Below, one piece after another: positions 1-64,000 of a stretch of 64,000 nt of DNA. This DNA is from a virus. The position numbers were made by a program, and so were the translations under genes. Below the pieces are notes generated by a model. It searched no databases. It was not told the origin of the DNA and saw only the letters and a list, made by a program, of their open reading frames with translations. The DNA lies in the IMG/VR virus record IMGVR_UViG_3300003323_000724, positions 1 through 64,000 of that record. One strand, given 5' to 3'. Within the stretch, counting starts at the first letter, position 1. Each line of letters opens with the position of its first letter.

Positions 1-60
1 TTAGCAGCAGCGTTAGCAGCAGCGTAAGCAGCAGCGTTAGCAGCAGCGTTAGCAGCGTTT
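1..60 (-). repeat. Short tandem repeat coding for Ala-rich tail
   Basis: Four to five near-identical 12-base units (read on the minus strand as AAC GCT GCT GCT) lie at the window edge, one unit having TAC in place of AAC. They encode Asn-Ala-Ala-Ala repeats in the protein that runs off the left end. A polymerase-slippage origin is likely. Confidence 0.85.
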
Positions 61-287
61 TTGTTTTTCTCCAAAGGTTCTTGTGCCCACAATTCGGCCG
101 CTTCAATTGCCTTCAATGGTCGATCGTCCTCCGGTTGCTCTTTTTGAAAAATGGGAAGAATCGACCGTGCCCATTCTGCTGCTAACAAAACACGAACTCT
201 ATGAGGAATTTTCTTCAGTTCCCTTTCTCGCTCGCTCCAGCCGTTGTCGGTCCATGCTTTGGGCAGTTGCTCTGTTTTGGTTGCCAT
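1..287 (-). CDS. Putative immunity-like protein, C-terminus off window
   Basis: An open frame starts at ATG 287 on the minus strand and reads off the left edge without a stop, so the gene is partial. The visible 95 residues contain AAEWARSILPIF, DDRPLKAIEAAELWA and then Ala-rich NAAA repeats. This order resembles the small planctomycete and bacterial 'putative immunity protein' family, in which helical R/W-rich segments precede Ala-rich helices. The family link is from memory of the pattern and the function is inferred. The repeats make the C-terminus prone to length change. Confidence 0.6.
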   Translation of the reverse strand, partial: MATKTEQLPKAWTDNGWSERERELKKIPHRVRVLLAAEWARSILPIFQKEQPEDDRPLKAIEAAELWAQEPLEKNKNAANAAANAAAYAAANAAA

Positions 288-366
288 TTCAGTAAACTCC
301 TGTTAGGTTTCCGGTGTCCAAGTATGGAACACGTAACCCAAAAAGAAAATCGATAGGAACGGATTT

Positions 367-879
367 ATGGACATTGGCGAAGTGCTCACGCGGCACGGAT
401 CGGACAAGAACACGTACCACACTTACGGACCCGTTTACCAAGAACTGTTCGCCCCCATCCGGGAGCAAATCCAAACGGTACTCGAAATCGGCGTGCTCGG
501 TGGGGCTTCCCTGCGCGCGTGGGAGGAATTCTTCCCCAACGCACAGATTTACGGCCTGGATATCAATGTTGAGCCTTACGAGTGTGGTAGGATCAAAGTA
601 TTCAAGTGTGACGCAACGAAGGAAGATGAGATTCCGGAAGAGATTCGGGGCATGTCATTTGACGTAGGCATCGATGACGGGAGCCATTGGGAAAGTCAGC
701 AGATTGATTCGTGGAAACTGTTCTGGCCGAAGATCAAATTGGGGGGCATTTGGTGCGTAGAAGATATCCAAGCGTCACAGTCCTACGCCAAATTCGAGGA
801 AATGGGGGCCACAGTTTACGATCTCCGTGGCCCGAATTTGAGCTTTGACAATGCGTTAGCTGTTTGGCACAAGAAGTGA
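367..879 (+). CDS. SAM-dependent methyltransferase, MycE-like
   Basis: A 170-residue protein begins with GSDKNTYHTYGPVYQELFAP and continues with VLEIGVLGGASLRAWEEFFP, a Rossmann motif I (E-I-G-x-x-x-G), then IYGLDI and VGIDDGSH. This matches the class I SAM-dependent methyltransferases related to macrocin/mycinamicin sugar O-methyltransferases, which phages often carry in sugar-modification clusters. The substrate cannot be told from the sequence; a glycan, DNA-linked sugar or host metabolite is possible. It is isolated, facing the leftward gene cluster that follows, and has no obvious sugar-biosynthesis neighbours here. Confidence 0.75.
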   Translation: MDIGEVLTRHGSDKNTYHTYGPVYQELFAPIREQIQTVLEIGVLGGASLRAWEEFFPNAQIYGLDINVEPYECGRIKVFKCDATKEDEIPEEIRGMSFDVGIDDGSHWESQQIDSWKLFWPKIKLGGIWCVEDIQASQSYAKFEEMGATVYDLRGPNLSFDNALAVWHKK

Positions 880-883
880 TGTT

Positions 884-1081
884 TTAATCATTATCCCGGT
901 CATAATGAAAGAATATTTGGTGTTCACAGACCGGGCAATTTCCAGTTCCGAAGTCGCCGTCCTTTTGCGTGTATGTGATTTTCAATTCTTTTTGCTCTGC
1001 TTCTATTACAGAATTGGAATTATTACACGATCCTTTCCAAATCCGTTCGTCTGGTGCCTTTCCTCGTTTAACGATTTTCAT
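884..1081 (-). CDS. Small conserved phage protein with CxxC zinc site
   Basis: This 65-residue protein begins MKIVKRGKAPDERIWKGSC and has a second cysteine pair NCPVC followed by FFHYDR. The layout (an Arg-Gly start, 'W.G.C', a beta-rich middle and CPVC near the end) is that of a short zinc-ribbon-like protein common in phage genomes; function unknown. The first Cys has no close partner, so metal binding is uncertain. It overlaps the upstream gene by 14 bases and is the last gene of the leftward cluster. Confidence 0.7.
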   Translation of the reverse strand: MKIVKRGKAPDERIWKGSCNNSNSVIEAEQKELKITYTQKDGDFGTGNCPVCEHQIFFHYDRDND

Positions 1082-1256
1082 CCCCGATCTCCCTGTGTTC
1101 CAGTACGTCCCCGACGATCAGTTTCATTTCCAAATCATATCCTTCCTTCTCCGCGTCCCGCTCCTCGCGGTCCATCAACTCTTCGGCTTCTTTGAGCGTT
1201 GGGCACTCGAAGAGGAACCCCTCTCCGTCCGTTTGGACCCACACGAAATGCGGCAC
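1068..1256 (-). CDS. Hypothetical protein, 62 aa
   Basis: A short acidic protein (VWVQTDGEGFLFECPTLKEA) with a predicted beta hairpin followed by a charged helix EELMDREERDAEKEG. No family recognised. It is packed tightly between neighbours in a leftward operon, which supports it as real. Confidence 0.6.
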   Translation of the reverse strand: MPHFVWVQTDGEGFLFECPTLKEAEELMDREERDAEKEGYDLEMKLIVGDVLEHREIGDENR

Positions 1257-1257
1257 T

Positions 1258-1716
1258 TCAATTCTCCTTTTTGTCTTCCTCTTTTTGGTTCTTCAACAAC
1301 CATTTCCGGTATTGGTGGTGTAAATCATGCAACGCCCACTTCTCGATTCGCTTGGCCGTCTTGAACACGATCGGGCACCCCGGAACGGTCATGATACCAA
1401 CATGGTTCTCCCCGTCCCAAGTGACTTCCTTCTTGGTCCCCACCGGATCTTTGCACGGCTTTAGGATCGGTGATGTGTTTCTAAAGCAGTTGTAGCACTG
1501 TTTCTTGCACTGCTCCGCGATGTCCTGCGTATGGCCGCAGAACCACCGGAACCGGCCCTCTGCGATTATCCCGTCCTTGGAAACCTTCTGTGGGGGCTTT
1601 TCCTTCTTTGGTTTCTCTTCGGGCTTGGGTTTTGGTGGTGGAGCAGCCTGATCCATTTTGGGAATGGTCGCCGGCTTGTTCGCAATCGCCCGTTTCATAT
1701 CGTCTAACTTACCCAT
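1258..1716 (-). CDS. Hypothetical protein with Cys-rich core
   Basis: A 152-residue basic protein: a Pro/Lys-rich linker (about residues 15-45) precedes a core with WFCGHTQDIAEQC, KKQCYNCF and LKPC, possibly a structural zinc site, and a basic tail LLKNQKEEDKKEN. No enzyme motif seen. It starts 8 bases inside the end of the upstream gene, suggesting translational coupling. Confidence 0.65.
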   Translation of the reverse strand: MGKLDDMKRAIANKPATIPKMDQAAPPPKPKPEEKPKKEKPPQKVSKDGIIAEGRFRWFCGHTQDIAEQCKKQCYNCFRNTSPILKPCKDPVGTKKEVTWDGENHVGIMTVPGCPIVFKTAKRIEKWALHDLHHQYRKWLLKNQKEEDKKEN

Positions 1717-2149
1717 TCAGTTTCTCCGTCTTTCGGTCTCTGGGGTGTTTTCTGGGGTTTCCGATCTCAACCAGCCTCTCCGGTCCACAATCGTCAAACA
1801 GGGGCCACAATTCTTCGTATTCGACGTATGCCGCTCCCTGCGGTCGCATTTTCCGCATTCGACAACAGAACAAGAAATCGCCCCAAATGTGCCCCTCTGG
1901 ATGAGCCTCTTTCGCGTCTTCCAACGCCTTTTCCAGCTCCCCAATGTTCTCCGGGGTGACCTCCTCCAGATCCGCACAGCCCCAGTAGAACAGATCGTTG
2001 CAGTTGATGAAAAACGATGCCGGGTAGTTGAATTGTCCACCTCCGTATTTTGGTCCGCATCGCCAATAAAACTGGTCCCGCATGTCGTACTTCTCGCCAA
2101 CCTTCAGCAACCGTTCAATAAACTTCATGTCATAAAATCGTCGTTCCAC
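1709..2149 (-). CDS. Hypothetical protein, 146 aa
   Basis: Aromatic-rich protein with DQFYWRCGPKYGGGQ, FINCNDLFYWGCADLEEV and a segment LEKALEDAKEAHPEG. The 'YWGCAD.E..TPEN' run looks like a small phage-specific fold; no family recognised. It sits in the leftward operon with one base between it and the next gene. Confidence 0.65.
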   Translation of the reverse strand: MERRFYDMKFIERLLKVGEKYDMRDQFYWRCGPKYGGGQFNYPASFFINCNDLFYWGCADLEEVTPENIGELEKALEDAKEAHPEGHIWGDFLFCCRMRKMRPQGAAYVEYEELWPLFDDCGPERLVEIGNPRKHPRDRKTEKLNG

Positions 2150-2150
2150 T

Positions 2151-2348
2151 TCAAATCCCCTCCGGAACTGGAACCAACACCCCGTATCGCTTGTTGAGAA
2201 CCCGACGGCACCGGGCGATCTTCATCCGTAAATCATCCACTACGAGTGTGCCGCCCTCAACGTCAACCGTCCCGGCTTGCATCTTGGCCTGAACGCTCCG
2301 GGCCAGTTCGACGCTGTTGTTCAGGGTTTCAAGGACGGCGTCCTTCAT
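2151..2348 (-). CDS. Hypothetical helical protein, 65 aa
   Basis: The start is placed at ATG 2348 rather than the longer frame because GGAG precedes it at good spacing and the promoter at 2378-2405 would lie inside the longer version. The product (MKDAVLETLNNSVELARSV start) is an amphipathic helical protein ending in a basic segment CRRVLNKRYGV. Function unknown. Confidence 0.65.
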   Translation of the reverse strand: MKDAVLETLNNSVELARSVQAKMQAGTVDVEGGTLVVDDLRMKIARCRRVLNKRYGVLVPVPEGI

Positions 2349-2377
2349 TTCAGCTCTCCGTTTGACTTCGGTACTCA

Positions 2378-2405
2378 ACAATGCCAGACAAATCGGGGAA
2401 GTCAA
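2378..2405 (-). promoter_or_regulatory. Copy of the repeated phage promoter
   Basis: On the minus strand TTGACT is followed after 16 bases by CATTGT and then TGAGTAC. The spacer ends in TCTGG just before the -10 box. It lies directly upstream of the gene starting at 2348. Confidence 0.7.
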
Positions 2406-2410
2406 ATCAC

Positions 2411-2860
2411 TTACCAGTTTTTGCAGACTTCCCGGCACTTTTCAATCGTTCGGTAGGCAGTTAGTGCCCACTGTCTCCAATTGTCATAATCAAACACGCC
2501 CGATCGACTTCCTTGTAAATTCGACGCCAGCACCCACTGCCCTTGATTCACGGCCTCGTTTTCGATGGCCCCTGAATAGACCACCGCCCGGTCAAAATCC
2601 TGAGCGCGCAAACTCCAGATCAGTGAATCACAATCCCCAGAAAACGCATGCAAAACCGGAGGGGCTTTTAGAATCAACCACTCGGCAGCAGCCTTTACGA
2701 TCAGTTCAACTGCTTTGTCTCGGCTTCCTGTTTCATCTTGAACCATGTCGATCGCAATAGCTGGGGGCATGGCTTCCTCCCCAACAAGTTTCTTTAACGG
2801 TGACACGACTCGACTGATCCCCTCCCATGCCTTTTCTGCTAGTTGTTCGGCCGGTGTCAT
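2411..2860 (-). CDS. Hypothetical protein of the MPPAIA paralogue family
   Basis: 149 residues. The N-terminal part AEKAWEGISR...MPPAIAIDMVQDETG resembles genes at 48044-48307 (MPPAIARDWVMEQLG) and, more distantly, 59464-59850, so three paralogues exist in the window. The C-terminal half (SLIWSLRAQDFDRAVVYSGA) is unique to this copy. Function unknown; the shared part looks like a small helical module. A clear promoter copy lies just upstream. Confidence 0.65.
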   Translation of the reverse strand: MTPAEQLAEKAWEGISRVVSPLKKLVGEEAMPPAIAIDMVQDETGSRDKAVELIVKAAAEWLILKAPPVLHAFSGDCDSLIWSLRAQDFDRAVVYSGAIENEAVNQGQWVLASNLQGSRSGVFDYDNWRQWALTAYRTIEKCREVCKNW

Positions 2861-2890
2861 TTTCGGTCTCTGTTTTGTCTTAGGTGCTCA

Positions 2891-2918
2891 AATATGCCTC
2901 ACAGATTTCAGGAGTCAA
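2891..2918 (-). promoter_or_regulatory. Copy of the repeated phage promoter
   Basis: Minus strand: TTGACT, 16 bases ending GTGAGG, CATATT, then TGAGCAC. It drives the gene starting at 2860 and lies at the very end of the Prim-Pol gene, overlapping nothing essential. Confidence 0.75.
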
Positions 2919-2919
2919 A

Positions 2920-4080
2920 TCACCCCAACCGGAATTCTGTCGCTTTTCTCTCAGTCGCACTCGGAACTCCCTTCCGGACCACAATCAGCCGACCGGAAGC
3001 CACCATCTCGTCAATTACTCGCTTCCCAGTCATCCGAGCTACGTTTAAAGCCTCTGCCGCTTTCCTAGAAGACAAAAAGAACACTCCGCTAGGACTTTGG
3101 GCAGCCAACGCCCTGCATCCCTGTAGAAGCAATTCTGTGCGATTTGTGGCGGTATTCGTTTTCTGAGTTGCTTGCCTCAACAGATTCATCGGTCTGGAGT
3201 TCTGCATCGACACTTCGGTTTTCGACCAGTAGGCCCGAAAGTCTCGGAAGCTCACATCGAATTCCTTGGTCCGCATTTCCGAAACTGAAATCGCGTGCCA
3301 GTAGCAGAATGCGATGTACAAGTCGTGCGGATTTGCATCGACGGGCAGAACATCCCGCAACGCTCGGGAGAACCGGCCAATCATCCGATTCCGGGTTCCC
3401 ATCTGAACCACGCGAGTTTTCCGTGCCGCTTCCCGTATCCCGCTCGGTACTTCGTCAGGGGTCGGGAATGCCCCAAATGGGACACAAGTAGTTGACTGGT
3501 AATCAGGGGTTGTTTGGACGGGTTCTGCGGTGTGGGAATTGAGTAATCCTGTCTCGGCTAGTTTGAGGATCGGAAAGCTGGATTTCGACATCGGTGGAAT
3601 TGTGATCCACTCGTAATTGTGGGTGTTGCTTGATTTGTTCGTGATTCGAGATGGGGGCATCAGAACGAAGTGGCCGTCCGAGATCAGTTCTCCGTTACTC
3701 AACCTCTGCCACGGAACCGGATGAGGACAACGGAAGTGAACGTGGCGCCCACGGTGAGTTCTGACAGTTGGACAAATGATAGCGATTTCTTTGTTTGCTC
3801 TGGCCCACACCCGGTACTCATCCATCGTGTCGAAGTCGCGAACGATGTGATGCAGTCCGGCTCCGCTAATCGAACCACAGACGCACCCAATGGCAGTCGT
3901 TCCCCACCGCTTGAAGTGAAACGCAATGTCTCTGTCGTTGAGTTTTTTCTTTTGAAGTTCCAGCCATTCCATATTCGGTTTTTTGTTCTTCCGGACCGGA
4001 AAAACCGACATGCCGAGATTGCGAAGGATCAGAGCTTCTTGAACCAAGTCGTTGACGGGATCGTGCCAGAGCGATACCAT
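2920..4080 (-). CDS. Bifunctional DNA primase/polymerase (Prim-Pol)
   Basis: 386 residues. The N-terminal half fits the Prim-Pol fold (PF09250): SVFPVRKNKKPNMEW, then GCVCGSISGAG, the metal-binding VRDFDTMDE (Asp82, Asp84) and RGRHVHFRCP (His113/His115), and SDGHFVLMPPS. These residues form the nucleotidyl-transfer site that makes primers from NTPs/dNTPs. The C-terminal third contains a winged-helix-like segment (SSRKAAEALNVARMTGKRVI). No fused helicase is present. A separate Toprim primase is encoded at 20806, so the phage has two priming enzymes. It is transcribed leftward, apart from the other replication genes, from a probable promoter at 4158-4185. Confidence 0.8.
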   Translation of the reverse strand: MVSLWHDPVNDLVQEALILRNLGMSVFPVRKNKKPNMEWLELQKKKLNDRDIAFHFKRWGTTAIGCVCGSISGAGLHHIVRDFDTMDEYRVWARANKEIAIICPTVRTHRGRHVHFRCPHPVPWQRLSNGELISDGHFVLMPPSRITNKSSNTHNYEWITIPPMSKSSFPILKLAETGLLNSHTAEPVQTTPDYQSTTCVPFGAFPTPDEVPSGIREAARKTRVVQMGTRNRMIGRFSRALRDVLPVDANPHDLYIAFCYWHAISVSEMRTKEFDVSFRDFRAYWSKTEVSMQNSRPMNLLRQATQKTNTATNRTELLLQGCRALAAQSPSGVFFLSSRKAAEALNVARMTGKRVIDEMVASGRLIVVRKGVPSATERKATEFRLG

Positions 4081-4157
4081 TTCCCTGCACCTCGCCGGAA
4101 TCGAGGGACTATCGAAAGCGGCACCCAGCCACGGGTGCTTCTTTCACTTATGGACCT

Positions 4158-4185
4158 AATATCGCACTTCTCCGCTCCAAATCAA
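4158..4185 (-). promoter_or_regulatory. Probable promoter of the Prim-Pol gene
   Basis: Minus strand TTGATT, 16 bases, GATATT, with TG one base before the -10 box (extended -10). Same 16-base spacing as the repeated promoter, but the spacer differs. Confidence 0.5.
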
Positions 4186-4195
4186 GCCTTAACGC

Positions 4196-4224
4196 TAGAC
4201 ACGAAATCTCGTGATCGGTACTAT
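4196..4224 (+). promoter_or_regulatory. Probable promoter of the 4260-9123 operon
   Basis: TAGACA, 17 bases, TACTAT, 35 bases upstream of the first gene of the rightward secreted/membrane cluster. Its spacing and -10 differ from the repeated promoter, so this block may be expressed at another time. Confidence 0.5.
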
Positions 4225-4259
4225 GCACTTGAAACGACTTCCCTTTTGGGAACTCCTGT

Positions 4260-4589
4260 ATGCAAGACCGGTATCCCACGACGCCGTTGCCCGACGATCC
4301 GGACGCTGAAGCCACCGAGTGGGTGGACGCGCCAGCCGAATCGCACGTCAAGGCATTCCGGTACGTGGACCGGTCCCAGTCGCGTCTCGGCGGTCCCAGC
4401 GAAGTCTGGGTGACGTTTAAGGCCAAGGACACGAAGACCAAGCACTACCCCGAAGTGACGTACAAGTACGAGTGGTATGACCACTCGGCCGGACTCGAAG
4501 CGTGGGGGGCGATTTCCGAAGCCGGAAGCCCCGGGCAAGTCATCGACGGGTGGAAGAAGTCCCACGTTCCTTACCACGGACCGATGTAA
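4260..4589 (+). CDS. KTSC-like small protein
   Basis: 109 residues with a C-terminal half PEVTYKYEWYDHSAGLEAWG followed by AGSPGQVIDGWKKSHVPY. The 'Y.Y..V....W..l..A.SpG..i......' pattern resembles the KTSC domain found in phages and restriction systems. N-terminus is acidic and Pro-rich. Role unknown. First gene of a rightward operon. Confidence 0.6.
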   Translation: MQDRYPTTPLPDDPDAEATEWVDAPAESHVKAFRYVDRSQSRLGGPSEVWVTFKAKDTKTKHYPEVTYKYEWYDHSAGLEAWGAISEAGSPGQVIDGWKKSHVPYHGPM

Positions 4590-4625
4590 CCAGCTCGCCC
4601 AATTCCTCTGAACGGAGTCTTAGAC

Positions 4626-4868
4626 TTGCGTAAGTTTCTGATCGCCACGATTCTCGTCCTCTCCCTCCCGGCCGTTTCCGAAGCCGGCTGTAAGGGAGGA
4701 CTGCTCGCCCGGGTGAAGGAAAACGTCCAGGAGAGGCGTTTAAATCGCACAGGATGCTCTCCAGTGCAAAAAGTCGCGTCCGCTGGCCTGTTTCCCCTTC
4801 GGGCAGTTAAATCGCTTCCTGCGTCATCCTGTGCGAACGGGAAGTGTGGTCTTGGGGTCATCAAGTAA
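4626..4868 (+). CDS. Small secreted protein
   Basis: TTG start with GGAG upstream. The first 20 residues (MRKFLIATILVLSLPAVSEA) form a classic Sec signal peptide with an A-x-A-like cleavage site. The mature part is about 60 residues, basic, with five cysteines (GC.GG, GCSP, SCANGKCG) that could form disulfides. A secreted or periplasmic role during infection is likely, function unknown. Confidence 0.65.
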   Translation: MRKFLIATILVLSLPAVSEAGCKGGLLARVKENVQERRLNRTGCSPVQKVASAGLFPLRAVKSLPASSCANGKCGLGVIK

Positions 4869-4880
4869 CGGATTCGCCCA

Positions 4881-5261
4881 ATGCCGGACCAAGTGTGGAT
4901 TCAATACGGATCGTTCGGAATCGTTTTCCTTATCCTAGTTGGTGGGGGAATCTGGTTCATTCGGTCTGGCTTTCCACAGATGCTTGTTGCGATGCACACG
5001 CTGGCCGATCGGGTAATGCTGACCGTTGAGAAGATGGACGACGGGTGCCGAGCGGAGCGGCGAGAACAACTCGCCGCGTTCCGCACCGAGAGCGAAAAGA
5101 ACCGGGAGATGATGGAGCGGATTTCCAAGTCGGACATGGAGGCGCGGCACAAGCAGGGCGAAGTTTACCAGCGGCAAATCATCGAAATGTTTGAGTATTT
5201 CACGAAACAATCCGGGGGCTTTCATCCGCCCGGAGTAAAACCGAAACCGGGGAACTCCTGA
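4881..5261 (+). CDS. Single-pass membrane protein with coiled coil
   Basis: 126 residues: a transmembrane helix at about residues 10-28 (FGIVFLILVGGGIWFI) and then a long charged helix (AFRTESEKNREMMERISKS). Together with the next gene it forms a pair of tail-out membrane proteins next to a lipoprotein gene, a layout reminiscent of holin/spanin loci, but no family match is evident, so the lysis role is inference only. Confidence 0.65.
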   Translation: MPDQVWIQYGSFGIVFLILVGGGIWFIRSGFPQMLVAMHTLADRVMLTVEKMDDGCRAERREQLAAFRTESEKNREMMERISKSDMEARHKQGEVYQRQIIEMFEYFTKQSGGFHPPGVKPKPGNS

Positions 5262-5725
5262 TGGCAGAGGCTAACGGGACCAAGGAACGAAAGACCCGGA
5301 TCGGGGCCACTGTTGGTGAAATCGCCGACAGCGCGGAGCAGATCACCGATTCGGCCGTTTCGATTAGCAAGATGCCCTCCCAACAAGCGATCACCCTTCT
5401 CGCCGTGGGGAGCATTACCTTCCTCTGTATCTTCCTCGGGTTCCAATCTTGGCGGGAGTCGGAAGACCGCAAGGCTGCGATCAATTCGATGAAGGACCAG
5501 ATGAACGCTCAGATGCGGGAGAACAACTCTCAGCTTGAACTGAAATCGCTCCACTGCCAGCAGGAAGCGGAAAAGGCCCGTGCGGACTCCAAGGAACTGG
5601 TCAAGACGGTGATGACGGCGTTCATCGAAGAGGGAAGTAAGAACCGGACGTTCCAGGCGGAACAGAACGAGAAGCTCCGGACGGAACTGATTTCCACTCT
5701 CCGGATGAAATCTATCGGGCCGTAA
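5261..5725 (+). CDS. Single-pass membrane protein with coiled coil
   Basis: 154 residues. A transmembrane segment (AITLLAVGSITFLCIFLGF) at about residues 43-61 is followed by a long coiled coil (residues 65-145, rich in Glu/Lys/Gln). It starts on the last base of the previous gene, so the two are probably co-translated. Possible roles are lysis, or membrane anchoring of a phage complex. Confidence 0.65.
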   Translation: MAEANGTKERKTRIGATVGEIADSAEQITDSAVSISKMPSQQAITLLAVGSITFLCIFLGFQSWRESEDRKAAINSMKDQMNAQMRENNSQLELKSLHCQQEAEKARADSKELVKTVMTAFIEEGSKNRTFQAEQNEKLRTELISTLRMKSIGP

Positions 5726-6149
5726 CCACACAGTTCTCCAGACGGACGAAGTAATCCACTCGGAGTGATCGCCATTTACCGTCCCGGACTGGACCCTTTG
5801 AAACTCCTGTGATGAGAACCCCCCGCCCTTCGTCCTTCGGAACCGGTTCCCATGTGTGACACACAATAACCGGCTCGAACGCTCCTTGGGTGAGCCAAAT
5901 GCGAACCTCTTGGCCGTCGGTTTTGTAATCGTCCCGATCCACGCGAATGCGGACCTTCCGCCCGGTGTAAATGTCGGCCGTAGTGTAGTCTCGAATCATG
6001 ACCGTCCACCCCACGTCATGAACCGGATCGGGAACCTTGGGAGTGGAAACCACTTGTTTCGGGGAACACCCCACACAAGCGGCAACGATGGCTAGATAAG
6101 AACCCAGAACCGAAGCACCCATAACCCTGTAGACGTGACGAGGATTCAT
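5712..6149 (-). CDS. Lipoprotein on the opposite strand
   Basis: 145 residues. The N-terminus (MNPRHVYRVMGASVLGSYLA...AACVGC) is a signal peptide with lipobox-like cysteines near residues 25-28. The rest is beta-rich (VGWTVMIRDYTTADIYTG, KVRIRVDRDDYKTDGQEVR). It runs against its neighbours, overlaps the end of the upstream gene by 14 bases, and its ATG overlaps the ATG of the next gene as CATG. It could be an outer-membrane exclusion or spanin-like lipoprotein; function not shown by sequence. Confidence 0.6.
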   Translation of the reverse strand: MNPRHVYRVMGASVLGSYLAIVAACVGCSPKQVVSTPKVPDPVHDVGWTVMIRDYTTADIYTGRKVRIRVDRDDYKTDGQEVRIWLTQGAFEPVIVCHTWEPVPKDEGRGVLITGVSKGPVRDGKWRSLRVDYFVRLENCVVTAR

Positions 6150-6528
6150 GAAGACCTCAGCGGGTAAGAAGGTTTCAGTTCAGTCTAGCAAACTCAGTGC
6201 AGGCAAATCCAAAGTTTCGTCTAATCCTAAAGTTAAGGCGAATCCACAAACGCGGACCGAAGAACTCCTCGAAGAGTTAATCTCTCTCCTGAAACCGCTG
6301 TTGGCGGTTCAGCCCCTCATGGACCCACCGCCTCCGGGAACTGGGACGGCTCCCCCGCAAACTGCGTGTCAGCAACCGTGTTGCTGCGAAGGGGCCGCAG
6401 CAGGTACGATCATGTTTTGCGAGGACGGAGTATGTACCGGTCTGTCCGTTCCTACTTATCCCGCCGTCTTGTCGTTCAATCCGAACGCGAACAACGGATT
6501 GCCGTTCTGGGAGCGGATTACTCCTTAA
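6148..6528 (+). CDS. Hypothetical protein with Cys cluster
   Basis: 126 residues: a Lys/Ser-rich N-terminus, a helix TEELLEELISLLKPLLAVQP, a Pro-rich linker and a Cys cluster CQQPCCCEG followed by FCEDGVC. The shape suggests a virion or surface-associated protein. Its start codon overlaps that of the divergent gene. Confidence 0.6.
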   Translation: MKTSAGKKVSVQSSKLSAGKSKVSSNPKVKANPQTRTEELLEELISLLKPLLAVQPLMDPPPPGTGTAPPQTACQQPCCCEGAAAGTIMFCEDGVCTGLSVPTYPAVLSFNPNANNGLPFWERITP

Positions 6529-6593
6529 TCGCTACTGTTGCGTAAAAGGTGTCACACCGGACATGGATTCGCCCGAATTATTTTGGAGGGCCA

Positions 6594-7244
6594 ATGAAAC
6601 TCAAAGCGATTGTTGCTCTACTCCTGTCAGCAGTTCCCGTGTGGGCCGCTCCCCCAGAAGCTCCTACAGATGTAACGGCTGCGAAGGGCGAACTTACCGA
6701 AGTTGTGGTTAAAGTTCCGACCGGGAAGACCCTCTGTTACAAGCTCGTCGGAGCGGAAGCTGCGTTTCGCGAAATGAAGGGATCGGCAGACACCGAGAAG
6801 GTGTTCTGGTTGTTCTCGAAGACGGGCGGTCAGTCATTTGTCGTGTGGTGGTTTCAGGGGGACGCGGACAGTTCCGTTACCAACGTGAACAAGGGGGCTG
6901 CTCCTACTCCTCCCCCCGGTCCCGGCCCGGGACCAGTTCCGCCCCCCACTCCGATCAATGCAACGTGGGCGATTGTAGTCGAGGAAACCTCCGCTCGAAC
7001 TCCTGCCATTTCCGCAGTGCTTAATGACCTTGCGATGTGGAATCGGGTAGCGGCAAAGGGCGTCAAATGGAGGACTTATGATAAAGATTCTGCGGACACC
7101 AAGGCCAAGAAATACGACGTTGCTGCGGCTCCTGTGGGCTACCCGGCTCTCTTGCTCCTTGACAGTGTCGGAAAGGTTCTGAAGGTAAGTAAACTGCCCG
7201 CAACGTCCGTTGAAACCGAAGCTGCAATTACGGGAGGGAAATAA
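6594..7244 (+). CDS. Secreted thioredoxin-fold-like protein
   Basis: ATG 6594 is chosen over an upstream start because GGAGG precedes it and the product then begins with a signal peptide (MKLKAIVALLLSAVPVWAA). A Pro/Gly linker (PGPGPGPVPPP) separates an N-terminal domain from a C-terminal domain resembling a thioredoxin fold: WAIVVEETSARTP, RTYDKDSADTKAKKY and VGYPALLLLDSVGKVL, with the cis-proline position in GYPAL. The redox CxxC is absent, so it is not an active thioredoxin. Secreted, function unknown. Confidence 0.65.
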   Translation: MKLKAIVALLLSAVPVWAAPPEAPTDVTAAKGELTEVVVKVPTGKTLCYKLVGAEAAFREMKGSADTEKVFWLFSKTGGQSFVVWWFQGDADSSVTNVNKGAAPTPPPGPGPGPVPPPTPINATWAIVVEETSARTPAISAVLNDLAMWNRVAAKGVKWRTYDKDSADTKAKKYDVAAAPVGYPALLLLDSVGKVLKVSKLPATSVETEAAITGGK

Positions 7245-7245
7245 C

Positions 7246-8058
7246 GTGGCCGATGAATTAATTCTTGACGGGAAGCAGGTCTTTACGGGGTGCTTAATTC
7301 ACCCCGTCGGTAAAGTATGCTTCCTTCCCGTTTTTGAAGACTCCGGACCGATGCTCACCCAGACCCAAATTGAAGACATCGCCAAATCCGGAACCGCTCG
7401 GGGGAAGGACCGGTTCGATTCGAGTTACATCACAGACCAAGGGCAGTTCGGGAGCTGTAACGGGCACGCGGGCGCCGGTGCCCTTTCTCGCGCTCGGGTT
7501 CGGCGCGGTTTGGATTACGTCAAGCTCTCGGGCGCATATCTTTATTCTTTAATCAACGGTGGACGGGACAATGGATCACTGCTCGAAGATGGCATGGCCG
7601 CAATGCAGTCTCGGGGAATCGCAAGTGCAGCAGCAGTAAATCCATCGCAGATTTACCCCTCGAAGTACAACAAGGCCCAAGCAGACGCGGAAGCGGCTCA
7701 GTACAAAGGGTTTGAGTGTTACGCAGTTAACACTCAACAAGGACTGTTCTCTGCTCTCGCCAGCGGGTTCGACTGCGTAGTGGCTCTTTGTGCGAACAAT
7801 GGTTTCATGCAATTGGATTCCCGTGGTGTGGCACAGGGCGGAGCCGGGACTCTCAACCACGCGGTTTCCACAGACGGGTTGTGGTGGGACGGGGAACTAA
7901 TCGCCGACGGGTACAATTCATGGGGACTGTCCTATGGCATCCAAGGGCGGATGGGACTAACTTGGAAGCAGCACTTCCAGTACAGCTACCGAGACACCAC
8001 GTTTTACGCGATTCGTAGTACGATCGACGGTGACTCCGGGCCACCGGTCGCAAACTAA
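7246..8058 (+). CDS. Papain-like cysteine protease (C1 family)
   Basis: 270 residues from GTG 7246 (GGGAGG upstream, start next to the preceding stop). The catalytic set is visible: oxyanion Gln in TDQGQFGSCNGH (Cys71), His in GTLNHAVSTDG (His205) and Asn in GYNSWG (Asn224), in the C1 order Cys-His-Asn. There is no pro-domain of normal length and no clear signal peptide. In phages such proteases can process virion proteins or act as secreted lytic factors. Neighbours are secreted or membrane proteins, which favours a virion or envelope role. Confidence 0.8.
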   Translation: MADELILDGKQVFTGCLIHPVGKVCFLPVFEDSGPMLTQTQIEDIAKSGTARGKDRFDSSYITDQGQFGSCNGHAGAGALSRARVRRGLDYVKLSGAYLYSLINGGRDNGSLLEDGMAAMQSRGIASAAAVNPSQIYPSKYNKAQADAEAAQYKGFECYAVNTQQGLFSALASGFDCVVALCANNGFMQLDSRGVAQGGAGTLNHAVSTDGLWWDGELIADGYNSWGLSYGIQGRMGLTWKQHFQYSYRDTTFYAIRSTIDGDSGPPVAN

Positions 8059-8067
8059 GGAGTAAAA

Positions 8068-8487
8068 ATGGTTCGTTTTTTCCTGACTGCGGCCGTAGTT
8101 CTTTTCGCTTCTTTAGCGCGGGCTGATGATCCCCCCGCTGCCCTTGTAGACGATCCGCCCACAGCGGATGTGATTGTCCTCGAAGAAAAACCGACCAAAA
8201 CGGCAGTTAAGCCCCCTTCCGTTCTAGTCGATCCCGACCACAATTGTCCCTCTTGTGGTCGATCACAGTTCATCGTTAATCGGTTCGTTGGGGACACACA
8301 CAGCCATTTGTGTTCGTCCTGTGGCACTGAGTGGTTTCACAAAGATCCGGGTACTGGAATTGCATCGCAACAACTCAAGTCTATTGGATCGGTCCAATCC
8401 GGTGGGTGTGTTGGTGGGAATTGTCCCACCGGATACTCACAACCGTCCCGGGGCTGGCGTCCGGGGGCGATTCTTTTTGGTCGTTAA
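8068..8487 (+). CDS. Secreted zinc-ribbon-like protein
   Basis: 139 residues with a signal peptide (MVRFFLTAAVVLFASLARA), an acidic Pro/Val linker, then CPSCGRSQF and LCSSCGTEWFH, a four-Cys zinc-ribbon arrangement in an exported protein, followed by a Gly/Ser-rich tail with a third Cys pair. Function unknown. RBS AAGGAG. Confidence 0.65.
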   Translation: MVRFFLTAAVVLFASLARADDPPAALVDDPPTADVIVLEEKPTKTAVKPPSVLVDPDHNCPSCGRSQFIVNRFVGDTHSHLCSSCGTEWFHKDPGTGIASQQLKSIGSVQSGGCVGGNCPTGYSQPSRGWRPGAILFGR

Positions 8488-8505
8488 CCCTTTAAGGAGT
8501 TTCAC

Positions 8506-8775
8506 ATGTCCGAACACGTTTTCGCTTCCGCTCCTCCGACCGTTGCTATGACTTCTGTTGGCCTGTCCTTCAGCGGGGTGATCGAATTCGCTAAGAAAGC
8601 TGTCGAACTGCTCCAAGAGAAGGGTGATGACGTTATTGGCATGTTGGACGCCGGGTTCCGCGCGTTCGCGGCCGTTTCCAGTAGGGATTTTACGGCTCTG
8701 TTTGCTGCTCTCAATGACGTGAACCGTACCGCCCAATCGATCATCGACGCGATCAAAGAAACCTTTGGAGTGTAA
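8506..8775 (+). CDS. Small hypothetical protein
   Basis: 89 residues, mostly helical, with MTSVGLSFSGVIEFAKKAVE and repeated Ala/Phe-rich helices (FRAFAAVSSRDFTALFAAL). No signal peptide. It is tightly linked to the next gene (3-base gap), so the two may act together. Confidence 0.6.
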   Translation: MSEHVFASAPPTVAMTSVGLSFSGVIEFAKKAVELLQEKGDDVIGMLDAGFRAFAAVSSRDFTALFAALNDVNRTAQSIIDAIKETFGV

Positions 8776-8778
8776 TCG

Positions 8779-9123
8779 ATGCCAGCACCAAAGAGAGTGG
8801 GGCCATTCCGTCAGGCCATGTTCTTGTTCACCGTTCGCAATCGCTTGGCCGGGGAACTCCGGTCCAAGCTCGATATGTCGTTCTTGGATGCGCGAAGGGC
8901 CGCTGCGGATCTCGATGACGACATTATCGAGCAGGCTGCAATTAAGGCTAACAATGGCCCTCCCAAGGCCATTGGTGACGGCGGGATTCTTCAGTTTATT
9001 CTGGACTTCATTACGAGCCAGCAGTTCAAGGACTTGATTGCGTTCCTGATTTCCCTGTTCACGCAAACCGAACTTCCGGTCGGTGCTCAAACTCCTGCTC
9101 CGGCAGAACAGCCCACAGCCTAA
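8779..9123 (+). CDS. Small hypothetical protein with hydrophobic C-terminus
   Basis: 114 residues. Charged helical N-terminal half (LAGELRSKLDMSFLDARRAA) followed by a hydrophobic helix LIAFLISLF near residues 85-97 and a Pro-rich tail. Last gene before the terminator at 9142. Function unknown. Confidence 0.6.
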   Translation: MPAPKRVGPFRQAMFLFTVRNRLAGELRSKLDMSFLDARRAAADLDDDIIEQAAIKANNGPPKAIGDGGILQFILDFITSQQFKDLIAFLISLFTQTELPVGAQTPAPAEQPTA

Positions 9124-9141
9124 CCAACATCCCGGCCGGAA

Positions 9142-9172
9142 CCCCGATTGTTTCGGGGCTTGGGTTTTTTTT
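9142..9172 (+). terminator. Intrinsic terminator of the 4260-9123 operon
   Basis: CCCCGA and TCGGGG form a 6-bp stem around a 5-base loop, followed six bases later by eight T residues. It sits 19 bases after the last stop of the rightward block and before the convergent gene ending at 9203. Confidence 0.75.
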
Positions 9173-9202
9173 GGGAGAGGACCAAGAACCACGGCCGGGA
9201 AT

Positions 9203-9484
9203 TTAGTCTTCAGGACCAACAAGACGGGGTTCTTGGAAATCATCGATCTGGGATTCTTTGAGAATGCGCCGGACCTCTTCCAAAATACCATCTCGGACCT
9301 TACACGCTTCTTCAAACGTAGCGGTGTAGCAAATTTCACAGCATCCCTCACCGTGATCCACTAATACTCTCGGATTGATAACCGGAGCATTAGGAACAGC
9401 GGACACAGTAATACCAATCGCTCTGACTGACCTTACCTGATCGGCTCGAACTGCGTTTCCATTCGGCAGTACAACGAAATCCAT
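9203..9484 (-). CDS. Hypothetical protein, 93 aa
   Basis: Starts with MDFVVLPNGNAVRADQVRSV, an SH3/beta-barrel-like opening, and contains ILEEVRRILKESQ at the end. GGAGG lies upstream of the ATG. No family recognised. Confidence 0.6.
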   Translation of the reverse strand: MDFVVLPNGNAVRADQVRSVRAIGITVSAVPNAPVINPRVLVDHGEGCCEICYTATFEEACKVRDGILEEVRRILKESQIDDFQEPRLVGPED

Positions 9485-9509
9485 CTTCCCGTCCTCCAGT
9501 TAGAGTAAT

Positions 9510-9794
9510 TCACGCCACCAGTTTGATCTTCGTTCCCCGCAACTCCGGAATCGCTTCCTTCGTCGCTTTCGTCGGCACCAGTTGAACGAGCGAGACCTTC
9601 CCGTCCGCATCCAGTTCCGTCCACTGCTGAGTGTATACGGCCTGCTTGCCCGTTTCTTCACTCACGATCCGAATTCCCATTGCGTGGGATAACGCACAGA
9701 TTGGGATCAGCCTCACGTCTCCGATGCGGCCGCTGAACTCCATCTTCTTCGCGTCGTACTTCAGTTTCTTGGTACTGGTCATTGTCATTGTCAT
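9510..9794 (-). CDS. Hypothetical protein, 94 aa
   Basis: ATG 9794 is preferred (GGAGAG upstream). The protein starts MTMTMTSTKKLKYDAKKMEF and is beta-rich (VRLIPICALSHAMGIRIV, TQQWTELDADGKVSLVQLVP). No family recognised. Transcribed from the promoter copy at 9829-9856. Confidence 0.6.
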   Translation of the reverse strand: MTMTMTSTKKLKYDAKKMEFSGRIGDVRLIPICALSHAMGIRIVSEETGKQAVYTQQWTELDADGKVSLVQLVPTKATKEAIPELRGTKIKLVA

Positions 9795-9828
9795 CTCGGC
9801 TCTCCAGTTCATCGTCTTGTGTGCCTCA

Positions 9829-9856
9829 ACTTTGCCACACGGATTCCGGAAGTCAA
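9829..9856 (-). promoter_or_regulatory. Copy of the repeated phage promoter
   Basis: Minus strand TTGACT, 16 bases ending CGTGTGG, CAAAGT, then TGAGGCAC. Divergent from the copy at 9902. Confidence 0.75.
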
Positions 9857-9901
9857 ATCAGTGCGGGCGAATTTTTATTTTCCCGAATCCGGTCAGTTCG
9901 T

Positions 9902-9930
9902 TTGACGCGGAACCAAACGTGTGGAATAGA
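9902..9930 (+). promoter_or_regulatory. Copy of the repeated phage promoter
   Basis: TTGACG, 17 bases ending CGTGTGG, AATAGA. It matches the shared spacer end but has a weaker -10 and one more spacer base. It drives the Csx16-like gene. Confidence 0.55.
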
Positions 9931-9965
9931 CATGATGTGAAACGAAACCCAAAAGGAGAAGAGAG

Positions 9966-10478
9966 ATGCAACCGCAACAAGTCGACTTGATCGTTAGCCG
10001 TCATCAAGGGGCAATCGAATGGCTCCGCAGTAATCTGTTCCCGGCCGAACGCCCAGCTTACCATCAGGGGGATCGGCTGGAATGGGTGACAATGGAAGAA
10101 GAACCGTCGGTTTATCGAGTGGTTCCCATTAGATCCGAAGTTGCGGTTACGGAAATTGTCGGTGCCCACGTGGTGGGTAATCTTCCACTTCACTTAGCGG
10201 CACTTTTTAGTAGCGTGACCGCGATTGAGTTTGTGGGAACGCCCCCGCGCGGGGCTGAATATGGAGTCCCCGAAATGTGCCGAGCGGGTGCTCGGCTGAA
10301 CCGATACGTTGTGCTACACAAAGAAGATCAAGCCACGTGTCGTACTGTATTTCAAACAGCAATCGACGCCGGAGTCCCCTTCTCGAATACTCCCGACGGA
10401 GGGGTATCAGAAGTAGAGCGTGTCGCGAAGAAGTTTCAGTGCCCATCACGTTTGGCTTACTTTTGTCGGGAAGTATAA
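9966..10478 (+). CDS. Csx16-like protein, possible anti-type III CRISPR factor
   Basis: 170 residues. The opening VDLIVSRHQGAIEWLRS and the later AHVVGNLPLHLAALFSSVTA carry the two signature motifs of the Csx16 family (TIGR02620): 'vsRH.Ga.eWl' and 'v.GnLP.hlAa'. Csx16 was first seen next to type III CRISPR loci; related phage proteins with GVLPLHLAAL are common. Recent work on Csx16 relatives points to binding or breaking cyclic oligoadenylate second messengers, so a phage copy would blunt type III immunity. That role is inferred. About 40 residues inserted in the middle and a C-terminal extension of about 45 residues are unlike the usual short form. No other type III genes are nearby. Confidence 0.7.
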   Translation: MQPQQVDLIVSRHQGAIEWLRSNLFPAERPAYHQGDRLEWVTMEEEPSVYRVVPIRSEVAVTEIVGAHVVGNLPLHLAALFSSVTAIEFVGTPPRGAEYGVPEMCRAGARLNRYVVLHKEDQATCRTVFQTAIDAGVPFSNTPDGGVSEVERVAKKFQCPSRLAYFCREV

Positions 10479-10515
10479 GATTAACTAGATTACTAACAAT
10501 TTACGGGAGTTCGAG

Positions 10516-10776
10516 ATGACGATTCGAGAGGTTTTGGAAAAGCGGCTGTGTGAACACGGAATGTGGCCGGATGAGGCCAAACAAGTTCTTAAGAATGCTG
10601 AAACACATGCGACGTGTGAGGCTATGAAGGGTCGGTGGGATGAGCAGGAATCAGGGTATCCTGGATTTATGTTACGTGTTCTGTGGGTCTCGGTGACCAA
10701 AATAGCTGTGGAGTGGATTGATGCTAACAAACCAAAACACTTCGCCCGTTCGATTCTTACTGGAGTGGAGAAATAA
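10516..10776 (+). CDS. Conserved phage protein (EAMKGRW family)
   Basis: 86 residues with REVLEKRLCEHGMWPDEAK, EAMKGRWDEQESGYP and VSVTKIAVEWIDANKPKHFA. The pattern (an alpha-helical start, 'eAMkgRW.d...gYp' and 'AveWIDan.p.hfaR') recurs in many phage genomes with no assigned function. Good RBS (GGGAG). Confidence 0.7.
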   Translation: MTIREVLEKRLCEHGMWPDEAKQVLKNAETHATCEAMKGRWDEQESGYPGFMLRVLWVSVTKIAVEWIDANKPKHFARSILTGVEK

Positions 10777-10778
10777 CC

Positions 10779-11255
10779 GTGAGCAAAGAGAAGCGAAAAG
10801 TTACTCGGATGACTCAAGTTCAGACGTTTCAACTGGGCGAGTGGCTGAAGAATCACAAGGACACCATTGCGGACAGCAAGTGGACGGTTTCCGTCACGCA
10901 CAATCATGCCGAAACAGATCTTCAGTTCCCGATCGGTCGCGAAACTGTCAAGGATCTGGGAAAGGCGTTGGGAATCGAGTTCCACACTACCCCGGGAAAT
11001 CAAAACACCAAAAGGGCACAAGCGTTCAACGCACTCAGCCGGCGTGTGGAACGGATCGAAACACGACTGGGTGAGCTGAACTCCTTAGTTGGGTCTGAGA
11101 TGGGGAATATCGACGAGTTGGGACGAAAAGGGGAAAACACTTTTAAAGGGTTGGATTTGTTGGACAAAGCGTTTAATACCCACCAATCCAAAATTCTAAC
11201 TATGTTTCAGCTTATGGCTGATCGAATAGCCAAACTTGAAGGAAACAAGGGCTAG
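10779..11255 (+). CDS. Hypothetical coiled-coil protein
   Basis: 158 residues from a GTG start two bases after the previous stop. It has an N-terminal winged-helix-like part (VQTFQLGEWLKNHKDTIADS) followed by a coiled coil from about residue 85 to the end (LSRRVERIETRLGELNSL, LFQLMADRIAKLEGNKG). It might be a DNA-associated regulator; not recognised. Confidence 0.55.
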   Translation: MSKEKRKVTRMTQVQTFQLGEWLKNHKDTIADSKWTVSVTHNHAETDLQFPIGRETVKDLGKALGIEFHTTPGNQNTKRAQAFNALSRRVERIETRLGELNSLVGSEMGNIDELGRKGENTFKGLDLLDKAFNTHQSKILTMFQLMADRIAKLEGNKG

Positions 11256-11403
11256 TGCCTTGTCGGTCCGGGCGGGATCGTAGTGCTTTTGGTCGTTGCA
11301 GCACGCATGCCTGGGATCAGCCGAGCAGTGCCCTAAAACCTCGGAAGTGTGGGCGGACTTCACCCTGATTGGCCCGGCCCGCACACCTTTCCAGGAATAA
11401 GCG
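11256..11403 (+). other. Intergenic gap, nothing recognised
   Basis: A 148-base GC-rich gap. A weak hairpin is possible between GTGTG and CACAC near its end, but no promoter, gene or terminator is convincing. Confidence 0.4.
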
Positions 11404-12093
11404 ATGGCTGTGTGGCGAAGTGAGGGCGAGAAGGGCCGCAGCACGCTTCAGGGACTCGATCGCACCCTGGGGCTGGTGGCGTTCGATTGGGTGCAGGAAA
11501 ACGGCCCACAGCCCCTTTTGGTGACCGCAGACGGGATGCTGCGGTTTGATCTTGCCCCGAACTTGGCCAATGACGGACTTGAGTGGGATCGGAGAATGCC
11601 TAACGGAAAGGGAATACGGTGTCGAGGAACCCAAGAGGAGCGACCAAACCGAAACAAAATACCCTGTCCGTGGGTCCGACTGAGCTATTGCCCCCAGTGG
11701 ATCAGGGATGAATTAGCCAACCGGTGGACCGTCCGGTACGTCGCCGTTCAGCAGAGGAAACAAGGAGCGGAAGCGGCTTACCACTGGACCACGCACCAAG
11801 TGTTTCCGTTCGACGTGGTAATCTCGTGGTTCCGGTTCATCTGGCCGGAAGAGAAGGAATGGCTCGGCCGGGCGATGAAGTACCTGACGGGATTCAGTGA
11901 AGCGTATGTGCAAAAACTACCCGGCGTCGGGGCGACAATAAAGGTAACGAAAAGTAAATGGCCCGACTTGATGGAACCGGGAACGTACCGGATGGGGACG
12001 TTCAGTCTGGGAGGATATCCAAGATTAGAGACCGCCAAGAATCTTTACACGATCGTTCCCAACTCGGGGGATGAGTGGGAAGTGATCGATTAA
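11404..12093 (+). CDS. Hypothetical protein, 229 aa
   Basis: Tryptophan-rich soluble protein (LVAFDWVQENGPQPLLV, SYCPQWIRDELANRWTVR, TTHQVFPFDVVISWFRFIWP). An in-frame stop lies just before the ATG, so the start is firm. No known fold identified. Confidence 0.6.
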   Translation: MAVWRSEGEKGRSTLQGLDRTLGLVAFDWVQENGPQPLLVTADGMLRFDLAPNLANDGLEWDRRMPNGKGIRCRGTQEERPNRNKIPCPWVRLSYCPQWIRDELANRWTVRYVAVQQRKQGAEAAYHWTTHQVFPFDVVISWFRFIWPEEKEWLGRAMKYLTGFSEAYVQKLPGVGATIKVTKSKWPDLMEPGTYRMGTFSLGGYPRLETAKNLYTIVPNSGDEWEVID

Positions 12094-12110
12094 CTCACAG
12101 GATAACGGAA

Positions 12111-12404
12111 ATGGCGAATTTACCAGAGCACCCAATGCAGCCTATGTTTCGGGACGATCACAACGTGATTCGGTTCCGACCGAACAAAATCGTGCGGTTC
12201 CTGATCGACTGGGCAACTCCCAGAGGCATCGACATGAATGCCTTGGCGATTATGCAGTTCGACAGAGAGGAACGGGAGCAATTCGCTCAACTGATTGGTT
12301 ACAGCGTTAGTGGGTTCGGCGATTTGTCCTATGTCAGATCCGAAAGCGTGGTCAAGGCCGACCAACTGGCGGAACTTCTCAGAGCGGAAGATAACAAGGA
12401 GTAG
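12111..12404 (+). CDS. Conserved phage protein (QLIGYSVSGFG family)
   Basis: 97 residues from ATG 12111. Contains NVIRFRPNKIVRFLIDWA, DREEREQFAQLIGYSVSGFG and DLSYV. This 'EQFAQLIGYSVSGFGeLsYV' block is widely conserved in phages and some bacterial genomes; function unknown. Placed directly before dCTP deaminase. Confidence 0.75.
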   Translation: MANLPEHPMQPMFRDDHNVIRFRPNKIVRFLIDWATPRGIDMNALAIMQFDREEREQFAQLIGYSVSGFGDLSYVRSESVVKADQLAELLRAEDNKE

Positions 12405-12407
12405 CAA

Positions 12408-13037
12408 ATGAGTGTACTCACCGGACTGGAGATACTTCGCGTTGCCGAACACACAAAAGATCCGTTTTGGGATTCGGCAACCCCGGGGTTAGTCGTCAGT
12501 CCACTGATTCCCGAACACGTCGGTCCCAACTCGATTGATGTAACGCTTTCCCCCCACCTGAAGATTTACGACAGGCACGGGAACACGGACGGAACTTGCC
12601 GCGTTTGTGAGTGGGGGAATCCGCCGTTTCTCGACATGAAAGCGGACCACGTAACACACAACCTGACTATTGCGGAAGACGGTTTGATCCTTGAACCGGG
12701 TGAGTTGTATTTAGGTTCGACTAACGAGAAGATTGGCTGTCTCAACTTATTACCCTGGATCGATGGACGTAGTAGCGTCGGTCGATTAGGGATGTACATT
12801 CACGTTACTGCCGGGCGATGTGACAGTGGATTCGGATGGCCCAACGGAGCGACAATCACACTCGAAATCGCCGTCGTGAAGCGGCTGAAAATCTACCCCA
12901 ACGTCCGCATAGGACAAGTGACGTTCTTTACGCTTCAGGGCGAGACTCAGGCATACTCGGGTAAATATAAGAATCAGTCCGGACCAACTCCGTCAATGCT
13001 CTGGAAGGACTTTTTGCCAAAGGAGGAAGGGAAATGA
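12408..13037 (+). CDS. dcd: dCTP deaminase
   Basis: 209 residues of the dCTP deaminase/dUTPase fold. Visible family motifs: GPNSIDVTLSPHLKIY near the start, PWIDGRSSVGRLGMYIHVTA (the R-S-S active-site loop and trimer contact), GRCDSGF, GATITLEI, and the C-terminal nucleotide-closing strand YKNQSGPTPS. The enzyme turns dCTP into dUTP (or dUMP if bifunctional), feeding thymidylate synthesis by the ThyX encoded at 35571. It contains a Cys-containing insert (CRVCEWGNPPF) near residues 64-75. Confidence 0.85.
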   Translation: MSVLTGLEILRVAEHTKDPFWDSATPGLVVSPLIPEHVGPNSIDVTLSPHLKIYDRHGNTDGTCRVCEWGNPPFLDMKADHVTHNLTIAEDGLILEPGELYLGSTNEKIGCLNLLPWIDGRSSVGRLGMYIHVTAGRCDSGFGWPNGATITLEIAVVKRLKIYPNVRIGQVTFFTLQGETQAYSGKYKNQSGPTPSMLWKDFLPKEEGK

Positions 13038-13285
13038 AAATCGAACGGGACGACCTACTCACCGAAGAAGCAGTGCGATTTGTTCTCAAGGGACAAGGGA
13101 GTTACCTCGCCGACGGGTTCGCTGAAGAGTGCGGATTCACCAACGTCGTTGTTCGTCCGTTTGGAAAACGTGGAATCGACATATGGTTTTACAAATTGAA
13201 CGATCCGAATAACTGTTACTGTCAGCACGTTGAATTCGGTCGTACCGGGGGTGAGTGTCTTATTTTGGAGGACGGAAAAGGATGA
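13034..13285 (+). CDS. Hypothetical protein, 83 aa
   Basis: Starts within the stop of dcd (ATGA overlap) and ends inside the start of the DnaJ gene. Beta-rich (FTNVVVRPFGKRGIDIWFY). No family recognised. Confidence 0.6.
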   Translation: MKIERDDLLTEEAVRFVLKGQGSYLADGFAEECGFTNVVVRPFGKRGIDIWFYKLNDPNNCYCQHVEFGRTGGECLILEDGKG

Positions 13286-13962
13286 ACCCCTACGAAGTCC
13301 TCGGAATCCTTCCAAGCGTCAGCGAAGAGGAAATCAAAGTAACATACCGGACGCTCGCCAAACGGTTCCATCCCGATCGATGCCCCGGCGACGAGGAAGC
13401 CAAAAAGAAGTACGCGGAAGTGGATCAGGCGTATCAGATCCTCAGTGACCCCGAGAAGCGAAAAAAGTACGACGAGACGGGCGAGTTCAAGGAAACTCGA
13501 AACACGGAGACGGAGGAACTGGTCCAAGTCCTGATGCCAATACTGTTGTCTAAGATCCAGGAGCACGGCCGGCGCGGGACCAACCTTCGGGAAATCGACC
13601 TGATCGCGGAGATCCAGCAGAAGGTGGATGAGGATAAAGGGAACTTCAACGTTCACATCGCCGGACTCAAACGCGGCATCGAACACATGAAGCAGGCCGT
13701 GTGTCGGTTCGCCGTCGACGGCGATCGGGAAAACGTACTGGAATCGATCGTCCGCAAGGAAATCAGCAACAACGAGCAGGCCATAGCGAACATCGAGGCA
13801 CAGGTTGCTCGACTGGTCCGGGTTCTCGACTACCTGAAGACGTGCAAATACGACTGGGCGAACCCGTGGGATTTGTTCAAACGTAAGGTGCAGGAAAAGC
13901 AGCTCAGTTCCAGTGACGAACTGTTCAAGAAGGCTCTGGAACTGCTACCCAAATCGGAGTGA
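13282..13962 (+). CDS. DnaJ-type J-domain protein
   Basis: 226 residues from ATG 13282 (AAAAGG upstream). The first 65 residues are a complete J domain: MNPYEVLGILPSVSEEEIK, LAKRFHPDRCPG with the essential HPD, and DQAYQILSDPEKRKKYDETG. No Gly/Phe region or zinc fingers follow; instead there is an alpha-helical domain (NVHIAGLKRGIEHMKQAVC) of unknown type. It probably recruits the host DnaK to a phage process such as replication or assembly. Confidence 0.85.
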   Translation: MNPYEVLGILPSVSEEEIKVTYRTLAKRFHPDRCPGDEEAKKKYAEVDQAYQILSDPEKRKKYDETGEFKETRNTETEELVQVLMPILLSKIQEHGRRGTNLREIDLIAEIQQKVDEDKGNFNVHIAGLKRGIEHMKQAVCRFAVDGDRENVLESIVRKEISNNEQAIANIEAQVARLVRVLDYLKTCKYDWANPWDLFKRKVQEKQLSSSDELFKKALELLPKSE

Positions 13963-13965
13963 AGG

Positions 13966-14877
13966 ATGACGGATCAGGAGGGACTACTTGCGGCCATTCT
14001 TCGCGATCCGGACGAGGATACCCCGCGACTGATGTACGCGGACGAGGTGCAGCATGCCGAGCCTGACCGTGCCGAGTTTATTCGGGTGCAGTGCGAGTTG
14101 CATCGCATTCGCCAAAGTACACTAAAGGCTCAACGTCGTGGTACAGAATGGCGCACCGCCTCTCGTGGCTACGCCGCATGTGCCCGCCACGAATCCGCTC
14201 TCCTCGCCGCTCACCCCGACTGGTTCCGGGTCGAGTGCCCGGCGTGCATCGACCATGATGGAATGAATCCATGCCCTGGCTGTGGCGGTAGAGGGCCGAT
14301 TTACCGCGACGGTCACGGAATCGAATCTTGCCGAGAGTGTGGCTCAATTGAGTCATCTATTTGCGATACGTGCTCCGGCATCGGCCACATCCCCGGCACC
14401 CCACGTCGCGGGTTCGCGTACTCGTGTGCGGCGACGATGGGGCAGTGCTTCGAGCAGTGGAATAACGGCGGCGACAATCACAGGTTCGTGAGCCGATTGC
14501 GATTCGTCTGGAGCGATCCAGATCAGCGCGGCACGAATCAAAGGTTGGATGCGTACCGCAACGATGGCTCAGTCGTTGCGCCTGGTGACTGGTTCCCCAC
14601 CGAATGGCTGTTGTGCTTGCTGCGAATTTACCCCACGCTGGAGGAGGTGCGGGTAAGCGATGCTGTTCCGTGGGATGCAGTGGGCGTGTCTGGATGGGCG
14701 ATGCACTCGGAAGAAGTTCACCAACCGCCGCATCGTATCCCAGAGATCCTGTACGACGCACTCACGGGCTGGAGTGATATTGATGACGGGTGGAAGTGGT
14801 ATTCCACTCATGACGCCGCCCACACCGCTCTTGCCCGCGCCGTCGTTGCTGTGGCCAAGAAGTACATACAGGAGTAG
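13966..14877 (+). CDS. TIGR02996 protein with Cys-rich zinc region
   Basis: 303 residues. The TIGR02996 domain (LLAAILRDPDEDTPRLMYAD, then RAEFIRVQCEL) occupies the first 45 residues. It is followed by Cys pairs CPACIDHDG, CPGCGGRG, CRECGS and CDTCSGIG, resembling DnaJ-type zinc fingers, and by a C-terminal domain with EWLLCLLRIYPTLEEVRVSD. The gene at 46604 shares this architecture. TIGR02996 is a Gemmata-lineage domain of unknown role, used here as a host marker. The neighbouring DnaJ gene lacks zinc fingers, so the two could cooperate; this is speculation. Confidence 0.75.
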   Translation: MTDQEGLLAAILRDPDEDTPRLMYADEVQHAEPDRAEFIRVQCELHRIRQSTLKAQRRGTEWRTASRGYAACARHESALLAAHPDWFRVECPACIDHDGMNPCPGCGGRGPIYRDGHGIESCRECGSIESSICDTCSGIGHIPGTPRRGFAYSCAATMGQCFEQWNNGGDNHRFVSRLRFVWSDPDQRGTNQRLDAYRNDGSVVAPGDWFPTEWLLCLLRIYPTLEEVRVSDAVPWDAVGVSGWAMHSEEVHQPPHRIPEILYDALTGWSDIDDGWKWYSTHDAAHTALARAVVAVAKKYIQE

Positions 14878-14880
14878 TTG

Positions 14881-15051
14881 ATGGAAATTGGAGATAAGTG
14901 GCTGGAAGTGGAATCGAACCGGGTTATTGTAATCGCCACCAAAAACGGACCTAATTCACCGTGGTGGTACTACGAGGACGACCCGAAGAAAACTTACTGG
15001 CACTGTTGCATCGAAGACTTCATTTTATGGGATCGATTTAAGAGGATTTGA
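14881..15051 (+). CDS. Small hypothetical protein, 56 aa
   Basis: ATG 14881 with GGAG 10 bases upstream; stop TGA overlaps the next ATG. Product MEIGDKWLEVESNRVIVIAT with later WWYYEDDPKK and HCCIEDF. An SH3-like beta protein is possible. Confidence 0.6.
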   Translation: MEIGDKWLEVESNRVIVIATKNGPNSPWWYYEDDPKKTYWHCCIEDFILWDRFKRI

Positions 15052-15242
15052 TGATTCCCAAAAAGGTTTATGACGCAGCGGTTCGAGTTTACATTCTGTC
15101 CTCAACCGACCTGTTTGCAGACGACGAAACCGTTCGAGTGTGGGCAAAACAGAGATGGCCCAACGCCGCAGTCGATGACGGCTGTCCGTGTCAAGTTGTG
15201 TGGTGGGTAATGTCAATTGCTGCTCAGGACGGCCACGAGTGA
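15051..15242 (+). CDS. Small hypothetical protein, 63 aa
   Basis: ATG overlaps the preceding stop (ATGA). The opening MIPKKVYDAAVRVY resembles MKRKRVCDAAVEVL of the next gene, suggesting two related short proteins in tandem. Contains DDGCPCQVVWW. Confidence 0.6.
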   Translation: MIPKKVYDAAVRVYILSSTDLFADDETVRVWAKQRWPNAAVDDGCPCQVVWWVMSIAAQDGHE

Positions 15243-15248
15243 AACCCA

Positions 15249-15500
15249 ATGAAACGAAAACGGGTGTGTGATGCAGCAGTGGAAGTTCTCAGAGAGACCA
15301 AAAATGAGGCGGTTATGTGGGGAGACAGCGGCTTGTTGCATTTAATTGCGGAACGGGCGGGAATTGCACACCGTGCATGGGAAACCGAAGACCAAATCAT
15401 TGCAGCCCTATCTAAAACACCGGGACTGCTGATTCCTGGACACACACTGAATGGACGCAATCGTCGGGTTCGGATCTTTCGATTGCCGGAGTCGAAATAG
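15249..15500 (+). CDS. Small hypothetical protein, 83 aa
   Basis: Helical start (MKRKRVCDAAVEVLRETKN), then HLIAERAGIAHRAWETEDQI and a basic beta tail (RNRRVRIFRLPES). The middle could be a winged-helix. It overlaps the helicase start by one base. Confidence 0.6.
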   Translation: MKRKRVCDAAVEVLRETKNEAVMWGDSGLLHLIAERAGIAHRAWETEDQIIAALSKTPGLLIPGHTLNGRNRRVRIFRLPESK

Positions 15501-16933
15501 TGCAAACCAAGCTGTACGGGTTCCAGTCCGAAGACTGTCGGAGAATAAACCGAGAGTTCGACGGGCGGTGTCTAATAGCAAATAGTGTGGGGACTGGAAA
15601 GACTGTCATTTGTTTGAATTACATCTGGAAATACCTTCCCGAAGATCCGCCGGGACCGATCGTGGTTGTGGTTCCCTCGCATCTGCTCATCAACTGGCAG
15701 CGGGAAGCCAAAAAGCACATCGGGGTGCGTGCAGAGATCCTGACCGGGGAAACGGTCCCACTGCTCCAAAGGAAGCCCAAGAACCCCAACCAGATGTTCG
15801 TCATCAGCTACCGATGTTTAGTCCCGGCCGGCTGGAAACCGTCGCAACCACTCCCCGCCAACTCGTGGGCCAAGTGGCTCCTCGATCAGAACCCGAGACT
15901 GTTGATATGCGACGAGGCCCACGCATGCAAGAGTTCAAGCACAGCACGCACTAAAGCCATTAAGAAAATGTCTCAGTCCATTAGCGGGGTGCTCCTCCTG
16001 ACGGGAACCCCGCTAACGAACAGCCCGAAGGACATGTGGAGCCTGTGCAACATCCTGTGGCCCAGAGAATTTCCAAGTGAGAGTAACTTCCTCCACGAAT
16101 TCACCTTTGGGCGACGGGAATGGTATGGTTGGGTTTTCAAGGGTGCCAAGAACCTCAACCGGCTGCACCAAAAACTCCTCGATCTGGGCATGATCCGCCG
16201 CCGCAAGGAAGACGTGCTCCAAGACCTTCCGGAAGTCCAACACTCGGTAATCCCACTCGAAGTTCCCCTAACCGATTACCGGCGAGCGGAGAACGACTTC
16301 CTGCGGTGGCTCCAAACAGAAGCCCCACACCTGTCCCGTGGAGCGGCCAAGGCCGAAGAAATCGTTAAGCTGAGCTACCTGAAGCAGTTCGCCGGGCGGC
16401 TGAAGATTGACGGTATTGTGGACTGGGTGAAATCCTTCCTCGAAGAGTCTGGGGGGAAGATCCTGATCGGTTCGGTCCACCACGAGTTCACGGACACGCT
16501 ACGGTCGAAGCTGAAGAACTGCATCCAGGTCGACGGCCGGAACAGCACCAAAGAGAAACAGTGGGCGTTCGATGCGTTCAACAACGACCTCAAGTACCGG
16601 GTTCTGATCGGTAACCTACAAGCGGCCGGAACCGGGTGGAGCTGCACTTCGACTTCCGACGCGGCCGTTGCAGAGTACCCCTACGTGCCGTCCGACGTGG
16701 ACCAGTTTTGCGGGCGAGTAACGGGCATCAATCGTGGTATAGTCGGACGAGGGTCACATATTCGGTACTTCACGGCAGTGGGAACGGCGGACGAGGACTT
16801 GTGCCGAATCCTTCAGGAAAAGAGCCGGTGGGCCGCTCAGGTGGTGGACGGCTCGCCCGACATCGGAAGTATGGACATTGCGGACCAAATGATTGAAGCG
16901 ATCAAACAACGACAGGAAAGGGGCTTGGGGTGA
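15500..16933 (+). CDS. SNF2-like DEAD/DEAH-box helicase
   Basis: 477 residues from GTG 15500. Helicase motif I is SVGTGKT (29-35), motif II DEAH (138-141), motif III LLLTGTPLTNS, and the C-terminal motifs V/VI include LQAAGTGWSCTS and DQFCGRVTGINR. Superfamily 2, SNF2/Swi2-like order. The 'GLGKT' of typical SNF2 is changed to GTGKT and the arginine finger segment is 'CGRVTGINR'. Phage SNF2-like proteins are thought to act in recombination or transcription remodelling. It is transcribed with small genes and precedes a membrane protein. Confidence 0.8.
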   Translation: MQTKLYGFQSEDCRRINREFDGRCLIANSVGTGKTVICLNYIWKYLPEDPPGPIVVVVPSHLLINWQREAKKHIGVRAEILTGETVPLLQRKPKNPNQMFVISYRCLVPAGWKPSQPLPANSWAKWLLDQNPRLLICDEAHACKSSSTARTKAIKKMSQSISGVLLLTGTPLTNSPKDMWSLCNILWPREFPSESNFLHEFTFGRREWYGWVFKGAKNLNRLHQKLLDLGMIRRRKEDVLQDLPEVQHSVIPLEVPLTDYRRAENDFLRWLQTEAPHLSRGAAKAEEIVKLSYLKQFAGRLKIDGIVDWVKSFLEESGGKILIGSVHHEFTDTLRSKLKNCIQVDGRNSTKEKQWAFDAFNNDLKYRVLIGNLQAAGTGWSCTSTSDAAVAEYPYVPSDVDQFCGRVTGINRGIVGRGSHIRYFTAVGTADEDLCRILQEKSRWAAQVVDGSPDIGSMDIADQMIEAIKQRQERGLG

Positions 16934-17235
16934 CCGAAACTGAACTGGACTGGATGCGAGCACTTTCCCAATTGGAAAAGGCCGAAGCGGACGTGTATTA
17001 CGGCTGGATTGATGTCCGCGACCGGACCGCGCAATCGTTGTCGATCACGGTTCCCTTGAGTCTTTTAGGGGTCATTATCGGTTGGTACGGAATGGCCGTT
17101 GGTTTGGGGCTGGCGTCTCTGGTGTTCGTGTGTGGTACTTCCTTGTGGGCCGTTAAGTTCCGCGTCAGTTCCTTTCGCCGTTGGCCCTGGAACCCCGTTC
17201 GTTACAAGCACTTGGAGAAAACTTCCCCAAAGTGA
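16930..17235 (+). CDS. Small membrane protein with two helices
   Basis: 101 residues, GTG start overlapping the helicase stop. Charged N-terminal half, then two hydrophobic helices: SITVPLSLLGVIIGWYGMAV and LGLASLVFVCGTSLWAV. Basic C-terminus. Topology suggests an inner-membrane hairpin; role unknown. Confidence 0.65.
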   Translation: MTETELDWMRALSQLEKAEADVYYGWIDVRDRTAQSLSITVPLSLLGVIIGWYGMAVGLGLASLVFVCGTSLWAVKFRVSSFRRWPWNPVRYKHLEKTSPK

Positions 17236-17236
17236 T

Positions 17237-17264
17237 TTGACTCCGGCAATTCATGTTGCATATT
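17237..17264 (+). promoter_or_regulatory. Copy of the repeated phage promoter
   Basis: TTGACT, 16 bases ending ATGTTG, CATATT, then TGATCAC. Same spacer sub-variant (AATTCATGTTG) as the copy at 21718. Confidence 0.75.
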
Positions 17265-17296
17265 TGATCACACGAGACAACCAAACAGGGGCTAAA

Positions 17297-17656
17297 ATGA
17301 TTACCAACCAAGAACTCAAAAATCTCGATCGTGCGAGACACCCAAACGGTCCAGTAAAGCCGCCGGAGCAATCAGAATTTATGATTGTTGCGGTAGTAAC
17401 AAGAATGCCTCACTCCAAGCGGGAGTGCAAGCAGTTGGGATTGGTGTACGGTGGAGATGCGGAAGTGTTTACGGTCTCGGAAATAACGAAGGGGTGGTCG
17501 GTGGGGGAAGCCAAACCACGACTCATGGCTGCGATAGTAGAGCGGGTGAAAGCCTTGCCGTGGGATTCGGACCGGACCCGAAAGTGCCCAATGGTCAGAA
17601 TTAACCTAAAGGTCAACGGCCAGTTTTTGGGTACTCCTGACATTAGTCTTGTTTAA
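17297..17656 (+). CDS. Hypothetical protein, 119 aa
   Basis: ATG 17297 is chosen because the promoter at 17237 would fall inside any longer version. Contains MIVAVVTRMPHSKRECKQLG and LPWDSDRTRKCPMVRI. No family recognised. Confidence 0.6.
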   Translation: MITNQELKNLDRARHPNGPVKPPEQSEFMIVAVVTRMPHSKRECKQLGLVYGGDAEVFTVSEITKGWSVGEAKPRLMAAIVERVKALPWDSDRTRKCPMVRINLKVNGQFLGTPDISLV

Positions 17657-17668
17657 TTGGAGATTGTT

Positions 17669-18172
17669 ATGATTATTAGCTTCGATTGCGAGTCCGCTTC
17701 ACTTACCGGCCAGACATTCGCAGTGGGCGCCGTCACCTCGACGGGCGAGACGTTTTTCCGAATTATGGCCACGGGCACGTACACGCCGTGCCAGTGGGTC
17801 GCAGACAACGTGATGCCAGCGATAATGGGGAGGGTGCAGGAGCAGCACTACGTACCTGATTACCGATCCCTTTGCCTCGCATTTTTCGATTGGGTTATGT
17901 CTCACACGGATGTGACTTTGGTAGCTGATTGGGGGATGCCGGTCGAGGGCCGTTTTTGGGCCGACTGCCTCCGGTTCGCCGCAGAGCGGAGTCCGGGGAG
18001 TGAGTTTTCAGCTCCGTGTCCGGTTCACGAGATTGCGACCGCTCTCCTCGTGTCGCGACGGGAGCGTGAAAAATCCCCACTCACCGGTGGCCCCGGCAGT
18101 AACGGAACCTCACACGATCCAGTCTATGATGCGGCTGTCTCGCTACGGGATTGGCTCGCAGTTACTCGTTAG
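17669..18172 (+). CDS. DEDD-type 3'-5' exonuclease-like protein
   Basis: 167 residues. ATG 17669 has GGAG seven bases upstream. Exonuclease I motif: MIISFDCESASLTGQTF (Asp-x-Glu). The second Asp is likely in LVADWGMPVE. The C-terminal HDPVYDAAVSLRDWL gives the His-x4-Asp of the DEDDh group. The overall length suits an RNase T/DnaQ-like stand-alone exonuclease acting on RNA or DNA ends. A diverged copy of its last 14 codons is found at 19515-19555, beyond an inserted GIY-YIG gene block; see findings. Confidence 0.7.
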   Translation: MIISFDCESASLTGQTFAVGAVTSTGETFFRIMATGTYTPCQWVADNVMPAIMGRVQEQHYVPDYRSLCLAFFDWVMSHTDVTLVADWGMPVEGRFWADCLRFAAERSPGSEFSAPCPVHEIATALLVSRREREKSPLTGGPGSNGTSHDPVYDAAVSLRDWLAVTR

Positions 18173-18179
18173 CCACCCC

Positions 18180-18203
18180 GTCCCGCAGGAGTGACCGCGG
18201 GAC
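18180..18203 (+). terminator. Hairpin after the exonuclease gene
   Basis: GTCCCGC and GCGGGAC form a 7-bp GC-rich stem with a 10-base loop, 8 bases after the exonuclease stop. No T-run follows, so termination is uncertain. It may mark the left edge of the inserted block. Confidence 0.4.
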
Positions 18204-18346
18204 GTGCTCGTTTCGCAGTGCGGGTCAGGCCGGCTGCGTCTCTTCGGTGATGGCCTGGGCAGCGGGCGCCTCCGGTGTGGGGACACAAGAGGTTCCGCGG
18301 TCGCGGGCGAAGTGCGACAAATCAGGCGGGATTTTCGGCCGTGATC
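18204..18346 (+). other. GC-rich gap left of the GIY-YIG gene
   Basis: About 140 bases without a good reading frame or recognisable signal. Composition is more GC-rich than the flanking phage genes, in line with the insert that continues to about 19514. Confidence 0.4.
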
Positions 18347-18769
18347 TTATCGCACGAATGGCCCCGTAACACACTCCCACCATTCGGGATTGGGCTTAGG
18401 CAAATCAGACCAAAGAAACTTGTGGGTCGAACGAAACGATGCAACCTCGACTTCTGGCAGCCGGACCCACTCTTTTCGTTTATCAATGCGGAATCGCTTC
18501 CATTGCCGCAACCAGTACGTTTCCAGTCGGCCGACACCATTGGTCGCGATGCTCCAGACGTACTTGAGAACACGGCCAGTGAGGAATTTGTGTCGGCGAA
18601 TGTGGTACAGGATGCGCGCATCCGGGTTGACCGACGCACCAAATTTCCACTCGCCTGTGGATTCACAATTGAGTAAGTAGACCGCGCCCGTGGCGACAGG
18701 CCAATCATACGTCGCGAATGCTTCTGGGCCTTCTGCTCTCACCCTTAATGGATATGGGACGTCCCTCAT
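18347..18769 (-). CDS. GIY-YIG nuclease (T5orf172/MUG113-like)
   Basis: 140 residues on the opposite strand to its neighbours. The core GAVYLLNCESTGEWKFGAS followed by NPDARILYHIRRH is the GIY-YIG motif in its MUG113/T5orf172 form (V-Y-L-L ... K-F-G, then a conserved Arg), and the later ETYWLRQWKRF may hold the second helix with a Glu. Such small nucleases are often homing endonucleases or seed insertion of DNA blocks. It lies between an intact exonuclease gene and a duplicated remnant of its 3' end, the layout expected for a homing insertion. It shares four bases with the RHH gene. Confidence 0.7.
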   Translation of the reverse strand: MRDVPYPLRVRAEGPEAFATYDWPVATGAVYLLNCESTGEWKFGASVNPDARILYHIRRHKFLTGRVLKYVWSIATNGVGRLETYWLRQWKRFRIDKRKEWVRLPEVEVASFRSTHKFLWSDLPKPNPEWWECVTGPFVR

Positions 18770-18963
18770 TTCTTGCTCTCCTTCCGTGCGCGTCGCGAAT
18801 GCTCATGGCTAATTAACTGCAAGAGAACCGTAGTGCGGTTCTCTGGGCGCCCAGCCTCGGCCGCAAATTCCTGTACCAATTCGTCCAGCTTAGCGAGAGA
18901 ATCCGCCGGTATCCGGAATGTGCTTCGCGCGGTTTCGCCGGTCTTTTCTGCGGGCCTTGACAT
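18766..18963 (-). CDS. Ribbon-helix-helix DNA-binding protein
   Basis: 65 residues from ATG 18963 (AGGAG upstream). STFRIPADSLAKLDELVQEF is the beta strand plus first helix of an RHH fold, and ENRTTVLLQLISHEHS gives the second helix. RHH proteins are small dimeric repressors. It overlaps the GIY-YIG start by 4 bases and faces a divergent gene across an intergenic space that holds two copies of a TGACACTGT site, so self-regulation is likely. Confidence 0.7.
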   Translation of the reverse strand: MSRPAEKTGETARSTFRIPADSLAKLDELVQEFAAEAGRPENRTTVLLQLISHEHSRRARKESKK

Positions 18964-18978
18964 TGTCCACTCCTGGCA

Positions 18979-18994
18979 TGACACTGTGCAGACA
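18979..18994. promoter_or_regulatory. Putative RHH operator, copy 1
   Basis: TGACACTGTGCAGACA, matching 13 of 16 positions with the copy at 19036-19051. Lies just upstream of the RHH start on its strand, where a bound repressor would block its transcription. Confidence 0.5.
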
Positions 18995-19034
18995 ATATAT
19001 CACACACCCGGAAAAATAAAATCTCCAACTTGTC

Positions 19035-19063
19035 TTGACACTGTCATGACAGAATGCTATATT
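19035..19063 (+). promoter_or_regulatory. Promoter with embedded operator, copy 2
   Basis: TTGACA, 17 bases, TATATT: a near-consensus sigma-70 promoter. The spacer begins with the perfect 12-base palindrome CTGTCATGACAG, a natural place for a repressor. It drives the gene starting at 19122. Confidence 0.7.
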
Positions 19064-19121
19064 TACATCACAGACGCGACGGCCGCACCTGAGACGGCCG
19101 ACGCCAAACGGAGGGGTGACG

Positions 19122-19373
19122 ATGACAACGACAACGAGCGACCTCGGGCGAGAGGCACAAAACCGCGGCTGCAACTTCCACGCGATCTGGGAGCAGTGCT
19201 GCAGCCCGATCTTCCGAGTGGTCACCGAGGAAGGCGAGAACACGGGCGACGCTCAGATTCGCCACTTCCTCGGCCGGCATTGGCTATATGTGGACGACGT
19301 GGACGGGTACGAGATCATGGACGAAAGCGAGGCGAGCAACCTACACCTACTCGCCGAAGAAGAGTCGGAGTGA
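19122..19373 (+). CDS. Hypothetical protein, 83 aa
   Basis: ATG 19122 with GGAGGGG upstream. Protein: MTTTTSDLGREAQNRGCNF, then QCCSPIFRVVTEEGENTG and an acidic C-terminus. Codon use is GC-rich compared with neighbouring genes, as for the rest of the insert. No family recognised; expressed from the operator-controlled promoter at 19035. Confidence 0.6.
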   Translation: MTTTTSDLGREAQNRGCNFHAIWEQCCSPIFRVVTEEGENTGDAQIRHFLGRHWLYVDDVDGYEIMDESEASNLHLLAEEESE

Positions 19374-19466
19374 CTTCATACAGGCACTGAGCGGCATCGG
19401 GGAGCCGGCATCGCCACTCACACGCGACGGCCACACCGGACGCCGCGACACAAGGGGGATGGGACG
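19374..19466 (+). other. GC-rich gap inside the insert
   Basis: No supported gene. GC-rich like the insert on its left. Confidence 0.35.
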
Positions 19467-19571
19467 ATGACCGCGACTGCTGACCTGACCAGACTGTTCG
19501 CCGCTCTCGCCGCTCGATCCGGTTTACGATGCGGCCATTTCGCTGCGGGACTGGCAAAGTACAACAAGTAA
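19467..19571 (+). pseudogene. Chimeric remnant: insert gene start joined to exonuclease tail
   Basis: A frame starting at ATG 19467 reads MTATADLTRLFAALAARSGL and stops at 19571. From about 19515 to 19555 the DNA matches the 3' end of the exonuclease gene (33 of 41 bases versus 18115-18155), but the exonuclease reading frame here (DPVYDAAISLRDW) is a different one. So the start of some insert gene was fused to a diverged exonuclease remnant. Mismatches are mostly synonymous, pointing to a related phage's exonuclease rather than a fresh duplication. Confidence 0.55.
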
Positions 19572-19572
19572 T

Positions 19573-19600
19573 TTGACTCCTGAAATCCGTGTGGCATAGT
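19573..19600 (+). promoter_or_regulatory. Copy of the repeated phage promoter
   Basis: TTGACT, 16 bases ending CCGTGTGG, CATAGT. Best match to the consensus together with the copy at 58255. It lies right at the end of the exonuclease remnant. Confidence 0.8.
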
Positions 19601-19626
19601 TGCAACACACTAACCGGGAGGATGAG

Positions 19627-19842
19627 ATGCCGAAGAAAGAGACGACTGCCGCGTACGAACGGTCCTTGTACCAAGAAATCGGAAACTTGCGGGAAGTGGC
19701 CGATCGGGTCAGTTCGGTGTTGTACTTAGTGGATCACGTCGAATCACTGATCGAAGCGATTGAGGAAAACAACCCAAACGTTTTGTTGATTGCTGGGGTG
19801 GTGAAAGGGAGTCTGGAAAAGGCTAAAAAGGCTATTTCTTAA
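19627..19842 (+). CDS. Small helical protein, 71 aa
   Basis: ATG 19627 is preferred, 26 bases after the -10 box and preceded by a purine-rich RBS. Amphipathic helices (YERSLYQEIGNLREVADRV, DHVESLIEAIEENNPN) suggest a small dimeric protein. Function unknown. Confidence 0.6.
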   Translation: MPKKETTAAYERSLYQEIGNLREVADRVSSVLYLVDHVESLIEAIEENNPNVLLIAGVVKGSLEKAKKAIS

Positions 19843-19864
19843 ATACCTTACCGGAGTCCAAATC

Positions 19865-20140
19865 ATGAGCAAGCGAGACGTTCGGGACGCCCGCAAGGAG
19901 TTCAAGGGGTCCGAGGGAGTCATCGGAGAAGTGTACGGTTCGGAAGGTAAGGACAAGATCGCCGCCGTCCACGCAATTGAAAAGCACCTCGCACGCGACC
20001 TGACCACGGCCGAGTACGTTGAGTTCACTAACGGCTGGCTCGTTGGATGGAACGAGTACGTGGAACGGCAGAAGAAAGCCGAAAAGCAGTTCGACGAAAC
20101 AATTTACCCGGCCCCGGATTTTGGGGAGATCCCGCTGTGA
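19865..20140 (+). CDS. Hypothetical protein, 91 aa
   Basis: Charged helical protein, KRDVRDARKEFKGSEGVIG then EYVEFTNGWLVGWNEYVERQ. The aromatic C-terminal block may form a binding surface. Ends in overlap (GTGA) with the next gene. Confidence 0.6.
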   Translation: MSKRDVRDARKEFKGSEGVIGEVYGSEGKDKIAAVHAIEKHLARDLTTAEYVEFTNGWLVGWNEYVERQKKAEKQFDETIYPAPDFGEIPL

Positions 20141-20316
20141 CACCCGGAACTAAAGTGTTGTGGTGGATGGAATCCCGTCGCGGTTACTGCCCTTCGTGGT
20201 GGGTTCCAGCAACGGTAGTAAAAGTCGGCCCAAAGAAGATTACGATCGATGCAGAATTGACCAAAGGCGGAACCAAACGAATCGCAGTTACGCGAGAGCG
20301 GTTAAAAGTGAGGTAG
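20137..20316 (+). CDS. Small SH3-like hypothetical protein, 59 aa
   Basis: GTG start within the preceding stop. KVLWWMESRRGYCPSWWVPA, VVKVGPKKITIDAEL and KGGTKRIAVTRERLK: a beta-barrel of the KOW/SH3 style is plausible. Confidence 0.6.
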   Translation: MTPGTKVLWWMESRRGYCPSWWVPATVVKVGPKKITIDAELTKGGTKRIAVTRERLKVR

Positions 20317-20318
20317 TT

Positions 20319-20483
20319 ATGTTCGTCGTCAACAAGGGGAATGAATGGTTAACGGAATACGCCACGGGCGGTTTCTACTGGACCATTCTTCGGTCTTGGG
20401 CCAGCAAGTTCAAATCTCGGGCGGAAGCACAGAAAGCAGTTGACGTTTATGGTGGTGAGATTGAGCCTTATCGGGAGGATTGA
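20319..20483 (+). CDS. Small hypothetical protein, 54 aa
   Basis: ATG 20319 two bases after the previous stop with GAGG upstream. MFVVNKGNEWLTEYATGGFY then FKSRAEAQKAVDVYGG; looks like a short beta-beta-alpha domain. Confidence 0.55.
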   Translation: MFVVNKGNEWLTEYATGGFYWTILRSWASKFKSRAEAQKAVDVYGGEIEPYRED

Positions 20484-20487
20484 TTCG

Positions 20488-20697
20488 ATGTCCGATGCGT
20501 GCAACTTCGCCCTCGACGTTCAAGAGCTAATGCAAGGCCAACCGACCACGGAGAACGCCGAAGTCCTGTGGGGTTTCCTGCGGAAGTATGACGGGATCAT
20601 TCAGGGCGACAACAAGACCATCGAGTTCCCGGACGGGTCGAACGCGGTGTGGGACGGAACGGGGTTTCAATTGATCGAAATGCAAAGAGGGAGTTGA
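20488..20697 (+). CDS. Small hypothetical protein, 69 aa
   Basis: GGGAGG upstream of ATG 20488. ELMQGQPTTENAEVLWGFLR and IEFPDGSNAVWDGTGFQLIE. No family recognised. Confidence 0.55.
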   Translation: MSDACNFALDVQELMQGQPTTENAEVLWGFLRKYDGIIQGDNKTIEFPDGSNAVWDGTGFQLIEMQRGS

Positions 20698-20698
20698 G

Positions 20699-20806
20699 AT
20701 GAAACAACAACCAACTTACATTTGCCCTAAGTGCGGTAAGGGCAGTTATTTAATGGGCGGATTGCCAATCTGTTGTCACTGTGGGGCAAAACCACCGAGT
20801 AAGTAA
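20699..20806 (+). CDS. 35-residue zinc-ribbon peptide
   Basis: A short gene with GGGAG upstream; its last base is the first base of the primase ATG. Two CxxC pairs (YICPKCGKG and ICCHCGAKP) form a full zinc-ribbon. It may assist the primase, which it immediately precedes. Confidence 0.6.
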   Translation: MKQQPTYICPKCGKGSYLMGGLPICCHCGAKPPSK

Positions 20807-21699
20807 TGGACATTCGCGATCTGCTGAGAAGTCTCGGTGTGCCCTTCAAGGAACACACCGAGACTTCTCTCGCTTCCCCAGGATGGATTGCGTGCCCGTG
20901 CCCATACTGTGGTCGTGGGGACAAGTTTGGTCTCGGCATTAATGTCAAAAGTCTTGCGGTCTCATGCTGGAAATGTGGCCAGCATAAGTTAGGACAAGTT
21001 TTATCTGATTGTACTAACACACCACTTCGGGAAATCCTCCCACTGCTCCCCAAGCGGGGCGAGTCGTTAGACTTTACCCCGGTCGAACGGGTAACAGGGA
21101 AATACCTTCCACCCCCAGAAGTAGTCCCGCTCGATCACCCGTCCGCTGTCGCCCACCGCAACTACCTCCGCAAGCGGCGGATCGATCCGGAATGGCTGGC
21201 TGAGCACTACAAGGCTGGGGCGATTGCCGGGGACGGGGGGCACTACCGGTGGCGGATCTTCCTTCCCGTCCTGGACATCCGGGGCAAGCCCGTTTCGTGG
21301 ACCACCCGCGCGATCGGGAAGGGCGTCGAACCCCGGTACTTGTCATCCCCACCGGAACGGGAACTGGTTCCTCTCAAACACACGGTCTATGGCGTCCAGC
21401 ACATTCGTAGCCGTGTTGTGATCTGTGAGGGGCCGTTCTCCAGTTTAGCCGTGGGTCCGGGGGCGATCGCCACTTACGGCTTGTCGTACACCAAGGCTCA
21501 GCTCGGTTGGCTCGCCAAGATCCCGTCCCGGACTGTACTTTTCGATTCGGAGCCAGCCGCGCAGCGCAGGGCACACCAGCTAGCCAACGCCCTAGCTTGT
21601 TTCAGTGGCGAAACCAACATCGTGGAACTGTCCGGACCGGACCCAGCGGAAAGTCCGCTCGAAGAAATAGCGGAACTGCGCGCTCGGTTCCTTGACTGA
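20806..21699 (+). CDS. DNA primase with zinc-binding and Toprim domains
   Basis: 297 residues. The N-terminal zinc-binding domain shows CPCPYCGRGDKFGLGIN and CWKCGQHKLG. The Toprim core starts with VVICEGPFSSLAVG, where Glu is the metal-binding residue, and continues to TVLFDSEPAAQ, matching the second acidic motif. A short central RNA polymerase domain lies between (HYRWRIFLPVLDIRGKPVSW). The protein is shorter than DnaG and lacks the helicase-binding C-domain; the DnaB-like helicase is a separate gene at 25854. Confidence 0.8.
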   Translation: MDIRDLLRSLGVPFKEHTETSLASPGWIACPCPYCGRGDKFGLGINVKSLAVSCWKCGQHKLGQVLSDCTNTPLREILPLLPKRGESLDFTPVERVTGKYLPPPEVVPLDHPSAVAHRNYLRKRRIDPEWLAEHYKAGAIAGDGGHYRWRIFLPVLDIRGKPVSWTTRAIGKGVEPRYLSSPPERELVPLKHTVYGVQHIRSRVVICEGPFSSLAVGPGAIATYGLSYTKAQLGWLAKIPSRTVLFDSEPAAQRRAHQLANALACFSGETNIVELSGPDPAESPLEEIAELRARFLD

Positions 21700-21717
21700 G
21701 AATTTCCACCACTTCGT

Positions 21718-21745
21718 TTGACTCCGACAATTCATGTTGCATAGT
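21718..21745 (+). promoter_or_regulatory. Copy of the repeated phage promoter
   Basis: TTGACT, 16 bases ending ATGTTG, CATAGT, then TGAGCACAC. Drives the genes from 21778. Confidence 0.8.
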
Positions 21746-21777
21746 TGAGCACACGAGACAACTAACCGGAGACAAAG

Positions 21778-22209
21778 ATGAAAATGACACACGAAACGAT
21801 GACTAGTTACTGTGTGATCTGTGGGCAAAAGGGCCAATGGGACGTGTGCCCGGAATGTGCGACTCACAGGGTCCGGATCGTCAATCTCACCCCGCACGCG
21901 GTGACGGTCCAGCGGCCCGACGGGAGCCGCGAAACGTATCCGCCCATTGGTCCGCCCGCTCGGGTGGCCACCCTGCCCAGCACGACCCGCGAGTCGGTCG
22001 AGGGCGTGCCGGTGCAATCACCGGTCGAGTTCGGGGAGGTGGCCGATCTCCCCGAACCGCGTGAGGGTGTCGTCTACCTCGTGTCCATCGTCGTCGGGGC
22101 ACGGGTGCAGCGCGCGGACGTATTCGTCCCGGCCACCGGCCCCAATGATGGGGTCATCCGGGAGAACGGGCAGGTCGTCGCGGTGACACGACTCACCGCG
22201 ACCGTGTAA
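21778..22209 (+). CDS. Hypothetical protein with CxxC pair, GC-rich
   Basis: 143 residues. N-terminal zinc pair YCVICGQ...VCPECA, then VRIVNLTPHAVTVQRPDG and beta-rich segments (EGVVYLVSIVVGARVQRADV). The body of the gene is clearly more GC-rich at third positions than its neighbours, which suggests recent acquisition from a high-GC source. The 'NLTPHAV.....G....ippsG.vARV' pattern is shared with small proteins in actinobacterial and phage genomes, function unknown. Confidence 0.65.
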   Translation: MKMTHETMTSYCVICGQKGQWDVCPECATHRVRIVNLTPHAVTVQRPDGSRETYPPIGPPARVATLPSTTRESVEGVPVQSPVEFGEVADLPEPREGVVYLVSIVVGARVQRADVFVPATGPNDGVIRENGQVVAVTRLTATV

Positions 22210-22355
22210 TGCTCACTTTCGTCCGGCGACCATCTCGGGACACCGGACCGCGGTCACTGCCGCGGGACGGGATCGAGCAGGTTCTCGATCAGATTCACGC
22301 CCAGGTTCAAAAGATCGACAAGTGGATGAACCTGATCGGAACCGTTTCGGAGTGA
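22209..22355 (+). CDS. Small hypothetical peptide, 48 aa
   Basis: ATG 22209 overlaps the previous stop (TAATG). Basic N-terminus (MLTFVRRPSRDTGPRS) and a C-terminal helix (QVLDQIHAQVQKIDKWMNL). Confidence 0.5.
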   Translation: MLTFVRRPSRDTGPRSLPRDGIEQVLDQIHAQVQKIDKWMNLIGTVSE

Positions 22356-22360
22356 ACCCA

Positions 22361-22570
22361 ATGAGCCAATCAGCCTGCCGCACCTGTGGGAAGAAAATCG
22401 CTTCCAAGTTCCGGTGCGGTGAGTGCCAGTCCGAGATTCGCCGGATCGCGGCACTGCACCAGTGGGCGGCACGTAGGATGAACTGCCCGGCGGACCGGAT
22501 CGGCCGCGAGGAGCGGATTCAGGGACACATTGCGAGAGTTCGGGGAGAGGAAAATTCCAATGGAAGATGA
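22361..22570 (+). CDS. Zinc-ribbon protein, 69 aa
   Basis: Starts MSQSACRTCGKKIASKFRCG with CRTC and CGEC pairs, followed by a basic helix (RIAALHQWAARRM). Possible nucleic-acid binder. Confidence 0.6.
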   Translation: MSQSACRTCGKKIASKFRCGECQSEIRRIAALHQWAARRMNCPADRIGREERIQGHIARVRGEENSNGR

Positions 22571-22859
22571 AAAGTGTCCCAAGTGCGGCGAAGAAATGTA
22601 CCGGGACGAGGTGGACGTGGAAGTTGGTGTGATCTGTGGTCCGTGGGGGTGCGGTTATTGCGGCTGGTCATCCGATCCCCGGTACGATTGCAGTGGCGAC
22701 AAGGAATCACCTGCTCAGAGCGAACACCCTGAATGGTACGTGGACCAGTGGGGTGGGATGACTCGAAAATCGGCACTAAAGGAACGCTTGGGTAAATTTG
22801 GAATCGGACCGGAAGTGGTGGACGACGTGTTCGGTCCTGAGCCGGAGAAACAAGAGTGA
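22560..22859 (+). CDS. Zinc-finger protein, 99 aa
   Basis: GGGGAGAGG precedes ATG 22560; overlaps the previous gene by 11 bases. CPKCGEEMYRDEV and WGCGYCGWSS form a four-Cys zinc site. The rest is polar. Role unknown. Confidence 0.6.
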   Translation: MEDEKCPKCGEEMYRDEVDVEVGVICGPWGCGYCGWSSDPRYDCSGDKESPAQSEHPEWYVDQWGGMTRKSALKERLGKFGIGPEVVDDVFGPEPEKQE

Positions 22860-23437
22860 CCGACACTGAACGCGGGCTGCTCGATTCGATATTGGAGAAC
22901 CCCAAAGATAACACTCCCCGACTGATCTACGCGGACTACTTGGACGAGAACGGGGAACCGGAACACGCCGCGTTCATCCGCGCCCAGATCAACCACAAGT
23001 ACGGGTGGGTGAAGCCCCGGGCGCACCAGATCCGAAAGTGGTTCCGGTGGCCATTCAAGGAACGGATTTACGACACGAATAAAGGCCGAATCGGTAAGTC
23101 TGCCAACTTGGTTTTCAGCAACCAACGAACTGAAGTTTCCCAGCAGTTTGCAATATTCACCGTCGAGCGTGGGTTCGTGGATGAAATTCATGCCTACCCG
23201 AACTTTTTCTATGATTGGGGCTGGAAGGTGTTTCGGAAGTTGCCGGTAGCTGAAATTGGTTTGATCGGTCACCGCGAGTACAGCCATGTTGAAATAGACG
23301 CTCCGGGGGAAGACTACGGATGGCAGGCGTACTACTTTGTTCCCGACCAAGTTGAGTACCACACGGTGAACGGTTGGGAAACTCGGGACGAGATGATCCT
23401 TGGCGTGATCGCGGACATCCGAGAAGCGAACGGGTGA
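22856..23437 (+). CDS. TIGR02996 protein
   Basis: 193 residues, GTG start in the stop of the previous gene. TIGR02996 domain: LLDSILENPKDNTPRLIYAD, YLDENGEPEHAAFIRAQ. The C-terminal part (VERGFVDEIHAYPNFFYDWG, VAEIGLIGHREYSHVEI) resembles the leucine-rich-like C-terminal halves seen in other members. Function unknown. Confidence 0.75.
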   Translation: MTDTERGLLDSILENPKDNTPRLIYADYLDENGEPEHAAFIRAQINHKYGWVKPRAHQIRKWFRWPFKERIYDTNKGRIGKSANLVFSNQRTEVSQQFAIFTVERGFVDEIHAYPNFFYDWGWKVFRKLPVAEIGLIGHREYSHVEIDAPGEDYGWQAYYFVPDQVEYHTVNGWETRDEMILGVIADIREANG

Positions 23438-23515
23438 TTTCAGAGTTGAATCGGCCGGACTGGGTGTGTAGTCTTGTCTCAGGCTCGCAAACCAATTTCC
23501 AAATCTACCAACGCA

Positions 23516-23542
23516 AAGACCGGGATTCGAGTTCCCGGTCTT
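23516..23542 (+). terminator. Strong hairpin upstream of the HNH gene
   Basis: AAGACCGGGA and TCCCGGTCTT form a perfect 10-bp stem with a 7-base loop. Only CCGTTCT follows, so it is a weak terminator or an RNA processing/regulatory hairpin. It lies in a 130-base gap ahead of the replication genes. Confidence 0.55.
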
Positions 23543-23567
23543 CCGTTCTCTCAAGGAGATCCATCCA

Positions 23568-24374
23568 GTGCCGTCCCCGAATTCTAGGAACACCCCGGTC
23601 GGGGTGCAAGCGGAAAATCCAAAACAACGCATTGTTTACGCCATGACCCGCCAAGAGCGGGAACGGTGGCGTGTTCGTGCTGGAGGAATTCCCGACAGTG
23701 AAGCGTTCAGTCCCAATAAGAAAAAGAAATCAAAAAAGATTGTCAAACCAGTCGGGTATAAACCAAAAATCAAATCATCTGGATTTCGTTTTGATAATAA
23801 TCCCTATCTTGATTTGTTTCTTGAAAAGAAAATAACCAGGGGGCAATATTTAATTATTCAAATGATTTTGGAATTTACTTCCAAGGGTATGCTGTTTTTG
23901 CCTAGTAATCAGTACATCGGAGCAACGATAGGGACGACTCCAGAGCACGCTCAAAATGAGATCCACAAGCTACTGAAAAAGAAAATCATAAAGGCGGGGC
24001 GTAGAGGACGGCTGCGAACACTTAACGTTAATTACAACTATGGGCAATGGAAAGAACTCCCAAAATCTCAATCCAAACCGAACCCAAAGAAAGAGCAATT
24101 GCGACAACAGGCCAAGATGCGACTTGTTGCTCAACTTCGTCAGTTGCCGTACAGCGAATACCTTAAAACCGATCACTGGAATGGAATCCGACTGGCTGCT
24201 TTGGCTAGATCTTGGTATCGCTGTCAGTTGTGTTACGCAGGTCGTGAAGTGAAGTTGGATGTTCACCACAGAACCTACGAACGTCGAGGGCGTGAAGCCC
24301 GAGCAGACGTAATCGTTCTTTGTCACCCGTGCCACGAAAAATTTCACGACATTCTTGAAGGGAGCAAGAAATGA
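23568..24374 (+). CDS. HNH endonuclease fused to a winged-helix-like domain
   Basis: 268 residues, GTG 23568 with AAGGAG upstream. Residues 60-170 are AT-rich in codons and look like a winged-helix replication-protein domain (LFLEKKITRGQYLIIQMI, PSNQYIGATIGTTPEHAQNE). The C-terminal 70 residues are an HNH nuclease: WYRCQLCYAGREVKL, DVHHRTYERRG and VLCHPCHEKFHD. Phage HNH proteins of this type are commonly homing endonucleases. The composition shift at about 23720-24000 marks it as a probable newcomer placed in front of the replication operon. Confidence 0.7.
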   Translation: MPSPNSRNTPVGVQAENPKQRIVYAMTRQERERWRVRAGGIPDSEAFSPNKKKKSKKIVKPVGYKPKIKSSGFRFDNNPYLDLFLEKKITRGQYLIIQMILEFTSKGMLFLPSNQYIGATIGTTPEHAQNEIHKLLKKKIIKAGRRGRLRTLNVNYNYGQWKELPKSQSKPNPKKEQLRQQAKMRLVAQLRQLPYSEYLKTDHWNGIRLAALARSWYRCQLCYAGREVKLDVHHRTYERRGREARADVIVLCHPCHEKFHDILEGSKK

Positions 24375-25849
24375 CTGCTCCCGAACAACACCAATTTCAA
24401 TTTCGAGGTGTTTGGGTTCCGACCCGAGCTTGTGAAGCATTGCGCCATCGACAGATCGGACACTCGGATCTGGCGTTACTGATCGTCGTAGATGCCTTCT
24501 CTCGGGGGGATGATGGGTGTTTCGCTACCAACCGGTATCTAGCTCGTGAGTTGGGGGTGTCCCAGGATCGAATCACTCGAATTGTGTCAAAGTTGGTGAA
24601 GTTGAAATTGCTCAGTTCCACAGGATTACGGGAATTGCGAGTTCTTCGGACGATTTGGTCCCAAATTCCCGACTCAGGTGATCCTGTAGGTGTTTCACAC
24701 CGGGAGGGGGTATCGGTGCCGGACACCGATACAGTAAAGAGTAAAACAATCAAACACCCTAAGAAGAAAATACAAAAACCAAAGACAGTCCGGACTGGCG
24801 TCCGTGACATACGCGGTTCTTCCGGTTGTTCTGGACGAGACCCTAAGACCGTTCCCATTCCGGACCAAGGATCAAGCACCGCCTCGTTCAATTGGCCTTC
24901 GGCCTCAGAAAGTGGCCTAGCTTCGTCTAGGATCGGCGATCGACCGTCCCGACAGGTAAGTGGTCAGCCGGAGAACAAATCTCGCCGGAGAACGAATAGT
25001 GCGATTCCCGTCGTAGGGGCTTCGCCCAATCGAAACGAACAACACCCCTCGAACGCTCAAGAGGCTTCCACTGTGGACTGCATCGAAATCAACCCGTTGG
25101 TCGCGCCGCTTTTCGCCAAAGAATGGGTAAATAGGAGCCAGAAACTAGCTAAATCTCTCGTCTCGAAGGGTCGATTAACCGGGTCGTACAGCTTAACCAA
25201 ATGGGCCGACGAGTTTGGAATTCTCGAAAGGTTGCTCAAACTCGACAAGACCATTAGTGACCCGGCGGCTTTGGTGGATAAAGTGCTTTGCTGGTATGTA
25301 AACAACATCGGTGGAACGGTGATCGGGCGACCGGTTCCCGACGCCCGATCCGCTTCAGGTTTTCGCTGTAAGTTCAGCGCAATTCGAGCCAGTTACGAAA
25401 TTTCGTTACGGACGGGAACACCCGAACCTGTTGCGGTTTCCAAAGAATCCCAAACGATTTTGGATTCGATTACAACTCTGGCGTGGACCAAAGGGTCCGA
25501 AGCTCAACTCCCAACCGCTGTTGAGCAGTCTGTTAAGAACTTCAAAGAGTTCACGTCGAAGTTGTGTTCGGCCGAAATACCCAAGAGATTGGAAGGGTAT
25601 CGAGACACGATAAGTGCCGAGTTGGGAGGAGTGGAGGACACCCTAATTCACTGGTTCCGTTCTGTTTGGAAATCGAAACACAACTGGAAGGATTGGTCCG
25701 GCAGTCTCAGTTCATCGATCTGGTCCACTATGAACAAGGAAGTTGTTGCTCGGATCAAAGCGGCCCTTACTCGGTACACCTGCGATCCGAACAGTCCCGC
25801 TTGGGACGATCTGCTCGCGGCCGTTTGTTCCGAGCAGAGGGGCAAGTGA
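24371..25849 (+). CDS. Winged-helix replication protein, possible helicase loader/initiator
   Basis: 492 residues. N-terminal winged helix: FATNRYLARELGVSQDRITR with RIVSKLVKLKLLSS. A long basic, Ser/Pro-rich linker (about 125-230) follows, and the C-terminal half is helical (VAPLFAKEWVNRSQKLAKSL, LVDKVLCWYVNNIGGTVIG). The ATG overlaps the stop of the HNH gene. Position directly before the DnaB-like helicase suggests an initiator or loader; no ATPase motif is seen, so this is inference from context. Confidence 0.6.
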   Translation: MTAPEQHQFQFRGVWVPTRACEALRHRQIGHSDLALLIVVDAFSRGDDGCFATNRYLARELGVSQDRITRIVSKLVKLKLLSSTGLRELRVLRTIWSQIPDSGDPVGVSHREGVSVPDTDTVKSKTIKHPKKKIQKPKTVRTGVRDIRGSSGCSGRDPKTVPIPDQGSSTASFNWPSASESGLASSRIGDRPSRQVSGQPENKSRRRTNSAIPVVGASPNRNEQHPSNAQEASTVDCIEINPLVAPLFAKEWVNRSQKLAKSLVSKGRLTGSYSLTKWADEFGILERLLKLDKTISDPAALVDKVLCWYVNNIGGTVIGRPVPDARSASGFRCKFSAIRASYEISLRTGTPEPVAVSKESQTILDSITTLAWTKGSEAQLPTAVEQSVKNFKEFTSKLCSAEIPKRLEGYRDTISAELGGVEDTLIHWFRSVWKSKHNWKDWSGSLSSSIWSTMNKEVVARIKAALTRYTCDPNSPAWDDLLAAVCSEQRGK

Positions 25850-25853
25850 GATT

Positions 25854-27245
25854 ATGAAATCGACTACCGTTCGGACCGGAACGAGCGAGCGGCAAGTTAT
25901 TGTGGCGATGATTACGCACAAGACGTTTCTTGCCACGATCGCTTCTCGGTGGAAACGAAACCTATTTCCGTCCCCGTGGGCAAACATCATTGCCGGTTGG
26001 TGCGTGGAGCACGTCAGGAAGTACGACGCGGCCCCACAACTGAAGATCCGAAATTACTTCGAGGAGTGGGCGACACGGGACGGGGACAAAGACACGATTT
26101 CTTTGGTGGAACAACTGCTTCTAGATGTTTCGCAGGAACATCAAAGAAGCGGGCATGAGTTGGATCAGATTCAGTACCTTCTGGACAAGGCGCAAGAACT
26201 GTTTGACGGGCACAGCGCTAACGATTTGGGTCAACAGCTCCAAGTTTTGGCCGGAAAAGGGGACGTAAAGACGGCGCGGGAGTTAATTGAAGGGTGGCGG
26301 CGGGTTGAGGTGGGGGTCGGGACCGGGATCAAAGTTCTAAGCGAGCGGGCCGCTTGGGACATGATGTTCGAGGAGAGCACGGAGAATCTAATTGAGTATC
26401 CGGACGCACTGGGAAACTTTTACAAAGGTGCGTTAGTAAGAGACTGTTTTATATCATATATGGGAAAAGAAAAGATAGGAAAATCGTACATACTTCAGGA
26501 TAATGCCTGGAACGCTGTAAAACAAAGGAGAAAAGTGGCTTATTTCGAGATCGGGGATTCGAGTCAGTCACAAGTCTTGTCTCGATTTGCGGTGCGCATT
26601 TGCGGCCGACCGTTTAAAGAGGGCCGATATGATGTTCCGACTCGGATGGAACCTTCTAGTGGGGGCCGTCAGATTCCAGCGATCGAACGGAAGTTGAAGA
26701 CGTTCAAAACGGGAATATGTCCAGAGCAGTTACACGAGAAGCGATTAGAGTTTTTGGAAGAGGTTGGGGATAATTGGAGGCTGTCCTGTCATCCTAATTC
26801 GTCCATCAGCGTTACCGGAATCGCGTCCATTGTTGAAACGTGGCAACGGGACGACTGGACGCCGGACGTTTTGGTAATCGACTACGCGGACATCCTCGCC
26901 CCGCTCAGCGGGAAAGACGAGAAACGAGACCAGATCAACGAATCGTGGAAAGCAATGCGGGCGCTGTCCCAAAAACTGCACTGCCTTGTTATAACTGCGA
27001 CTCAAACTGACACGGACAGTTACAGTGCGTGGATTTTGAATCGGGGCAATTTCAGCGAGGACAAGAGGAAGTACGCCCACGTCAACGGGATGATTGGGAT
27101 CAACCAGACCGATGACGAGAAAAAGCAGCACGTTTACCGGTTGAACTGGGTTGCACTCCGAGCTTTAGATTTTCAGGAATCGAAGTGCTGTTGGTGCGTC
27201 GGGGAGATGGGCCACGGGAACCCTTTTATGCTCAGTACGTTTTGA
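25854..27245 (+). CDS. DnaB-like replicative helicase
   Basis: 463 residues from ATG 25854. The N-terminal helical domain ends with a linker near residue 155. RecA-like core: Walker A GKEKIGKS (204-211), then VAYFEIGDSSQSQVL, Walker B in VLVIDYADIL, and VITATQTDTDSYSAW. The missing canonical 'GMP..GKT' is replaced by MGKEKIGKS. This fits the diverged helicases of large phages. It should unwind DNA at the fork together with the primases at 2920 and 20806. Confidence 0.8.
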   Translation: MKSTTVRTGTSERQVIVAMITHKTFLATIASRWKRNLFPSPWANIIAGWCVEHVRKYDAAPQLKIRNYFEEWATRDGDKDTISLVEQLLLDVSQEHQRSGHELDQIQYLLDKAQELFDGHSANDLGQQLQVLAGKGDVKTARELIEGWRRVEVGVGTGIKVLSERAAWDMMFEESTENLIEYPDALGNFYKGALVRDCFISYMGKEKIGKSYILQDNAWNAVKQRRKVAYFEIGDSSQSQVLSRFAVRICGRPFKEGRYDVPTRMEPSSGGRQIPAIERKLKTFKTGICPEQLHEKRLEFLEEVGDNWRLSCHPNSSISVTGIASIVETWQRDDWTPDVLVIDYADILAPLSGKDEKRDQINESWKAMRALSQKLHCLVITATQTDTDSYSAWILNRGNFSEDKRKYAHVNGMIGINQTDDEKKQHVYRLNWVALRALDFQESKCCWCVGEMGHGNPFMLSTF

Positions 27246-27257
27246 AAAGGACCAACG

Positions 27258-27530
27258 ATGGAAGTTATCGAAATTGATCCGGAAGTAGACGGCTGGAATG
27301 GTTCTTGGAACAAGCTGTTTTCAAAAATCAAGAAACAGCTTCCTTTGGAAACGAGAACCGAAAAATACGCCGCGATCGTGACAACCATTATGACTTTCGA
27401 TTCGGGTAACCTGAGAACCAAGATTGGCGCAGATGAATTTCTTTACGTGACGTGGGCACCTGCGAAGCAAAACCAGTTTCCCAAAGCGGTTGTTTGGTAT
27501 GCACTGAAGCACGAAGGAGACGTGAAATGA
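27258..27530 (+). CDS. Hypothetical protein, 90 aa
   Basis: Acidic protein (MEVIEIDPEVDGWNGSW) with a beta-rich C-terminal half (DEFLYVTWAPAKQNQFP). Last base overlaps the next start. Function unknown. Confidence 0.6.
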   Translation: MEVIEIDPEVDGWNGSWNKLFSKIKKQLPLETRTEKYAAIVTTIMTFDSGNLRTKIGADEFLYVTWAPAKQNQFPKAVVWYALKHEGDVK

Positions 27531-27868
27531 ACCAGAAGCCGAAGAAGAAAAAGTGGAGTCCACCCAAGCCGGAAATCGAACCGCTGCCCGAAGTGGTGCC
27601 GACGTGTCGCCAGTTCTTCACCCAAGCGTGCCCTCACTGCTCCGGGACGGGCACCACGGCCCACACCCCGGGCGGATGGTGGATCGATTGGCACTATCAG
27701 GACTGTCACGAGCAGGAAGGGCCGCTGACCAAAACCCAAGCAATCAAGACGATTTGTCAGCACAAGGACGGATCGTGCCGTCCGACCCTCATTGGTCCGG
27801 ACGGCACGGTTTACGAGATCCCGGAACTGGAAAAGAGAAAATCGAAGAAATCACGCGGGGCGATTTGA
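27527..27868 (+). CDS. Hypothetical protein with zinc motif, 113 aa
   Basis: ATGA overlap with the previous gene. Basic N-terminus (QKPKKKKWSPPKP), then CPHCSGTGTTAHTPGG, a DnaJ-type CxxCxGxG repeat, and further Cys/His (DCHEQEG, ICQHKDGSC). Confidence 0.6.
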   Translation: MNQKPKKKKWSPPKPEIEPLPEVVPTCRQFFTQACPHCSGTGTTAHTPGGWWIDWHYQDCHEQEGPLTKTQAIKTICQHKDGSCRPTLIGPDGTVYEIPELEKRKSKKSRGAI

Positions 27869-27892
27869 CAGGTTCGATTCGTGTGGCATAGT
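27865..27892 (+). promoter_or_regulatory. Copy of the repeated phage promoter
   Basis: TTGACA, 16 bases ending CGTGTGG, CATAGT, TGAGCACC. Confidence 0.8.
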
Positions 27893-27932
27893 TGAGCACC
27901 GAAGACGACAAACACGAACCGGAGACAAAGAA

Positions 27933-28157
27933 ATGCAAAATGACGAGATGCGGGAATTGCTGTCGAAGGGACCAACCAAAGACTCTCGATGGATTCACAA
28001 GAAGGGCGGAATTTATCGAGTAGTCACGACCGCCCTTAACGAATCAACTCTTGATGTGGTTGTGGTTTACACCAACGAACAGTATGGGGTCACTTGGATT
28101 AGACCACTTGCGGAATTTATGGATGGGCGATTCATACGACTGGACGGAGGGGTTTAA
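27933..28157 (+). CDS. DUF1653-like protein
   Basis: 74 residues from ATG 27933 with GGAGAC upstream. RWIHKKGGIYRVVTTALNES, VVVVYTNEQYGVTWIRPLAE match the DUF1653 layout (a small SH3-like barrel: H-K-G-x-Y ... V-V-Y ... W-x-R-P). Common in phages and bacteria, function unknown. Confidence 0.7.
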   Translation: MQNDEMRELLSKGPTKDSRWIHKKGGIYRVVTTALNESTLDVVVVYTNEQYGVTWIRPLAEFMDGRFIRLDGGV

Positions 28158-28346
28158 CTACTCGTCCCACCCTGCTTCACGGACCCGGCGGCGTTCTTCT
28201 TCGGTGAACGGTGGGAACCTGCGGGGCTGATCTTGGGTAAAGGAGTTCCCATTTGGGAACTCCCGGTCTACGAAAAACAAGCGGGCCTGTGCGATGCACT
28301 GCTCCATTCGGGACACCAGAACTTCGAGATCCTCATAACTGTTCAC
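28158..28346 (-). CDS. Small hypothetical protein on the opposite strand
   Basis: GTG 28346 is chosen (GAGGG upstream); an in-frame ATG at 28448 would add 34 residues of uncertain quality. Product: VNSYEDLEVLVSRMEQC, then PPFTEEERRRVREAGWDE. It separates the replication block from the CRISPR block and is the only leftward gene nearby. Confidence 0.5.
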   Translation of the reverse strand: MNSYEDLEVLVSRMEQCIAQARLFFVDREFPNGNSFTQDQPRRFPPFTEEERRRVREAGWDE

Positions 28347-28506
28347 TTTGTCGCCCTCGTACTGGTTTTGGGCGGCACATGAGCCGCAAGTATCGTTCCC
28401 AAAGTGTGTAAGGAAAAACCGAAACAAAATAACGGATTGTCTCAGCACGGCTAAGGTTCATGTGGTAAGTAACTGTACCCGAAGAAAAGATTGAAGGTAG
28501 GAAGAA

Positions 28507-29757
28507 ATGAAGAAGGCAAAAGAGAAAGGATCTACGGTTGTTAGAGCTGTGACTTTGCCCGTATCGGTTCCACTGGGAACAGATCCCAGCGGTAAGTCCT
28601 GGACTTGGGAATCGTTCAACGCAGCGATGACGAATGCGTTCCGGCTGTCGACGGATCTGGCCAACTGGTGCGTTCGTCGGTTGTTCATGATTGATGATTC
28701 GGGCAGCACCAAGACACCGGAAGCGATCAAGAAGTGGTACGGGTACAAGGACGCAAACGAGAATTTTCCCCGGATCGCGGGTTGGGCCGGGGCGATGGCG
28801 AGCATGAACATCGTGACTCGAAACGTCCAGCGGAAGTACATTCAGGATCGGTTTTCGGTAATTATCAAGCACGATTCGAGTTTGCTTACGTACCGGTTCC
28901 CGCAGCCGTTTCCGGTTCACAACGCGAGTTGGAAAACGGGCTACGCAGACGGGGATTTCCCAACAGTTAGGATGGCGATTCCGGGAGTGGGTCAGGTGGA
29001 ACTGAGACTGAAACGAAGGGCCGATTTTGGGCGACAGTTGGCAATGTTTCGCCAACTCCACGACGGGACAGCCAAGAAGGGTGAAGCGGCACTCTACCGT
29101 GACAAAAAGGGTGTTCTCTTGCTGAAGATGGTGGGGCACTTTCCGAAGAAGGAGCGGACGGAAGCGGCTAACGTGTGTTTCCTGCACACGGACCCGAACG
29201 CGATGCTAGTGGCTGAGATCAACGGCCGGTCAGTAACCGTGACTAACGGGGACCACCTAAAGCGAGCACACAAGGTTATCCGGGAGATGAACGACAGGCA
29301 CCGGGTGTTCTTGCAACGGATCGGGGAGGACAAGAAACGGGAAGTTCGGATGGATCGGGACCAGCGACAGAACGTGAACAAGAAGGTCGAAGATCGGTGT
29401 AACAAGCAGAGGAACCGAATCGACACGGCCGTGAAACAGATTGCGGCTCAGGTGGCTCGGTTCTTGGAACGACAGAAGGTTGGTCTTGTTGCCTACGATG
29501 ATTCGATCAAGACTTTCCTTCCTGACGGGTTCACTTGGCACGCTTTGAAAACACGGATCACCCAATTGTTTGTTGGTGAGATGGGTGGGGAGTGGATTGA
29601 CGGTAAATTCACACACTTGAAGGACGAAACGGAGAAACAGGAATGGCTGATAAGAGCACGGGCGGTGTACACAACGATTCCGAAAGTCGTGGCACACAAG
29701 TCCCGACCCCGGAAGAAGTCGCATCCGGCGGTGTCGATACCGCCAAAGACCATGTGA
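28507..29757 (+). CDS. Compact Cas12/TnpB-like effector, predicted nuclease-dead
   Basis: 416 residues, RBS AGGAAG before ATG 28507. Residues 30-210 fit the N-terminal helical and wedge domains (LSTDLANWCVRRLF; PQPFPVHNASW; VELRLKRRADFGRQLAMFRQ). A RuvC-like fold begins at about 222 with VCFLHTDPNAMLVAEI (candidate RuvC-I Asp229), followed by the basic bridge-like helical pair (LKRAHKVIREMNDRH; KKVEDRCNKQRNRID) and RuvC-II VGLVAYDDSIKTFLP, where the usual Glu is Asp331. After FTWHALKTRIT the protein ends within about 70 residues: there is no CxxC zinc finger and no RuvC-III Asp. A frame that could restore these is absent. Hence binding without cutting is predicted. A CRISPR array follows 355 bases downstream on the same strand; no cas1, cas2 or transposon ends are seen. 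Alternatives: an exapted TnpB. Type V assignment is inferred from fold order and the adjacent array. Confidence 0.75.
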   Translation: MKKAKEKGSTVVRAVTLPVSVPLGTDPSGKSWTWESFNAAMTNAFRLSTDLANWCVRRLFMIDDSGSTKTPEAIKKWYGYKDANENFPRIAGWAGAMASMNIVTRNVQRKYIQDRFSVIIKHDSSLLTYRFPQPFPVHNASWKTGYADGDFPTVRMAIPGVGQVELRLKRRADFGRQLAMFRQLHDGTAKKGEAALYRDKKGVLLLKMVGHFPKKERTEAANVCFLHTDPNAMLVAEINGRSVTVTNGDHLKRAHKVIREMNDRHRVFLQRIGEDKKREVRMDRDQRQNVNKKVEDRCNKQRNRIDTAVKQIAAQVARFLERQKVGLVAYDDSIKTFLPDGFTWHALKTRITQLFVGEMGGEWIDGKFTHLKDETEKQEWLIRARAVYTTIPKVVAHKSRPRKKSHPAVSIPPKTM

Positions 29758-29882
29758 AAATGGCTTCGGCCTTGATGAACGGTCTGTTTAATGGCGGGTT
29801 GAAATCTCGAACGTCTCGCGATGCCGTTCGGATCGGGCACTACGGTTTGCGGGCGATCCAAACGGACACTACCAGCGAGTGA
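29643..29882 (+). CDS. Small protein overlapping the effector 3' end
   Basis: 79 residues in another frame, overlapping the effector gene by 115 bases. A purine-rich RBS (GGAGAAACAGG) precedes ATG 29643. Polar N-terminus (ADKSTGGVHNDSESRGTQ) and a helical C-terminal half (KMASALMNGLFNGG, RDAVRIGHYGLRAIQ) that extends beyond the effector stop. It might be a co-translated partner of the effector or unrelated; no family recognised. Confidence 0.5.
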   Translation: MADKSTGGVHNDSESRGTQVPTPEEVASGGVDTAKDHVKMASALMNGLFNGGLKSRTSRDAVRIGHYGLRAIQTDTTSE

Positions 29883-29953
29883 TTAGGTGATAAACTGATG
29901 GTTTGTTTGAAAATCGATGTAAGTTGCGGGTTGTGTTTAGTTTGTGCTGATCT

Positions 29954-29981
29954 TTGACAAATCAACCGCTCGCAACAACAT
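29954..29981 (+). promoter_or_regulatory. Possible promoter of the CRISPR transcript
   Basis: TTGACA followed after 16-18 bases by CAACATAA. The -35 is perfect, the -10 is weak. Transcription would start near 29988 and read through the structured leader and the array. Confidence 0.45.
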
Positions 29982-30004
29982 AACTTAGTGATTACATTGT
30001 CTTT

Positions 30005-30062
30005 GCGCTCCTGCCGAGCGCGGACGCAACGGGCACCTGTCTCACGCAGTCAGGTCCGCTCG
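30005..30062 (+). ncRNA. Structured leader, possible tracr-like RNA
   Basis: Several overlapping inverted repeats: GCGCTC with GAGCGC (30005-30021); ACCTG with CAGGT (30035-30055); GCGGAC with GTCCGC (30020-30059); CGAG with CTCG (30015-30062). Two mutually exclusive folds are possible. In type V systems with a tracrRNA, that RNA is usually encoded here, between effector and array. No strong anti-repeat is present within it, so a structured leader is an equal possibility. Confidence 0.4.
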
Positions 30063-30111
30063 CGTAACGTGGGATAAAACTGGTCCGGGAGATGACTTAA
30101 GTGTCCCCGCC

Positions 30112-30367
30112 CCGGAACTACTACACCGATCGTTGGAGTGGTGCAGGGTGGCCCGGGTCGAGTACGACGGAAGTACTGGGGCCCGGAACTACTACACCGA
30201 TCGTTGGAGTGGTGCAGGGGCCTGACGGCGTTCGGCCGCGACTTCGCCGGCCTCCCGGAACTACTACACCGATCGTTGGAGTGGTGCAGGTACATGCGCG
30301 CCTCCGGCGCGTTCACGTGCTTGTAGAGATTCCGGAACTACTACACCGATCGTTGGAGTGGTGCAGG
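30112..30367 (+). CRISPR. CRISPR array, four 36-base repeats, three spacers
   Basis: Identical 36-base repeats at 30112-30147, 30183-30218, 30255-30290 and 30332-30367. Each begins CCGGAACTACTACACC and ends GGAGTGGTGCAGG. CTACACC can pair with GGTGCAG (one A-C mismatch) to form a 7-bp stem. Spacers are 35, 36 and 41 bases and unrelated to each other. All four repeats are perfect, with no decayed terminal copy. The spacers are 59-78% GC, above the surrounding genes. The array sits between the effector and the gene starting at 30388. Confidence 0.93.
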
Positions 30368-30387
30368 GAGGTAGTTAAGGGGAAAAA

Positions 30388-30996
30388 ATGACATTGACCG
30401 AAAAAGAAGTCCGAGGAGTGTTTCGAGCGTTGTGGGTGAAGGAATCCGAAGAGTGGTCTGTGGACGAACTGACTCGACGTGTTAACCGAGTGGGTGAAGT
30501 TCATAGTTGGGTAAAACCAAAACAGAATTACTTGTTCCGGTCGGATGAGCTGGAAACTCTGTTGAAGTTGGTCAATTGCGACGGACGGGGAGAAATTGAA
30601 ATAACCCCGACACCAAGTCGGGATAAGCCAGAGTCTCGATTGAAGTGGAAGGAGCGGTTGAACGCGATCCGCCGGGGAACGGGTGCCAAGAACAAACCCC
30701 GTAAGGGGTCTGCTAAGGATTTGGCCCACCGGCTGCTTTTGAAGGCCACGGAGAAATCTCCGCTGACCATTGAAAAACTAGCGAAGATCATCCACGCCAA
30801 TTTCCAGAACCGAGAATACTATGCGGTTCTGAAGTCGATGAAGCGGGTTATGATCGAACTGAAGGTGGAGTATGGGGTTTACGTTTCCTCTCGACGGCTA
30901 GATAAGTCCGAAAGAAACGGGAAACGTAATTTGTTTGGATACTGGATCGAAGGGGACGGGAAAATCAAACCGAGTGAGGAGAAGACAGGTGAGTAA
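30388..30996 (+). CDS. Hypothetical protein with basic linker
   Basis: 202 residues. N-terminal domain (LTEKEVRGVFRALWVKESEE), basic middle (GTGAKNKPRKGSAKDLAHRL) and a C-terminal winged-helix-like region (IHANFQNREYYAVLKSMKRV, GVYVSSRRLDKSERNGKR). Likely DNA-binding. It begins 20 bases after the array, so it could share the array's transcript. Confidence 0.6.
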   Translation: MTLTEKEVRGVFRALWVKESEEWSVDELTRRVNRVGEVHSWVKPKQNYLFRSDELETLLKLVNCDGRGEIEITPTPSRDKPESRLKWKERLNAIRRGTGAKNKPRKGSAKDLAHRLLLKATEKSPLTIEKLAKIIHANFQNREYYAVLKSMKRVMIELKVEYGVYVSSRRLDKSERNGKRNLFGYWIEGDGKIKPSEEKTGE

Positions 30997-31477
30997 GTCC
31001 GAATTGACGCTGGAACAGCAAGCAACGAATTACCAGACAACGCGGCACATTCGATTGGTTCAGCGGCTTCTACATCTTTGCATCGGGGATTTGATGCGGA
31101 GGGCGGACGAGCACGATCAGTCGAAACTGGAAAGCCCCGAAGTGGAAATGTTTACTGAGTTCACAGCGAAGCTGGCAACAAGCACTTACGGATCGTCGGA
31201 ATACGAAGGGTTTCGCAAAGCGATGGGGCCAGCATTGGCACACCACTATGCCAACAATCCGCATCATCCCGAGCATCATAAGAATGGAGTAGCAGATATG
31301 AATCTGCTTGATATTCTCGAAATGTTATGTGATTGGAAGGCGAGCAGCACGCGGCATAATGATGGTAATATCAAAAAATCGATTGAAATTAATGCTAACA
31401 GATTCAATCTGTCCCCACAGTTGGTGCAGATTTTAGAGAACACTGCTCCACTGTTTGATGGACAGAAGGAGATTTGA
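30989..31477 (+). CDS. DUF5662 family protein
   Basis: 162 residues, GTG 30989. RADEHDQSKLESPEVEMFTE, YGSSEYEGFRKAMGPALAHH, YANNPHHPEHHKNGVADMNL and LEMLCDWKASSTRHNDG are the hallmark blocks of DUF5662, common in phages. The His/Asp-rich pattern (H-D..., H-H..., H-P-E-H, H-N-D) suggests an HD-like metal phosphohydrolase, but that activity is inferred. Confidence 0.8.
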   Translation: MSKSELTLEQQATNYQTTRHIRLVQRLLHLCIGDLMRRADEHDQSKLESPEVEMFTEFTAKLATSTYGSSEYEGFRKAMGPALAHHYANNPHHPEHHKNGVADMNLLDILEMLCDWKASSTRHNDGNIKKSIEINANRFNLSPQLVQILENTAPLFDGQKEI

Positions 31478-31770
31478 TTCACAAGTTTTCGTTCGAGTCC
31501 AAGTTCCATCCGGGGGATTTTGTGTATTTGAAGGTCGAGAAGGTGTTTAGCGACAATTACAACAAGAAGCTGAACAAGACGTTAAAAGTGGATATGGAGT
31601 ATTGTCCTCCCAAGGTATTTCAGGTTCTTGGTGTGTTTGGAATGTTTACGGAACGAGGACTAAAGGAAATAACATACCGACTCAATTCAGCGGGAATCGA
31701 AGGGTCAAAGACGGAATACCTACACGCCGAAGAAGAGGAATTGGAACTGTTTAAGGATGGCGAGATTTGA
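31474..31770 (+). CDS. Hypothetical protein, 98 aa
   Basis: TTG start in the previous stop. Starts MIHKFSFESKFHPGDFVYLK, which looks like an SH3/KOW-type beta-barrel. ELELFKDGEI at the end. No family recognised. Confidence 0.6.
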   Translation: MIHKFSFESKFHPGDFVYLKVEKVFSDNYNKKLNKTLKVDMEYCPPKVFQVLGVFGMFTERGLKEITYRLNSAGIEGSKTEYLHAEEEELELFKDGEI

Positions 31771-31777
31771 TGCGAAC

Positions 31778-31866
31778 GGCCGGGGCCAGATAGATTTATG
31801 GAGGTTTGGGCGGCTGCTGTAGTCGAAACGGGTCGAAGGAGAGGACGACCCTTCTGGTTACCGGCC
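31778..31866 (+). ncRNA. Structured RNA 1, three-way junction
   Basis: An outer stem GGCCGG with CCGGCC is extended by CCAGA with TCTGG. Inside are GTTT...AAAC around CGGC/GTCG with a 7-base loop, and GGGTCG/CGACCC around a 10-base loop. The total is about 89 bases, with a tRNA-like size but no T-loop. It directly precedes the tRNA-like element. It lies in a 303-base stretch without genes. Confidence 0.55.
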
Positions 31867-31876
31867 TAATTTACTT

Positions 31877-31966
31877 GCCGTGTTAGTTTAGTGGAAGAAC
31901 ATTCCCCGCAAGGGAAAGGCGGAATCTCGACTGACGAGTCGGGTAGGTTCGATACCTCCACACGGC
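31877..31966 (+). tRNA. tRNA-like element with odd anticodon arm
   Basis: Perfect 7-bp acceptor stem GCCGTGT/ACACGGC; D-arm GTTT...GAAC with AGTGGAA loop; T-arm with loop TTCGATA and a stem with one mismatch; long variable arm CGACT-GACG-AGTCG. The anticodon arm is the problem. Stem ATTCC/GGAAT leaves a 15-base loop, whereas the 7-base loop (CCGCAAG, anticodon GCA) has a 4-bp stem, C at position 33, and conflicts with a long variable arm. The 3' CCA is not encoded. It is either a degenerate class II tRNA or a tRNA mimic. Confidence 0.6.
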
Positions 31967-31970
31967 TTTA

Positions 31971-32049
31971 GACTGGACAGAATCACACTGGTGATTTTTG
32001 GGCGAAGCATTAAGTGTAACCTCCCATGATGGGATGGTTCTGTCCGGTC
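31971..32049 (+). ncRNA. Structured RNA 2, long closing stem
   Basis: GACTGGACAGAA pairs with TTCTGTCCGGTC over 12 bp (one G-T). Inside are the hairpins TCAC/GTGA and CCCA/TGGG. TCTTTTACATTTT follows, so the element could end transcription. It starts 5 bases after the tRNA-like element and ends 25 bases before the clamp gene, so it may alternatively be a regulatory leader for that gene. Confidence 0.6.
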
Positions 32050-32073
32050 TTTTACATTTTGACGGGATGAGTA

Positions 32074-33105
32074 ATGCACACAGTCAACCGAGACGAATTG
32101 CTGAAGCAGCTGCAAACGATCGAGCCGGGTAGGTCCAAGAATCCACAAGTGGAACAGTCCGATTGCTTCGTGTTTGATGAAGGCTCCGTAATGACCTTCA
32201 ACGCGGAAATTTTCTGCCGCGCGATGGGGACCGGCTTACCGGACGATTTCAAAGCGGCCGTCAACGGCTCTCGCCTTCTCGAAGTTCTCGATAAGCTCAC
32301 TGAGGAAGAGATCCAAATCGGCTTGCGGGGTGGGAGCTTTGTGATCCGGTCCGGGTCTCGAACGGAAGTGAAACTCCGCACCCAAGCTAAAATCACGCTC
32401 CCGCTCGATGAAGTAGCCCCACCCCAGAAATGGAACAAACTACCCGAGTCGTTTGGGGACGCGGTGGCTCACGTTTGTAAGATCCCGAGTGGGGACCAGT
32501 TCATCACGTCCTCGGTGAACCTGACCCCCGACCACATCGAGGGAACCAACCGAATCCAGGTCGTTCGGCACGCCTTCAAAACGGGACTGGAAAACACCTT
32601 TCTCGTTCGCGCCAAGTCACTTGCGCACGTTGCGAAACTGGGCTTGATTCGGGTGGGCGAAACGGAACAATGGGTACACTTTCGGTCCAAGTCCTTAATC
32701 TTTTCCTGCCGCCGTCACGTTTGCCCCGAGTACCCCGAATTGGGTCAGTATTTCGACTTCGAGGGGACGGAAATTGAGTTTCCCCGTGGCGCTGAGCCGG
32801 CTGCGGCGATTGGAAACATCTTTGGTAAAGAGGACAAGGACGACCCGTCTGTAGACGTGGTGATCGAGGACGGAAAGATGACGATCGAGGGTTGCGGGTC
32901 GCAGGGCGAAGCCCGGGTCGTTCTCGACACGGAACACAAGGGGCCGCGACGGGAATTCCGGATGCACGCGGGAATGCTGGAACACATTGTGAAGCAGTAC
33001 CAGCGGTGCGAGTTCGGGGACGGCCGGTTGCGGGTGGTCGGGGACAACTGGTGGTTTTTTTCCTGTCTCCCCGCACCCAAGCGGGAACGACAAACGGAGG
33101 AATGA
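32074..33105 (+). CDS. Divergent DNA polymerase sliding clamp
   Basis: 343 residues. The length and repeated beta-alpha pattern (RDELLKQLQTIEPGRS, VVIEDGKMTIEGCG, EFRMHAGMLEHIVKQYQ) match the beta-clamp-like proteins of phages. The final block GDGRLRVVGDNWWFFSCLPA resembles the clamp C-terminal strand. Sequence identity to DnaN is expected to be low; the assignment relies on overall pattern and on the neighbouring polymerase and clamp loader. It opens the replication operon running to 38978. Confidence 0.65.
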   Translation: MHTVNRDELLKQLQTIEPGRSKNPQVEQSDCFVFDEGSVMTFNAEIFCRAMGTGLPDDFKAAVNGSRLLEVLDKLTEEEIQIGLRGGSFVIRSGSRTEVKLRTQAKITLPLDEVAPPQKWNKLPESFGDAVAHVCKIPSGDQFITSSVNLTPDHIEGTNRIQVVRHAFKTGLENTFLVRAKSLAHVAKLGLIRVGETEQWVHFRSKSLIFSCRRHVCPEYPELGQYFDFEGTEIEFPRGAEPAAAIGNIFGKEDKDDPSVDVVIEDGKMTIEGCGSQGEARVVLDTEHKGPRREFRMHAGMLEHIVKQYQRCEFGDGRLRVVGDNWWFFSCLPAPKRERQTEE

Positions 33106-33548
33106 TGGATGTAGTGGAACAGGAAGAAGCCGAATTCACCAGACAGATTCTCGAACGGCCGGACGACGTGACAACTCGATTAGTTTTTGCGGACTGGCTT
33201 GATGAACACGGAAGGAAGGTAGAGGCGAAATACCTGCGGGACATTCGGAAGCACAAATTCATTCGACTGGTGGGAATCTGCGGCGGATGGGCACTAAAGC
33301 CCCAGTGGGCGGTGGATCGGGGCAAAAGATTGGATTTGGATTACACGCCAAAGGAAGAATGCAACGGACACAGCGAACGTTGGAAATACTGGGACTGGCG
33401 GTTTAGGTGTGGGTGGAAGGTTCCGGCTCACGTAGTCCATTACGGGTACTCGATGGCGGTTACGTGGTTTGGGGTGTACGTGTGGGAATACTTGGACGAT
33501 TTGAGTAATCGAATGCCTTATTGGAACAGAGATGAAAGAGCTGTTTAG
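33102..33548 (+). CDS. TIGR02996 protein
   Basis: 148 residues, ATGA overlap with the clamp gene. TIGR02996 block: QILERPDDVTTRLVFADWLD, EHGRKVEAKYLRDI. The rest is Trp/Tyr-rich (WGWALKP-like WALKPQWAVDRGKRLDLDY, CGWKVPAHVVHYGYSM). Position within the replication operon is unusual for this domain. Confidence 0.7.
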   Translation: MMDVVEQEEAEFTRQILERPDDVTTRLVFADWLDEHGRKVEAKYLRDIRKHKFIRLVGICGGWALKPQWAVDRGKRLDLDYTPKEECNGHSERWKYWDWRFRCGWKVPAHVVHYGYSMAVTWFGVYVWEYLDDLSNRMPYWNRDERAV

Positions 33549-34752
33549 CGTTTCCGAAGCGAAGAAGGTTCGTAAGCCACTTCTGATGATCCCCAACTGT
33601 GGCCGGTGTGGTCTCCACGAACGGTGCCAATCCCCGAAGATTCCGTTCGGTGGCAAGGGCTTAAGGAAAATACTACTAGTTTCAGAATATCCGGGGAAGT
33701 ACGAAGACCAGCAGGGCAAGTTTCTCGTTGGGCCGATGGGTCGGTTCCTCGAAGATGAGTTGGCTCGGTTTAGTATCGACATGTGGCGGGACTGTTGGGT
33801 CACCAATGCGTTGATTTGTCACGACGTGGACAAGGTTTACGCAGGAGAAGGAAAGTGGAAGTCGGCCGTTGAGGACTGCCGCCCGAACTTGCTTCGGACA
33901 ATCGAAAGGACGAACCCGGAAGTTATCATCTTGCTCGGGACCGCAGCTGTCGAATCCCTAATAGGGCACCTGTGGAAAGAATCCCCCGGAGCCATTAGTC
34001 GGTGGACGGGATACAAAATACCGAACCATTCCCCCAACTGCTGGATTTGTCCCACGAACAACCCGGCTTACGTGATGCGGCAGATGGACCGCGATCCGGT
34101 CGTGCTGTCCGATTTTAGGAGCCATTTAAGAGCCGCAGTTAAGCTCCAGGGGCGACCGTGGTCCGAAGGCCCACCGGACTACCAGCGAGACGTGATAGTC
34201 GAACTGGACGCGAATAAAGCGGCACAATGGCTATCGACGATTCGGGACGGGAAGATTGCGTTTGACCTGGAAACCGATCGACTAAAGAGTCAGCACCCCG
34301 AAGCAGAAATTGTGTGTGCTTCAGTTTACCACCGGGACGAGTGTTGGGCGTTTCCGTGGCACGGACCGGTTATCGGAGAGATGCGGCGGATATTGGAAGA
34401 TCACCAAATACTTAAAATAGGATACAATCAAAAGTTTGAGCATCTGTGGATACATTCCAAATTAGGTATTGATATCAAGGGGTGGGGCCACGATGGGATG
34501 TTGGTGGCTCATGCGATTGACCCGAGACGTGGAGTAACCGGGTTGAAATTTCAGGCTTTCGTACAATATGGACAACCAGATTATGATGGTCACGTAAAAC
34601 CTTTTCTATCAGGTGAGGAAGAGGGCGGGAACTCGAAGAATCGGATCAGGGAAGTGGGAATGGCTGAAATTTGTCGGTACTGCGGTACTGACTCTATTCT
34701 TGAATGGAATGTGGCACACAGACAATCAGACATACTTGGATTAGACTTGTGA
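33532..34752 (+). CDS. Uracil-DNA glycosylase fused to a 3'-5' exonuclease
   Basis: 406 residues with two enzyme domains. Residues 1-210 match family 4 type UDG: CGRCGLHERCQSPK (Fe-S cysteines), ILLVSEYPGKYEDQQGKFLV, VGPMGRFLEDEL, VIILLGTAAV and PTNNPAYVMRQ. Residues 225-406 match the DEDD proofreading domain of DNA polymerase I: IAFDLETDRLKS (Exo I), IGYNQKFEHLWI (Exo II), and ICRYCGTDSILEW (Exo III). The polymerase module is a separate gene (36462). The fusion would join uracil removal to proofreading, fitting the dUTP flow from dCTP deaminase. Confidence 0.8.
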   Translation: MKELFSVSEAKKVRKPLLMIPNCGRCGLHERCQSPKIPFGGKGLRKILLVSEYPGKYEDQQGKFLVGPMGRFLEDELARFSIDMWRDCWVTNALICHDVDKVYAGEGKWKSAVEDCRPNLLRTIERTNPEVIILLGTAAVESLIGHLWKESPGAISRWTGYKIPNHSPNCWICPTNNPAYVMRQMDRDPVVLSDFRSHLRAAVKLQGRPWSEGPPDYQRDVIVELDANKAAQWLSTIRDGKIAFDLETDRLKSQHPEAEIVCASVYHRDECWAFPWHGPVIGEMRRILEDHQILKIGYNQKFEHLWIHSKLGIDIKGWGHDGMLVAHAIDPRRGVTGLKFQAFVQYGQPDYDGHVKPFLSGEEEGGNSKNRIREVGMAEICRYCGTDSILEWNVAHRQSDILGLDL

Positions 34753-34759
34753 GGAACCA

Positions 34760-35554
34760 ATGCGATCGGGGAATAGAAAGGAACTGACGACGGGGGAAGT
34801 GGCGAAACACTGCGGGGTGGCTCCGAGGACGGTAACGAAGTGGACGGATTCGAGGAGACTCAAGGCTTACAAGTTGCCGGGAAGTGGAGACCGTCGGATC
34901 GTTCAAGGGGATCTAATTGATTTCCTCCGCGAATACCAGATGCCCGTTCCGGTCGAACTACTCCCAGCCGAAGTGTTGATCTACGGTAACTGCTTGAAGG
35001 AAGCGAAGGGCACTGCGGTTGATGCTTACACGCTTGGCATCCTCTGCGGCCGGGCAAACGTGGGCTGTGTGGCGTTTTGCGACTCGTGCGGTATCGCACA
35101 TGCGGAATCAACGGCTTCTCGGGTCCGCACCGAACTTCCTGATACGGTACTTGTGTTTGTGGTTTCTGAAGATCAGACGGGGTACAAATCCCCGGTCGGG
35201 CTGTGGGACAAAGTTTTCGTCCGGCCCTGTAACTGGAGTCAGGTTAATTTCTACATCGAGGTCGCGACCAAGATGAGTCCCGAAAAAGCCCAGCAGATGT
35301 GCGACCGGGGAGCTTCTTTTGGTGACGTGTTCGATCAGGTTCCAGTGGAATTTCGGGAAGCGTTTAAAGAGTGGTGGCTGACCAACCCGAACGTGCCCAA
35401 CAAAGCTGCTCGGGAAAAGACGGGAAAAGTGCCGGTGTTGGCCGGGTTAGGTTTCACAGGCAGCGTGTGTCCGAATTGTCAGGGATCGCGAATGGTACGC
35501 CGGGGTTCGTGTGAGTGCTGTGAGGATTGTGGGTCCAGTTCATCATGTGGGTAG
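34760..35554 (+). CDS. HTH-receiver-like protein with RNR-type Cys tail
   Basis: 264 residues. N-terminal MerR/excisionase-like HTH: TTGEVAKHCGVAPRTVTKWT. Middle: ILCGRANVGCVAFC, a receiver-like alpha/beta fold without clear phospho-acceptor. C-terminal VCPNCQGSRMVRRGSCECC and EDCGSSSSCG resemble the thioredoxin-accepting zinc tails of ribonucleotide reductases. This arrangement suggests a redox- or metal-linked regulator, perhaps a partner of ThyX next door. Speculative. Confidence 0.6.
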   Translation: MRSGNRKELTTGEVAKHCGVAPRTVTKWTDSRRLKAYKLPGSGDRRIVQGDLIDFLREYQMPVPVELLPAEVLIYGNCLKEAKGTAVDAYTLGILCGRANVGCVAFCDSCGIAHAESTASRVRTELPDTVLVFVVSEDQTGYKSPVGLWDKVFVRPCNWSQVNFYIEVATKMSPEKAQQMCDRGASFGDVFDQVPVEFREAFKEWWLTNPNVPNKAAREKTGKVPVLAGLGFTGSVCPNCQGSRMVRRGSCECCEDCGSSSSCG

Positions 35555-35570
35555 TTATTGGAGAATAACT

Positions 35571-36305
35571 GTGGAACAGGAATGCAAATTTCGTTCGGAT
35601 TTTCGAGTTCAGTTGGTGCGGAACTGGGGAAGCGATCGGGCTATCGTCGAGGACGCGCAGGCTCGCGACCCGGACACGTTTGTTGAAGAGAACCGAATCA
35701 AGCCGATTTTGGGAAAGCTGATAGGCGGCAAGATTCGTCACACGTCCCCGCTTGAACACTCGGGCATGTGCGTGTACGTAGAGTGTCCGGCCGTGGTGTG
35801 GTGGGAGTGGACCCGACACCGGTTCCTTCCGCAATCCCGAGCTGACCACAGTTTTAACTTGGAGAGCGGCCGGTACAAAATCCTCAAAGGAGAGTTCTAT
35901 CTTACGCCCCCAGAACGACCGATTGAGGAGCCGGACGACTTCAAACCGATGCGGCCGGCGCATGTGGTCAACGAGGAATTGACCAACAGAACCCGAACCG
36001 AACACATGATTTTGTTTCAATCTGCGTGGCGATCGTACCAACGGCAAATCGAAATGGGTGTTGCTCGTGAAGTCGCCCGCAACGTGTTTGGGCCGGCGAT
36101 TTACTACAGCGGTCGGGTTTCGGGCGGGGTGATGACGTGGCTTCACTTTTTGGCGCTGCGGACCAAAGATAATCCCCAAACCCCGTCATCGTACCCGCAG
36201 TGGGAAATTGAGCAGGTGGCGAACAAGTGCGAGACGATCTTTGCGGACCTGTTTCCCGTGGTTCATCAGGTGTTTAACGAAACTGGTCGGTTCACAATGA
36301 TGTGA
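35571..36305 (+). CDS. thyX: FAD-dependent thymidylate synthase
   Basis: 244 residues from GTG 35571 with TTGGAG upstream. PLEHSGMCVYVECPAVVWW and EWTRHRF carry the ThyX RHR signature, then SFNLESGRYKIL corresponds to the S..N..S.RY part, interrupted by about 6 extra residues. MTWLHFLALRTK near the end matches the folate/dUMP site. ThyX makes dTMP from dUMP using FAD and methylene-tetrahydrofolate. With dCTP deaminase it gives the phage its own thymidylate route. Confidence 0.85.
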   Translation: MEQECKFRSDFRVQLVRNWGSDRAIVEDAQARDPDTFVEENRIKPILGKLIGGKIRHTSPLEHSGMCVYVECPAVVWWEWTRHRFLPQSRADHSFNLESGRYKILKGEFYLTPPERPIEEPDDFKPMRPAHVVNEELTNRTRTEHMILFQSAWRSYQRQIEMGVAREVARNVFGPAIYYSGRVSGGVMTWLHFLALRTKDNPQTPSSYPQWEIEQVANKCETIFADLFPVVHQVFNETGRFTMM

Positions 36306-36315
36306 GGAGTGGAGA

Positions 36316-36465
36316 ATGTGGAAGTTTTTGTCACAGTTGAAGGACGGGGAACGGTTTCTATTGCTTTATTTTGGTGGATTTGCTGTTGTCGGTTTGTTGG
36401 TGGGTTTGGGATTTTTCGTGCTTGAGTGCCTGAAGATCATGTTTCCGAACGGAGTCGGGCAATGA
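36316..36465 (+). CDS. Small membrane peptide, 49 aa
   Basis: GTGAGGAGTGGAG precedes ATG 36316; the stop overlaps the polymerase ATG. One membrane helix: FLLLYFGGFAVVGLLVGLGF, then an amphipathic end. Probably a membrane anchor or lysis-type peptide, inserted between nucleotide and polymerase genes. Confidence 0.6.
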   Translation: MWKFLSQLKDGERFLLLYFGGFAVVGLLVGLGFFVLECLKIMFPNGVGQ

Positions 36466-38006
36466 AATGGCTGCCGACACCAGAAGCAATTGCGTTGCTT
36501 CACGAAGGTCAGATGGCGTTAGCCGACATGGAGTCCCACGGGATACGGATCGCTAAAGATTACCTCGAACAGACAATGCAGGAATGCACGAACCGGATCA
36601 AAGAAGTCGAATCGGAAATGATGCGGGATTCGGTGTATCGTTTGTGGCTGCGGAGATTTGGGGACAAGACCAAGCTGAGCAGTCCGGACCAGTTGGCCGA
36701 TGTTGTGTACGGGGATTTGGGGTTCAAGCCGAAGTACAACACCAAGGAAGAGGAGTGGACCGACGACAGCGACGATCGGGGCAGCGCAACTGAAGAGGCT
36801 CTCCAATCGGTGGCATCCGAAGTCCCGTTCGTCAAGAAATACTTCTACGCTCAGAAGTACCGCAAGGCCAAGGGGACGTACCTCGAAGGCATTTGGCGGG
36901 AGATGGTTAAACACAAAGACGGGAACTGGTACGTTCACCCGTCATTTAACCTCAATACGGTAGAAACGTTCAGAAGTTCGTGTAACTCTCCGAACTTCAT
37001 GAATGTGCCCGTTCGATACCCCGAGATCGGGGAAATGATTCGCCGGGCGTACATCCCGCGACCGGGACACCAGTTAGTTGAAGTTGACCTAGGCCAGATC
37101 GAAGTCCGCGTTCCATGCTTCTACAACAAAGATCCCAACCTGCTTTCGTATTGTTGGGACAGTACCAAGGACATGCACCGGGACACGGCCGCGAAGTTGT
37201 TCTTTCTCGATTTGAAGCAGGCGAAGAACAAGGGCGTTCGACACACGGCGAAGAACAAGACGGTTTTTCCCTTCATTTATGGCTCGTGTGCAGCGAACAT
37301 TGCTCCGGCCGTATGGGAGACGATCGACCGCGAGAACTTGATTGTGGAGGGCGAGTTTGTTGAGGAGAGCGGGAAGAAACGGCCACTAACCGTGCGGGAG
37401 CATTTGACTAAAAAGGGCATTACGGAGCTGGGCGAGTGCGACATGGAAAAGTCGCCGATTCCGGGCACGTTTGAGGCCCACGTCAAGAGTCTGGAAAACG
37501 ACTTTTGGCACAAGCAGTTCCCTGTGTTCACTCGGTGGAAACGGGAATGGATCGAGGCGTACCACCGCGAGGGTGGTTGTCGGTTCCTGACCGGGTTCGT
37601 GATGAAGGGGCCGCACATCCGGAACCAGATCACGAACTACCCCATTCAGTCTGTGGCGTTTCACATTCCGCTCTGGGCGATGATCCGAATTAACAAGGTG
37701 CTGAAGAAGTACAAGTTTCGTTCGCGACTCATTGGCGAAGTCCACGACTGCTTGAACTTCGATGTGTGGCCCCCGGAGCGAGACGATGTGATTGACATTG
37801 CAGTGGACTACATGTCGAACCGGGTCAAGAAACACTGGGAATGGATCAATACCCCACTGCCGTGTGAGCCTGAAGTTTGCCCAATTGATGGATCGTGGTT
37901 CGAGAAGCAAAGTATGATTGAGGAAGGTGGTCGGTGGGTTCCGGCGTCGATGGAGAAGTGGCAAAAAGCGCACGGGCCGTGGCAAAACCAAATCATCTGT
38001 AACTAA
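36462..38006 (+). CDS. Family A DNA polymerase (polymerase module)
   Basis: 514 residues from ATG 36462 (ATGA overlap). Motif A: VEVDLGQIEVR (Asp209, Glu214; usual DYSQIELR). Motif B: RHTAKNKTVFPFIYG (Arg260, Lys, Phe, Tyr). Motif C: GEVHDCLNFDV, with the catalytic Asp429 but Cys430 where nearly all relatives have Glu. The 3'-5' exonuclease is split off into 33532 and the 5' nuclease into 44198. Residues 100-130 hold an acidic insert. Clamp (32074) and loader (38022) flank it, forming a compact phage replisome. Confidence 0.88.
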   Translation: MKWLPTPEAIALLHEGQMALADMESHGIRIAKDYLEQTMQECTNRIKEVESEMMRDSVYRLWLRRFGDKTKLSSPDQLADVVYGDLGFKPKYNTKEEEWTDDSDDRGSATEEALQSVASEVPFVKKYFYAQKYRKAKGTYLEGIWREMVKHKDGNWYVHPSFNLNTVETFRSSCNSPNFMNVPVRYPEIGEMIRRAYIPRPGHQLVEVDLGQIEVRVPCFYNKDPNLLSYCWDSTKDMHRDTAAKLFFLDLKQAKNKGVRHTAKNKTVFPFIYGSCAANIAPAVWETIDRENLIVEGEFVEESGKKRPLTVREHLTKKGITELGECDMEKSPIPGTFEAHVKSLENDFWHKQFPVFTRWKREWIEAYHREGGCRFLTGFVMKGPHIRNQITNYPIQSVAFHIPLWAMIRINKVLKKYKFRSRLIGEVHDCLNFDVWPPERDDVIDIAVDYMSNRVKKHWEWINTPLPCEPEVCPIDGSWFEKQSMIEEGGRWVPASMEKWQKAHGPWQNQIICN

Positions 38007-38021
38007 CAGCGGAGAGCGATC

Positions 38022-38978
38022 GTGGACACGATGGGACTGGCAATTAAGTACCGCCCTAATACGCTCGATGACGTGGTGGGGCAGGCGGAAGCCGTCAGCG
38101 TGATCCGGGCGTTCGGGAGCCGGATTCCGCACACGGTGCTGATGCACGGCTCAAGTGGTAACGGTAAAACAAGTTTAAGTAGAATAATGGCTCGGAACTT
38201 GGGCTGCGATCCGTCCAACACGATGGACTTTCGCGAAGACAACGTGGCCCTGTGGGAATCACCACTGGAGAACGTGCGGAACATCGGGTACGAGGTCACA
38301 ATGAAGCCCTACAAGGCTCCGTGCCGCGTTCACTTGCTCGATGAAGTACAATCCCTATCTCGGGCCGGGTTCACGCAGCAAGCGTTCCTGAAGATTCTGG
38401 AGGACCACCCGCCGCACGCTTACTTTTTCCTCTGCACCACGGACACTAGCAAGATTCTCCCGGCGATCCAGAACCGTTGCACCAAGATCGAAATCAAGGA
38501 CATCGGGGAAGCCCAGTTGGTGGCCCTCCTGAAGCGCGTGGCGAAGGCGGAAGGACACGAAGTTGCTGATGAGGTGGCAACGAAGATCGCGGAACTCGCA
38601 TCTGGGAGCGCTCGTGCGGCCCTCAAGGAACTGGAAAAGTCCCTTGTACTGCCACCGGAGGAGCGATTAAACGCATTGGAATCGACCGGGAGCAAAGCCG
38701 CCGCGTTTGATTTGGTCCGAGCCTTGGACTTGTTCGGGACCAAGATGCCGAATTGGAAGAAATGCCAAGAGATCCTGACCCAACTCGGGGACCACAACCC
38801 GGAAGAGATCCGCCGAATGGTGCTCAAGTCTGCCCGGTCCGCACTGCTCAAGAACGACGGCCCGAACGCTTACAAAGCACTCAAGATCATGTCCGAATCG
38901 TACTTTGACACCGTGACCGGACCGGCCTTTCTCGTTCGGGACATCTATGCGATCTGCCACGCCACAGCGAAATCGTAA
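38022..38978 (+). CDS. Clamp loader subunit (DnaX-like)
   Basis: 318 residues, GTG start. LAIKYRPNTLDDVVGQAEAV is the classic DnaX/RFC box II start. Walker A GSSGNGKT (43-50), Walker B VHLLDEVQSLS, sensor 1 FFLCTTDTSKIL, and the arginine-finger region IQNRCTKIEI. Zinc module is absent, as in many phage clamp loaders. It probably works as a homopentamer to load the 32074 clamp. Confidence 0.88.
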   Translation: MDTMGLAIKYRPNTLDDVVGQAEAVSVIRAFGSRIPHTVLMHGSSGNGKTSLSRIMARNLGCDPSNTMDFREDNVALWESPLENVRNIGYEVTMKPYKAPCRVHLLDEVQSLSRAGFTQQAFLKILEDHPPHAYFFLCTTDTSKILPAIQNRCTKIEIKDIGEAQLVALLKRVAKAEGHEVADEVATKIAELASGSARAALKELEKSLVLPPEERLNALESTGSKAAAFDLVRALDLFGTKMPNWKKCQEILTQLGDHNPEEIRRMVLKSARSALLKNDGPNAYKALKIMSESYFDTVTGPAFLVRDIYAICHATAKS

Positions 38979-38995
38979 AATCTGTTCACTTTGAT

Positions 38996-39024
38996 TTGCT
39001 AACACCCGGTTTGTGGTGCATAGT
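38996..39024 (+). promoter_or_regulatory. Weak copy of the repeated phage promoter
   Basis: TTGCTA, 17 bases ending GTGGTG, CATAGT, TGAGCACC. Its -35 is weaker than the other copies. Confidence 0.6.
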
Positions 39025-39056
39025 TGAGCACCGAAAACACAAACCGGAGAAAAGTG

Positions 39057-39440
39057 ATGGACTGGATCAAAGTAAATTGCCACACCAATCTTGATCTTTG
39101 TTTTGGGGACAAGAGAGGGTGGCCCACCAAACTGCCGTTCCGTCCGATGGTCGGAGACTACATTCGCAGTGCTTACATCCACCCCGGGCGAACTGCTTTG
39201 TACAAAACAGACAACGAAAAGGGATACGAGGAGAGGTTTGTTGGGAAGGGATTTCAGTTAGAGTTGGTTGTGGTTCGGATCACGGTCGTCACTAAGGACT
39301 TTGAAGGCGATCAGCGGTGGGGAGAGGGAAACTTTGAGAGATTGGATGTAGAACTGCACCTCCCGGCCAATCGGTATCAAAGCCTGAAGGATTTTTACGA
39401 GAACTGGTACGAAAAGATAACGGGAAATAAGTTTATTTAG
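39057..39440 (+). CDS. Hypothetical protein, 127 aa
   Basis: ATG 39057 with CCGGAG upstream. IKVNCHTNLDLCFGDKRGWP, VGDYIRSAYIHPGRTALYKT and LELVVVRITVVTKDFEGD; beta-rich. No family recognised. First gene of the recombination operon. Confidence 0.6.
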   Translation: MDWIKVNCHTNLDLCFGDKRGWPTKLPFRPMVGDYIRSAYIHPGRTALYKTDNEKGYEERFVGKGFQLELVVVRITVVTKDFEGDQRWGEGNFERLDVELHLPANRYQSLKDFYENWYEKITGNKFI

Positions 39441-39450
39441 GGAGGGAGGA

Positions 39451-39933
39451 ATGTCGGACATTTTTAAGATCGACGAATCAAAGTTAGATCGAGAATGGGT
39501 AATCCAGCCTCAATTACAGAGGCAGGTAGGGGAGGAGGAAGCCGATGCACAGCACGTTTTGAACCAGAAGAAGGCTGAGTTTGATGTGATTTGCGCCCGG
39601 CTGTCGCTGGCCATTCGATCTGATCCGGAAAAGTACGGGATCGGTAAGAAACCAACTATTGGGGAGGTGGATCACGCTTTAACCCTAGAAAGGGACTATC
39701 AAGCGGGTCTTACTCAACTCAACTTGGCCAAGTACCAACTGGACGTGGCCGGGGCCAAGAAAACGGCGATGATCGACCGCCGCAAGGCTCTGGAGAACTT
39801 GGTTCAACTCCTGAGCCTGAACTATTACAGTGAGCGGGAGCCGCGAACGAAGTCCTACGACGGGCCGCGTCGGATGAGTGACGCGGAAAGACACGAAGTT
39901 CGTGGTGACGGGGTGGACGTGGATTTGGGTTGA
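39451..39933 (+). CDS. Coiled-coil protein, possible recombination mediator
   Basis: 160 residues, mostly helical: EADAQHVLNQKKAEFDVICA, KYQLDVAGAKKTAMIDRRKA, LENLVQLLSLNYYSEREPR. Phages commonly place a protein with this ending ('RK.aLe.Lv.Ll...Y.s.Pr') just before their SSB and UvsX/RecA, where T4 has UvsY. A mediator that loads recombinase on SSB-coated DNA is therefore plausible but not proven. Confidence 0.6.
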   Translation: MSDIFKIDESKLDREWVIQPQLQRQVGEEEADAQHVLNQKKAEFDVICARLSLAIRSDPEKYGIGKKPTIGEVDHALTLERDYQAGLTQLNLAKYQLDVAGAKKTAMIDRRKALENLVQLLSLNYYSEREPRTKSYDGPRRMSDAERHEVRGDGVDVDLG

Positions 39934-39956
39934 TTTTTCAACAAGAAAGGTGAGTT

Positions 39957-41177
39957 ATGGGACGGCGTGACGATGACGAATTCGAGATCGAGGACCGGCG
40001 GCGTGAGAGCTATGTGTCGGGAGGAGGGTCTGGGGCACTGGAAATTCCCACCGGACTGAGTTTTCTCAAGATGGATTGGGAGGGGTCCAAGTTACTGGAG
40101 TTCATCCCGTTCAAAGTGACCGAAGCCCACCTGAAGTTCTCTTCGGCGTTCCCGAAGAACCTTCAGTTCAGCCGGCCCGGGAAATGGTATCCCGAACGGA
40201 CGTACTTCCGGCACGAGAACGTTGGACCGGACAACGGCCGGTACGCTTGCCCGTACATGAACTTCGGGAAGAAGTGCCCGATCTGTGAGGAACGGTCGCG
40301 GCTGGCCAAATCTCCCAACCCGATCGACAAGAAGGCGGCGGAAAAGCTCCGGCCGAAGGAACGGCAATTGTTTTTGGTCATGCTGCGGGACCAAAAGAGT
40401 GGCCGGTTGGAGGACGGAATCAAACTGATCGAGTTGTCCACGGCCGCGTTCGGCAAGCAACTTGATGCGTTCATTCAGAACGCTCTGCCGCGCTACCAAG
40501 AGGCGTACTCGCAATATTACCACCCACTCAAGGGACTGACGGTTCAGGTCGTGGGTGCGAAGGAGAAGATGAAGAACAACGACACGGGTGAAGGAAGCTC
40601 GTGGAACAAGTACACCCCGATGCGGTGTGACCAACGGGAAGACCCGATCCCGCGCGAGGTGTTCGACCACGGGTTCGACCTGGACGCGATGGTCCGCGAG
40701 GTGAGCTATGAAACCCTTCGGAAAGCCTTTTACGGCTTGGAGGAAGAGGGACAAGACGAAGATAGAGAAATCGACAATTACGTTCGCCGTCAGGAAGTTG
40801 CTCGGGAGAACGGTCCAGAGTTGAACACCGAACCGAAGCGGGAACCGACCAAGGCCGAGCCGAAGAAGTCTGAACCGATCAAGGTGGATGGGTTCGCCAG
40901 CAAGGACATCGTGACATTCGACCGTAAGGGGGACAAACTGGAAGGGGAGATCATCCGGATCGATAAGGAAAAGGAAACGGCGACGGTGTACTGTGAGGAT
41001 CGCGGTCGGGAATACGTTCTCGACTTCGAGGAAATGAAGGTAGTCAAGCGGGACACCACTTTCGACGCCAAACCGGAACCGGCCAAGACCGAAACAAAGA
41101 AGCCGGCCCGGGGGTGGGAAATGGGGGATGAGGACGAACAGGACGATCGGGTAGTGAACCGAACTACGCGACGGTAG
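39957..41177 (+). CDS. gp32-like single-stranded DNA-binding protein
   Basis: 406 residues. Core: FLKMDWEGSKLLEFIPFKVT, SRPGKWYPERTYFRHENVGP, CPYMNFGKKCPICEERSRLA (the zinc site of T4 gp32-like SSBs), FLVMLRDQKSGRLEDGIKLI. The C-terminal third is an extended linker with a KOW-like barrel (VTFDRKGDKLEGEIIRIDKE) and an acidic patch GDEDEQDD near the end, an expected contact site for partner proteins. It is longer than most relatives because of that barrel. Confidence 0.8.
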   Translation: MGRRDDDEFEIEDRRRESYVSGGGSGALEIPTGLSFLKMDWEGSKLLEFIPFKVTEAHLKFSSAFPKNLQFSRPGKWYPERTYFRHENVGPDNGRYACPYMNFGKKCPICEERSRLAKSPNPIDKKAAEKLRPKERQLFLVMLRDQKSGRLEDGIKLIELSTAAFGKQLDAFIQNALPRYQEAYSQYYHPLKGLTVQVVGAKEKMKNNDTGEGSSWNKYTPMRCDQREDPIPREVFDHGFDLDAMVREVSYETLRKAFYGLEEEGQDEDREIDNYVRRQEVARENGPELNTEPKREPTKAEPKKSEPIKVDGFASKDIVTFDRKGDKLEGEIIRIDKEKETATVYCEDRGREYVLDFEEMKVVKRDTTFDAKPEPAKTETKKPARGWEMGDEDEQDDRVVNRTTRR

Positions 41178-41186
41178 AGGCTGATT

Positions 41187-41217
41187 GTGGGTGGTCCGGA
41201 GTTTCCGGACCACCCAC
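41187..41217 (+). terminator. Perfect 14-bp hairpin after the SSB gene
   Basis: GTGGGTGGTCCGGA pairs perfectly with TCCGGACCACCCAC around a 3-base loop. No T-run follows. It may stop transcription weakly, protect the SSB mRNA 3' end, or bind a protein such as the ArsR-type regulator encoded next. Confidence 0.6.
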
Positions 41218-41243
41218 CAAACTACAACAATTCAAGGTGATTT

Positions 41244-41552
41244 ATGGCGGTGGTGAAGGAAAAGAAGAAAGCTAAGAAGAACGATGCCGTGGTTATGCTC
41301 GCGGCCCTAGCGGAAGAAACGCGGCTGGGCATCGTGAAACTGCTCGCGGCCGAAAGCAAGAACGTGACGGACATTGGACGCACACTCAATGTAGAAATCG
41401 TCAACGTTTCCCATCACTTACGGATTCTCAGTGACGCGGGGATCATCCAAGGAACCAGGGACGGCCGGATGATTTTCTACTCGATCGATCCGAACGTGTT
41501 TCAGGACGGGGTGTTCGATTTCGGCGAAGTTCAGGTGACGTTGGTGAAGTGA
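41244..41552 (+). CDS. ArsR-type winged-helix regulator
   Basis: 102 residues. Basic N-terminus (VVKEKKKAKKNDAVV), then MLAALAEETRLGIVKLLAAE and VTDIGRTLNVEIVNVSHHLR with ILSDAGIIQGTRDGRMIFYS: the ArsR helix-turn-helix and wing. No metal-binding CxC is present. Likely a phage-encoded transcription regulator in the recombination operon; the perfect hairpin at 41187 is one candidate target. Confidence 0.8.
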   Translation: MAVVKEKKKAKKNDAVVMLAALAEETRLGIVKLLAAESKNVTDIGRTLNVEIVNVSHHLRILSDAGIIQGTRDGRMIFYSIDPNVFQDGVFDFGEVQVTLVK

Positions 41553-41575
41553 AGCAATTCAACTTGGGGTGATCT

Positions 41576-42718
41576 GTGGGCAAGTCGAAACTGAGTAAGG
41601 AAGAGATTGATGCCAAAGCGGACCAACTCTTGTCCACGGAACCCCGCGTCGAGCCGGCCAAGCCGGAAGACCTGCTGAGCACTGGCTGTGCCTTGTTCGA
41701 CATTGCCATTTCCAAGACCTACCCGGGAGGGATTCCGGTAGGGAATTACATGTACTACGTGGGGGACTCGGGAACGGCGAAAACGTGGTGTGCGTTTTCG
41801 TTCTTGGCAGAGGCTTCGAGAAATCCACGGTTCAAGAAGCACCGGTTGATTTTCGATAACGTCGAGAACGGTGCTTTGATGGACATTGAATACTTTTTCG
41901 GCAAGAAGGTGTTCGATCGGTTGGAACCGCCTGCATGGAACGGAAGTGAACCATATTACTCAAATACAGTACAAGAATTGTACTATAATATAGATATAAA
42001 CTGTTCCAAGGGACCGTGTATCTACATTGTGGATTCGATGGACGCTTTACGAGATGATAGCGACGAGAAGAAGTTCGACGCCGAAGTGAAGCGATACGAA
42101 ACGGGCAAAGGAGAAGTTCCCGGATCGATGGGGGTGACCAAAGCGAAGACCAACAGCCAGAACATCAATCGCGTGGCCAGTTCCCTGCGGGACAGTGACA
42201 GCATTCTCTTTCTGATCGGCCAGACTCGCGACAAACTGGGAATGCCGTTCCCGATGAAAACACGCAGCGGGGGTCACGCACTGAAGTTCTTCGCTCACGT
42301 CGAAGCGTGGACGAAAATCGAAGAGAAGATCAAGAACCGGTACGCCGGCAAGGACCGGGACATTGGGGACACGATTCAGATTGATCTTCGCAAGAACCGC
42401 GTGTGCGGCTGGCATGGCAAGATCAGCGTGGACTTCTTGACCGGATTCGGGTTCGATGACGTAGGGACTTCTGTTAACTATCTGCTCGAAGAAAAACACT
42501 GGAAGTACGAGAAAAAACAGAAAGGGGAAGACGATGAAGAGGAATCAGACAGCAAGAACTTGACTGCACCGGAATTCGAGTTTACCGGTAAGAAGGAAAA
42601 GTTGGTGGAACTGATTCAGGATTCCAACCGGGAAGTTGAGTTGCACCAGTTGGTTCTGAGGGTATGGAAAGAGATCGAAGAGGGTTCGAGACTGAACAGG
42701 AAACGAAAATATTCTTGA
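41576..42718 (+). CDS. RecA/UvsX-like recombinase
   Basis: 380 residues, GTG start. DLLSTGCALFDIAISKTYPG then Walker A GDSGTAKT (63-70) and IYIVDSMDALRD (Walker B). ILFLIGQTRDKLGMPF and GGHALKFFAHVEAWTKI match the L1/L2 region order of UvsX and RecA relatives. The C-terminal part is acidic. With SSB and the 39451 protein it would form the strand-exchange machinery. Confidence 0.8.
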   Translation: MGKSKLSKEEIDAKADQLLSTEPRVEPAKPEDLLSTGCALFDIAISKTYPGGIPVGNYMYYVGDSGTAKTWCAFSFLAEASRNPRFKKHRLIFDNVENGALMDIEYFFGKKVFDRLEPPAWNGSEPYYSNTVQELYYNIDINCSKGPCIYIVDSMDALRDDSDEKKFDAEVKRYETGKGEVPGSMGVTKAKTNSQNINRVASSLRDSDSILFLIGQTRDKLGMPFPMKTRSGGHALKFFAHVEAWTKIEEKIKNRYAGKDRDIGDTIQIDLRKNRVCGWHGKISVDFLTGFGFDDVGTSVNYLLEEKHWKYEKKQKGEDDEEESDSKNLTAPEFEFTGKKEKLVELIQDSNREVELHQLVLRVWKEIEEGSRLNRKRKYS

Positions 42719-42726
42719 GGAACAAA

Positions 42727-42873
42727 ATGACGATTAAGAAGATGCTGGAAGAGATCCGGAGGATCATCGGTCAATGTACCGCTTCCGAAAAGGAAACCTA
42801 CGAAGCGTTGGTAGATGAAGCGGCTGGATGGGAAATGCGGTTGGAGGAATTGGAGGAGGAACCCGATGAGTAG
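42727..42873 (+). CDS. Small helical protein, 48 aa
   Basis: MTIKKMLEEIRRIIGQCTAS and EALVDEAAGWEMRLEELEEE: a two-helix hairpin, very acidic at the end. Overlaps the next start. Confidence 0.6.
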   Translation: MTIKKMLEEIRRIIGQCTASEKETYEALVDEAAGWEMRLEELEEEPDE

Positions 42874-43525
42874 CGAACATTTCAGTTACCACCACAACAA
42901 ACCCAAGTACCGACCGAACCCGACGCGGGAGTGGACGATTCAGGAGGACTTCGCGATCCTTCCTGTCGTTCTCGCGTGCCCGTCCCAAATCGCATACGAT
43001 GCGTCCTGCCGCCTTCTCGTTGACGCATTCGACCGAAACCACTGCCATCCGCCCGGAACCGTCCTGACGACGGCTGACAAGAACCGGGAGTGTCGGGAAC
43101 TGATCGAGGGGCGGATTGCACACATAGTGATGGACAGTCACGGCGAGCAGGATTTTTCCAGTTGGCTGCTGATGGGGAAACGAGACGAACTTAACCTGAG
43201 TTGGGGCGAAAGGGAAATAGTTCTAAAACAGTGGGTTCGTCGGGTTTTGTCTTACGACGAATACCTGTATCAACCGACTGCGATTTTGGATCGGAAGACG
43301 ACATCTGCGGGAGGCTTTGGGGAAGTTAAAGTTTCGACTTATTGCATGAATTGTGATCTTGACCGAATCGAATCTGACGAAGAAAGGCCGTCTCCGGCGT
43401 CCCCCAAGAACATGCAGAAGGTGTACGGAGCGGTGACGGATTTCCTCAAAGCAAGTGTCGATGACGAGTACGCGATCACGACGGCATGGGGTAAACTACA
43501 TGCGGTGTGTCGCGACTTGGATTAG
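42866..43525 (+). CDS. Hypothetical protein, 219 aa
   Basis: N-terminus rich in Asn/Tyr/His (SEHFSYHHNKPKYRPNPT). QIAYDASCRLLVDAFDRNHC, HIVMDSHGEQDFSSWLLMG, VKVSTYCMNCDLDRIESDE. No known fold; a CxxC pair (YCMNC) is present. Position between recombinase and CsrA genes. Confidence 0.55.
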   Translation: MSSEHFSYHHNKPKYRPNPTREWTIQEDFAILPVVLACPSQIAYDASCRLLVDAFDRNHCHPPGTVLTTADKNRECRELIEGRIAHIVMDSHGEQDFSSWLLMGKRDELNLSWGEREIVLKQWVRRVLSYDEYLYQPTAILDRKTTSAGGFGEVKVSTYCMNCDLDRIESDEERPSPASPKNMQKVYGAVTDFLKASVDDEYAITTAWGKLHAVCRDLD

Positions 43526-43545
43526 TTGAAGTAAGGAGACGTGAA

Positions 43546-43749
43546 GTGTTGGAGATCAAGCGCAAAGTGGGCCAGCGGATCATTGTTCCTCCGGACCTGA
43601 TTATCGAGTTGGTGGACAACGGGCCGGTGGGGGCCATTATTGGGTTCATCTGCCCGCGAGACGTGGACGTGGTGCGGGAGGAACTGATGCCGCTCGCAGA
43701 GGTACGAGAGGTGTACGAAGAGGCCACGGGGATACGGAGGGAAGAATGA
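43546..43749 (+). CDS. csrA: CsrA-like RNA-binding regulator
   Basis: 67 residues from GTG 43546 with AAGGAG upstream. MLEIKRKVGQRIIVPPDLII, then IIGFICPRDVDVVREEL match CsrA: the beta-1 start 'M-L-x-I-x-R-K-x-G-x' and the C-terminal 'A-P-R-x-V-x-V-x-R-E-E', both RNA-contacting regions (here CPRDVDVVREEL). CsrA dimers bind GGA in mRNA leaders and block or stabilise translation. A phage copy may reshape host metabolism or time phage protein synthesis. GGA-rich leaders are common here, so its targets are not evident. Assignment is from motif match. Confidence 0.75.
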   Translation: MLEIKRKVGQRIIVPPDLIIELVDNGPVGAIIGFICPRDVDVVREELMPLAEVREVYEEATGIRREE

Positions 43750-44198
43750 CGCGAACGGAATACCTACTGAACCGGTTGGTTAACGTGTGTGGGGAACTCA
43801 GTTCAATTTCATCGGCACGGTTGATCTACTACCCGTTTGTTGGTTTGGATCAGGGCCAGTTCAAGAACAAAATTGAGGAGTTCGCGGCCGTTATTCAATT
43901 GCTGGTGCAGGAAGGGGCGATGGAACAAGGGGACGAGTTCGAGAAGCACGTTGACGCCAAAGCGAAACAGATCGAGATCGATTACACCGGGGTGGAGAAC
44001 CGAAGGGCCAAGGGGAAGCTGTACCAGTTGAAGGAATCACCACTCACGGACCTGCCCAAGTTCTACCACGAGTTCAAGACGCAGTTTCCCGAAGTGGCCA
44101 AGAGGAAATCTCTGCGAGTGTACGAGAGCGAAACTACCGAACCGCTGATGGACCTGCTGCACGCTCACGCGATGGTTCTGCAAGAGGTGAAGACGTAA
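43746..44198 (+). CDS. Hypothetical helical protein, 150 aa
   Basis: ATGA overlap with csrA. LNRLVNVCGELSSISSARLI, FKNKIEEFAAVIQLLVQEGA and LMDLLHAHAMVLQEV. No family recognised. Ends at the first base of the FEN gene start, suggesting coupling. Confidence 0.55.
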   Translation: MTRTEYLLNRLVNVCGELSSISSARLIYYPFVGLDQGQFKNKIEEFAAVIQLLVQEGAMEQGDEFEKHVDAKAKQIEIDYTGVENRRAKGKLYQLKESPLTDLPKFYHEFKTQFPEVAKRKSLRVYESETTEPLMDLLHAHAMVLQEVKT

Positions 44199-45025
44199 TG
44201 CACCTGATCGCCTTCGACGTGAGTTTCTGTTGCTGGCGGTCGTTCCACTCGCACGGGGGTAAAGATCCCTTTGCGAGTGTTTTGCTTGCCGTCTACGAAA
44301 TGGAACGGACTCGGAAGTTCATCGACCCCCGAGCCGTTCCCGTCTTCGCCTTTGATCGCAAGCCGTACAAGCGGAACGAATTGTACCTAGACTACAAGAA
44401 GAAGTCCCAGAAGGGGGACGACGGGGAGCGAGAAGCAAAGGAAGAACTGCTCCGGCAGGTGGACAAACTCAGGACCAAGTACCTCGAACAGTTGGGACTG
44501 CCCAATGCACTGTCCTCTCCGGGCTGCGAAGCGGACGACGTGTTTGCTTCGTTGGTAGCCAAAACCAGTTACGGGGATTTGAGGGATCAGATAACGATCG
44601 TGTCGAGGGACCAAGACCTGTACCAACTGCTGTCCAGTCGGGTGCGAATGTTCGATCCGATCAAGCGGCAGTTTTACACCCACAGGGATTTCAGGGACGA
44701 GTACGATTTGCACCCCACACAGTGGCCGCAGGTAAAAGCACTTGGGGGCTGCGAGTCGGACAACATCGACGGTCCGCCCGGAATTGCTCAGGGCCGGGCG
44801 TTGAAGCACGTCAGCGGCGAGAAGCCGAATAAGGTCTGTAAGGAGTTCATGGAAACGGAAGCGTACCAAGTGAACCTGAAACTGACGACGCTACCGTACC
44901 TGAACAAAGCGATCGAGTTCGATATCTCAACGGAATCAGCGTTCCAACAAGAATGGTGGGTTTGCCTGTGTTCGGCCTTGGACCGTGAGGCACTGGCCGA
45001 ATTTGTATTGGGGGTGAGGAGTTGA
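44198..45025 (+). CDS. 5'-3' exonuclease (FEN/T5-type)
   Basis: 275 residues. IAFDVSFCCWRSFHS opens like the FEN N-terminal metal site; VFAFDRKPYKRNELYLDYKK is the helical-arch substrate motif, GCEADDVFASL the E-A-D-D metal site, IVSRDQDLYQLL the D..D site, and LGGCESDNIDGPPGIAQGRA the C-terminal D-N and helix-hairpin-helix part. It removes 5' flaps and primers and replaces the missing 5' nuclease of the split polymerase. Confidence 0.85.
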   Translation: MHLIAFDVSFCCWRSFHSHGGKDPFASVLLAVYEMERTRKFIDPRAVPVFAFDRKPYKRNELYLDYKKKSQKGDDGEREAKEELLRQVDKLRTKYLEQLGLPNALSSPGCEADDVFASLVAKTSYGDLRDQITIVSRDQDLYQLLSSRVRMFDPIKRQFYTHRDFRDEYDLHPTQWPQVKALGGCESDNIDGPPGIAQGRALKHVSGEKPNKVCKEFMETEAYQVNLKLTTLPYLNKAIEFDISTESAFQQEWWVCLCSALDREALAEFVLGVRS

Positions 45026-45096
45026 AATGGGACATATCCATCTACCAGAATGCGTTAACTGCCCAATAAGGAATACGTGATTGTGAGGACCGAATA

Positions 45097-45573
45097 ATGC
45101 CTAGAAAGAAAAAGGCAACTGTGGGGGACAGATTGATGCTGGCCCTAGAGCACTTCGCATCCGATTTGGAAAACAATCGACCCCTGAAAGTTACCGTTCG
45201 TCAGAAACCAATCGTTGATTTGGAATTGCCTTTTCCTCCCACGATTAACACTTATTGGCGACGTGTGGGCAACCAGACGATCCTCTCAGCAGACGCGAGA
45301 CAGTACCGTAAGGACGTGTTGAACACCTATGCTTGCCGTCGCATCCGCCCGATGCAGGGGCCGCTCAAGGTGTCAATCATTTTCTATCGTCCGGACAAGC
45401 GACGGCGTGACTTGGACAATCTCCCCAAGGGGCTGCTCGACTCGCTGAAGCACGCGGGTGTGTACGAGGACGATTCACAGATCGAGCACCTTGATATGAA
45501 GTTCGGTCCGGTTCGGAAGGGCGGCTTAGCCGTGGTGACGATTATTGACCTTCCAGCGGAGCAAACCAAATGA
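45097..45573 (+). CDS. rusA: RusA-type Holliday junction resolvase
   Basis: 158 residues. A basic N-terminal extension is followed by the RusA domain: PPTINTYWRR, SADARQYRKDV, IIFYRPDKRRRDLDNLPKGL with the catalytic Asp residues (D-K-R-R-R-D-L-D-N), and LKHAGVYEDDSQIEHLD. It resolves branched DNA before packaging. Confidence 0.88.
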   Translation: MPRKKKATVGDRLMLALEHFASDLENNRPLKVTVRQKPIVDLELPFPPTINTYWRRVGNQTILSADARQYRKDVLNTYACRRIRPMQGPLKVSIIFYRPDKRRRDLDNLPKGLLDSLKHAGVYEDDSQIEHLDMKFGPVRKGGLAVVTIIDLPAEQTK

Positions 45574-45860
45574 ATGAGTACGACAAGGGGTTTTTGGAAG
45601 CCTTGCAAGCGGTGTGTTGGATGGGAGGGATGAAATGGAAAGTCCATATGAAGAACGCCGAAGACTCCAGTCTTTCCGAAGCGTACCAAGATGCCGCTTT
45701 GACGGCAGCTATGACTATCGGAAAATTCGTCTCCGACCTTAAGAGTCTGGGAGCGTCGATTCACAGAAAGCAGCTAGATCCCAAGAAAATCGTAACTACC
45801 AACGCTCCGGAACACGGAGGATTTTGGTGGGCAAACGAAGAAGGAAAAGGAGTTAGTTAA
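45570..45860 (+). CDS. Hypothetical protein, 96 aa
   Basis: ATGA overlap with rusA. QAVCWMGGMKWKVHMKNAED, AMTIGKFVSDLKSL. A helical protein of unknown role. Confidence 0.6.
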   Translation: MNEYDKGFLEALQAVCWMGGMKWKVHMKNAEDSSLSEAYQDAALTAAMTIGKFVSDLKSLGASIHRKQLDPKKIVTTNAPEHGGFWWANEEGKGVS

Positions 45861-45942
45861 TGAACGATTTGCCGTTACTTCAAGGAATGGGAACCGCACT
45901 GGACAGTGGAAGGAAGTTGGGATCGAGGTTGCCTTGGGTCGG

Positions 45943-46047
45943 ATGACGGCCGATGAGGTGTACCAGTTCGGGCTGAAGTTGATTACAGAGTTGCGAGAAA
46001 CGACGTGGGAAGAGTGTCTTAATTGGATTGATGGGGGTGAGGACTAA
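45943..46047 (+). CDS. Possible short gene or frameshifted remnant, 34 aa
   Basis: MTADEVYQFGLKLITELRET and WEECLNWIDGGED. The same frame stays open upstream to about 45850 (KELVNERF... WKEVGIEVALGR) but lacks a start, while an ATG at 45860 belongs to another frame. This may be a broken gene or a programmed frameshift. Real status uncertain. Confidence 0.3.
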   Translation: MTADEVYQFGLKLITELRETTWEECLNWIDGGED

Positions 46048-46049
46048 CA

Positions 46050-46271
46050 ATGACGATGCTCGACACGCACGAGAAGTGGGCGATGTCTTTGGGGACCGGA
46101 CTCCCACTCGTGATCGCTAGTTGGATGTTTGCCTTTGCCGGGTTCTTGCCCGGCCTTCTCGCTTACATCGTTCCCGTGCTCGTTACAGCCGTTTACGTGA
46201 TTCAAGTGGGGTGTTGGGTTCAGTGGTTCAGGATCAAAGGGAGGGGGAAGAAATGGAAGTGGCGGCAGTGA
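46050..46271 (+). CDS. Membrane protein with two helices
   Basis: LPLVIASWMFAFAGFLPGLL and IVPVLVTAVYVIQVGCW are two adjacent membrane segments; the basic C-terminus (IKGRGKKWKWRQ) should face the cytoplasm. Could be holin-like in size; function unknown. Confidence 0.6.
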   Translation: MTMLDTHEKWAMSLGTGLPLVIASWMFAFAGFLPGLLAYIVPVLVTAVYVIQVGCWVQWFRIKGRGKKWKWRQ

Positions 46272-46381
46272 TTGTGGGATTGTTCATTTACGTTTGGCTG
46301 TGTCTGTTAGTTCAACGGAAGTGGCCCGGTAGTCTAGCGAATCGAATCAGGAAGGCTATTGCAGGGGAGAATCCGAAATGA
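46253..46381 (+). CDS. Small membrane peptide, 42 aa
   Basis: MEVAAVIVGLFIYVWLCLLV is one membrane helix; a basic tail follows. Overlaps both neighbours; GGGGGAAG upstream of the ATG. Confidence 0.55.
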   Translation: MEVAAVIVGLFIYVWLCLLVQRKWPGSLANRIRKAIAGENPK

Positions 46382-46611
46382 CCAAGAAGCTCCCGGACGG
46401 GACGGAGATTGAGTACACGGTAGCAGATTCATATGGCGGTCCCGGCAACTGTTTTTCAAATTTGAATATCAACCACAACGTAGTGTTTTGGCGATTGCCG
46501 CAGACCACTTGGGTTTCGACTCAGCACAGGAACATGCATGGGTTCACGGAATGGTTGGATTGTTGTGAGACACACTGGAGGATTTCTTGGAAGGAGAAAA
46601 GGAATGACTAG
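46378..46611 (+). CDS. Hypothetical protein, 77 aa
   Basis: KLPDGTEIEYTVADSYGGPG, HNVVFWRLPQTTWV and FTEWLDCCETHWRISWK. A compact Trp-rich beta protein. ATGA overlap on its 5' side. Confidence 0.6.
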   Translation: MTKKLPDGTEIEYTVADSYGGPGNCFSNLNINHNVVFWRLPQTTWVSTQHRNMHGFTEWLDCCETHWRISWKEKRND

Positions 46612-47554
46612 TGAAATCGATCTGCTGAGGGCGTATGCGGCCAAGCCGGAAGAGGAGGAGTTCTATCGCGGGCTGCTCCTCGATTACTACTTGGAGAACG
46701 ATCCGGAGCGAGCGGAGTTCCTGAAGCTTCACAGTCAGTTAAAGGGAATGAATTGTCCGTTGCATCTTTGCACTAAGCCACTGTTTGGTGCTGACAAAAG
46801 ATTCAACTGGGCTGGGACTTGTACAGAATGTACTAAAGATTCGTGGTGTGTGTTCCATTCGGTTGAACAAGACATTGAATTGATTCTCCAAAAGAATCGC
46901 GATCGGTGGCTTCGGGTCCGCTGTCCCGAGTGCATTGCGGGCCGTGTGGTTGACGTCTCCACCGGAACCCGATCGGGCTGCAAGACGTGCATGAGTACCG
47001 GTGACCTATGTCGGTTCACCCACCCCGGAACGGCCAGTCAGGACCAATTCGATGTCGAGCGGAAGAACGGGTTCCCGTACAAGGTGACTGGGGCTAAACA
47101 CGCGGACGTGTTTAGGCAGATGACCAAATTGACCGAAACCAAATGTAAGGACTGCAACGGTTATGGGCGGGTGCGTAACGATTGGTTTGCTGGGGATGAG
47201 GGAAGCCGAAAATGCGTTCGTTGCGAAGGAATGGGACGTTTTGCCGGGTTCTCAAGTTTCTACTGGGAGCCGACAGAGGTTGCGGTTGCGTGGCTGACAC
47301 ACCACCCGACAGTGAGGGAGATCGAGGTATCTGATGTTAGGCCATTGAACGTAAGTTGGATGCCGGATATGCCCCAAGTGTTCCGGAACGATAACTGGGA
47401 ACCGCAGAGCCATTGGTGGATCGTCGGGGAAGTTTATGACCGTATGGAAACGGACAGTCTGGACACGCTGGGGACCGGGGTGGTTGCCAGAAGGTGGAAC
47501 CGCCAAGACCACAGTCGGGCTGTGGCGGACTGGGTGCGATCATTCGTGAAATAG
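46604..47554 (+). CDS. TIGR02996 protein with Cys-rich zinc region
   Basis: 316 residues. N-terminal TIGR02996 part (EEEEFYRGLLLDYYLENDPE, RAEFLKLHSQL), Cys/His pairs CPLHLCTK, CTECTKDSW, CPECIAGRV, CKTCMSTGD, CKDCNGYGR and CVRCEGMGR, then VAVAWLTHHPTVREIEVSD. It is a paralogue of 13966-14877, which has the same order of parts. The zinc fingers have the CxxCxGxG look of DnaJ proteins. Confidence 0.75.
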   Translation: MTSEIDLLRAYAAKPEEEEFYRGLLLDYYLENDPERAEFLKLHSQLKGMNCPLHLCTKPLFGADKRFNWAGTCTECTKDSWCVFHSVEQDIELILQKNRDRWLRVRCPECIAGRVVDVSTGTRSGCKTCMSTGDLCRFTHPGTASQDQFDVERKNGFPYKVTGAKHADVFRQMTKLTETKCKDCNGYGRVRNDWFAGDEGSRKCVRCEGMGRFAGFSSFYWEPTEVAVAWLTHHPTVREIEVSDVRPLNVSWMPDMPQVFRNDNWEPQSHWWIVGEVYDRMETDSLDTLGTGVVARRWNRQDHSRAVADWVRSFVK

Positions 47555-47621
47555 CCAGATTACGAAATTTAGTTACTTAGGCTCACCTAACCCGACGGAA
47601 TACTGTATTTTGCAAAGCCGC

Positions 47622-47649
47622 TTGACAATGGCCGATCGTGTGGCACAGT
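47622..47649 (+). promoter_or_regulatory. Copy of the repeated promoter, leaderless type
   Basis: TTGACA, 16 bases ending CGTGTGG, CACAGT, TGGGC, then ATG at 47655. The usual start base is the A six bases after the -10, which is the A of this ATG. Confidence 0.75.
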
Positions 47650-47654
47650 TGGGC

Positions 47655-48047
47655 ATGGAAACGACAACTACTAAAACGTGTAAGCAATTGTATGATGCTA
47701 ACCCCGTCTTCCGCGAGATGGTGGACGTATGGGTAGAACACCGGTGGTGCCCGGCCGAGATGCAGGATGTGCTCTTGGAGGAGGGATTGGAGCACGCGGC
47801 GGACTGCGCTAAGTGGTGTTACGAGACGGAGGAGCGGGAGGGTCAGATTGATAAAGGCCCCGGTAGAGTTTACCCCTATTGGGTAGCCTGGAAATCGCAC
47901 TGGTGGGTGAGAGAATGTCAAGACTACTTTCCTCATAACAAAGTACCCCCAAAGAACTTACCGTCGGTGAATGATGAAATGTGGAAGCACAGCAACCACC
48001 GAGAGGCAATCCTAGCCCTTCTCGACGCATGGAGGATCGCCCAGTGA
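47655..48047 (+). CDS. Hypothetical protein, probably leaderless mRNA
   Basis: 130 residues from ATG 47655. METTTTKTCKQLYDANPVFR, MVDVWVEHRWCPAEMQDVLL; many Trp residues (KSHWWVRECQDYF). The ATG lies exactly where the promoter consensus predicts transcription to begin and has no RBS. Confidence 0.65.
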   Translation: METTTTKTCKQLYDANPVFREMVDVWVEHRWCPAEMQDVLLEEGLEHAADCAKWCYETEEREGQIDKGPGRVYPYWVAWKSHWWVRECQDYFPHNKVPPKNLPSVNDEMWKHSNHREAILALLDAWRIAQ

Positions 48048-48307
48048 GTCCCGAAGACGCAGCGGCCAGGGCGTGGGAACTGATGCTCCAAGAAGAGAAC
48101 CCGATGCCGCCCGCGATCGCACGGGACTGGGTGATGGAGCAGTTGGGGTGTGAACGTGATAAAGTGCTTGAAATTCTAGTGAATCAGGCACATGACAGAC
48201 TTAAGAGTTCTCGCCCTGATGAACATGATGCCAACGTTGTGTTGGACAAGATTCGCAAGAAACAATGGGAAGAAGCAGAACGACCAGTCTTAAAATACAC
48301 ACAATAA
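48044..48307 (+). CDS. MPPAIA paralogue family protein
   Basis: 87 residues, GTG 48044 in the previous stop (GTGA). PEDAAARAWELMLQEENPMP and PAIARDWVMEQLGCERDKVL resemble 2411-2860 (AEKAWEGISR; MPPAIAIDMV). Function unknown; likely a helical module. Confidence 0.6.
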   Translation: MSPEDAAARAWELMLQEENPMPPAIARDWVMEQLGCERDKVLEILVNQAHDRLKSSRPDEHDANVVLDKIRKKQWEEAERPVLKYTQ

Positions 48308-48319
48308 AGGAGTTACAGA

Positions 48320-48628
48320 ATGCAATCTGAACTCCAACTACTGACCAAGAGCGTTCGGGAGAACCTGACCGAACTGGGAATTGACGTGCTGGCGGACAAG
48401 CTGCAAGACCTTGACAGGGAACGGGATGCGATGTTGTTGCGGAGACGTAAAGTCAGATGGCAGAAGACGATGCAGAAAAGATGGGAGTCGATGGAACTAC
48501 TCACTTGGCGGTTTAGTGAAAGGATTACGAGACAGGAGATGTTGCAGATGTCTCTGGAAGCCATTCAGCGTGACGCAACGTGGTCGATGAGTATGTACTT
48601 AACTCGATTTGAAAAGGAGCCGAAATGA
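48320..48628 (+). CDS. Basic coiled-coil protein, 102 aa
   Basis: AAAGGAG upstream. ELQLLTKSVRENLTELGIDV, KLQDLDRERDAMLLRRRKVR, QKRWESMELLTWRFSERIT. Mostly helical and basic. No family recognised. Confidence 0.6.
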   Translation: MQSELQLLTKSVRENLTELGIDVLADKLQDLDRERDAMLLRRRKVRWQKTMQKRWESMELLTWRFSERITRQEMLQMSLEAIQRDATWSMSMYLTRFEKEPK

Positions 48629-48810
48629 GCACGGAATTCAAGGTCGGTGACGTGGTGCAACTCAAGAGCGGTGGGCCAATTATGACGGTTATCGGGGACA
48701 GGGATGGAAAGTTGGTTGTGGTGTGGATGGACTGGTACGGGCATTTACAGGACGGTGTGTTTTCGGAAGTGTGCTTAAAGGAATCCAAAGGCGGATGGGG
48801 CTATAGTTGA
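48625..48810 (+). CDS. YodC/DUF2158-like protein
   Basis: 61 residues: FKVGDVVQLKSGGPIMTVIG then LVVVWMDWYGHL; matches the YodC/DUF2158 pattern 'GD.V.LKSGGP.MTV......v.v.W'. Common in phages and enterobacteria, function unknown. Confidence 0.75.
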   Translation: MSTEFKVGDVVQLKSGGPIMTVIGDRDGKLVVVWMDWYGHLQDGVFSEVCLKESKGGWGYS

Positions 48811-48836
48811 CCGCTGAGTTCCCTTTGGGGTACACT
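48807..48836 (+). promoter_or_regulatory. Probable promoter of the terminase operon
   Basis: TTGACC, 18 bases, TACACT. It begins inside the stop region of the preceding gene and lies 42 bases before the small terminase ATG. Unlike the repeated promoter, so possibly a late promoter. Confidence 0.5.
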
Positions 48837-48853
48837 ATCTCCTCCCGTACCCC
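48827..48853 (+). terminator. Hairpin overlapping the terminase promoter
   Basis: GGGGTAC and GTACCCC form a 7-bp stem with a 13-base loop, followed by TTATTTT. It overlaps the -10 box of the terminase promoter, so it may end upstream transcripts or act as an operator. Confidence 0.5.
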
Positions 48854-48877
48854 TTATTTTGCAGTGATTTAGTTCTC

Positions 48878-49651
48878 ATGGCGAACAAGAAGAAGCTCGA
48901 ATGGACCCCGCAGGTTCCCGGTGAGATCGAGTATGACATCGATCTGACGGAGGAGGAGGTTACGTTCATCAAGTGGTACTGCATAAAGCCAAACGTGGCT
49001 TACGCTTACCGCAAAACACATCCCGAGTGCAAGCAGCGGATGGAGCTGGCCTGGAAGCGGGGCACGAACCTCTATAACCGCCCCCACGTTCGCAAGGAGA
49101 TCGACGCGGCCCAGAGCGCGGTTGCGATTACGAAGGACTTGAGGACTGATGAAACCCTCATGGAAGTGAAGGCGATTGCGTTCTCGGACCCTATTGACTT
49201 GTTTGACGAGAAGGGCCAACCACTCCCACTACATGAAATACCGTTCGAGGTGCGTAAAGTCATTAAGGGTTTCAAGTTACGGTCAACCAAGACGGAAACG
49301 ATCAGCAGCGGGAAGAAGACGAAGAAGGTCACATACGAGATCCTCGAATATATCCCTTACGACAAGATCGACGCATTGCAAATCATCTGCAAGCACTTGG
49401 GGATCAACAAGGAGATCCCGCCTTTGGAGGCGCTGATGAACTTGCTGCCCAAGAACGTAGCGGAGAAGTTGCGGAAACTGCTTGCTGGGGAAGTAGTTAA
49501 GTCACAAGAACAGAGAAAAGAACCGGAGGAGAAAAAGAATGGACCGGCCGCTAGTAGTGCTCAGCAAGAAGACGGGGTACGGCAGAACTCCGGACACGGC
49601 GACGGTGTATGTGAACCGGGAGGGACTGGCGGACTTGAAGAAGTTGATTGA
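48878..49651 (+). CDS. Terminase small subunit
   Basis: 257 residues. EEEVTFIKWYCIKPNVAYAY, RKTHPECKQ, GTNLYNRPHVRKEIDAAQSA and LMEVKAIAFSDPIDLFDEKG match the terminase small subunit pattern (HTH, 'G..LL..p.V...I', 'ia..d....'). It recognises phage DNA and recruits the large subunit. The C-terminal 40 residues are low-complexity and overlap the next gene. The large subunit is unusually far away (56232), beyond a 5-kb gene. Confidence 0.75.
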   Translation: MANKKKLEWTPQVPGEIEYDIDLTEEEVTFIKWYCIKPNVAYAYRKTHPECKQRMELAWKRGTNLYNRPHVRKEIDAAQSAVAITKDLRTDETLMEVKAIAFSDPIDLFDEKGQPLPLHEIPFEVRKVIKGFKLRSTKTETISSGKKTKKVTYEILEYIPYDKIDALQIICKHLGINKEIPPLEALMNLLPKNVAEKLRKLLAGEVVKSQEQRKEPEEKKNGPAASSAQQEDGVRQNSGHGDGVCEPGGTGGLEEVD

Positions 49652-49880
49652 GTCCCTGAACACGAAAACACTGGAATTCAAAGCGGTTTCGGAAGTGGTG
49701 GGCAGGATTCCCGTGTTTCAGGACGGGGACTGGTCGTGGCTCGAAATTCGCACTTGTAGTCACGAAGGGTTCAATTGCGGTGGGAAGCCTTGTAGATGTG
49801 GGTGCCAAAAGGAATTCGAGCAGATCGAAGACAAGTACAGAGCCGCTGAAGGATTTGAGTACCGAACTGATAGGGACTGA
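49539..49880 (+). CDS. Hypothetical protein with Cys site
   Basis: 113 residues starting inside the terminase small gene (113-base overlap). VYVNREGLADLKKLIESLNT, then CSHEGFNCGGKPCRCGC, possibly a zinc site. Its own RBS (GAGAAAAAG) is visible. Confidence 0.55.
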   Translation: MDRPLVVLSKKTGYGRTPDTATVYVNREGLADLKKLIESLNTKTLEFKAVSEVVGRIPVFQDGDWSWLEIRTCSHEGFNCGGKPCRCGCQKEFEQIEDKYRAAEGFEYRTDRD

Positions 49881-49883
49881 CTA

Positions 49884-50141
49884 ATGATAATCGACCGCTT
49901 GCTCGGAGTGATGTGGATCGACACGGGAAATCAGCGTTTTTACTGGAAAACCCCACCAGATTACTACGAGTGGGGCGGTCCCAAGATCGTCCGAGAGTGG
50001 CAGCGGTTCACATCGAATTTTACCCACAAGCCCCGGTGGACGTTCTTGCAGACTGGTGCCGGGGGCGAGTTCGTGCCGGCGGATCAAGTGGACTGGTGGA
50101 CCGAAGCAATGAAGGAAACACATGGAAACCAACACGATTGA
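49884..50141 (+). CDS. Hypothetical protein, 85 aa
   Basis: Aromatic-rich (GNQRFYWKTPPDYYEW, DQVDWWTEAMKETHG). Follows the previous gene by 3 bases. No family recognised. Confidence 0.55.
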   Translation: MIIDRLLGVMWIDTGNQRFYWKTPPDYYEWGGPKIVREWQRFTSNFTHKPRWTFLQTGAGGEFVPADQVDWWTEAMKETHGNQHD

Positions 50142-51141
50142 CCTGCTCCGGGAAATCATCCTGAACCCGGACGATGACGCACTGCGGCTCATCTACGCGG
50201 ACAAGATCGAGGAGGATGATCCGAAGAACGCGGACCGGGCGGAATTCATTAGGTTGCAAGTAGAACGAAGCAGACTAGAGGACCAAGAGTGCAAATACGA
50301 CTGTCGATCGCGGATCGATTATCGATGCAAATGGTGCAATTCCATCGATAAGGGAGATGGATTACTAGGCCGAAACCAGCAATGGTGTCCGTGGACGTGG
50401 GACGACAATCAGCGGACTCCTTTGCCTGTTTTCTGGTCCCGTGGTTTCATCGAATCGATCTCAGTTCCGGCGGACGTGTGGATCGCGAATCACTACAAAA
50501 TCGCGTGGAACGAGGGGCAGGCCACGTGGTGCCCAACGTGTGCCGGCAAGTGCGGACACATAATGGGGACTTCGGACCAGTATCGGAGTCCGGCCAATTG
50601 CATGACCGAAGGAGAGTTTAAACGGGACGCGGGTAAAGGATGGAGGTCCCTAAAACCGCATCCGACTTGGAAACGATGTGAGCAATGTGACGGCGGAAGT
50701 GTTCCGCGACCGTTACCCAAAACCGCCCACCCGATTCGGAAGGTGGAAATCACGACGAGTCCGGCGATTAACCATGAAAATGCTCGTGATGGGCGAGAAC
50801 GTGCTTGGTCTAGCTGGGGGATTTTAAAGGAATGGTTGGACCCTAGACCTTATCCAAACGGAGGGTATTTTCCTCCCGACCGTGTTTTTGCGGTGTTACA
50901 GCAGGGTTGTGAGTATTGGTGGCCCCGCATCGAATTTACGTTCCGAGAGCGGCCGTGGGAAACAGAAAGACATTGGGTGAATGTGAACTTTGGTACTGGG
51001 GGTAGGACGGACTGGGTAGAGGCGGGAGAAGCCATTTTGGTGGGTCATCAAATTGCCGCAGATTCGCAAGGCAGAGCCGTCCGTGTTCGTGTCGGTGATT
51101 ACATTGTTGGTCACGCAATTTCAAACTCCCAGACGCGATAA
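50122..51141 (+). CDS. TIGR02996 protein with Cys-rich region
   Basis: 339 residues. TIGR02996: LREIILNPDDDALRLIYADK, RAEFIRLQVERSRL. Then CKYDCRSRIDYRCKWC, WCPTCAGKCGHIMG and CEQCDGGS, followed by RVFAVLQQGCEYWWPRIEF. Same type as 13966 and 46604, the third member with zinc-finger-like Cys pairs. Placed just before the giant gene that also carries TIGR02996 copies. Confidence 0.75.
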   Translation: METNTIDLLREIILNPDDDALRLIYADKIEEDDPKNADRAEFIRLQVERSRLEDQECKYDCRSRIDYRCKWCNSIDKGDGLLGRNQQWCPWTWDDNQRTPLPVFWSRGFIESISVPADVWIANHYKIAWNEGQATWCPTCAGKCGHIMGTSDQYRSPANCMTEGEFKRDAGKGWRSLKPHPTWKRCEQCDGGSVPRPLPKTAHPIRKVEITTSPAINHENARDGRERAWSSWGILKEWLDPRPYPNGGYFPPDRVFAVLQQGCEYWWPRIEFTFRERPWETERHWVNVNFGTGGRTDWVEAGEAILVGHQIAADSQGRAVRVRVGDYIVGHAISNSQTR

Positions 51142-51216
51142 TCCCTTCGCTTCCCCAATCATTTCATGCTAAACTGGCTCCATTGGGACACTCAACACCA
51201 ACTCGGAGCCAGTTCG

Positions 51217-54200
51217 ATGGCCGATCCGTACCGCCTACCCGTCTGGGACTACTCCGGGACGTTCGCTCAGGGTAAGTTTTTAGAACCCATCAAGCGACCG
51301 GACGGTAAGTGGTATTGGGCATCTGCCCTAACCCAGCCTAGACACCAGCTCGAAAACAAGGCCGAACTGACGGACTTCCTAGGCATTCATCCGGACAGCA
51401 CTGACTTCGGTTCGCACCACATCGATAGCCATTTAGGTCAACCACTCTCCTCACAGCACGTCTGGATGCACACGGGGGGTGCCGAAGGCGAACCCCCCGT
51501 GTTGGAGCAACCGGACTGGCGTCCAACGGATACAATTCCGGAAGACTTTTACGCTTACGAGGCTGCAAACGGCCCTAGCTTCGCACAGGAAGAACAAACT
51601 CAGCATCAGATAGGCAACTGGTCAGCGGGGCAACAAAACGCAATAGAGACGCAATACGGCGATTCTGGGCAGCACCCACTTGCGGATGAGGATGGTTGGT
51701 TGGTTCAGGACGAATCGAATCCCGTGGAGTTGACCAAGCTCGGACACGACGACCACTTGCGATATCTTCGTCCGTACCACAACGGTCACGATTGGGTTTG
51801 GCGAATTCATCGAATGGAACCGGAAGCAGCAGATTGGCTCGCACTCACTGAGTTGTTCGGAAAAGATCCCATGCATATGACTCCGGAAGAATTCAAGCAC
51901 ATTGGAACTCCGGACCATCAGCACCGACCCCTGACTCCGGACGAGAGGATTGTTGCCGGAATCGACCCAATGCCGGAAGTCGATTGGCGCCCCAATGAAA
52001 CCATTCCCGAAGACTTTTACGCGTTTTCCCGTGGGGAATCTCCCGTGAACTACAACTGTTACTCGTTCCACGACGTGATTGCCAAGCTCCAGCGGGCGGA
52101 CCAGCCGGTTACGTACAACGAAAACGCATTCCTCGAACAGATCCGTCAGAACCCCAATGATTTTACAAACAGGGCCGTCTTTGCGGATTGGCTAGAAGAT
52201 CAGGAACACCCGGACCGCAACCTGTTGGACGCCCTCCGATCGCACCAAGGGTTCGGAACTATCAGTCGAACCCCCCAAGGGTTTCACCTCGATACCCGTT
52301 CCCGCGCCCAACAGGTCGGCGAACGGGTCGGTCGGGCGATGGCCGAATCCGCTGCTCAGTTCGGAGATGACCTGCGAGACAGTCCGAACGGGTTTGAATT
52401 GGACTCACAGGACGCAGACCAATTACACGCGGCCGGCATAGAGTTCGGTTCTCCCGAGTGGAGGGAAGCAGAAAACCATGCCGAACGAGCGTTTTTGGAA
52501 CATTTTAACCCCCCGACACAAAACGACGGGGATGAAGGAATGGTTGATTACGGCTGGTCCGCTCCTCTCCGAACGCGGCCAAAAACGAATGCGTTGGCCC
52601 AGTTTCATGCGCCGGGGTACGAAGTGATTGAGGACCAGCCGCAGCAGATGCAATGGGAAGAGGGCTTACTGCCCCCAACGGCCGTTTCCAAGCACCCCAC
52701 GCAGGAATTTGCAGGCCAATCACTGCGGCCGAACGAACAGGGAACCGTGTGGGACAATCCGTTCCAGCCGTGGGGACAGGACTATGAGCCGGAAACGGGA
52801 CTGTTTCAGCTCCCTTATGCGGAACAATTGGACGACGGGATGTTCGATCAGGAAGGGTTTTTGTTGACTCCCAAAGGAGCGAGCCGTCGTGCGGTCCGGG
52901 GTATTCACTTCGATCCCGAAGTTGGGAATTATCGACTTCATGGGTACTGGATCAATCGGGACGATCAGGGCAATCCGCAGTGGTGGAGCAGAGGACCATC
53001 GATGTGGAAAGGACCGTCTCCCGAACACATTGAGGGCATGATCTACGAACCGGGGGACACTCGGGATCATATGCTTTTCGGTGAAAATCCGGATCGAACC
53101 CCTGTTTCTCCCGAGCACCTGTGGGCACTTGGATTAGGGGGCCAACCGCCGCAAGCCCCCGACGCACCCGATTGGAGAACTCCTGACACAGTTCCAGAGG
53201 ACTTTTATGCGTACGGGAGGGCTGATTACGGCTGGGGCCAAACTCTGAAGTCTGCGTTCGATCTCGGTAAGCAGTACTGGCCCCAGATCGCCGCAGCCGC
53301 ACCGCACGCTTGGAACGCAGCCAAGTCTTGGTGGAACGGAGAAGAAGGATCGTCCCAGCACGCCCAAAACGCTTGGGATTCTTGGAACTCGGCTACGCAG
53401 AACGATGATGATGGGGACATGGTAGGGTATGGCGACTTGTCATCCGAAAAAGCACGGGAAATTCTACATGACGGGACCGTTCACGGGCACCCGATCACGG
53501 ACAAACAGAGGCGATTCTTTGGGTGGAAATCGCACCAGACGGATTATGCTGACGAACTGAACCAGGACGAGAACAATGCGTTCATCCAAACCATCCACGC
53601 AAACCCGCTGGATGCAACGAATCACCTCGTTCATTCGGACTGGCTCCGGGACCGGGGGCACCATGATGAAGCGGAGTTCCGACAAGCGATGGGGGAATGG
53701 GTGAAGGGTTGGAACAGGATTCAAGATTTGCACAAACCCAGATTGGACCCGGATCGACCTTGGATGGTTCCGTTATCGTTTCTTCCTGGTGGAATAGTTG
53801 CCGATAACCTCCCTGGTGCAAGATTTACTGTAGCCCGTGATTACACGGAGCAGGCCAGACAACTGGACCCTCACACTGGAATGCGATTTAGAGACACGTA
53901 TCACTACCCCTCCTACCCCCACATGGAAGAAGCCTTCCGCCGGGCCTTCCATCAGGGTCGAGGGGAACAAACCCAAGCCTCGATGTACGCCGATCCGTAC
54001 CAGTACCCGAGTTTCACCGATATGAGGCTCCCGCCGGCCACTCCCGGGACGGGCGAAATGCTCGATCCCGTCCAACTCGGGTTCACCCAGTGGACCGCAC
54101 CGGGCGGACTCGCACGCATCGCCGGGCCACAGTTCATGCCTACCGATTGGCACTCTCCGTCAATCATGTGGAGCCAGCCGAACGGGGAGGACTACGACCA

Positions 54201-56229
54201 GTTCGGCCAAACTGCCGGCGATCGTGGGGAATACGCACGGGCGGACTACTTCCTTCCCGCTATTGCAGCCGCAGCGGAATCGTTAGCTCCGGCAATGGCT
54301 CGATCTGCCACAATCGGAGCTGCTTCGGACGCGGCCGGGGACCTGTTTGGCGGTGGTGATGACCAGCAAGACTACGCAGCCTACGGAATGGCCCAGTACG
54401 GCGATGAGGAAGACAACCAAGCGTTCCTGAACGCAATCCACGCCAACCCGCTCGACGCAACCAACCACCTCGTTCACGCAGATTGGTTGGACGAACGGGG
54501 GCAGCACGGGGAAGCGGCGTTTCGGCGGGCGATGGGGGAGTGGGCTGCGAGAACCAGTCCCCATCTTCTGGACGTTACTCCATCTCGTGTCGAAGGAACT
54601 CACGGAATTTCGACACGAGCAATTCCTTCGTGGGTCAACGGGAGGATAGGAGTATCCTCAACAAGCTCCGATCCAAATATCGGCTACTCCCCTAATTCCC
54701 TTTGGACTTATTTCCACGGGTTCGGTCCAATGGAAGAAGCCTTCCGCCGGGCCTTCCACGCGAACCAAAACACGGTCCAACCGGGCCAAATACCCGCCGA
54801 TCTGGGGGACGACAGCGACGTGAGGATGGGTGGGGGCGAACAACCGGTTGAGTTTGCCGCTTACAGCCAGATACACACCACTCACCCCGATGACGAGTCC
54901 GGCTGGGGCGAACCGGACTTTCGCCGGGAGGACGAGATTGCTAACTGGGTGAGTTCCCCGATCCCGCACCCGCACGACAACTTTCCGGGGACGCCGAGCG
55001 CTTACGCCGGCCACGTCAACCAACCCAACTGGGGCAACGTTGACGGAATCATGCGGGCGATTCCCGAGAACAAGTTCGTCGGTGGGAAGTACGGGTACAA
55101 GTCCGCTGCGAACTACGAGGGCGAAGAGGAAGCCTTTCAACAGGCCATTCACCAGAACCCGTTCGAGTTCGTTAACCACGGGGCATATGCGGACTGGCTC
55201 CGAGAGCAAGGAAGGCACGAGGACGCCGATTTCCGAACGAACATGGGGGAATGGATGCAATCCCGGGCAGCGGGGCATGATAATGGATTTCTTCCCGTGC
55301 CGACAGTCGTTCGGCACACGGAAGCCCCGCAGTGGGCCAAGGGGAAGATTCGCATCGAGAACATTTTCACGCCCCATGCCAAAGACGCTCCGTTCCGGTG
55401 GGACTCGCGACACGTCGGGTGGGACAGTTACCCGCAGATGGAAGAGGCTCTCCGACGTGCGCACGATTTCGTCGGTCCTCCGGTTCAGCAACACGAAGAA
55501 ACACCGAACTGGTTCCGAGATCGGGAGTACCTAAGTAATGATGCCCATCCGATGAACTACGAGCACGACTGGATGGGGCCGACGGACTATGCTCCACCGG
55601 AAAGTCTCTATGCTGCTTACGGCGATCCGGGCGACAACGGCACCACCGCATCGGCCGGGAACACGCAGGAGTGGAACTACCAGCCGAAGAATTATTGGGA
55701 AACAACCCGGTACGGCGATTTGACTTCGATGGAATATGGGGCATATTTGGGGTACGCGGACGATCAGTACGAAGACGAGCACCAGCCCGAATCGGAGATT
55801 CCAGTGGAAGAAACTACCCCGACCAGACCAGAGTTGTTAAACGGTGCTTTGGTTTCTGCTGCACTCAAGCCGTCTCGTAAGCGGGGGCCGAACGTGGGCC
55901 AATTTGATCGGGCTGCAATGGGAGCACTTGGAGACCACCTCCAAGAAATCGGGAATCCACTAGGAGTTGCCGTTTCCCATTTCGTCCGAACCGGACAGAA
56001 CATCCCGTTTTCGTCCCTGTCGGGAACTTCGGAACACGAAGTGTCAACGGCCGATGGTTCACACCAAGTGTTCGGTCGGCGTGGGATCAGTCGAGACGGG
56101 AAGCCGATTGTGTGGACTGTGATTAAGCAAAACAAACCACGCCAACACCCAGACGGACGAATTATTTGGGATAGTGACAAGTCCCACAGTTTTGCTGTTC
56201 CGGCTGAGTTGTTCGACCAACCACAATAA
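51217..56229 (+). CDS. Giant modular protein with four TIGR02996 repeats
   Basis: 1670 residues from ATG 51217. Repeated short blocks 'DWRPTDTIPEDFYAY' occur about three times (near 105, 255, 655). TIGR02996 copies are at about 300-345 (NPNDFTNRAVFADWL), 785-830 (NPLDATNHLVHSDWL), 1062-1108 (NPLDATNHLVHADWL) and 1300-1346 (NPFEFVNHGAYADWL). The last three form ~120-residue modules that each end in MEEAFRRAFH or MEEALRRA. The C-terminal part differs and holds FSSLSGTSEHEVSTADG. No membrane or signal segment. Its place between the terminase genes suggests a virion or portal-associated protein; the family is not recognised. Confidence 0.75.
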   Translation: MADPYRLPVWDYSGTFAQGKFLEPIKRPDGKWYWASALTQPRHQLENKAELTDFLGIHPDSTDFGSHHIDSHLGQPLSSQHVWMHTGGAEGEPPVLEQPDWRPTDTIPEDFYAYEAANGPSFAQEEQTQHQIGNWSAGQQNAIETQYGDSGQHPLADEDGWLVQDESNPVELTKLGHDDHLRYLRPYHNGHDWVWRIHRMEPEAADWLALTELFGKDPMHMTPEEFKHIGTPDHQHRPLTPDERIVAGIDPMPEVDWRPNETIPEDFYAFSRGESPVNYNCYSFHDVIAKLQRADQPVTYNENAFLEQIRQNPNDFTNRAVFADWLEDQEHPDRNLLDALRSHQGFGTISRTPQGFHLDTRSRAQQVGERVGRAMAESAAQFGDDLRDSPNGFELDSQDADQLHAAGIEFGSPEWREAENHAERAFLEHFNPPTQNDGDEGMVDYGWSAPLRTRPKTNALAQFHAPGYEVIEDQPQQMQWEEGLLPPTAVSKHPTQEFAGQSLRPNEQGTVWDNPFQPWGQDYEPETGLFQLPYAEQLDDGMFDQEGFLLTPKGASRRAVRGIHFDPEVGNYRLHGYWINRDDQGNPQWWSRGPSMWKGPSPEHIEGMIYEPGDTRDHMLFGENPDRTPVSPEHLWALGLGGQPPQAPDAPDWRTPDTVPEDFYAYGRADYGWGQTLKSAFDLGKQYWPQIAAAAPHAWNAAKSWWNGEEGSSQHAQNAWDSWNSATQNDDDGDMVGYGDLSSEKAREILHDGTVHGHPITDKQRRFFGWKSHQTDYADELNQDENNAFIQTIHANPLDATNHLVHSDWLRDRGHHDEAEFRQAMGEWVKGWNRIQDLHKPRLDPDRPWMVPLSFLPGGIVADNLPGARFTVARDYTEQARQLDPHTGMRFRDTYHYPSYPHMEEAFRRAFHQGRGEQTQASMYADPYQYPSFTDMRLPPATPGTGEMLDPVQLGFTQWTAPGGLARIAGPQFMPTDWHSPSIMWSQPNGEDYDQFGQTAGDRGEYARADYFLPAIAAAAESLAPAMARSATIGAASDAAGDLFGGGDDQQDYAAYGMAQYGDEEDNQAFLNAIHANPLDATNHLVHADWLDERGQHGEAAFRRAMGEWAARTSPHLLDVTPSRVEGTHGISTRAIPSWVNGRIGVSSTSSDPNIGYSPNSLWTYFHGFGPMEEAFRRAFHANQNTVQPGQIPADLGDDSDVRMGGGEQPVEFAAYSQIHTTHPDDESGWGEPDFRREDEIANWVSSPIPHPHDNFPGTPSAYAGHVNQPNWGNVDGIMRAIPENKFVGGKYGYKSAANYEGEEEAFQQAIHQNPFEFVNHGAYADWLREQGRHEDADFRTNMGEWMQSRAAGHDNGFLPVPTVVRHTEAPQWAKGKIRIENIFTPHAKDAPFRWDSRHVGWDSYPQMEEALRRAHDFVGPPVQQHEETPNWFRDREYLSNDAHPMNYEHDWMGPTDYAPPESLYAAYGDPGDNGTTASAGNTQEWNYQPKNYWETTRYGDLTSMEYGAYLGYADDQYEDEHQPESEIPVEETTPTRPELLNGALVSAALKPSRKRGPNVGQFDRAAMGALGDHLQEIGNPLGVAVSHFVRTGQNIPFSSLSGTSEHEVSTADGSHQVFGRRGISRDGKPIVWTVIKQNKPRQHPDGRIIWDSDKSHSFAVPAELFDQPQ

Positions 56230-56231
56230 CC

Positions 56232-57854
56232 ATGTCCGCCAACACATCCGATCTTGCCAAAGCACTGGCCCGGGTCTACGGCTCACGGGCCGTAGACCGC
56301 CTCGTTTCCACGCCCGTCGCCAGTTCGGACGACATGGCGAAGTACCACGACGATCCGGTGGGGTTCATCCGCGATGCGTTTGGAATAGACCTGACAATGC
56401 CGCAGTTGAACGCGGCATTGGCAATGCCCGGACGAATTAAAATCAATTCAGGGCACGGGTTAGGTAAAACTCTCCTGTGCGCCGCTCTTGCCATTTGGTG
56501 GTACGCGACCCGGAATCCCGGCGTGGTCATCATTACCGCACCCACCAGCCACCACATCACTACGGTTCTGTTTGCTGAAATTAGACTCCTGCTCGCCAAG
56601 TGTCGTATTAAACTGCCCGGGACCCTGTCGCCCAAGGCACCCCTCTTGTACGACTCACCGGAGCACTGGATCGAAGGATTTACGAGTTCATCGGGGGAAG
56701 GTTTCCAAGGTCGTCACCGCGCGAGCATGTTTTTCATCTTTGACGAGTGCGAAGACGTAGACGCGGTATATTGGCAAACTACCGAAACGATGTACAAGGA
56801 CGGAGAAGACCATGCTTGGCTTACCGTTGGTAATCCATTAACAACGTCTTCGCAAAGCTACCTTGAAGACTTGGCCGAACGGGAGGACGGAACGCCGAAA
56901 TGGAAGCAGTACGTATTGTCCTCGATGGATCACCCCAACATCATCGCTCAACTCAATGGTGAACCACCGCCGATACCCAACGCGGTTACGCTTCACCAAG
57001 TTAACCAGTGGGTCAAGGACTGGACCGATCCGGTTCAATTTGGCGACATCAAGCCATTGGACTTCGAGTGGCCCGTAGGATCACAGAAGTGGCGCAGACC
57101 ATCCCCGATCTTTAAGGGCCGCGTTCTCGGCATTCGACCGACGGAAGGGGTTGATACGGTTTGGGGCGCCGTTGTGTGGCAAATGGCCACGACACGAACT
57201 GCTAACCCCTCCGCTTGTTGGTGGGGCGAATACGGTATTACAATTGGTGTGGACGTTGCTATGTTCGGGGACGATTCAACGGCCATTCACCTTCGCAGTG
57301 GTCCGATGAGTTTGCTGCACGAGGAACACAACGGCTGGACACCTCAGCAAACGGCCGGTCGTCTGAAGGACTTGTGCGTTGAGTACGCTGACGTTTACAA
57401 CTCGTGGGCGGTGATCCCCACTCGTCCGCGACTGGAACCGTCTGACGTTAGCGTAGTTATCGAAGTGGATGGGTACGGGTATTCGGTACTGTCACACTGT
57501 GACGGGTTTGGTAACTGGTCCGGGTTTAAGGCCGGGGAAGCATCGACCGCTTTGGACCATAAGGGCCAGCCCCGGTACACGAAAAGACGGAGCGAGATGT
57601 GGTTCACCGGTAAGGAAAAGGCTATGGGGGGCCAAATGGACCTGTCGTACTTACCCCAAGACGTGTTGCAGAAACTTCGACTGGAACTGATGTCGTCCAT
57701 GTATTGGGCGACATCATCGGGGGCAATTCAGGTCGAAGAGAAAGTGGACATCAAGAAGCGGCTGAAAAAGTCCCCAGACGGGGCCGACGCACTGCTAGTT
57801 TGCTACGCGGACGTAACTTCGGATCTTCCAATGGCGATAATCAGGGGGGAGTAG
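56232..57854 (+). CDS. terL: Terminase large subunit
   Basis: 540 residues. Walker A SGHGLGKT (73-80), Walker B FFIFDECEDV, and the C-terminal nuclease with GVDVAMFGDDST (first Asp), VIEVDGYGYSVL and SPDGADALLVCYAD (last Asp). The ATPase drives DNA into the capsid and the RNase H-fold nuclease cuts concatemers. N-terminal about 45 residues are an extension. Starts two bases after the giant gene. Confidence 0.9.
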   Translation: MSANTSDLAKALARVYGSRAVDRLVSTPVASSDDMAKYHDDPVGFIRDAFGIDLTMPQLNAALAMPGRIKINSGHGLGKTLLCAALAIWWYATRNPGVVIITAPTSHHITTVLFAEIRLLLAKCRIKLPGTLSPKAPLLYDSPEHWIEGFTSSSGEGFQGRHRASMFFIFDECEDVDAVYWQTTETMYKDGEDHAWLTVGNPLTTSSQSYLEDLAEREDGTPKWKQYVLSSMDHPNIIAQLNGEPPPIPNAVTLHQVNQWVKDWTDPVQFGDIKPLDFEWPVGSQKWRRPSPIFKGRVLGIRPTEGVDTVWGAVVWQMATTRTANPSACWWGEYGITIGVDVAMFGDDSTAIHLRSGPMSLLHEEHNGWTPQQTAGRLKDLCVEYADVYNSWAVIPTRPRLEPSDVSVVIEVDGYGYSVLSHCDGFGNWSGFKAGEASTALDHKGQPRYTKRRSEMWFTGKEKAMGGQMDLSYLPQDVLQKLRLELMSSMYWATSSGAIQVEEKVDIKKRLKKSPDGADALLVCYADVTSDLPMAIIRGE

Positions 57855-58002
57855 GGCTTCCCGGTGGTACCACCGGAGCGGGCGGCATCACAATTGGCGG
57901 TGTCGGGTTCACCGGCTCTGGGGAACCGGTGGGATCTTCGGGCTGGGCACCGACGGGGTTGATCCGGTCGTCTAGGACTTCGAGTTGCGGTTTGAAGTTC
58001 AT
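57841..58002 (-). CDS. Small Pro-rich protein with LEVLDDR motif
   Basis: 53 residues on the minus strand: MNFKPQLEVLDDRINPVGAQ, then a Pro-rich tail (PEPVNPTPPIVMPPAPVVPP). The L-E-x-L-x-D-R-x-x-P stretch is the motif that opens many Gemmataceae surface proteins, which makes this a host-lineage marker. Its ATG overlaps the preceding stop (TAATG), and its 3' end overlaps terL by 14 bases. Confidence 0.6.
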   Translation of the reverse strand: MNFKPQLEVLDDRINPVGAQPEDPTGSPEPVNPTPPIVMPPAPVVPPGSPTPP

Positions 58003-58220
58003 TAGGAATTTGAAGTATTCGTTGTGATTGATTTAGCGTTGACGCAGACCAGTTTGGCCTTTGTCGCTTCCAACAATTGACTAGTGTATCGCCGCAGATC
58101 AGCGACATCCTGAGAGGTAATTAGCTCAGGATGATTAAGCAATTCGGCGATCCGCCTATCGCCGCCGAGCAAAACAATAGTGTCGTGGAGACAATGCAGA
58201 ACTTCCGTCATCAATTTCAC
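58002..58220 (-). CDS. Hypothetical protein, 72 aa
   Basis: MKLMTEVLHCLHDTIVLLGG and ELITSQDVADLRRYTSQLLE: small helical protein driven by the promoter copy at 58255. Coupled to the next gene. Confidence 0.6.
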   Translation of the reverse strand: MKLMTEVLHCLHDTIVLLGGDRRIAELLNHPELITSQDVADLRRYTSQLLEATKAKLVCVNAKSITTNTSNS

Positions 58221-58254
58221 TTTTTACTCCTCCCGTGGTTTCGGTTGACACCCA

Positions 58255-58282
58255 ACTATGCCACACGGATCACGGTAGTCAA
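58255..58282 (-). promoter_or_regulatory. Copy of the repeated phage promoter
   Basis: Minus strand TTGACT, 16 bases ending CCGTGTGG, CATAGT, TGGGTGTC. Confidence 0.8.
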
Positions 58283-58297
58283 ATGAAGTGGGAGGAA

Positions 58298-58621
58298 TTA
58301 CCTCCCTAGTGCTTTGGCTATCGCTTCCCGGGCGGCTTTTCGGTTCTTGTTAATCCACGCTAACAACTGTGGAATGTCGAACTCTTCACCGTCAACAAAA
58401 CCCTGATCCCACAACTGACATGCGGCCAGCAGTTCGGGAGCCGCAGCCATCAGTTGGAACTTACGCTCCACGTCTTCGGGAACCCCATCCTTTTCGAGAA
58501 AGTCCAAACTGTAAGCAAATGAATCACAATCGTCGTTCTCGTGCGGTCCGATTCCCAGACTGACCCGATCCCCGTAGTCTTCTGGGGTGCTGTGGTGGTT
58601 GATGTGCCACTTCTCGTTCAT
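58298..58621 (-). CDS. Hypothetical protein, 107 aa
   Basis: HHSTPEDYGDRVSLGIGPHE, DCDSFAYSLDFLEKDGVPED, LLAWINKNRKAAREAIAKAL. The middle (MAAAPELLAACQLW) resembles a common phage signature 'mAaAPeLLaAl'. Last gene of the leftward operon starting at 60288. Confidence 0.65.
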   Translation of the reverse strand: MNEKWHINHHSTPEDYGDRVSLGIGPHENDDCDSFAYSLDFLEKDGVPEDVERKFQLMAAAPELLAACQLWDQGFVDGEEFDIPQLLAWINKNRKAAREAIAKALGR

Positions 58622-58869
58622 TTCGCTTCTCCCTGATCGCGTCTGATCTTTTCCATCGCGGTCTTCACGGCTTGGTCCTTCTCCGCGTCAGTGGAATCGT
58701 TGAACGCGGACGCCAGCAGCTTCTTCATCGCGTCCTTGGTGTCCTGTGGCATTTTCTTGAACCAACAGGTCGAACACAATCCGCTTTCACCCTCTTTGAT
58801 GCTGTGAAGCACCCGATTGCATTGCGGGACCGTACACCGATCGTGAACCACGATCGTTCGAGTTGCCAT
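58618..58869 (-). CDS. Hypothetical zinc-finger protein, 83 aa
   Basis: DRCTVPQCNRVLHSIKEGES then LCSTCWFKKMP: Cys pairs of a zinc finger. C-terminus helical and charged. ATGA overlap with the next gene. Confidence 0.6.
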   Translation of the reverse strand: MATRTIVVHDRCTVPQCNRVLHSIKEGESGLCSTCWFKKMPQDTKDAMKKLLASAFNDSTDAEKDQAVKTAMEKIRRDQGEAK

Positions 58870-59192
58870 TACTTCTTCCCCTCAATCTGTTCCAAGAGCT
58901 GTTTCGCCTGATGATACGTTGCCATTACCTGAGCGTGCGACCCGTCTACGGCATCGATGAACTGTCGGAGCATGACGATTACCATTATCTTTTCAGCGTT
59001 CGGAAGACCTAACGGTTCGTAAATGATGGCTTTTTGCGTCATCCGGTACGAAAAAGCTTCGGTCAGCGATTTGCACAGCCAGAAGTCATTCCGTGAAGCG
59101 AACGCAATGTACCGTGCCGGAATGATAACCCCACTCGGTTTGATCTCTTCGTTGACCTTCTCGGACCAGTACCCAAATTCATCGTCTTCCAT
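58869..59192 (-). CDS. Hypothetical protein, 107 aa
   Basis: ATG 59192 (GGAG upstream) replaces a longer frame. EDDEFGYWSEKVNEEIKPSG, ARYIAFASRNDFWLCKSLTE, QAKQLLEQIEGKK. No family recognised. Confidence 0.6.
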   Translation of the reverse strand: MEDDEFGYWSEKVNEEIKPSGVIIPARYIAFASRNDFWLCKSLTEAFSYRMTQKAIIYEPLGLPNAEKIMVIVMLRQFIDAVDGSHAQVMATYHQAKQLLEQIEGKK

Positions 59193-59467
59193 TATTTCTC
59201 CTCCCCGTTGAACCCTTCCCAGTCGATCTGGTCCGGGCTGGTGATCTTTACCGTGTCCAGGGCGAAATCGGCTACCCACAGACTTTTGGTGGGGTCCGAT
59301 TCGCCACGCTTGAATTTAGCGAGCGCGGCCGTCCGCTCTGGTCCATACGTTTCCTTCCTGTCGTATACTGAGTTCCACGGTGAAACGCAGTCAGCGGGCA
59401 TCACAAGAACGCGGCTGTGGTGACACTTGATACCGTTTCCAACTGTTCGAGAATGGGGCCAGTTCAT
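59192..59467 (-). CDS. Hypothetical protein, 91 aa
   Basis: SVYDRKETYGPERTAALAKF, ESDPTKSLWVADFALDTVKI. Overlaps both neighbours. No family recognised. Confidence 0.55.
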   Translation of the reverse strand: MNWPHSRTVGNGIKCHHSRVLVMPADCVSPWNSVYDRKETYGPERTAALAKFKRGESDPTKSLWVADFALDTVKITSPDQIDWEGFNGEEK

Positions 59468-59850
59468 TGCGAGACCTCAACTGGAATGAGTGATTGGAGT
59501 TGTTCACCGATAGTGCAGATTTGCAATGCCATTCCTAGCCAAGAGTTCCAATGATCTTGGATGTTTCCATCTCGCCTTCTCTTAAGATCGGTCATGGCGT
59601 AATCCGTAGCGTGTCCCCAGTACCCATAGGCAACTTTTATGTGCAGATCCGAACCACGTCTTCTGTCTCTTTTCTCCCTTTCGTCTTCGAGCCAGTCCGC
59701 CAAAGCGTGCCGGATCTGCTCGTAAGCCTCTGCCGCTTCGCACTCTAATTCATCCCGGACGTAATCCAAGGCCGCTTGGGACAGCATCGGGTGTTCCGGG
59801 TGCATGAGCATTTCAGCGGCACGGACGGCTGCGGGGTGAATGGTCACCAT
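59464..59850 (-). CDS. MPPAIA-like paralogue, 128 aa
   Basis: HPAAVRAAEMLMHPEHPMLS, AALDYVRDELECEAAEAYEQ share the order of the genes at 2411 and 48044 (an A-rich helix, a Pro turn, 'A..yv.deLgc'). The remainder differs. Function unknown. Confidence 0.6.
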   Translation of the reverse strand: MVTIHPAAVRAAEMLMHPEHPMLSQAALDYVRDELECEAAEAYEQIRHALADWLEDEREKRDRRRGSDLHIKVAYGYWGHATDYAMTDLKRRRDGNIQDHWNSWLGMALQICTIGEQLQSLIPVEVSQ

Positions 59851-60101
59851 GAGACCTCCGTGTCGGACGTTCCCGCAGTAATCTCAAATCCTGCGGCACT
59901 GAGTTGCCTTAATGCTTCTTGACGAGCGTTATCGGGTATGGGGGTGCGAACGTTGCCCAAGTCGCTGGCGTAAACAGCCGACAGTCCTTTTTCGGCCGCG
60001 CGTTTGATTCCTTCGTACCACAGCTCTAGGACGATTCGCACTTTGACCGGATCGGCCGCGTTAACTTTGTCTGTGATGTTGCGGGCATCTTGAGCTGTCA
60101 T
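59844..60101 (-). CDS. Hypothetical protein, 85 aa
   Basis: VRIVLELWYEGIKRAAEKGL, RQEALRQLSAAGFEITAG. Helical. Overlaps its neighbour by 7 bases. Confidence 0.55.
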   Translation of the reverse strand: MTAQDARNITDKVNAADPVKVRIVLELWYEGIKRAAEKGLSAVYASDLGNVRTPIPDNARQEALRQLSAAGFEITAGTSDTEVSW

Positions 60102-60102
60102 C

Positions 60103-60288
60103 TCACTTCCCTCCGTTAAGGATTCGGTCCACTAGTTCGAGCACGTCAAAGGGACCGGCCGCTTCCAGTTCCCGGACGATCCCGACGATTTGGAGCCGCT
60201 CGGCCGTCGTAGCGTGCTTCCGAACGTCCTCGATCAGCCGGTCCGTCTCGGTGCGGATCTGGGCGACGATTTCAGGTGACGCGAACAT
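60103..60288 (-). CDS. Hypothetical protein, 61 aa
   Basis: The start is ATG 60288 because the promoter copy at 60317-60344 would lie inside any longer version. MFASPEIVAQIRTETDRLIE, KHATTAERLQIVGIVRELEA: two helices. First gene of the leftward operon. Confidence 0.6.
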   Translation of the reverse strand: MFASPEIVAQIRTETDRLIEDVRKHATTAERLQIVGIVRELEAAGPFDVLELVDRILNGGK

Positions 60289-60316
60289 TCGTTGTCTCCA
60301 GTTTCGGACGCACACA

Positions 60317-60344
60317 ACTATGCACCACGATCGGGGAGAGTCAA
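60317..60344 (-). promoter_or_regulatory. Copy of the repeated phage promoter
   Basis: Minus strand TTGACT, 16 bases ending CGTGGTG, CATAGT, TGTGTGC. Back to back with the copy at 60360. Confidence 0.75.
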
Positions 60345-60359
60345 ATTCGATTTCCCGAT

Positions 60360-60387
60360 TTGACTTCTCGGAACCGCGTGGCATATT
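60360..60387 (+). promoter_or_regulatory. Copy of the repeated phage promoter
   Basis: TTGACT, 16 bases ending CGCGTGG, CATATT, TGAGAACC. Drives the rightward genes from 60415. Confidence 0.75.
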
Positions 60388-60414
60388 TGAGAACCACTAA
60401 CGGGAGGACTGTGA

Positions 60415-60618
60415 ATGGGAAATTGCGTGCTGACCGGAATGTACAAAGACGAACAGCCGGAACAGGTAACGTGGTGCGGCCGGAACGCGGGCAAACAAGA
60501 GTGGTTGTTCCAGTCTGCTTCACATGTTGCACTGAACGCTCGGAATCGCGGCAGCGTTTCTCCGTGTCGTAAGTGTATTGAGTCAATTATCAAAGCACTC
60601 CGAAAGGAGTTGAAATGA
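60415..60618 (+). CDS. Hypothetical protein, 67 aa
   Basis: GGGAGG upstream. MGNCVLTGMYKDEQPEQVTW, CGRNAGKQEW, CRKCIESIIKALRKELK. Four cysteines could bind zinc. Confidence 0.6.
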   Translation: MGNCVLTGMYKDEQPEQVTWCGRNAGKQEWLFQSASHVALNARNRGSVSPCRKCIESIIKALRKELK

Positions 60619-60854
60619 CGCAAGCCGACCGAGCAATGTACGACGCCGGCAACGTATTTTGCGAAACGCGCAAAGCACTGGTGGATTTGGCAACCAAGAA
60701 GGGCATCAAGGACCGAGTGGTTTTTATGGTTGGCCGTGTCGCGTGGTACATCGACCCACCGAAGTCCGCCCGGAACTACGAGCACGACAACGGATTAGAC
60801 GGATGGGTAATCAGCTTCGGTTCTCGGCCGGAAGAGATCGAGGTGATCGAATGA
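60615..60854 (+). CDS. Hypothetical protein, 79 aa
   Basis: ATGA overlap. MTQADRAMYDAGNVFCETRK, RVVFMVGRVAWYIDPPKSAR. No family recognised. Confidence 0.55.
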   Translation: MTQADRAMYDAGNVFCETRKALVDLATKKGIKDRVVFMVGRVAWYIDPPKSARNYEHDNGLDGWVISFGSRPEEIEVIE

Positions 60855-61456
60855 GTGTGCTCAAAGGATTAATGCGGAACATCTGCGAAAACCCGTTCGA
60901 TGACAACGCTCGGCTCGTACTGGCCGATTACTTCGATGAGAACGGAAAGCAATGGCACGCGGATCTGATTCGGTTGCAACTGCGAAAACCTAGTTTCCAA
61001 GAGGTTTACGATTTTGCAAAGGGACTGGGGACGAATCCAGAACCGAACCGAGAGTTCGGGGCATTTTACTTTGCCGAACTGGGGTGGATGTCTTCTCCCC
61101 TGCACCACTCGCACATTGTCAGCCGGGGTTTAATTGGGGGCATTCACACCGATACCAACACATTCCTTCGGTCCCCCGAGTTGGTTTTCACTAAGAACCC
61201 GATAGTTCACGTAGTGTTCCAAGACGTTTGGCCGTACATGGGTAGCGGTTCCCCCCAACTGCGAAGGACGACCAAACCAAAACCAATCGGCAGTCAAACT
61301 TCTTCGGTTCCTGCTGTGATTTATGATCGACTGCCGAAAGGACGTAACAGGTTCCGAACGCGACAAGACGTGACTCGGCTCCTTAGTCGGACCGCTGTGG
61401 ATTACGGGCGAGAACGAGCGGGGCTGCCAAAACTGAACTGGGAGGACGAACGGTGA
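60851..61456 (+). CDS. TIGR02996 protein
   Basis: 201 residues from ATG 60851 (ATGA overlap). LMRNICENPFDDNARLVLAD, YFDENGKQWHADLIRLQLRK. The rest (GFLGGIHTD-like GLIGGIHTDTN, IVHVVFQDVWPYMGSG) follows the usual C-terminal pattern. One of two adjacent members. Confidence 0.75.
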   Translation: MSVLKGLMRNICENPFDDNARLVLADYFDENGKQWHADLIRLQLRKPSFQEVYDFAKGLGTNPEPNREFGAFYFAELGWMSSPLHHSHIVSRGLIGGIHTDTNTFLRSPELVFTKNPIVHVVFQDVWPYMGSGSPQLRRTTKPKPIGSQTSSVPAVIYDRLPKGRNRFRTRQDVTRLLSRTAVDYGRERAGLPKLNWEDER

Positions 61457-62016
61457 GCGACGGGGACGCACTTTTGAAGGCGATACTTGCGAACCGGGAC
61501 GATGACACACCGAGACTGGTGTACGCGGACTGGTTAACTGAGAACGGACAAGAGGCGAGAGCGGAATTCATTCGGGTGCAGGTGGAATTGATGCGTTGGT
61601 TGAAAGAGAACTCAGAAAGCCCCAATCGTGACCCAGACATTTATGGAGCGAGGGAAGGAATTTCTCGCATGAAGCAATTGTGGAACCTTCGAGCTTACCC
61701 ACCCGCACCTAAAGGATTCATTGCTTGTTTGGCCACAGATTATTTTGGATACCTTCCTTCGCACCGAGTGGCAGTTTACCGAAGAGGGTTTCCCCATCAG
61801 ATTTACTGCCCCACTGAAGATTGGTTGGAGTGTGCTGACGTGGTGTTTGGTCAATATCCAATTCAAAAAGTAAATCTAACTACTCACATCCCACTGGGCA
61901 ACCTATTCGATCTGTGCCGAAAGGCAGGATTGGGGGAATACCCCGGGAACCGGATTTCGTTCCATGAAGAGATCCTTGGCGGTATCTGGAAAGGGATCAA
62001 ATTCACACTCCCTTGA
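61453..62016 (+). CDS. TIGR02996 protein
   Basis: 187 residues, GTG start in the previous stop. LLKAILANRDDDTPRLVYAD, WLTENGQEARAEFIRVQVEL is a close consensus match to TIGR02996. The C-terminal half has YRRGFPHQIYCPTEDWLECA, a frequent companion segment. Last gene of the operon. Confidence 0.8.
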   Translation: MSDGDALLKAILANRDDDTPRLVYADWLTENGQEARAEFIRVQVELMRWLKENSESPNRDPDIYGAREGISRMKQLWNLRAYPPAPKGFIACLATDYFGYLPSHRVAVYRRGFPHQIYCPTEDWLECADVVFGQYPIQKVNLTTHIPLGNLFDLCRKAGLGEYPGNRISFHEEILGGIWKGIKFTLP

Positions 62017-62121
62017 GAATAGCCCTAATTTCGCTCAAGATCAATTTTGGCCACTCGGACGTGACGTATCCCTGTTGACGTGTCGATCGATCAACCTGGA
62101 GCATCCTGTGCTAAATAAAAA

Positions 62122-62187
62122 GGGTCCGGATCGCCTACCAAGGTAATCCGAACCCCTACTGCAATGAAGGCCCAACAACGAGTTGGG
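62122..62187 (+). ncRNA. Structured leader upstream of the DUF262 gene
   Basis: Two hairpins in a 206-base gap: GGGTCCGGAT pairs with ATCCGAACCC (one mismatch, 62122-62155), and CCCAAC pairs with GTTGGG around AACGA (62171-62187). They lie 35-100 bases upstream of the DUF262 start. It may be a leader that regulates that gene or a small RNA. Confidence 0.45.
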
Positions 62188-62222
62188 TGAGCTGCAACGG
62201 AATGGTAACAGAGAGGTGAAGG

Positions 62223-62759
62223 ATGGGAAAGTTAACTCGGTTCCAAGACGTGGACCGGTTCACGCGAGACGGGAGTTGGGAATGTGACTACACCCCGGAC
62301 CGTCTAATTAAGCAAATCGATGATTGGGTGGGAGAAGAGAAACTAAATATGGACCCGGACTTCCAACGGGGACACGTTTGGACCGCGAAACAACAAACGG
62401 CCTACATCGAGTTCTACCTTCGCGGCGGGAAAACCGCTCGGGTGATCTACTTCAACAACCCAACCTGGAACCGAGACTGTGACGACTATCGAGATTTCGT
62501 AATCGTTGATGGTCTCCAACGGGTGACCGCGTTTCGGACGTTCATCGAGAATCGAATCAAGGTGTTCGGGAGCTATTACCGAGAGTACACGGACAGTTTC
62601 CGAATGGGACTGAACACGGTGCGGCTGAACGTGAACGATCTGAAGACCCGGGCCGAGGTGCTTCAGTGGTACTTGGATTTCAACACCGGTGGCGTGGTCC
62701 ACACGGACGCGGAGATCCAACGGGTTCGGAAACTGCTCGAAGCGGAGAAGGTCAAATGA
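62223..62759 (+). CDS. DUF262-like (GmrS/ParB-fold) protein
   Basis: 178 residues. MDPDFQRGHVWTAKQQTAYI, EFYLRGGKTARVIYFNNPTW, VIVDGLQRVTAFRTFI and LQWYLDFNTGGVVHTD match the N-terminal DUF262 domain (pattern 'DP.FQRg.VW......yIe..l.g' and 'D-G-x-Q-R'). In GmrSD enzymes this ParB-like fold hydrolyses nucleotides to drive cleavage of modified DNA; here there is no nuclease half. Phages often carry the domain alone. Role unknown. Confidence 0.75.
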   Translation: MGKLTRFQDVDRFTRDGSWECDYTPDRLIKQIDDWVGEEKLNMDPDFQRGHVWTAKQQTAYIEFYLRGGKTARVIYFNNPTWNRDCDDYRDFVIVDGLQRVTAFRTFIENRIKVFGSYYREYTDSFRMGLNTVRLNVNDLKTRAEVLQWYLDFNTGGVVHTDAEIQRVRKLLEAEKVK

Positions 62760-62935
62760 ACAAGACGGCAGATTGCTACCGGTGCGGGGAACCGTCCGAG
62801 AACCCGGGCGAATCTTGGATGGGCGGTAAGGACAGCATGGAACCGGTTGTGGTGTGCGGAATGTGTTTTCAGTTGTCTATGATCGATCCGGACGAGTTCT
62901 GGCGAGTGATTCGAGAAAAGGAGGACAAGGAATGA
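62756..62935 (+). CDS. Small zinc-finger protein, 59 aa
   Basis: ATGA overlap. DCYRCGEPSENPGES and VVCGMCFQLSM form a four-Cys zinc site. Acidic C-terminus. Confidence 0.6.
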   Translation: MNKTADCYRCGEPSENPGESWMGGKDSMEPVVVCGMCFQLSMIDPDEFWRVIREKEDKE

Positions 62936-63147
62936 CGGATTTGAAGTGGACTAAAGATATGCCCCGGAAGCCGGGATTTTATTGGATGTCCAAATTCCCT
63001 CATGACGATCCGGAGATTGTGGAAATTGATGTTTACGAGGGGCGAGCGTTCCGCGTGTGGTTGCGAGGTAACTACTACCCTTTGGACGATGTTGGTTTGG
63101 AGTGGGTGTGGTGTGGCCCGTTAACCGTTCCGGAGGGGCTGAAGTGA
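62932..63147 (+). CDS. Conserved phage protein with GFYW motif
   Basis: 71 residues. LKWTKDMPRKPGFYWMS, then a strand-rich middle and LEWVWCGPLTVPEG. The pattern 'W..dmP..pGfYW...' and '...W.GPi..P' recurs in many phages. Function unknown. Confidence 0.7.
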   Translation: MTDLKWTKDMPRKPGFYWMSKFPHDDPEIVEIDVYEGRAFRVWLRGNYYPLDDVGLEWVWCGPLTVPEGLK

Positions 63148-63470
63148 CGGAGCAAGAAATGCGGCAACTGGACGCGGAGATCCACACCAAGGTGTTCGGG
63201 AAGTTGGCAGGACATACCTATCATTGGACGGACGATTTGGTTTTCGAGCCACCGGAGGATCTTCCTAGGTACTCAACGAATTTGGTCGATGCGTGGAAGG
63301 TTGTGGACAAACTGACGGATAACTACGGGTTTTGTTTGGACTCTGGAATCCAACCGGACAAGTGGCAGGCGACCTTTACTCACTTTCCGCACATGTTGGA
63401 CGAGACAGGAAACACGCCGGCGGAAGCGATCTGCCGGGCCGCACTGCTAGTTGTCGGGAATCGGGTTTGA
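63144..63470 (+). CDS. Phage ABA-sandwich domain protein
   Basis: 108 residues, GTG start in the previous stop. MRQLDAEIHTKVFGKLAG, LPRYSTNLVDAWKVVDKLTD, TFTHFPHM, TPAEAICRAALLVVGN match the Phage ABA-sandwich family (PF18066): 'vae.vmgw', 'pyStd...aw.v', 'A..aicrAaL'. A common phage protein of unknown role. Confidence 0.75.
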   Translation: MTEQEMRQLDAEIHTKVFGKLAGHTYHWTDDLVFEPPEDLPRYSTNLVDAWKVVDKLTDNYGFCLDSGIQPDKWQATFTHFPHMLDETGNTPAEAICRAALLVVGNRV

Positions 63471-63493
63471 TTGGGTGATTCCGTACCGATTCT

Positions 63494-63521
63494 TTGCATT
63501 CCCGAATCCGTGAGGCATAGT
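63494..63521 (+). promoter_or_regulatory. Copy of the repeated promoter, leaderless type
   Basis: TTGCAT, 16 bases ending CCGTGAGG, CATAGT, TGAGC, then ATG at 63527. As at 47622, the ATG is at the predicted transcription start. Confidence 0.7.
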
Positions 63522-63526
63522 TGAGC

Positions 63527-63745
63527 ATGGAAACACTAGCTAACCGACTAGCTCTATGGACCGGCCTGTTTACATTTGCGTGTCTTGGGGTAATGGCTTG
63601 TGGGATGGAGTTGTTGGGTCGGCACTGGGAAGCTGGAATGATGCTGGGAGCGAATGCAGTTTGTGTGATTCTGATGATGTGGTTTACAGTGGAACACCGA
63701 CTCCAAAAGGGTTGGTGGCCGTGGCAGGATAAACCAGAGGATTGA
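63527..63745 (+). CDS. Small membrane protein, probably leaderless mRNA
   Basis: 72 residues: LWTGLFTFACLGVMACGMEL and AGMMLGANAVCVILMMWF are two membrane helices, then a basic/aromatic tail. ATG 63527 falls on the expected +1 and no RBS is visible. Confidence 0.6.
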   Translation: METLANRLALWTGLFTFACLGVMACGMELLGRHWEAGMMLGANAVCVILMMWFTVEHRLQKGWWPWQDKPED

Positions 63746-63746
63746 G

Positions 63747-64000
63747 ATGAGCACCGAGTTGAAGCTAGGCCAACTGATTGAGGGCAACCCACAGCGGGAC
63801 GCCATTCACATCGCCGTGATTCCGATGGTGGCGATTAGGACGATGAAACCGGGTGAACACCTGAAGAACGGGTGCGTAGACCCATTCCTGAATGCTCCAG
63901 TGCAGCCCGGACAGCGGTTTTGGCTGTTTTTGTATCCGAACACAGTTACCAGCCTGCGGCACGTCTGGGAACATGCCGCATTTCCCACGGAACCGGAACT
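63747..64000 (+). CDS. Conserved hypothetical protein, C-terminus off window
   Basis: 84 codons visible. RDAIHIAVIPMVAIRTMKPG, DPFLNAPVQPGQRFWLFLYP, TSLRHVWEHAAFP. The same blocks ('rDAiHvAv.Pv.a...l.PG', 'DPFL...V.pG.rFWlflyP.t.tsLrHvW.HpaF') recur in planctomycete and phage genes of unknown function. Partial at the right edge. Confidence 0.7.
   Translation, partial: MSTELKLGQLIEGNPQRDAIHIAVIPMVAIRTMKPGEHLKNGCVDPFLNAPVQPGQRFWLFLYPNTVTSLRHVWEHAAFPTEPE

Follow-up and report, generated by a model that had tools for sequence, protein, structure and literature searches.

A divergent Csx16-family protein, a candidate cA4 ring nuclease, in a tailed phage with a probable Gemmataceae host

The gene and its surroundings

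The DNA analysed here, called the window, is a stretch of 64,000 nucleotides, positions 1 to 64,000 of the IMG/VR virus record IMGVR_UViG_3300003323_000724, which has a full length of 103,939 bases (104 kb). On its plus strand, positions 9966-10478 hold an intact open reading frame that starts with ATG and codes for a Csx16-like protein of 170 amino acids, P0001; the minus strand of the same interval is interrupted by stops, and the frame is open on the plus strand only. As for its translation signals, the sequence AAAAGGAGA was read directly at 9951-9959 of the plus strand, with GGAG at 9955-9958; it is separated from the ATG by 6 nt and was rated a good ribosome-binding site.

The gene opens a rightward run and is preceded by a divergent intergenic region of 153 nt (9813-9965), the upstream gene (9510-9812) being oriented in the opposite direction. 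Its neighbours code for a dCTP-deaminase-like protein, a protein with a DnaJ domain and unknown proteins, and no neighbour had a match pointing to another anti-defence gene. Finally, a scan for promoters and terminators around the gene returned a number of sites not above that of shuffled sequence.

Family assignment

On sequence comparison, P0001 is a divergent but real member of the Csx16 family: PF09652 (Cas_VVA1548, which is Csx16) matches it with 33.3 bits and an E value of 5.4e-8, above the gathering score of 25 bits, and the PADLOC Csx16 models match with 9.8e-9 and 1.9e-7. The original prediction had deduced a Csx16-type identity from two peptides; both are present, and the identity is borne out by these profiles. 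Regarding the narrower NCBIfam model, TIGR02620, P0001 scored 17.7 bits against a cut-off of 46.35, and it is therefore a divergent member and not an equivalog by the rule of NCBI.

A PHROGs search assigned no family to P0001, and no match was returned by exact-peptide scans of viral and genome contigs with P0001 only or by tblastn of P0001 against phage records; the viral relatives described below were reached solely via alignments of relatives, and not with P0001 by itself.

Conserved motifs, extra segments and predicted structure

Three motifs of the family were located on the plus strand in alignment A7: VSRHQGA (residues 10-16; 9993-10013) in the loop after strand 1, GNLPLHLA (residues 71-78; 10176-10199) in the loop after strand 3, and PRGAEY (residues 94-99; 10245-10262). 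Aligned with 29 relatives, P0001 retains R12-H13-x-G15, V69-x-G71-x-L73-P74-x-x-L77 and R95-G96; among these 30 sequences the columns of H13, G71, P74 and G96 are invariant, and those of R12, G15 and R95 nearly so. The conserved loops are kept while the rest diverges, with about 20-40% identity over the alignment.

P0001 has two further segments, a middle insert at about residues 29-51 (10050-10118) and a C-terminal extension at residues 118-170 (10317-10475). Both had been called unusual at the outset, and both are indeed extra relative to the family in the alignments; the insert is not unique to P0001, because a shorter insert occupies the corresponding loop of its nearest relative, L073.

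The AlphaFold2 model of the monomer, built with 22 sequences, is of only moderate confidence (mean pLDDT of 70.3, pTM of 0.63), and it displays a five-stranded alpha/beta core with the order beta-alpha-beta-alpha-beta-alpha-beta-alpha-beta, the strands being residues 8-10, 50-56, 68-71, 83-88 and 110-115. In this model the insert is a beta-hairpin (37-43 with 50-56) placed before strand 2, of low confidence (pLDDT 51-55), and it leads into strand 2 close to the motif loops; the C-terminal extension starts with a confident helix (119-134), followed by a poorly predicted tail. Foldseek returned no significant match for the model in PDB or BFVD, and no Csx16 emerged from a profile search of PDB; therefore, the predicted fold is consistent with the derived Rossmann, CARF-like, five-stranded fold of Csx16 and does not prove it.

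The phage and its own mini CRISPR system

The record is that of a tailed phage. It contains a terminase (56232-57854, with a TerL profile match), a DNA polymerase I-like gene (36426-38006) and, from inspection of the open reading frame lists by eye, helicase, clamp and structural genes. The window had been described as devoid of a type III locus, and this extends to the whole 104-kb record, in which a profile search for the Cas10 palm domain found no match.

The phage carries a CRISPR system of another kind. A Cas12f-like gene of 416 amino acids at 28507-29757 (PADLOC Cas12f, 4e-7; Cas12u3, 1.5e-6) is followed downstream by an array (30112-30367) with four exact copies of the 36-nt repeat CCGGAACTACTACACCGATCGTTGGAGTGGTGCAGG, at 30112, 30183, 30255 and 30332, and three spacers of 35, 36 and 41 nt. 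By eye, the protein seems to have altered RuvC-like motifs (VAEING, VAYDD) and may therefore be weak as a nuclease. Searches for relatives of the Cas12f-like gene in phages and viruses found none, and the repeat had no copy in 95 Gemmataceae genomes and no exact match elsewhere in IMG/VR.

As for the spacers, the third one (30291-30331) matches the chromosomal nrdB gene, which codes for the beta subunit of ribonucleotide reductase, at 40 of 41 positions in three Gemmata-like genomes and at 35-38 of 41 in another three; it is antisense to the gene, and by these matches it appears to be a phage spacer directed against a conserved host gene. The first spacer (30148-30182) is 95% identical over 37 bases to sequence in the 3' portion of a gene for a large serine recombinase (genome G015, L089), which suggests that its target is a competing mobile element. 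This mini CRISPR system is a lead separate from the finding on P0001. It leaves P0001 on a mobile element without a type III system of its own: the record has tailed-phage genes and no Cas10, and the Cas12f-like gene with its mini-array is of a different type.

The presumed host

The host probably belongs to the Gemmataceae, that is, to Gemmata-like bacteria. The main ground is the TIGR02996 domain, the Gemmata repeat-companion domain named for Gemmata obscuriglobus, which occurs in at least seven proteins of the window (at 13966, 22856, 32892, 50122, 51166, 60659 and 61453) and has its best genome matches in Gemmataceae and other Planctomycetota; the second is the phage spacer that matches the chromosomal nrdB. 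One phage protein of 1687 amino acids (51166-56229) contains four TIGR02996 domains. In the reverse direction, 20 kb of the phage were searched against the Gemmataceae genomes, and no host spacer against the phage was demonstrated; the best matches were between host genes and spacers of the phage itself.

Other viral copies of Csx16

Three profile scans of IMG/VR identified 23 further contigs with relatives of P0001, corresponding to about 20 distinct proteins once near-copies (L046/L047 and L062/L063/L064) were merged. None of the 23 contigs had a Cas10 palm domain, and 15 had a TerL match (16 of 24 records with that of the window included); the relatives recur in unrelated viruses, with a GC content from 0.32 to 0.70. 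A cellular Csx16 used as query also found the Methanobacterium viruses Drs3 and PhiF3, whose copies are annotated as Csx16, so that P0001 is not the first phage Csx16. A published survey located Csx16 in two phage genomes (PMC12409355), which we infer to be these two.

The phylogenetic tree unites the four cell-derived copies with a support of 99/94 and places P0001 in a clade with L073 and L046 (99/97). Of the 21 bacterial-virus rows, 20 fall, with the copies of the archaeal viruses and of an Allomeiothermus plasmid, on the far side of a branch supported at 92/90. L073 is the nearest relative of P0001, with 47% over 93 columns of the tree. The CRISPR-linked copies have a longer segment before strand 4, of the CARGARYLHL type, which is mostly missing from the viral ones. 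On these sequences the viral copies appear to stand mostly apart from the sampled CRISPR-linked Csx16, a separation that is suggestive only, since the tree holds just four CRISPR- or cell-linked rows and about 94 columns.

Some of the relatives have peculiar architectures. The plasmid of Allomeiothermus silvanus, pMESIL02, codes for two long Csx16 proteins of 671 and 261 amino acids (L005, 5998-8013, and L044, 2989-3774), and in both there is what looks by eye like a second, degenerate Csx16-like domain (GxxPxHAAA and GTVPLYLAAEA), as in a fused pair. Another viral Csx16 (L045, 7593-8417) may carry, in frame, an N-terminal extension resembling a zinc finger (CPYCGRVF...H..H); its start is uncertain.

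Type III systems in the host family

Csx16 (PF09652) was not found in any of the 95 genomes of Gemmataceae; of 392 planctomycete genomes, one had it, next to what appears by eye to be a RAMP-type gene. Of the 95 Gemmataceae genomes, 26 had a Cas10-type palm match above the cut-off, and 17 had matches of at least 97 bits; the weak matches may include other cyclases, and 26 of 95 is therefore an upper figure. The strong matches are surrounded by Cmr1, Cmr3, Cmr4 and Cmr6, the genes of type III-B, and among the loci that were read, several code for CARF-HEPN proteins of the Csx1 type, one for a CARF nuclease like Card1/Can2 and one for a CARF-RelE protein.

The Csx1 of one such genome (L092) matches positions 1-374 of the 478 of the PADLOC model CARF_HEPN_CSX16 (7.8e-118), and it ends where the Csx16 part of the model would start; the match of P0001 to this model spans positions 387-474. 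This is a fusion model, and thus in other organisms this type of Csx1 is fused to its own Csx16. That the Csx16 part is absent from the L092 genome and is carried by the phage is circumstantial, and it is the most telling point of this kind for the mechanism proposed below.

A check of host genomes for type III loci had been suggested, and its outcome is divided: the family has Cas10-type proteins and CARF effectors, but the six Gemmata-like genomes best matched by the spacer (G015-G018, G028 and G053) had no Cas10 by two models. Regarding other signalling systems, a SMODS cyclase occurs in 7 of the 95 Gemmataceae genomes and in none of these six.

Proposed function and alternatives

The original prediction had linked the Csx16 family to type III signalling, with evidence for the turnover of cyclic oligoadenylates, and this link is stronger than stated: in a buffer containing EDTA, a tested Csx16 broke down cA4 completely but neither cA3 nor cA6, a specificity for cA4 that persisted at high enzyme concentration, and the conserved residues of the family cluster on a modelled AMP-binding face (PMC12409355). 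Given this published activity, the best reading of P0001 is that of a phage cA4 ring nuclease that would protect the phage from type III immunity, as AcrIII-1 does; we assign this reading a probability of about 0.72.

P0001 has the Csx16-family core with all the conserved motifs. From the properties of the family, it would dimerize, adopt a derived Rossmann (CARF-like) fold and bind cyclic tetra-adenylate on a face made of the SRHxG, GxLP and RG loops; the cut would be metal-free and would release linear oligoadenylates that are short and bear a 2',3'-cyclic phosphate. The gene adjoins those of replication and nucleotide metabolism, and P0001 would be produced during infection and remove the cA4 made by the Cas10 of a host type III-B system; Csx1, the Card1/Can2-like nuclease and other CARF effectors would then stay inactive, and P0001 would therefore act as an anti-CRISPR working like AcrIII-1, from an unrelated protein family. 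More speculatively, a role as a cap over the ligand site or as an extension of the dimer may be envisaged for the beta-hairpin insert and the C-terminal helices.

That the copy in the phage acts as an anti-CRISPR, as first claimed, is likely, in that the host family has Cas10 and CARF effectors without Csx16 and viral copies are many; it is tempered by the genomes closest to the presumed host, which are without Cas10.

Some of the same observations could be accommodated if P0001 were a cA4 sponge, binding its ligand without cutting it, with the insert and the extension holding it in place. Phage sponge proteins counter CBASS and Thoeris, and P0001 is divergent, with two extra segments near the fold; furthermore, Csx15, a relative in the CARF superfamily, is a good cA4 binder and a very slow nuclease (PMC13148439). 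However, P0001 retains every motif of the active Csx16 family, the tested Csx16 is an efficient nuclease (PMC12409355), and it has been argued that type III systems make so much signal that sponging is less effective (PMC13148439), which leaves the sponge an unlikely explanation.

It is also doubtful that P0001 targets another cyclic nucleotide, either a cA3 of the CBASS type or one of the type III signals besides cA4, with the insert altering its specificity. The position of the insert near the motif loops in the AlphaFold2 model, the SMODS cyclases of the Gemmataceae and the lack of Cas10 in the genomes nearest the presumed host speak for such a change, but the cA4 specificity of the tested enzyme (PMC12409355) and the lack of SMODS cyclases in the same six genomes speak against it.

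A decayed or re-purposed Csx16-like fold acting outside cyclic nucleotide turnover, for instance as a regulator or a binding protein, would agree with the divergence, with the extra segments and with the lack of a solved structure of the Csx16 family for comparison; it is improbable, as the conserved loops are kept against a diverged background, the gene is intact with its ribosome-binding site, and relatives recur in unrelated viruses across that wide GC range. Finally, a chance resemblance, for instance to an ankyrin repeat (LPLHLAA resembles the ankyrin TPLHLAA), is refuted for practical purposes: phmmer and profile searches of PDB with P0001 returned only designed ankyrin proteins, spurious matches through one motif, but Pfam has no ankyrin match in P0001, three separate Csx16 motifs occur in the correct order, and PF09652 matches 30 of the 30 aligned sequences.

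Comparison with known systems

P0001 shares its core and motifs with the CRISPR-associated Csx16, the cA4 ring nuclease found in type III loci (PMC12409355), and differs from it in several respects: it resides in a phage and outside a type III locus, as a viral copy should, such a location being no requirement of PF09652; it falls below the TIGR02620 cut-off; it lacks the longer approach to strand 4; and it adds an insert of ~23 residues and a C-terminal extension of ~53. The Csx16 proteins of Drs3 and PhiF3 are virus-encoded and stand-alone as P0001 is, but they belong to archaeal viruses, are compact (about 103 amino acids) and form their own clade in the tree. The closest viral copies, L073 and L046, share with P0001 the AIEF and PRGAEY-type motifs and have no C-terminal extension of its kind; their genomes have a GC content of 0.70 and 0.34, respectively, and the Gemmataceae marker is absent from the stretches read.

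As for AcrIII-1, the viral ring nuclease of the Crn2 type, its activity and anti-CRISPR effect are published, as cited in PMC12409355. The destruction of cA4 proposed for P0001 would be alike, but the protein families are different; the likeness is one of function only, no membership is claimed, and on the side of P0001 the function is the one proposed above.

Significance

Ring nucleases in phages, and Csx16 among them, are already known; as far as the tools used here show, what is new is the breadth of virus-borne Csx16 and its presence in a phage of a presumed planctomycete host. To the two phage genomes of the published survey, the present search adds about 20 more distinct viral proteins. 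If the proposed function is true, Csx16 would not be a rarity and would join Crn2/AcrIII-1 as a ring nuclease recurrently used by viruses; it would also provide a counter-defence gene for phages of the phylum Planctomycetes, few of which have been studied, and the viral copies would be divergent natural variants with which to map the undescribed active site of Csx16 and its specificity.

What the first reader, a model, noticed from the sequence alone, without database searches (positions are those of the whole stretch)
28507..30367. Phage-borne nuclease-dead Cas12/TnpB-like effector with its own CRISPR array
Seen: a 416-residue protein with RuvC-fold order (RuvC-I candidate Asp229; RuvC-II with Asp331 instead of Glu; no zinc finger, no RuvC-III Asp) followed at 355 bases by four identical 36-base repeats and three spacers, on the same strand. 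No cas1/cas2 or transposon ends. Established: type V-M (Cas12m) and V-K (Cas12k) are nuclease-deficient effectors, and large phages carry Cas12j and Cas12-lambda. Inference: a minimal RNA-guided DNA binder for silencing, not cutting. It is smaller than known Cas12m and lacks the whole third RuvC part.
Basis: partly seen in the sequence, partly recalled or inferred. Interest (0 to 1): 0.96.

Follow-up and report, generated by a model that had tools for sequence, protein, structure and literature searches.

The report
Phage CRISPR device aimed at host
A virus of planctomycete bacteria carries a tiny, apparently non-cutting CRISPR protein with its own three-guide array, and two of the three guides match genes of a likely bacterial host, which suggests that the virus silences host genes with programmable RNA guides.

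Summary
A 416-residue ORF (28507-29757 +) is followed by four identical 36-nt repeats and three spacers (30112-30367 +). The protein is very divergent but TnpB/Cas12f-related (PADLOC Cas12f 4e-7, Cas12u3 1.5e-6; four control sequences gave no Cas12 hit). Two corrections: alignments put His227, not Asp229, at the RuvC-I site; and the third site may not be lost. The zinc finger is gone, but Asp373 before the last helix may be the third residue. His227-Asp331-Asp373 would be the HDD set of Cas12m2, which binds and silences without cutting. Nuclease-dead DNA binding is inferred, not tested.

New evidence: two of three spacers match Gemmata massiliana IIL30. Spacer 3 matches nrdB (ribonucleotide reductase small chain) at 40 of 41 nt; spacer 1 a serine recombinase gene at 33 of 35. 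All three mismatches lie beyond guide position 24. Spacer 2 has no match found.

Best reading: a phage-borne CRISPR-interference device against host genes. Precedents exist (phage 'dCas14' with a host-targeting spacer, 2020; phage TldR repressors), so it is a new variant of a known kind. The structure model is only fair and partly circular. PAM, crRNA processing and repression are untested.

The parts
28507..29757 (+). Effector gene, 416 aa; TnpB/Cas12f-like; RuvC-I site His227, RuvC-II site Asp331, possible RuvC-III Asp373; no zinc finger
29173..29229 (+). RuvC-I strand and turn, residues 223-241 (VCFLHTDPNAMLVAEINGR)
   Evidence: coordinates from residue numbers
29479..29589 (+). RuvC-II strand with Asp331 and following Trp-containing helix, residues 325-361
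29623..29676 (+). Asp373 and last predicted helix, residues 373-390: possible RuvC-III remnant, low confidence
29643..29882 (+). 79-aa ORF in the -1 frame overlapping the effector 3' end by 115 nt, with a GGAG upstream; no cysteine, no D-x-N-A-A motif by eye, no Pfam or PADLOC match; relation to the system unknown
29883..30111 (+). Stretch before the array without an assigned gene: likely leader (only 20 nt separate the last repeat from the next gene on the other side)
   Evidence: inference
30112..30367 (+). CRISPR array: 4 identical 36-nt repeats, 3 spacers
30148..30182 (+). Spacer 1 (35 nt): 33/35 match to a large serine recombinase gene of Gemmata massiliana IIL30 (G028 C5:810367-810401), mismatches at 25 and 30
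30219..30254 (+). Spacer 2 (36 nt): no target found
30291..30331 (+). Spacer 3 (41 nt): 40/41 match to nrdB of three Gemmataceae genomes (G028 and G436, mismatch at 39; G438, mismatch at 26)

Best explanation
It is a phage-encoded, minimal type V-like CRISPR interference device. The array is transcribed in the direction of the effector gene and gives crRNAs with the repeat 5' of the spacer (inferred). The effector, a shortened TnpB/Cas12f-type protein without zinc finger whose RuvC pocket has His and Asp (and perhaps Asp373) in place of D-E-D, binds the crRNA and the matching host DNA but does not cut it (inferred from Cas12m2, where HDD binds one Mg2+ and cannot cleave). Bound at nrdB and at a serine recombinase gene of a Gemmata host, it would block transcription during infection. 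Shown here: the array, the distant Cas12f/TnpB kinship, the altered nuclease site, the missing zinc finger, and the host-genus match of two spacers. Not shown: expression, RNA binding, DNA binding, repression, benefit to the phage.
For: PADLOC Cas12f 4e-7 and Cas12u3 1.5e-6; reversed sequence and 3 shuffles gave no Cas12 match (one unrelated hit, LeoBC 0.01, for the reversed). An HMM from 15 other TnpB/Cas12f-like sequences, built without the query, ranks the effector first of 369 six-frame open stretches (100 aa or more) of the phage (10.0 bits, next 4.0) and above all 500 shuffles made (467 reported a score, best 9.4, then 5.3), over residues 40-330. His227 and Asp331 at the first two catalytic positions. 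Model with RuvC-type order, block pLDDT 78-83 in 221-270 and 281-330 (58 in 271-280); nearest solved folds Cas12f and dCas12f. Spacer 3: 40/41 to nrdB (Pfam Ribonuc_red_sm 3e-77), next to nrdA (Pfam 4e-196), in Gemmata massiliana; spacer 1: 33/35 in the same genome, gene with Resolvase and Recombinase domains. Guide positions 1-24 are perfect in both. No close self-match of the spacers.
Against: No shared PAM is visible (5' flanks ..CTGTTG and ..GACAAG). No tracrRNA-like anti-repeat above chance (34 of 200 shuffles as good), whereas Cas12f needs one (recalled). The single-sequence model is useless (pLDDT 37); the better model used TnpB/Cas12f rows, so its resemblance is partly circular, its mean pLDDT is 55 and Foldseek TM-scores to the top Cas12 rows are only about 0.2-0.33. 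The alignment it used (A2) places the C-terminal helix differently from the other settings. A possible third acid (Asp373) and Asp229 leave room for activity. A phage with ThyX and a dCTP deaminase-like protein but no RNR of the host's kind found would seem to need the host's nrdB. Spacer 2 has no target. No promoter-like site in a simple scan.
Confidence: 0.58

Rival explanations
1. The effector still cuts or nicks: Asp229, Asp331 and Asp373 form a divergent RuvC site, and the system damages the host chromosome at nrdB and the recombinase gene to help host take-over.
For: Asp229 lies at the turn after strand 1, Asp331 after strand 4 and Asp373 before the last helix of the model; host-chromosome targeting would suit a virulent phage as well; some Cas12m clades have DED, NED or DND sites and may cut (PMC10442227, passages seen).
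Against: His227 sits at the first site in 5 of 6 settings and in the HMM, and Glu is replaced by Asp at the second; HDD in Cas12m2 does not cut; no zinc finger.
Confidence: 0.15
2. The mini-array feeds a host CRISPR-Cas system that has the same repeat; the adjacent ORF is unrelated or only a decoy.
For: Phages with host-like repeats and no effector are described (PMC7162821, passages seen); Gemmata massiliana has 5 confirmed (and 21 questionable) CRISPRs and at least 3 Cas proteins (PMC4672568, passages seen).
Against: The effector is independently Cas12f-like, adjacent and on the same strand.
Confidence: 0.13
3. The guides are aimed at rivals: other phages or mobile elements that carry nrdB or the serine recombinase (superinfection exclusion), and the match to the host chromosome is a by-product.
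For: An nrdB with an intein-like insertion on a 221-kb IMG/VR contig (and three more contigs with the same stretch) matches spacer 3 at 36 of 41; serine recombinases are typical of mobile elements.
Against: The nrdB of three Gemmataceae genomes is closer (40 of 41); in G028 it follows nrdA on a 452-kb contig.
Confidence: 0.13
4. The array is a relic: spacers taken at random from host DNA, effector decayed, no present function.
For: Altered RuvC site and missing zinc finger, no adaptation genes among the proteins scanned, only four repeats.
Against: Four repeats are perfectly identical; the ORF is intact over 416 codons with a codon-position GC profile like its neighbours' (0.55/0.41/0.67 versus 0.61/0.40/0.69 for the clamp gene); the mismatches to G028 lie only in the distal part of both guides.
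Confidence: 0.1

Closest known systems
Phage 'dCas14' with a spacer against host glycyl-tRNA synthetase (Al-Shayeb et al. 2020, PMC7162821; passages seen)
   Same: Compact Cas14-type effector in a phage, lacking a required catalytic residue, with a spacer against a host housekeeping gene; phage systems there mostly lack adaptation genes
   Different: Here the zinc finger is missing, the site reads His-Asp, the phage record is 104 kb and planctomycete-type, and two of three spacers have host matches (nrdB, recombinase). Sequences of that case were not available for comparison.
Cas12m2, type V-M (PMC10442227, passages seen)
   Same: His in RuvC-I and Asp in RuvC-II (His317, Asp485, Asp579); binds and silences without cutting; single crRNA. 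If the first and last aligned segments are gapless, His227 meets His317 and Asp373 meets Asp579
   Different: 596 aa, keeps the zinc-finger TNB domain; no sequence match found here; structural Z only 7.8, within what unrelated arrangements reach
TldR, TnpB-like nuclease-dead repressors (PMC13418256, passages seen; the 2024 founding paper is not held)
   Same: Phage-encoded, inactivated RuvC, RNA-guided repression of a host gene
   Different: TldR has a guide RNA encoded beside it; here a CRISPR array gives three guides
dCas12f of PDB 9n9c/9n9m
   Same: 365-residue Cas12f relative that, by its length and aligned range, stops before TNB and RuvC-III; aligns over model 214-366
   Different: Our protein runs 50 residues further. 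That dCas12f is natural and works with a sigma factor is recalled, not read here; no sigma factor was recognised among the neighbours scanned
CasMu-V (PMC10910872, passages seen)
   Different: Associated with Mu transposases; none recognised beside this effector
Compact type V-like proteins beside arrays in landfill phages (PMC12607003, passages seen)
   Same: 300-534 aa, viral, next to CRISPR arrays, some with weak or undetected RuvC motifs
   Different: Not compared by sequence; no host-gene targets in the passages seen

Membership tests
Type V (Cas12) CRISPR-Cas system | Effector with RuvC-like domain related to TnpB/Cas12 | tested here: met
   PADLOC Cas12f 4e-7, own HMM first of 369 open stretches, fold match to Cas12f Z 11.2, rmsd 3.1, 160 aligned (model built with TnpB/Cas12f rows)
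Type V (Cas12) CRISPR-Cas system | Adjacent CRISPR array with spacers from other DNA | tested here: met
Type V (Cas12) CRISPR-Cas system | RuvC catalytic triad D-E-D | tested here: not met
   His227, Asp331, and Asp373 at best. Several accepted subtypes also lack D-E-D
Type V (Cas12) CRISPR-Cas system | Zinc-finger TNB domain | tested here: not met
   only three cysteines, none after residue 298
Cas12f (V-F / V-U3) | Profile match over the family's length | tested here: inconclusive
   Residues 98-327 match profile 86-301 of 399; the last quarter of the profile is not matched. In a whole-genome search with this model the first look did not pick up the effector itself
Cas12f (V-F / V-U3) | tracrRNA with anti-repeat near the locus | tested here: inconclusive
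   No anti-repeat above chance in 28001-32000, array left out; no Rfam match up to E 1 in 29500-30600
Cas12m (V-M) | H-D-D type non-canonical RuvC | tested here: inconclusive
   His and Asp at the first two sites; third by Asp373 in 1 of 4 alignment settings and by range ends of the fold match
Cas12m (V-M) | Sequence kinship with Cas12m | tested here: inconclusive
   phmmer against PDB gave no Cas12 hit up to E 10; Z 7.8, rmsd 4.1, 162 aligned to 8hio
TldR | TnpB-like protein with mutated RuvC residues, in a phage | tested here: met
   by sequence only; activity not tested
TldR | Guide RNA encoded next to the gene, no CRISPR array | tested here: not met
   array of four repeats
CRISPR-associated transposon effector (Cas12k, CasMu-V) | Transposase genes beside the effector | tested here: inconclusive
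   no transposase domain in the proteins scanned; the rest of the record was read only as ORF lists
RNA-guided silencing in vivo | Repression of the target gene | not testable with these tools
   needs an experiment

The most novel reading that the evidence does not exclude
A bacteriophage runs its own multi-guide CRISPR interference on its host's chromosome: a stripped-down Cas12 that has shed the zinc finger and turned its RuvC site into a His-Asp-(Asp) DNA-binding pocket, perhaps in parallel to Cas12m2, with guides against the host's ribonucleotide reductase and a resident recombinase. If further phages share this architecture, it would be an undescribed type V subtype specialised for host take-over; another planctomycete-type phage contig (L161) carries a TnpB-like protein that ends before the zinc finger.
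Probability: 0.4. Interest if true: 0.88.

Novelty: new variant of a known kind. Interest (0 to 1): 0.77.

Why it matters
Phage CRISPR systems are mostly discussed as weapons against other phages. Two guides of one array that match the chromosome of one Gemmata species, one of them a nucleotide-synthesis gene, make host-gene silencing by a phage a concrete, testable proposition with a cultivable bacterium (DSM 26013). The protein would also show how little of Cas12 is needed for RNA-guided DNA binding.

Tried and rejected
Close homologues: none in IMG/VR by peptide patterns, genome collection, phage and plasmid tblastn (best E 1 and 2), 24 planctomycete-type phage records (0 of 24), 12 planctomycete genomes (7 of 12 with weak hits up to E 1, best 0.011) and 392 genomes of the phylum (the one hit, E 9e-4, lies in an ORF that I read as a VWA-type protein beside a MoxR-like ATPase, judged chance). 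Weak hits of the effector in other libraries, judged chance: Pfam VWA_2 0.076, PHROGs baseplate hub 0.013, NCBIfam YlxQ-related 0.086. Weak PADLOC hits of neighbours: Cas7f 0.029 (ORF 30388), CasR 0.062 (ORF 24371), ZorE2 HNH 1e-4 (ORF 23568); not pursued.

Cas12f model over 32 records: only two virus records rang (G012, five ORFs; G015, one at 1e-3); the window's own effector was missed by the first look, so silence there means little.

Frameshift into RuvC-III: the -1 frame ORF (29643-29882) has no cysteine and no such motif by eye; rejected. tracrRNA: not found. Repeat in other viruses: a 24-nt core 0 hits; a 16-mer 10 and a 17-mer 2 single hits, about what chance gives by my estimate, with no array. 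Helicase-based search for sister phages: none. Spacer 2: wobble pattern in IMG/VR 0; among 41 records only the array itself; other-frame wobble pattern 2 of 7 genomes at the mismatch limit, with as many or more control hits; 3 mismatches 0 of 95 genomes. Spacer 1 wobble pattern at 3 mismatches: 8 of 95 genomes, of which only G028 (0 beyond wobble) and G436 (1; 6 nt in all) stand out; control 1 of 95. Whole-array blastn: best E 0.8 in phages and, in the 20 rows listed of 115 records, 3 in plasmids, judged chance. Single-sequence fold: unusable. BLASTP of effector against L161: nothing. One of six MAFFT settings (BLOSUM30) puts other residues (Asn239, Tyr330) at the catalytic positions. Rows dropped: of 25 loci tried as relatives, 18 passed a motif filter; 15 of these went into the HMM and alignment tests (L136, L161, L126 left out) and 14 into A2.

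A third genome (G438) at 40 of 41 was added.
Full report
WHAT IS THERE. The window is the first 64 kb of a 103,939-bp IMG/VR virus record. At 28507-29757 (+) lies an intact ORF of 416 codons, and at 30112-30367 (+) four perfectly identical 36-nt repeats enclose spacers of 35, 36 and 41 nt. The repeat is partly palindromic (26 of 36 positions equal its own reverse complement). The next gene begins 20 nt after the last repeat, so a leader of usual length can only lie on the effector side (inference). The locus sits in a replication block: a DnaB-type helicase before it (Pfam 2e-4, below the curated cut-off), a beta-clamp-like protein (Pfam only 0.072), a uracil-DNA glycosylase/exonuclease fusion and ThyX behind it, and a PolA-type polymerase further on (tblastn hits annotated as DNA polymerase). 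Several ORFs carry a repeat domain that I recognise as TIGR02996 (recalled); with a consensus of it all 80 genome loci kept (of 153 confirmed, from a capped list) bear planctomycete names, which pointed to the host.

WHAT THE PROTEIN IS. Pfam, PHROGs and NCBIfam give only weak, unrelated hits and phmmer finds no Cas12 in the PDB up to E 10, but PADLOC gives Cas12f at 4e-7 and Cas12u3 at 1.5e-6; the reversed sequence (one LeoBC hit at 0.01) and three shuffles gave no Cas12 match. An HMM built only from 15 TnpB/Cas12f-like proteins fetched here scores the effector at 10.0 bits, first of 369 six-frame open stretches of the same phage (next 4.0) and above all 500 shuffles made, of which 467 reported a score (best 9.4, then 5.3); it aligns over residues 40-330.

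THE NUCLEASE SITE. In 5 of 6 MAFFT settings the RuvC-I Asp of 14 of 15 relatives (the fifteenth not placed, or misplaced) falls on His227, and the RuvC-II Glu of the 13 relatives counted falls on Asp331; the sixth setting shifts both. The HMM alignment also puts His227 under the RuvC-I Asp. A zinc finger is excluded by the cysteines (55, 224, 298 only). The third site is open. E-INS-i puts Asp373 on the RuvC-III Asp of all 15 relatives; L-INS-i, G-INS-i, auto and alignment A2 leave a gap there. The model, made from A2, nevertheless has a helix at 374-390 directly after Asp373 (low confidence). In the fold match to Cas12m2 the first aligned residues are 215 and 305 and the last 386 and 592; if these end segments are gapless, His227 meets His317 and Asp373 meets Asp579, two of the three residues of the HDD site that binds one Mg2+ and cannot cleave (passages of PMC10442227). 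This is an inference from range ends, attractive but unproven.

STRUCTURE. Folded alone the model is meaningless (pLDDT 37). With 14 distant relatives it reaches pLDDT 55 overall, block means 78-83 in 221-270 and 281-330, 58 in 271-280 and 71-73 in 331-350, with the order strand 222-228, strand 234-238, strand 241-244, long helices, strand 325-330, helix 344-359. Foldseek ranks Cas12f first (8e-7), dCas12f third and Cas12m2 fifteenth, with low global TM-scores (about 0.2-0.33). VIA-align gives Z 11.2 (rmsd 3.1, 160 aligned) to AsCas12f, 9.7 (3.4, 138) to dCas12f (model 215-366 on chain 215-365) and 7.8 (4.1, 162) to Cas12m2; the tool warns that Z under 8 may mean only a common arrangement, and a ribosome hibernation factor entry reaches 7.4. 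Because the alignment contained TnpB/Cas12f rows, this shows compatibility rather than independent proof.

WHAT THE GUIDES MATCH. Read on the minus strand, spacer 3 encodes NLYKHVNAPEARM. A wobble pattern found the same peptide in nrdB-like genes on four IMG/VR contigs (one and the same stretch, 5 synonymous mismatches). In 95 Gemmataceae genomes the pattern (up to 1 mismatch) hit 7, with no hit of the reversed control. Three are at 40 of 41 nt: G028 and G436 with a mismatch at position 39, G438 with one at 26; the others have 3 to 7 mismatches. G028 is Gemmata sp. IIL30 by its contigs, the strain that the genome paper names Gemmata massiliana (PMC4672568, passages). There the target is a ribonucleotide reductase small-chain gene (Pfam 3e-77) directly behind a large-chain gene (Pfam 4e-196). 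Spacer 1 (3 mismatches allowed, 41 records: 19 genomes and 22 virus records) hit only its own array and G028, 33 of 35, mismatches at 25 and 30, near the 3' end of a gene with Resolvase, Recombinase and zinc-ribbon domains. Expected chance hits in the 588 Mb of the 95 genomes are about 6e-8 and 3e-14. Spacer 2 has no match found. No spacer matches the phage itself (best 27 of 41).

ORIENTATION. With the repeat 5' of the spacer, as in type V, all three mismatches to G028 lie beyond guide position 24; for random places this would happen in about 4% of cases (hand calculation, post hoc). The flanks of the two protospacers share no clear PAM.

HOW IT WOULD WORK. The simplest reading is RNA-guided binding without cutting, hence transcription block, as described for Cas12m2 (abstract and passages of PMC10442227) and TldR (passages of PMC13418256). 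Host-gene silencing by phage CRISPR has been proposed before, including a 'dCas14' with a spacer against host glycyl-tRNA synthetase (passages of PMC7162821). Compact type V-like phage proteins with weak or missing RuvC motifs beside arrays are also in print (passages of PMC12607003). What is added here is one locus in which an altered, zinc-finger-less effector and two host-matched guides occur together. My searches for a planctomycete example (24 papers, 15 listed) and for host-gene spacers with compact effectors (53 papers, 15 listed; 47 papers, 12 listed) showed none in their listings apart from PMC7162821 itself; I read no more than the passages named.

WHAT DOES NOT FIT. tblastn with the Gemmata NrdA and NrdB finds no homologue in the phage (best E 0.28 for NrdA; for NrdB only the spacer itself below E 2; other reductase classes were not tested), although the phage carries ThyX and a dCTP deaminase-like protein, so repressing the host's reductase early would seem costly. 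Late or partial repression, or dNTP supply from host DNA, are possible escapes (inference). The rival reading, superinfection exclusion, is kept open by an nrdB on a 221-kb viral contig. Use of the array by a host Cas system is not excluded, since host genomes were not searched for the repeat.

VERDICT. Observation confirmed with two corrections; interpretation partly supported and strengthened by the guides. New variant of a known kind.

Noticed in passing
L161:1492-2787 (-) = L166:7070-8464 (-) in its longer form, contig IMGVR_UViG_3300038443_002312: Another planctomycete-type phage contig has a TnpB/Cas12f-like protein (PADLOC Cas12f 9e-4, Pfam TNB 0.028 at its very end) that stops just before the zinc finger, with Ala at the RuvC-II Glu position. 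It is flanked by dense short repeats (TCACCCG 23 times in 3.35 kb, never on the other strand) and by two copies of a ~90-bp element. It may be a guide array of another kind.
   Followed up: partly
G012 (IMG/VR contig of 176,391 bp), L160, L162-L165: Five TnpB-like ORFs, by eye with zinc-finger cysteines, in one viral record.
   Followed up: no
L147, contig of 221,422 bp: Viral nrdB-like gene with an intein-like insertion (my reading), closely similar to Gemmata nrdB.
   Followed up: no
window 29643-29882 +: 79-aa ORF with a ribosome-binding-like GGAG, overlapping the effector by 115 nt in the -1 frame.
   Followed up: partly
window 13966, 22856, 33000, 46538, 50122, 51166-56229, 60659: Many ORFs with a planctomycete repeat-companion domain (TIGR02996, recalled) in a phage genome, including a 1687-aa protein with several copies.
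   Followed up: no
window 33532-34752 +: Fusion of a uracil-DNA glycosylase superfamily domain with a PolA-type 3'-5' exonuclease domain, near ThyX; a dCTP deaminase-like protein lies at 12408.
   Followed up: no
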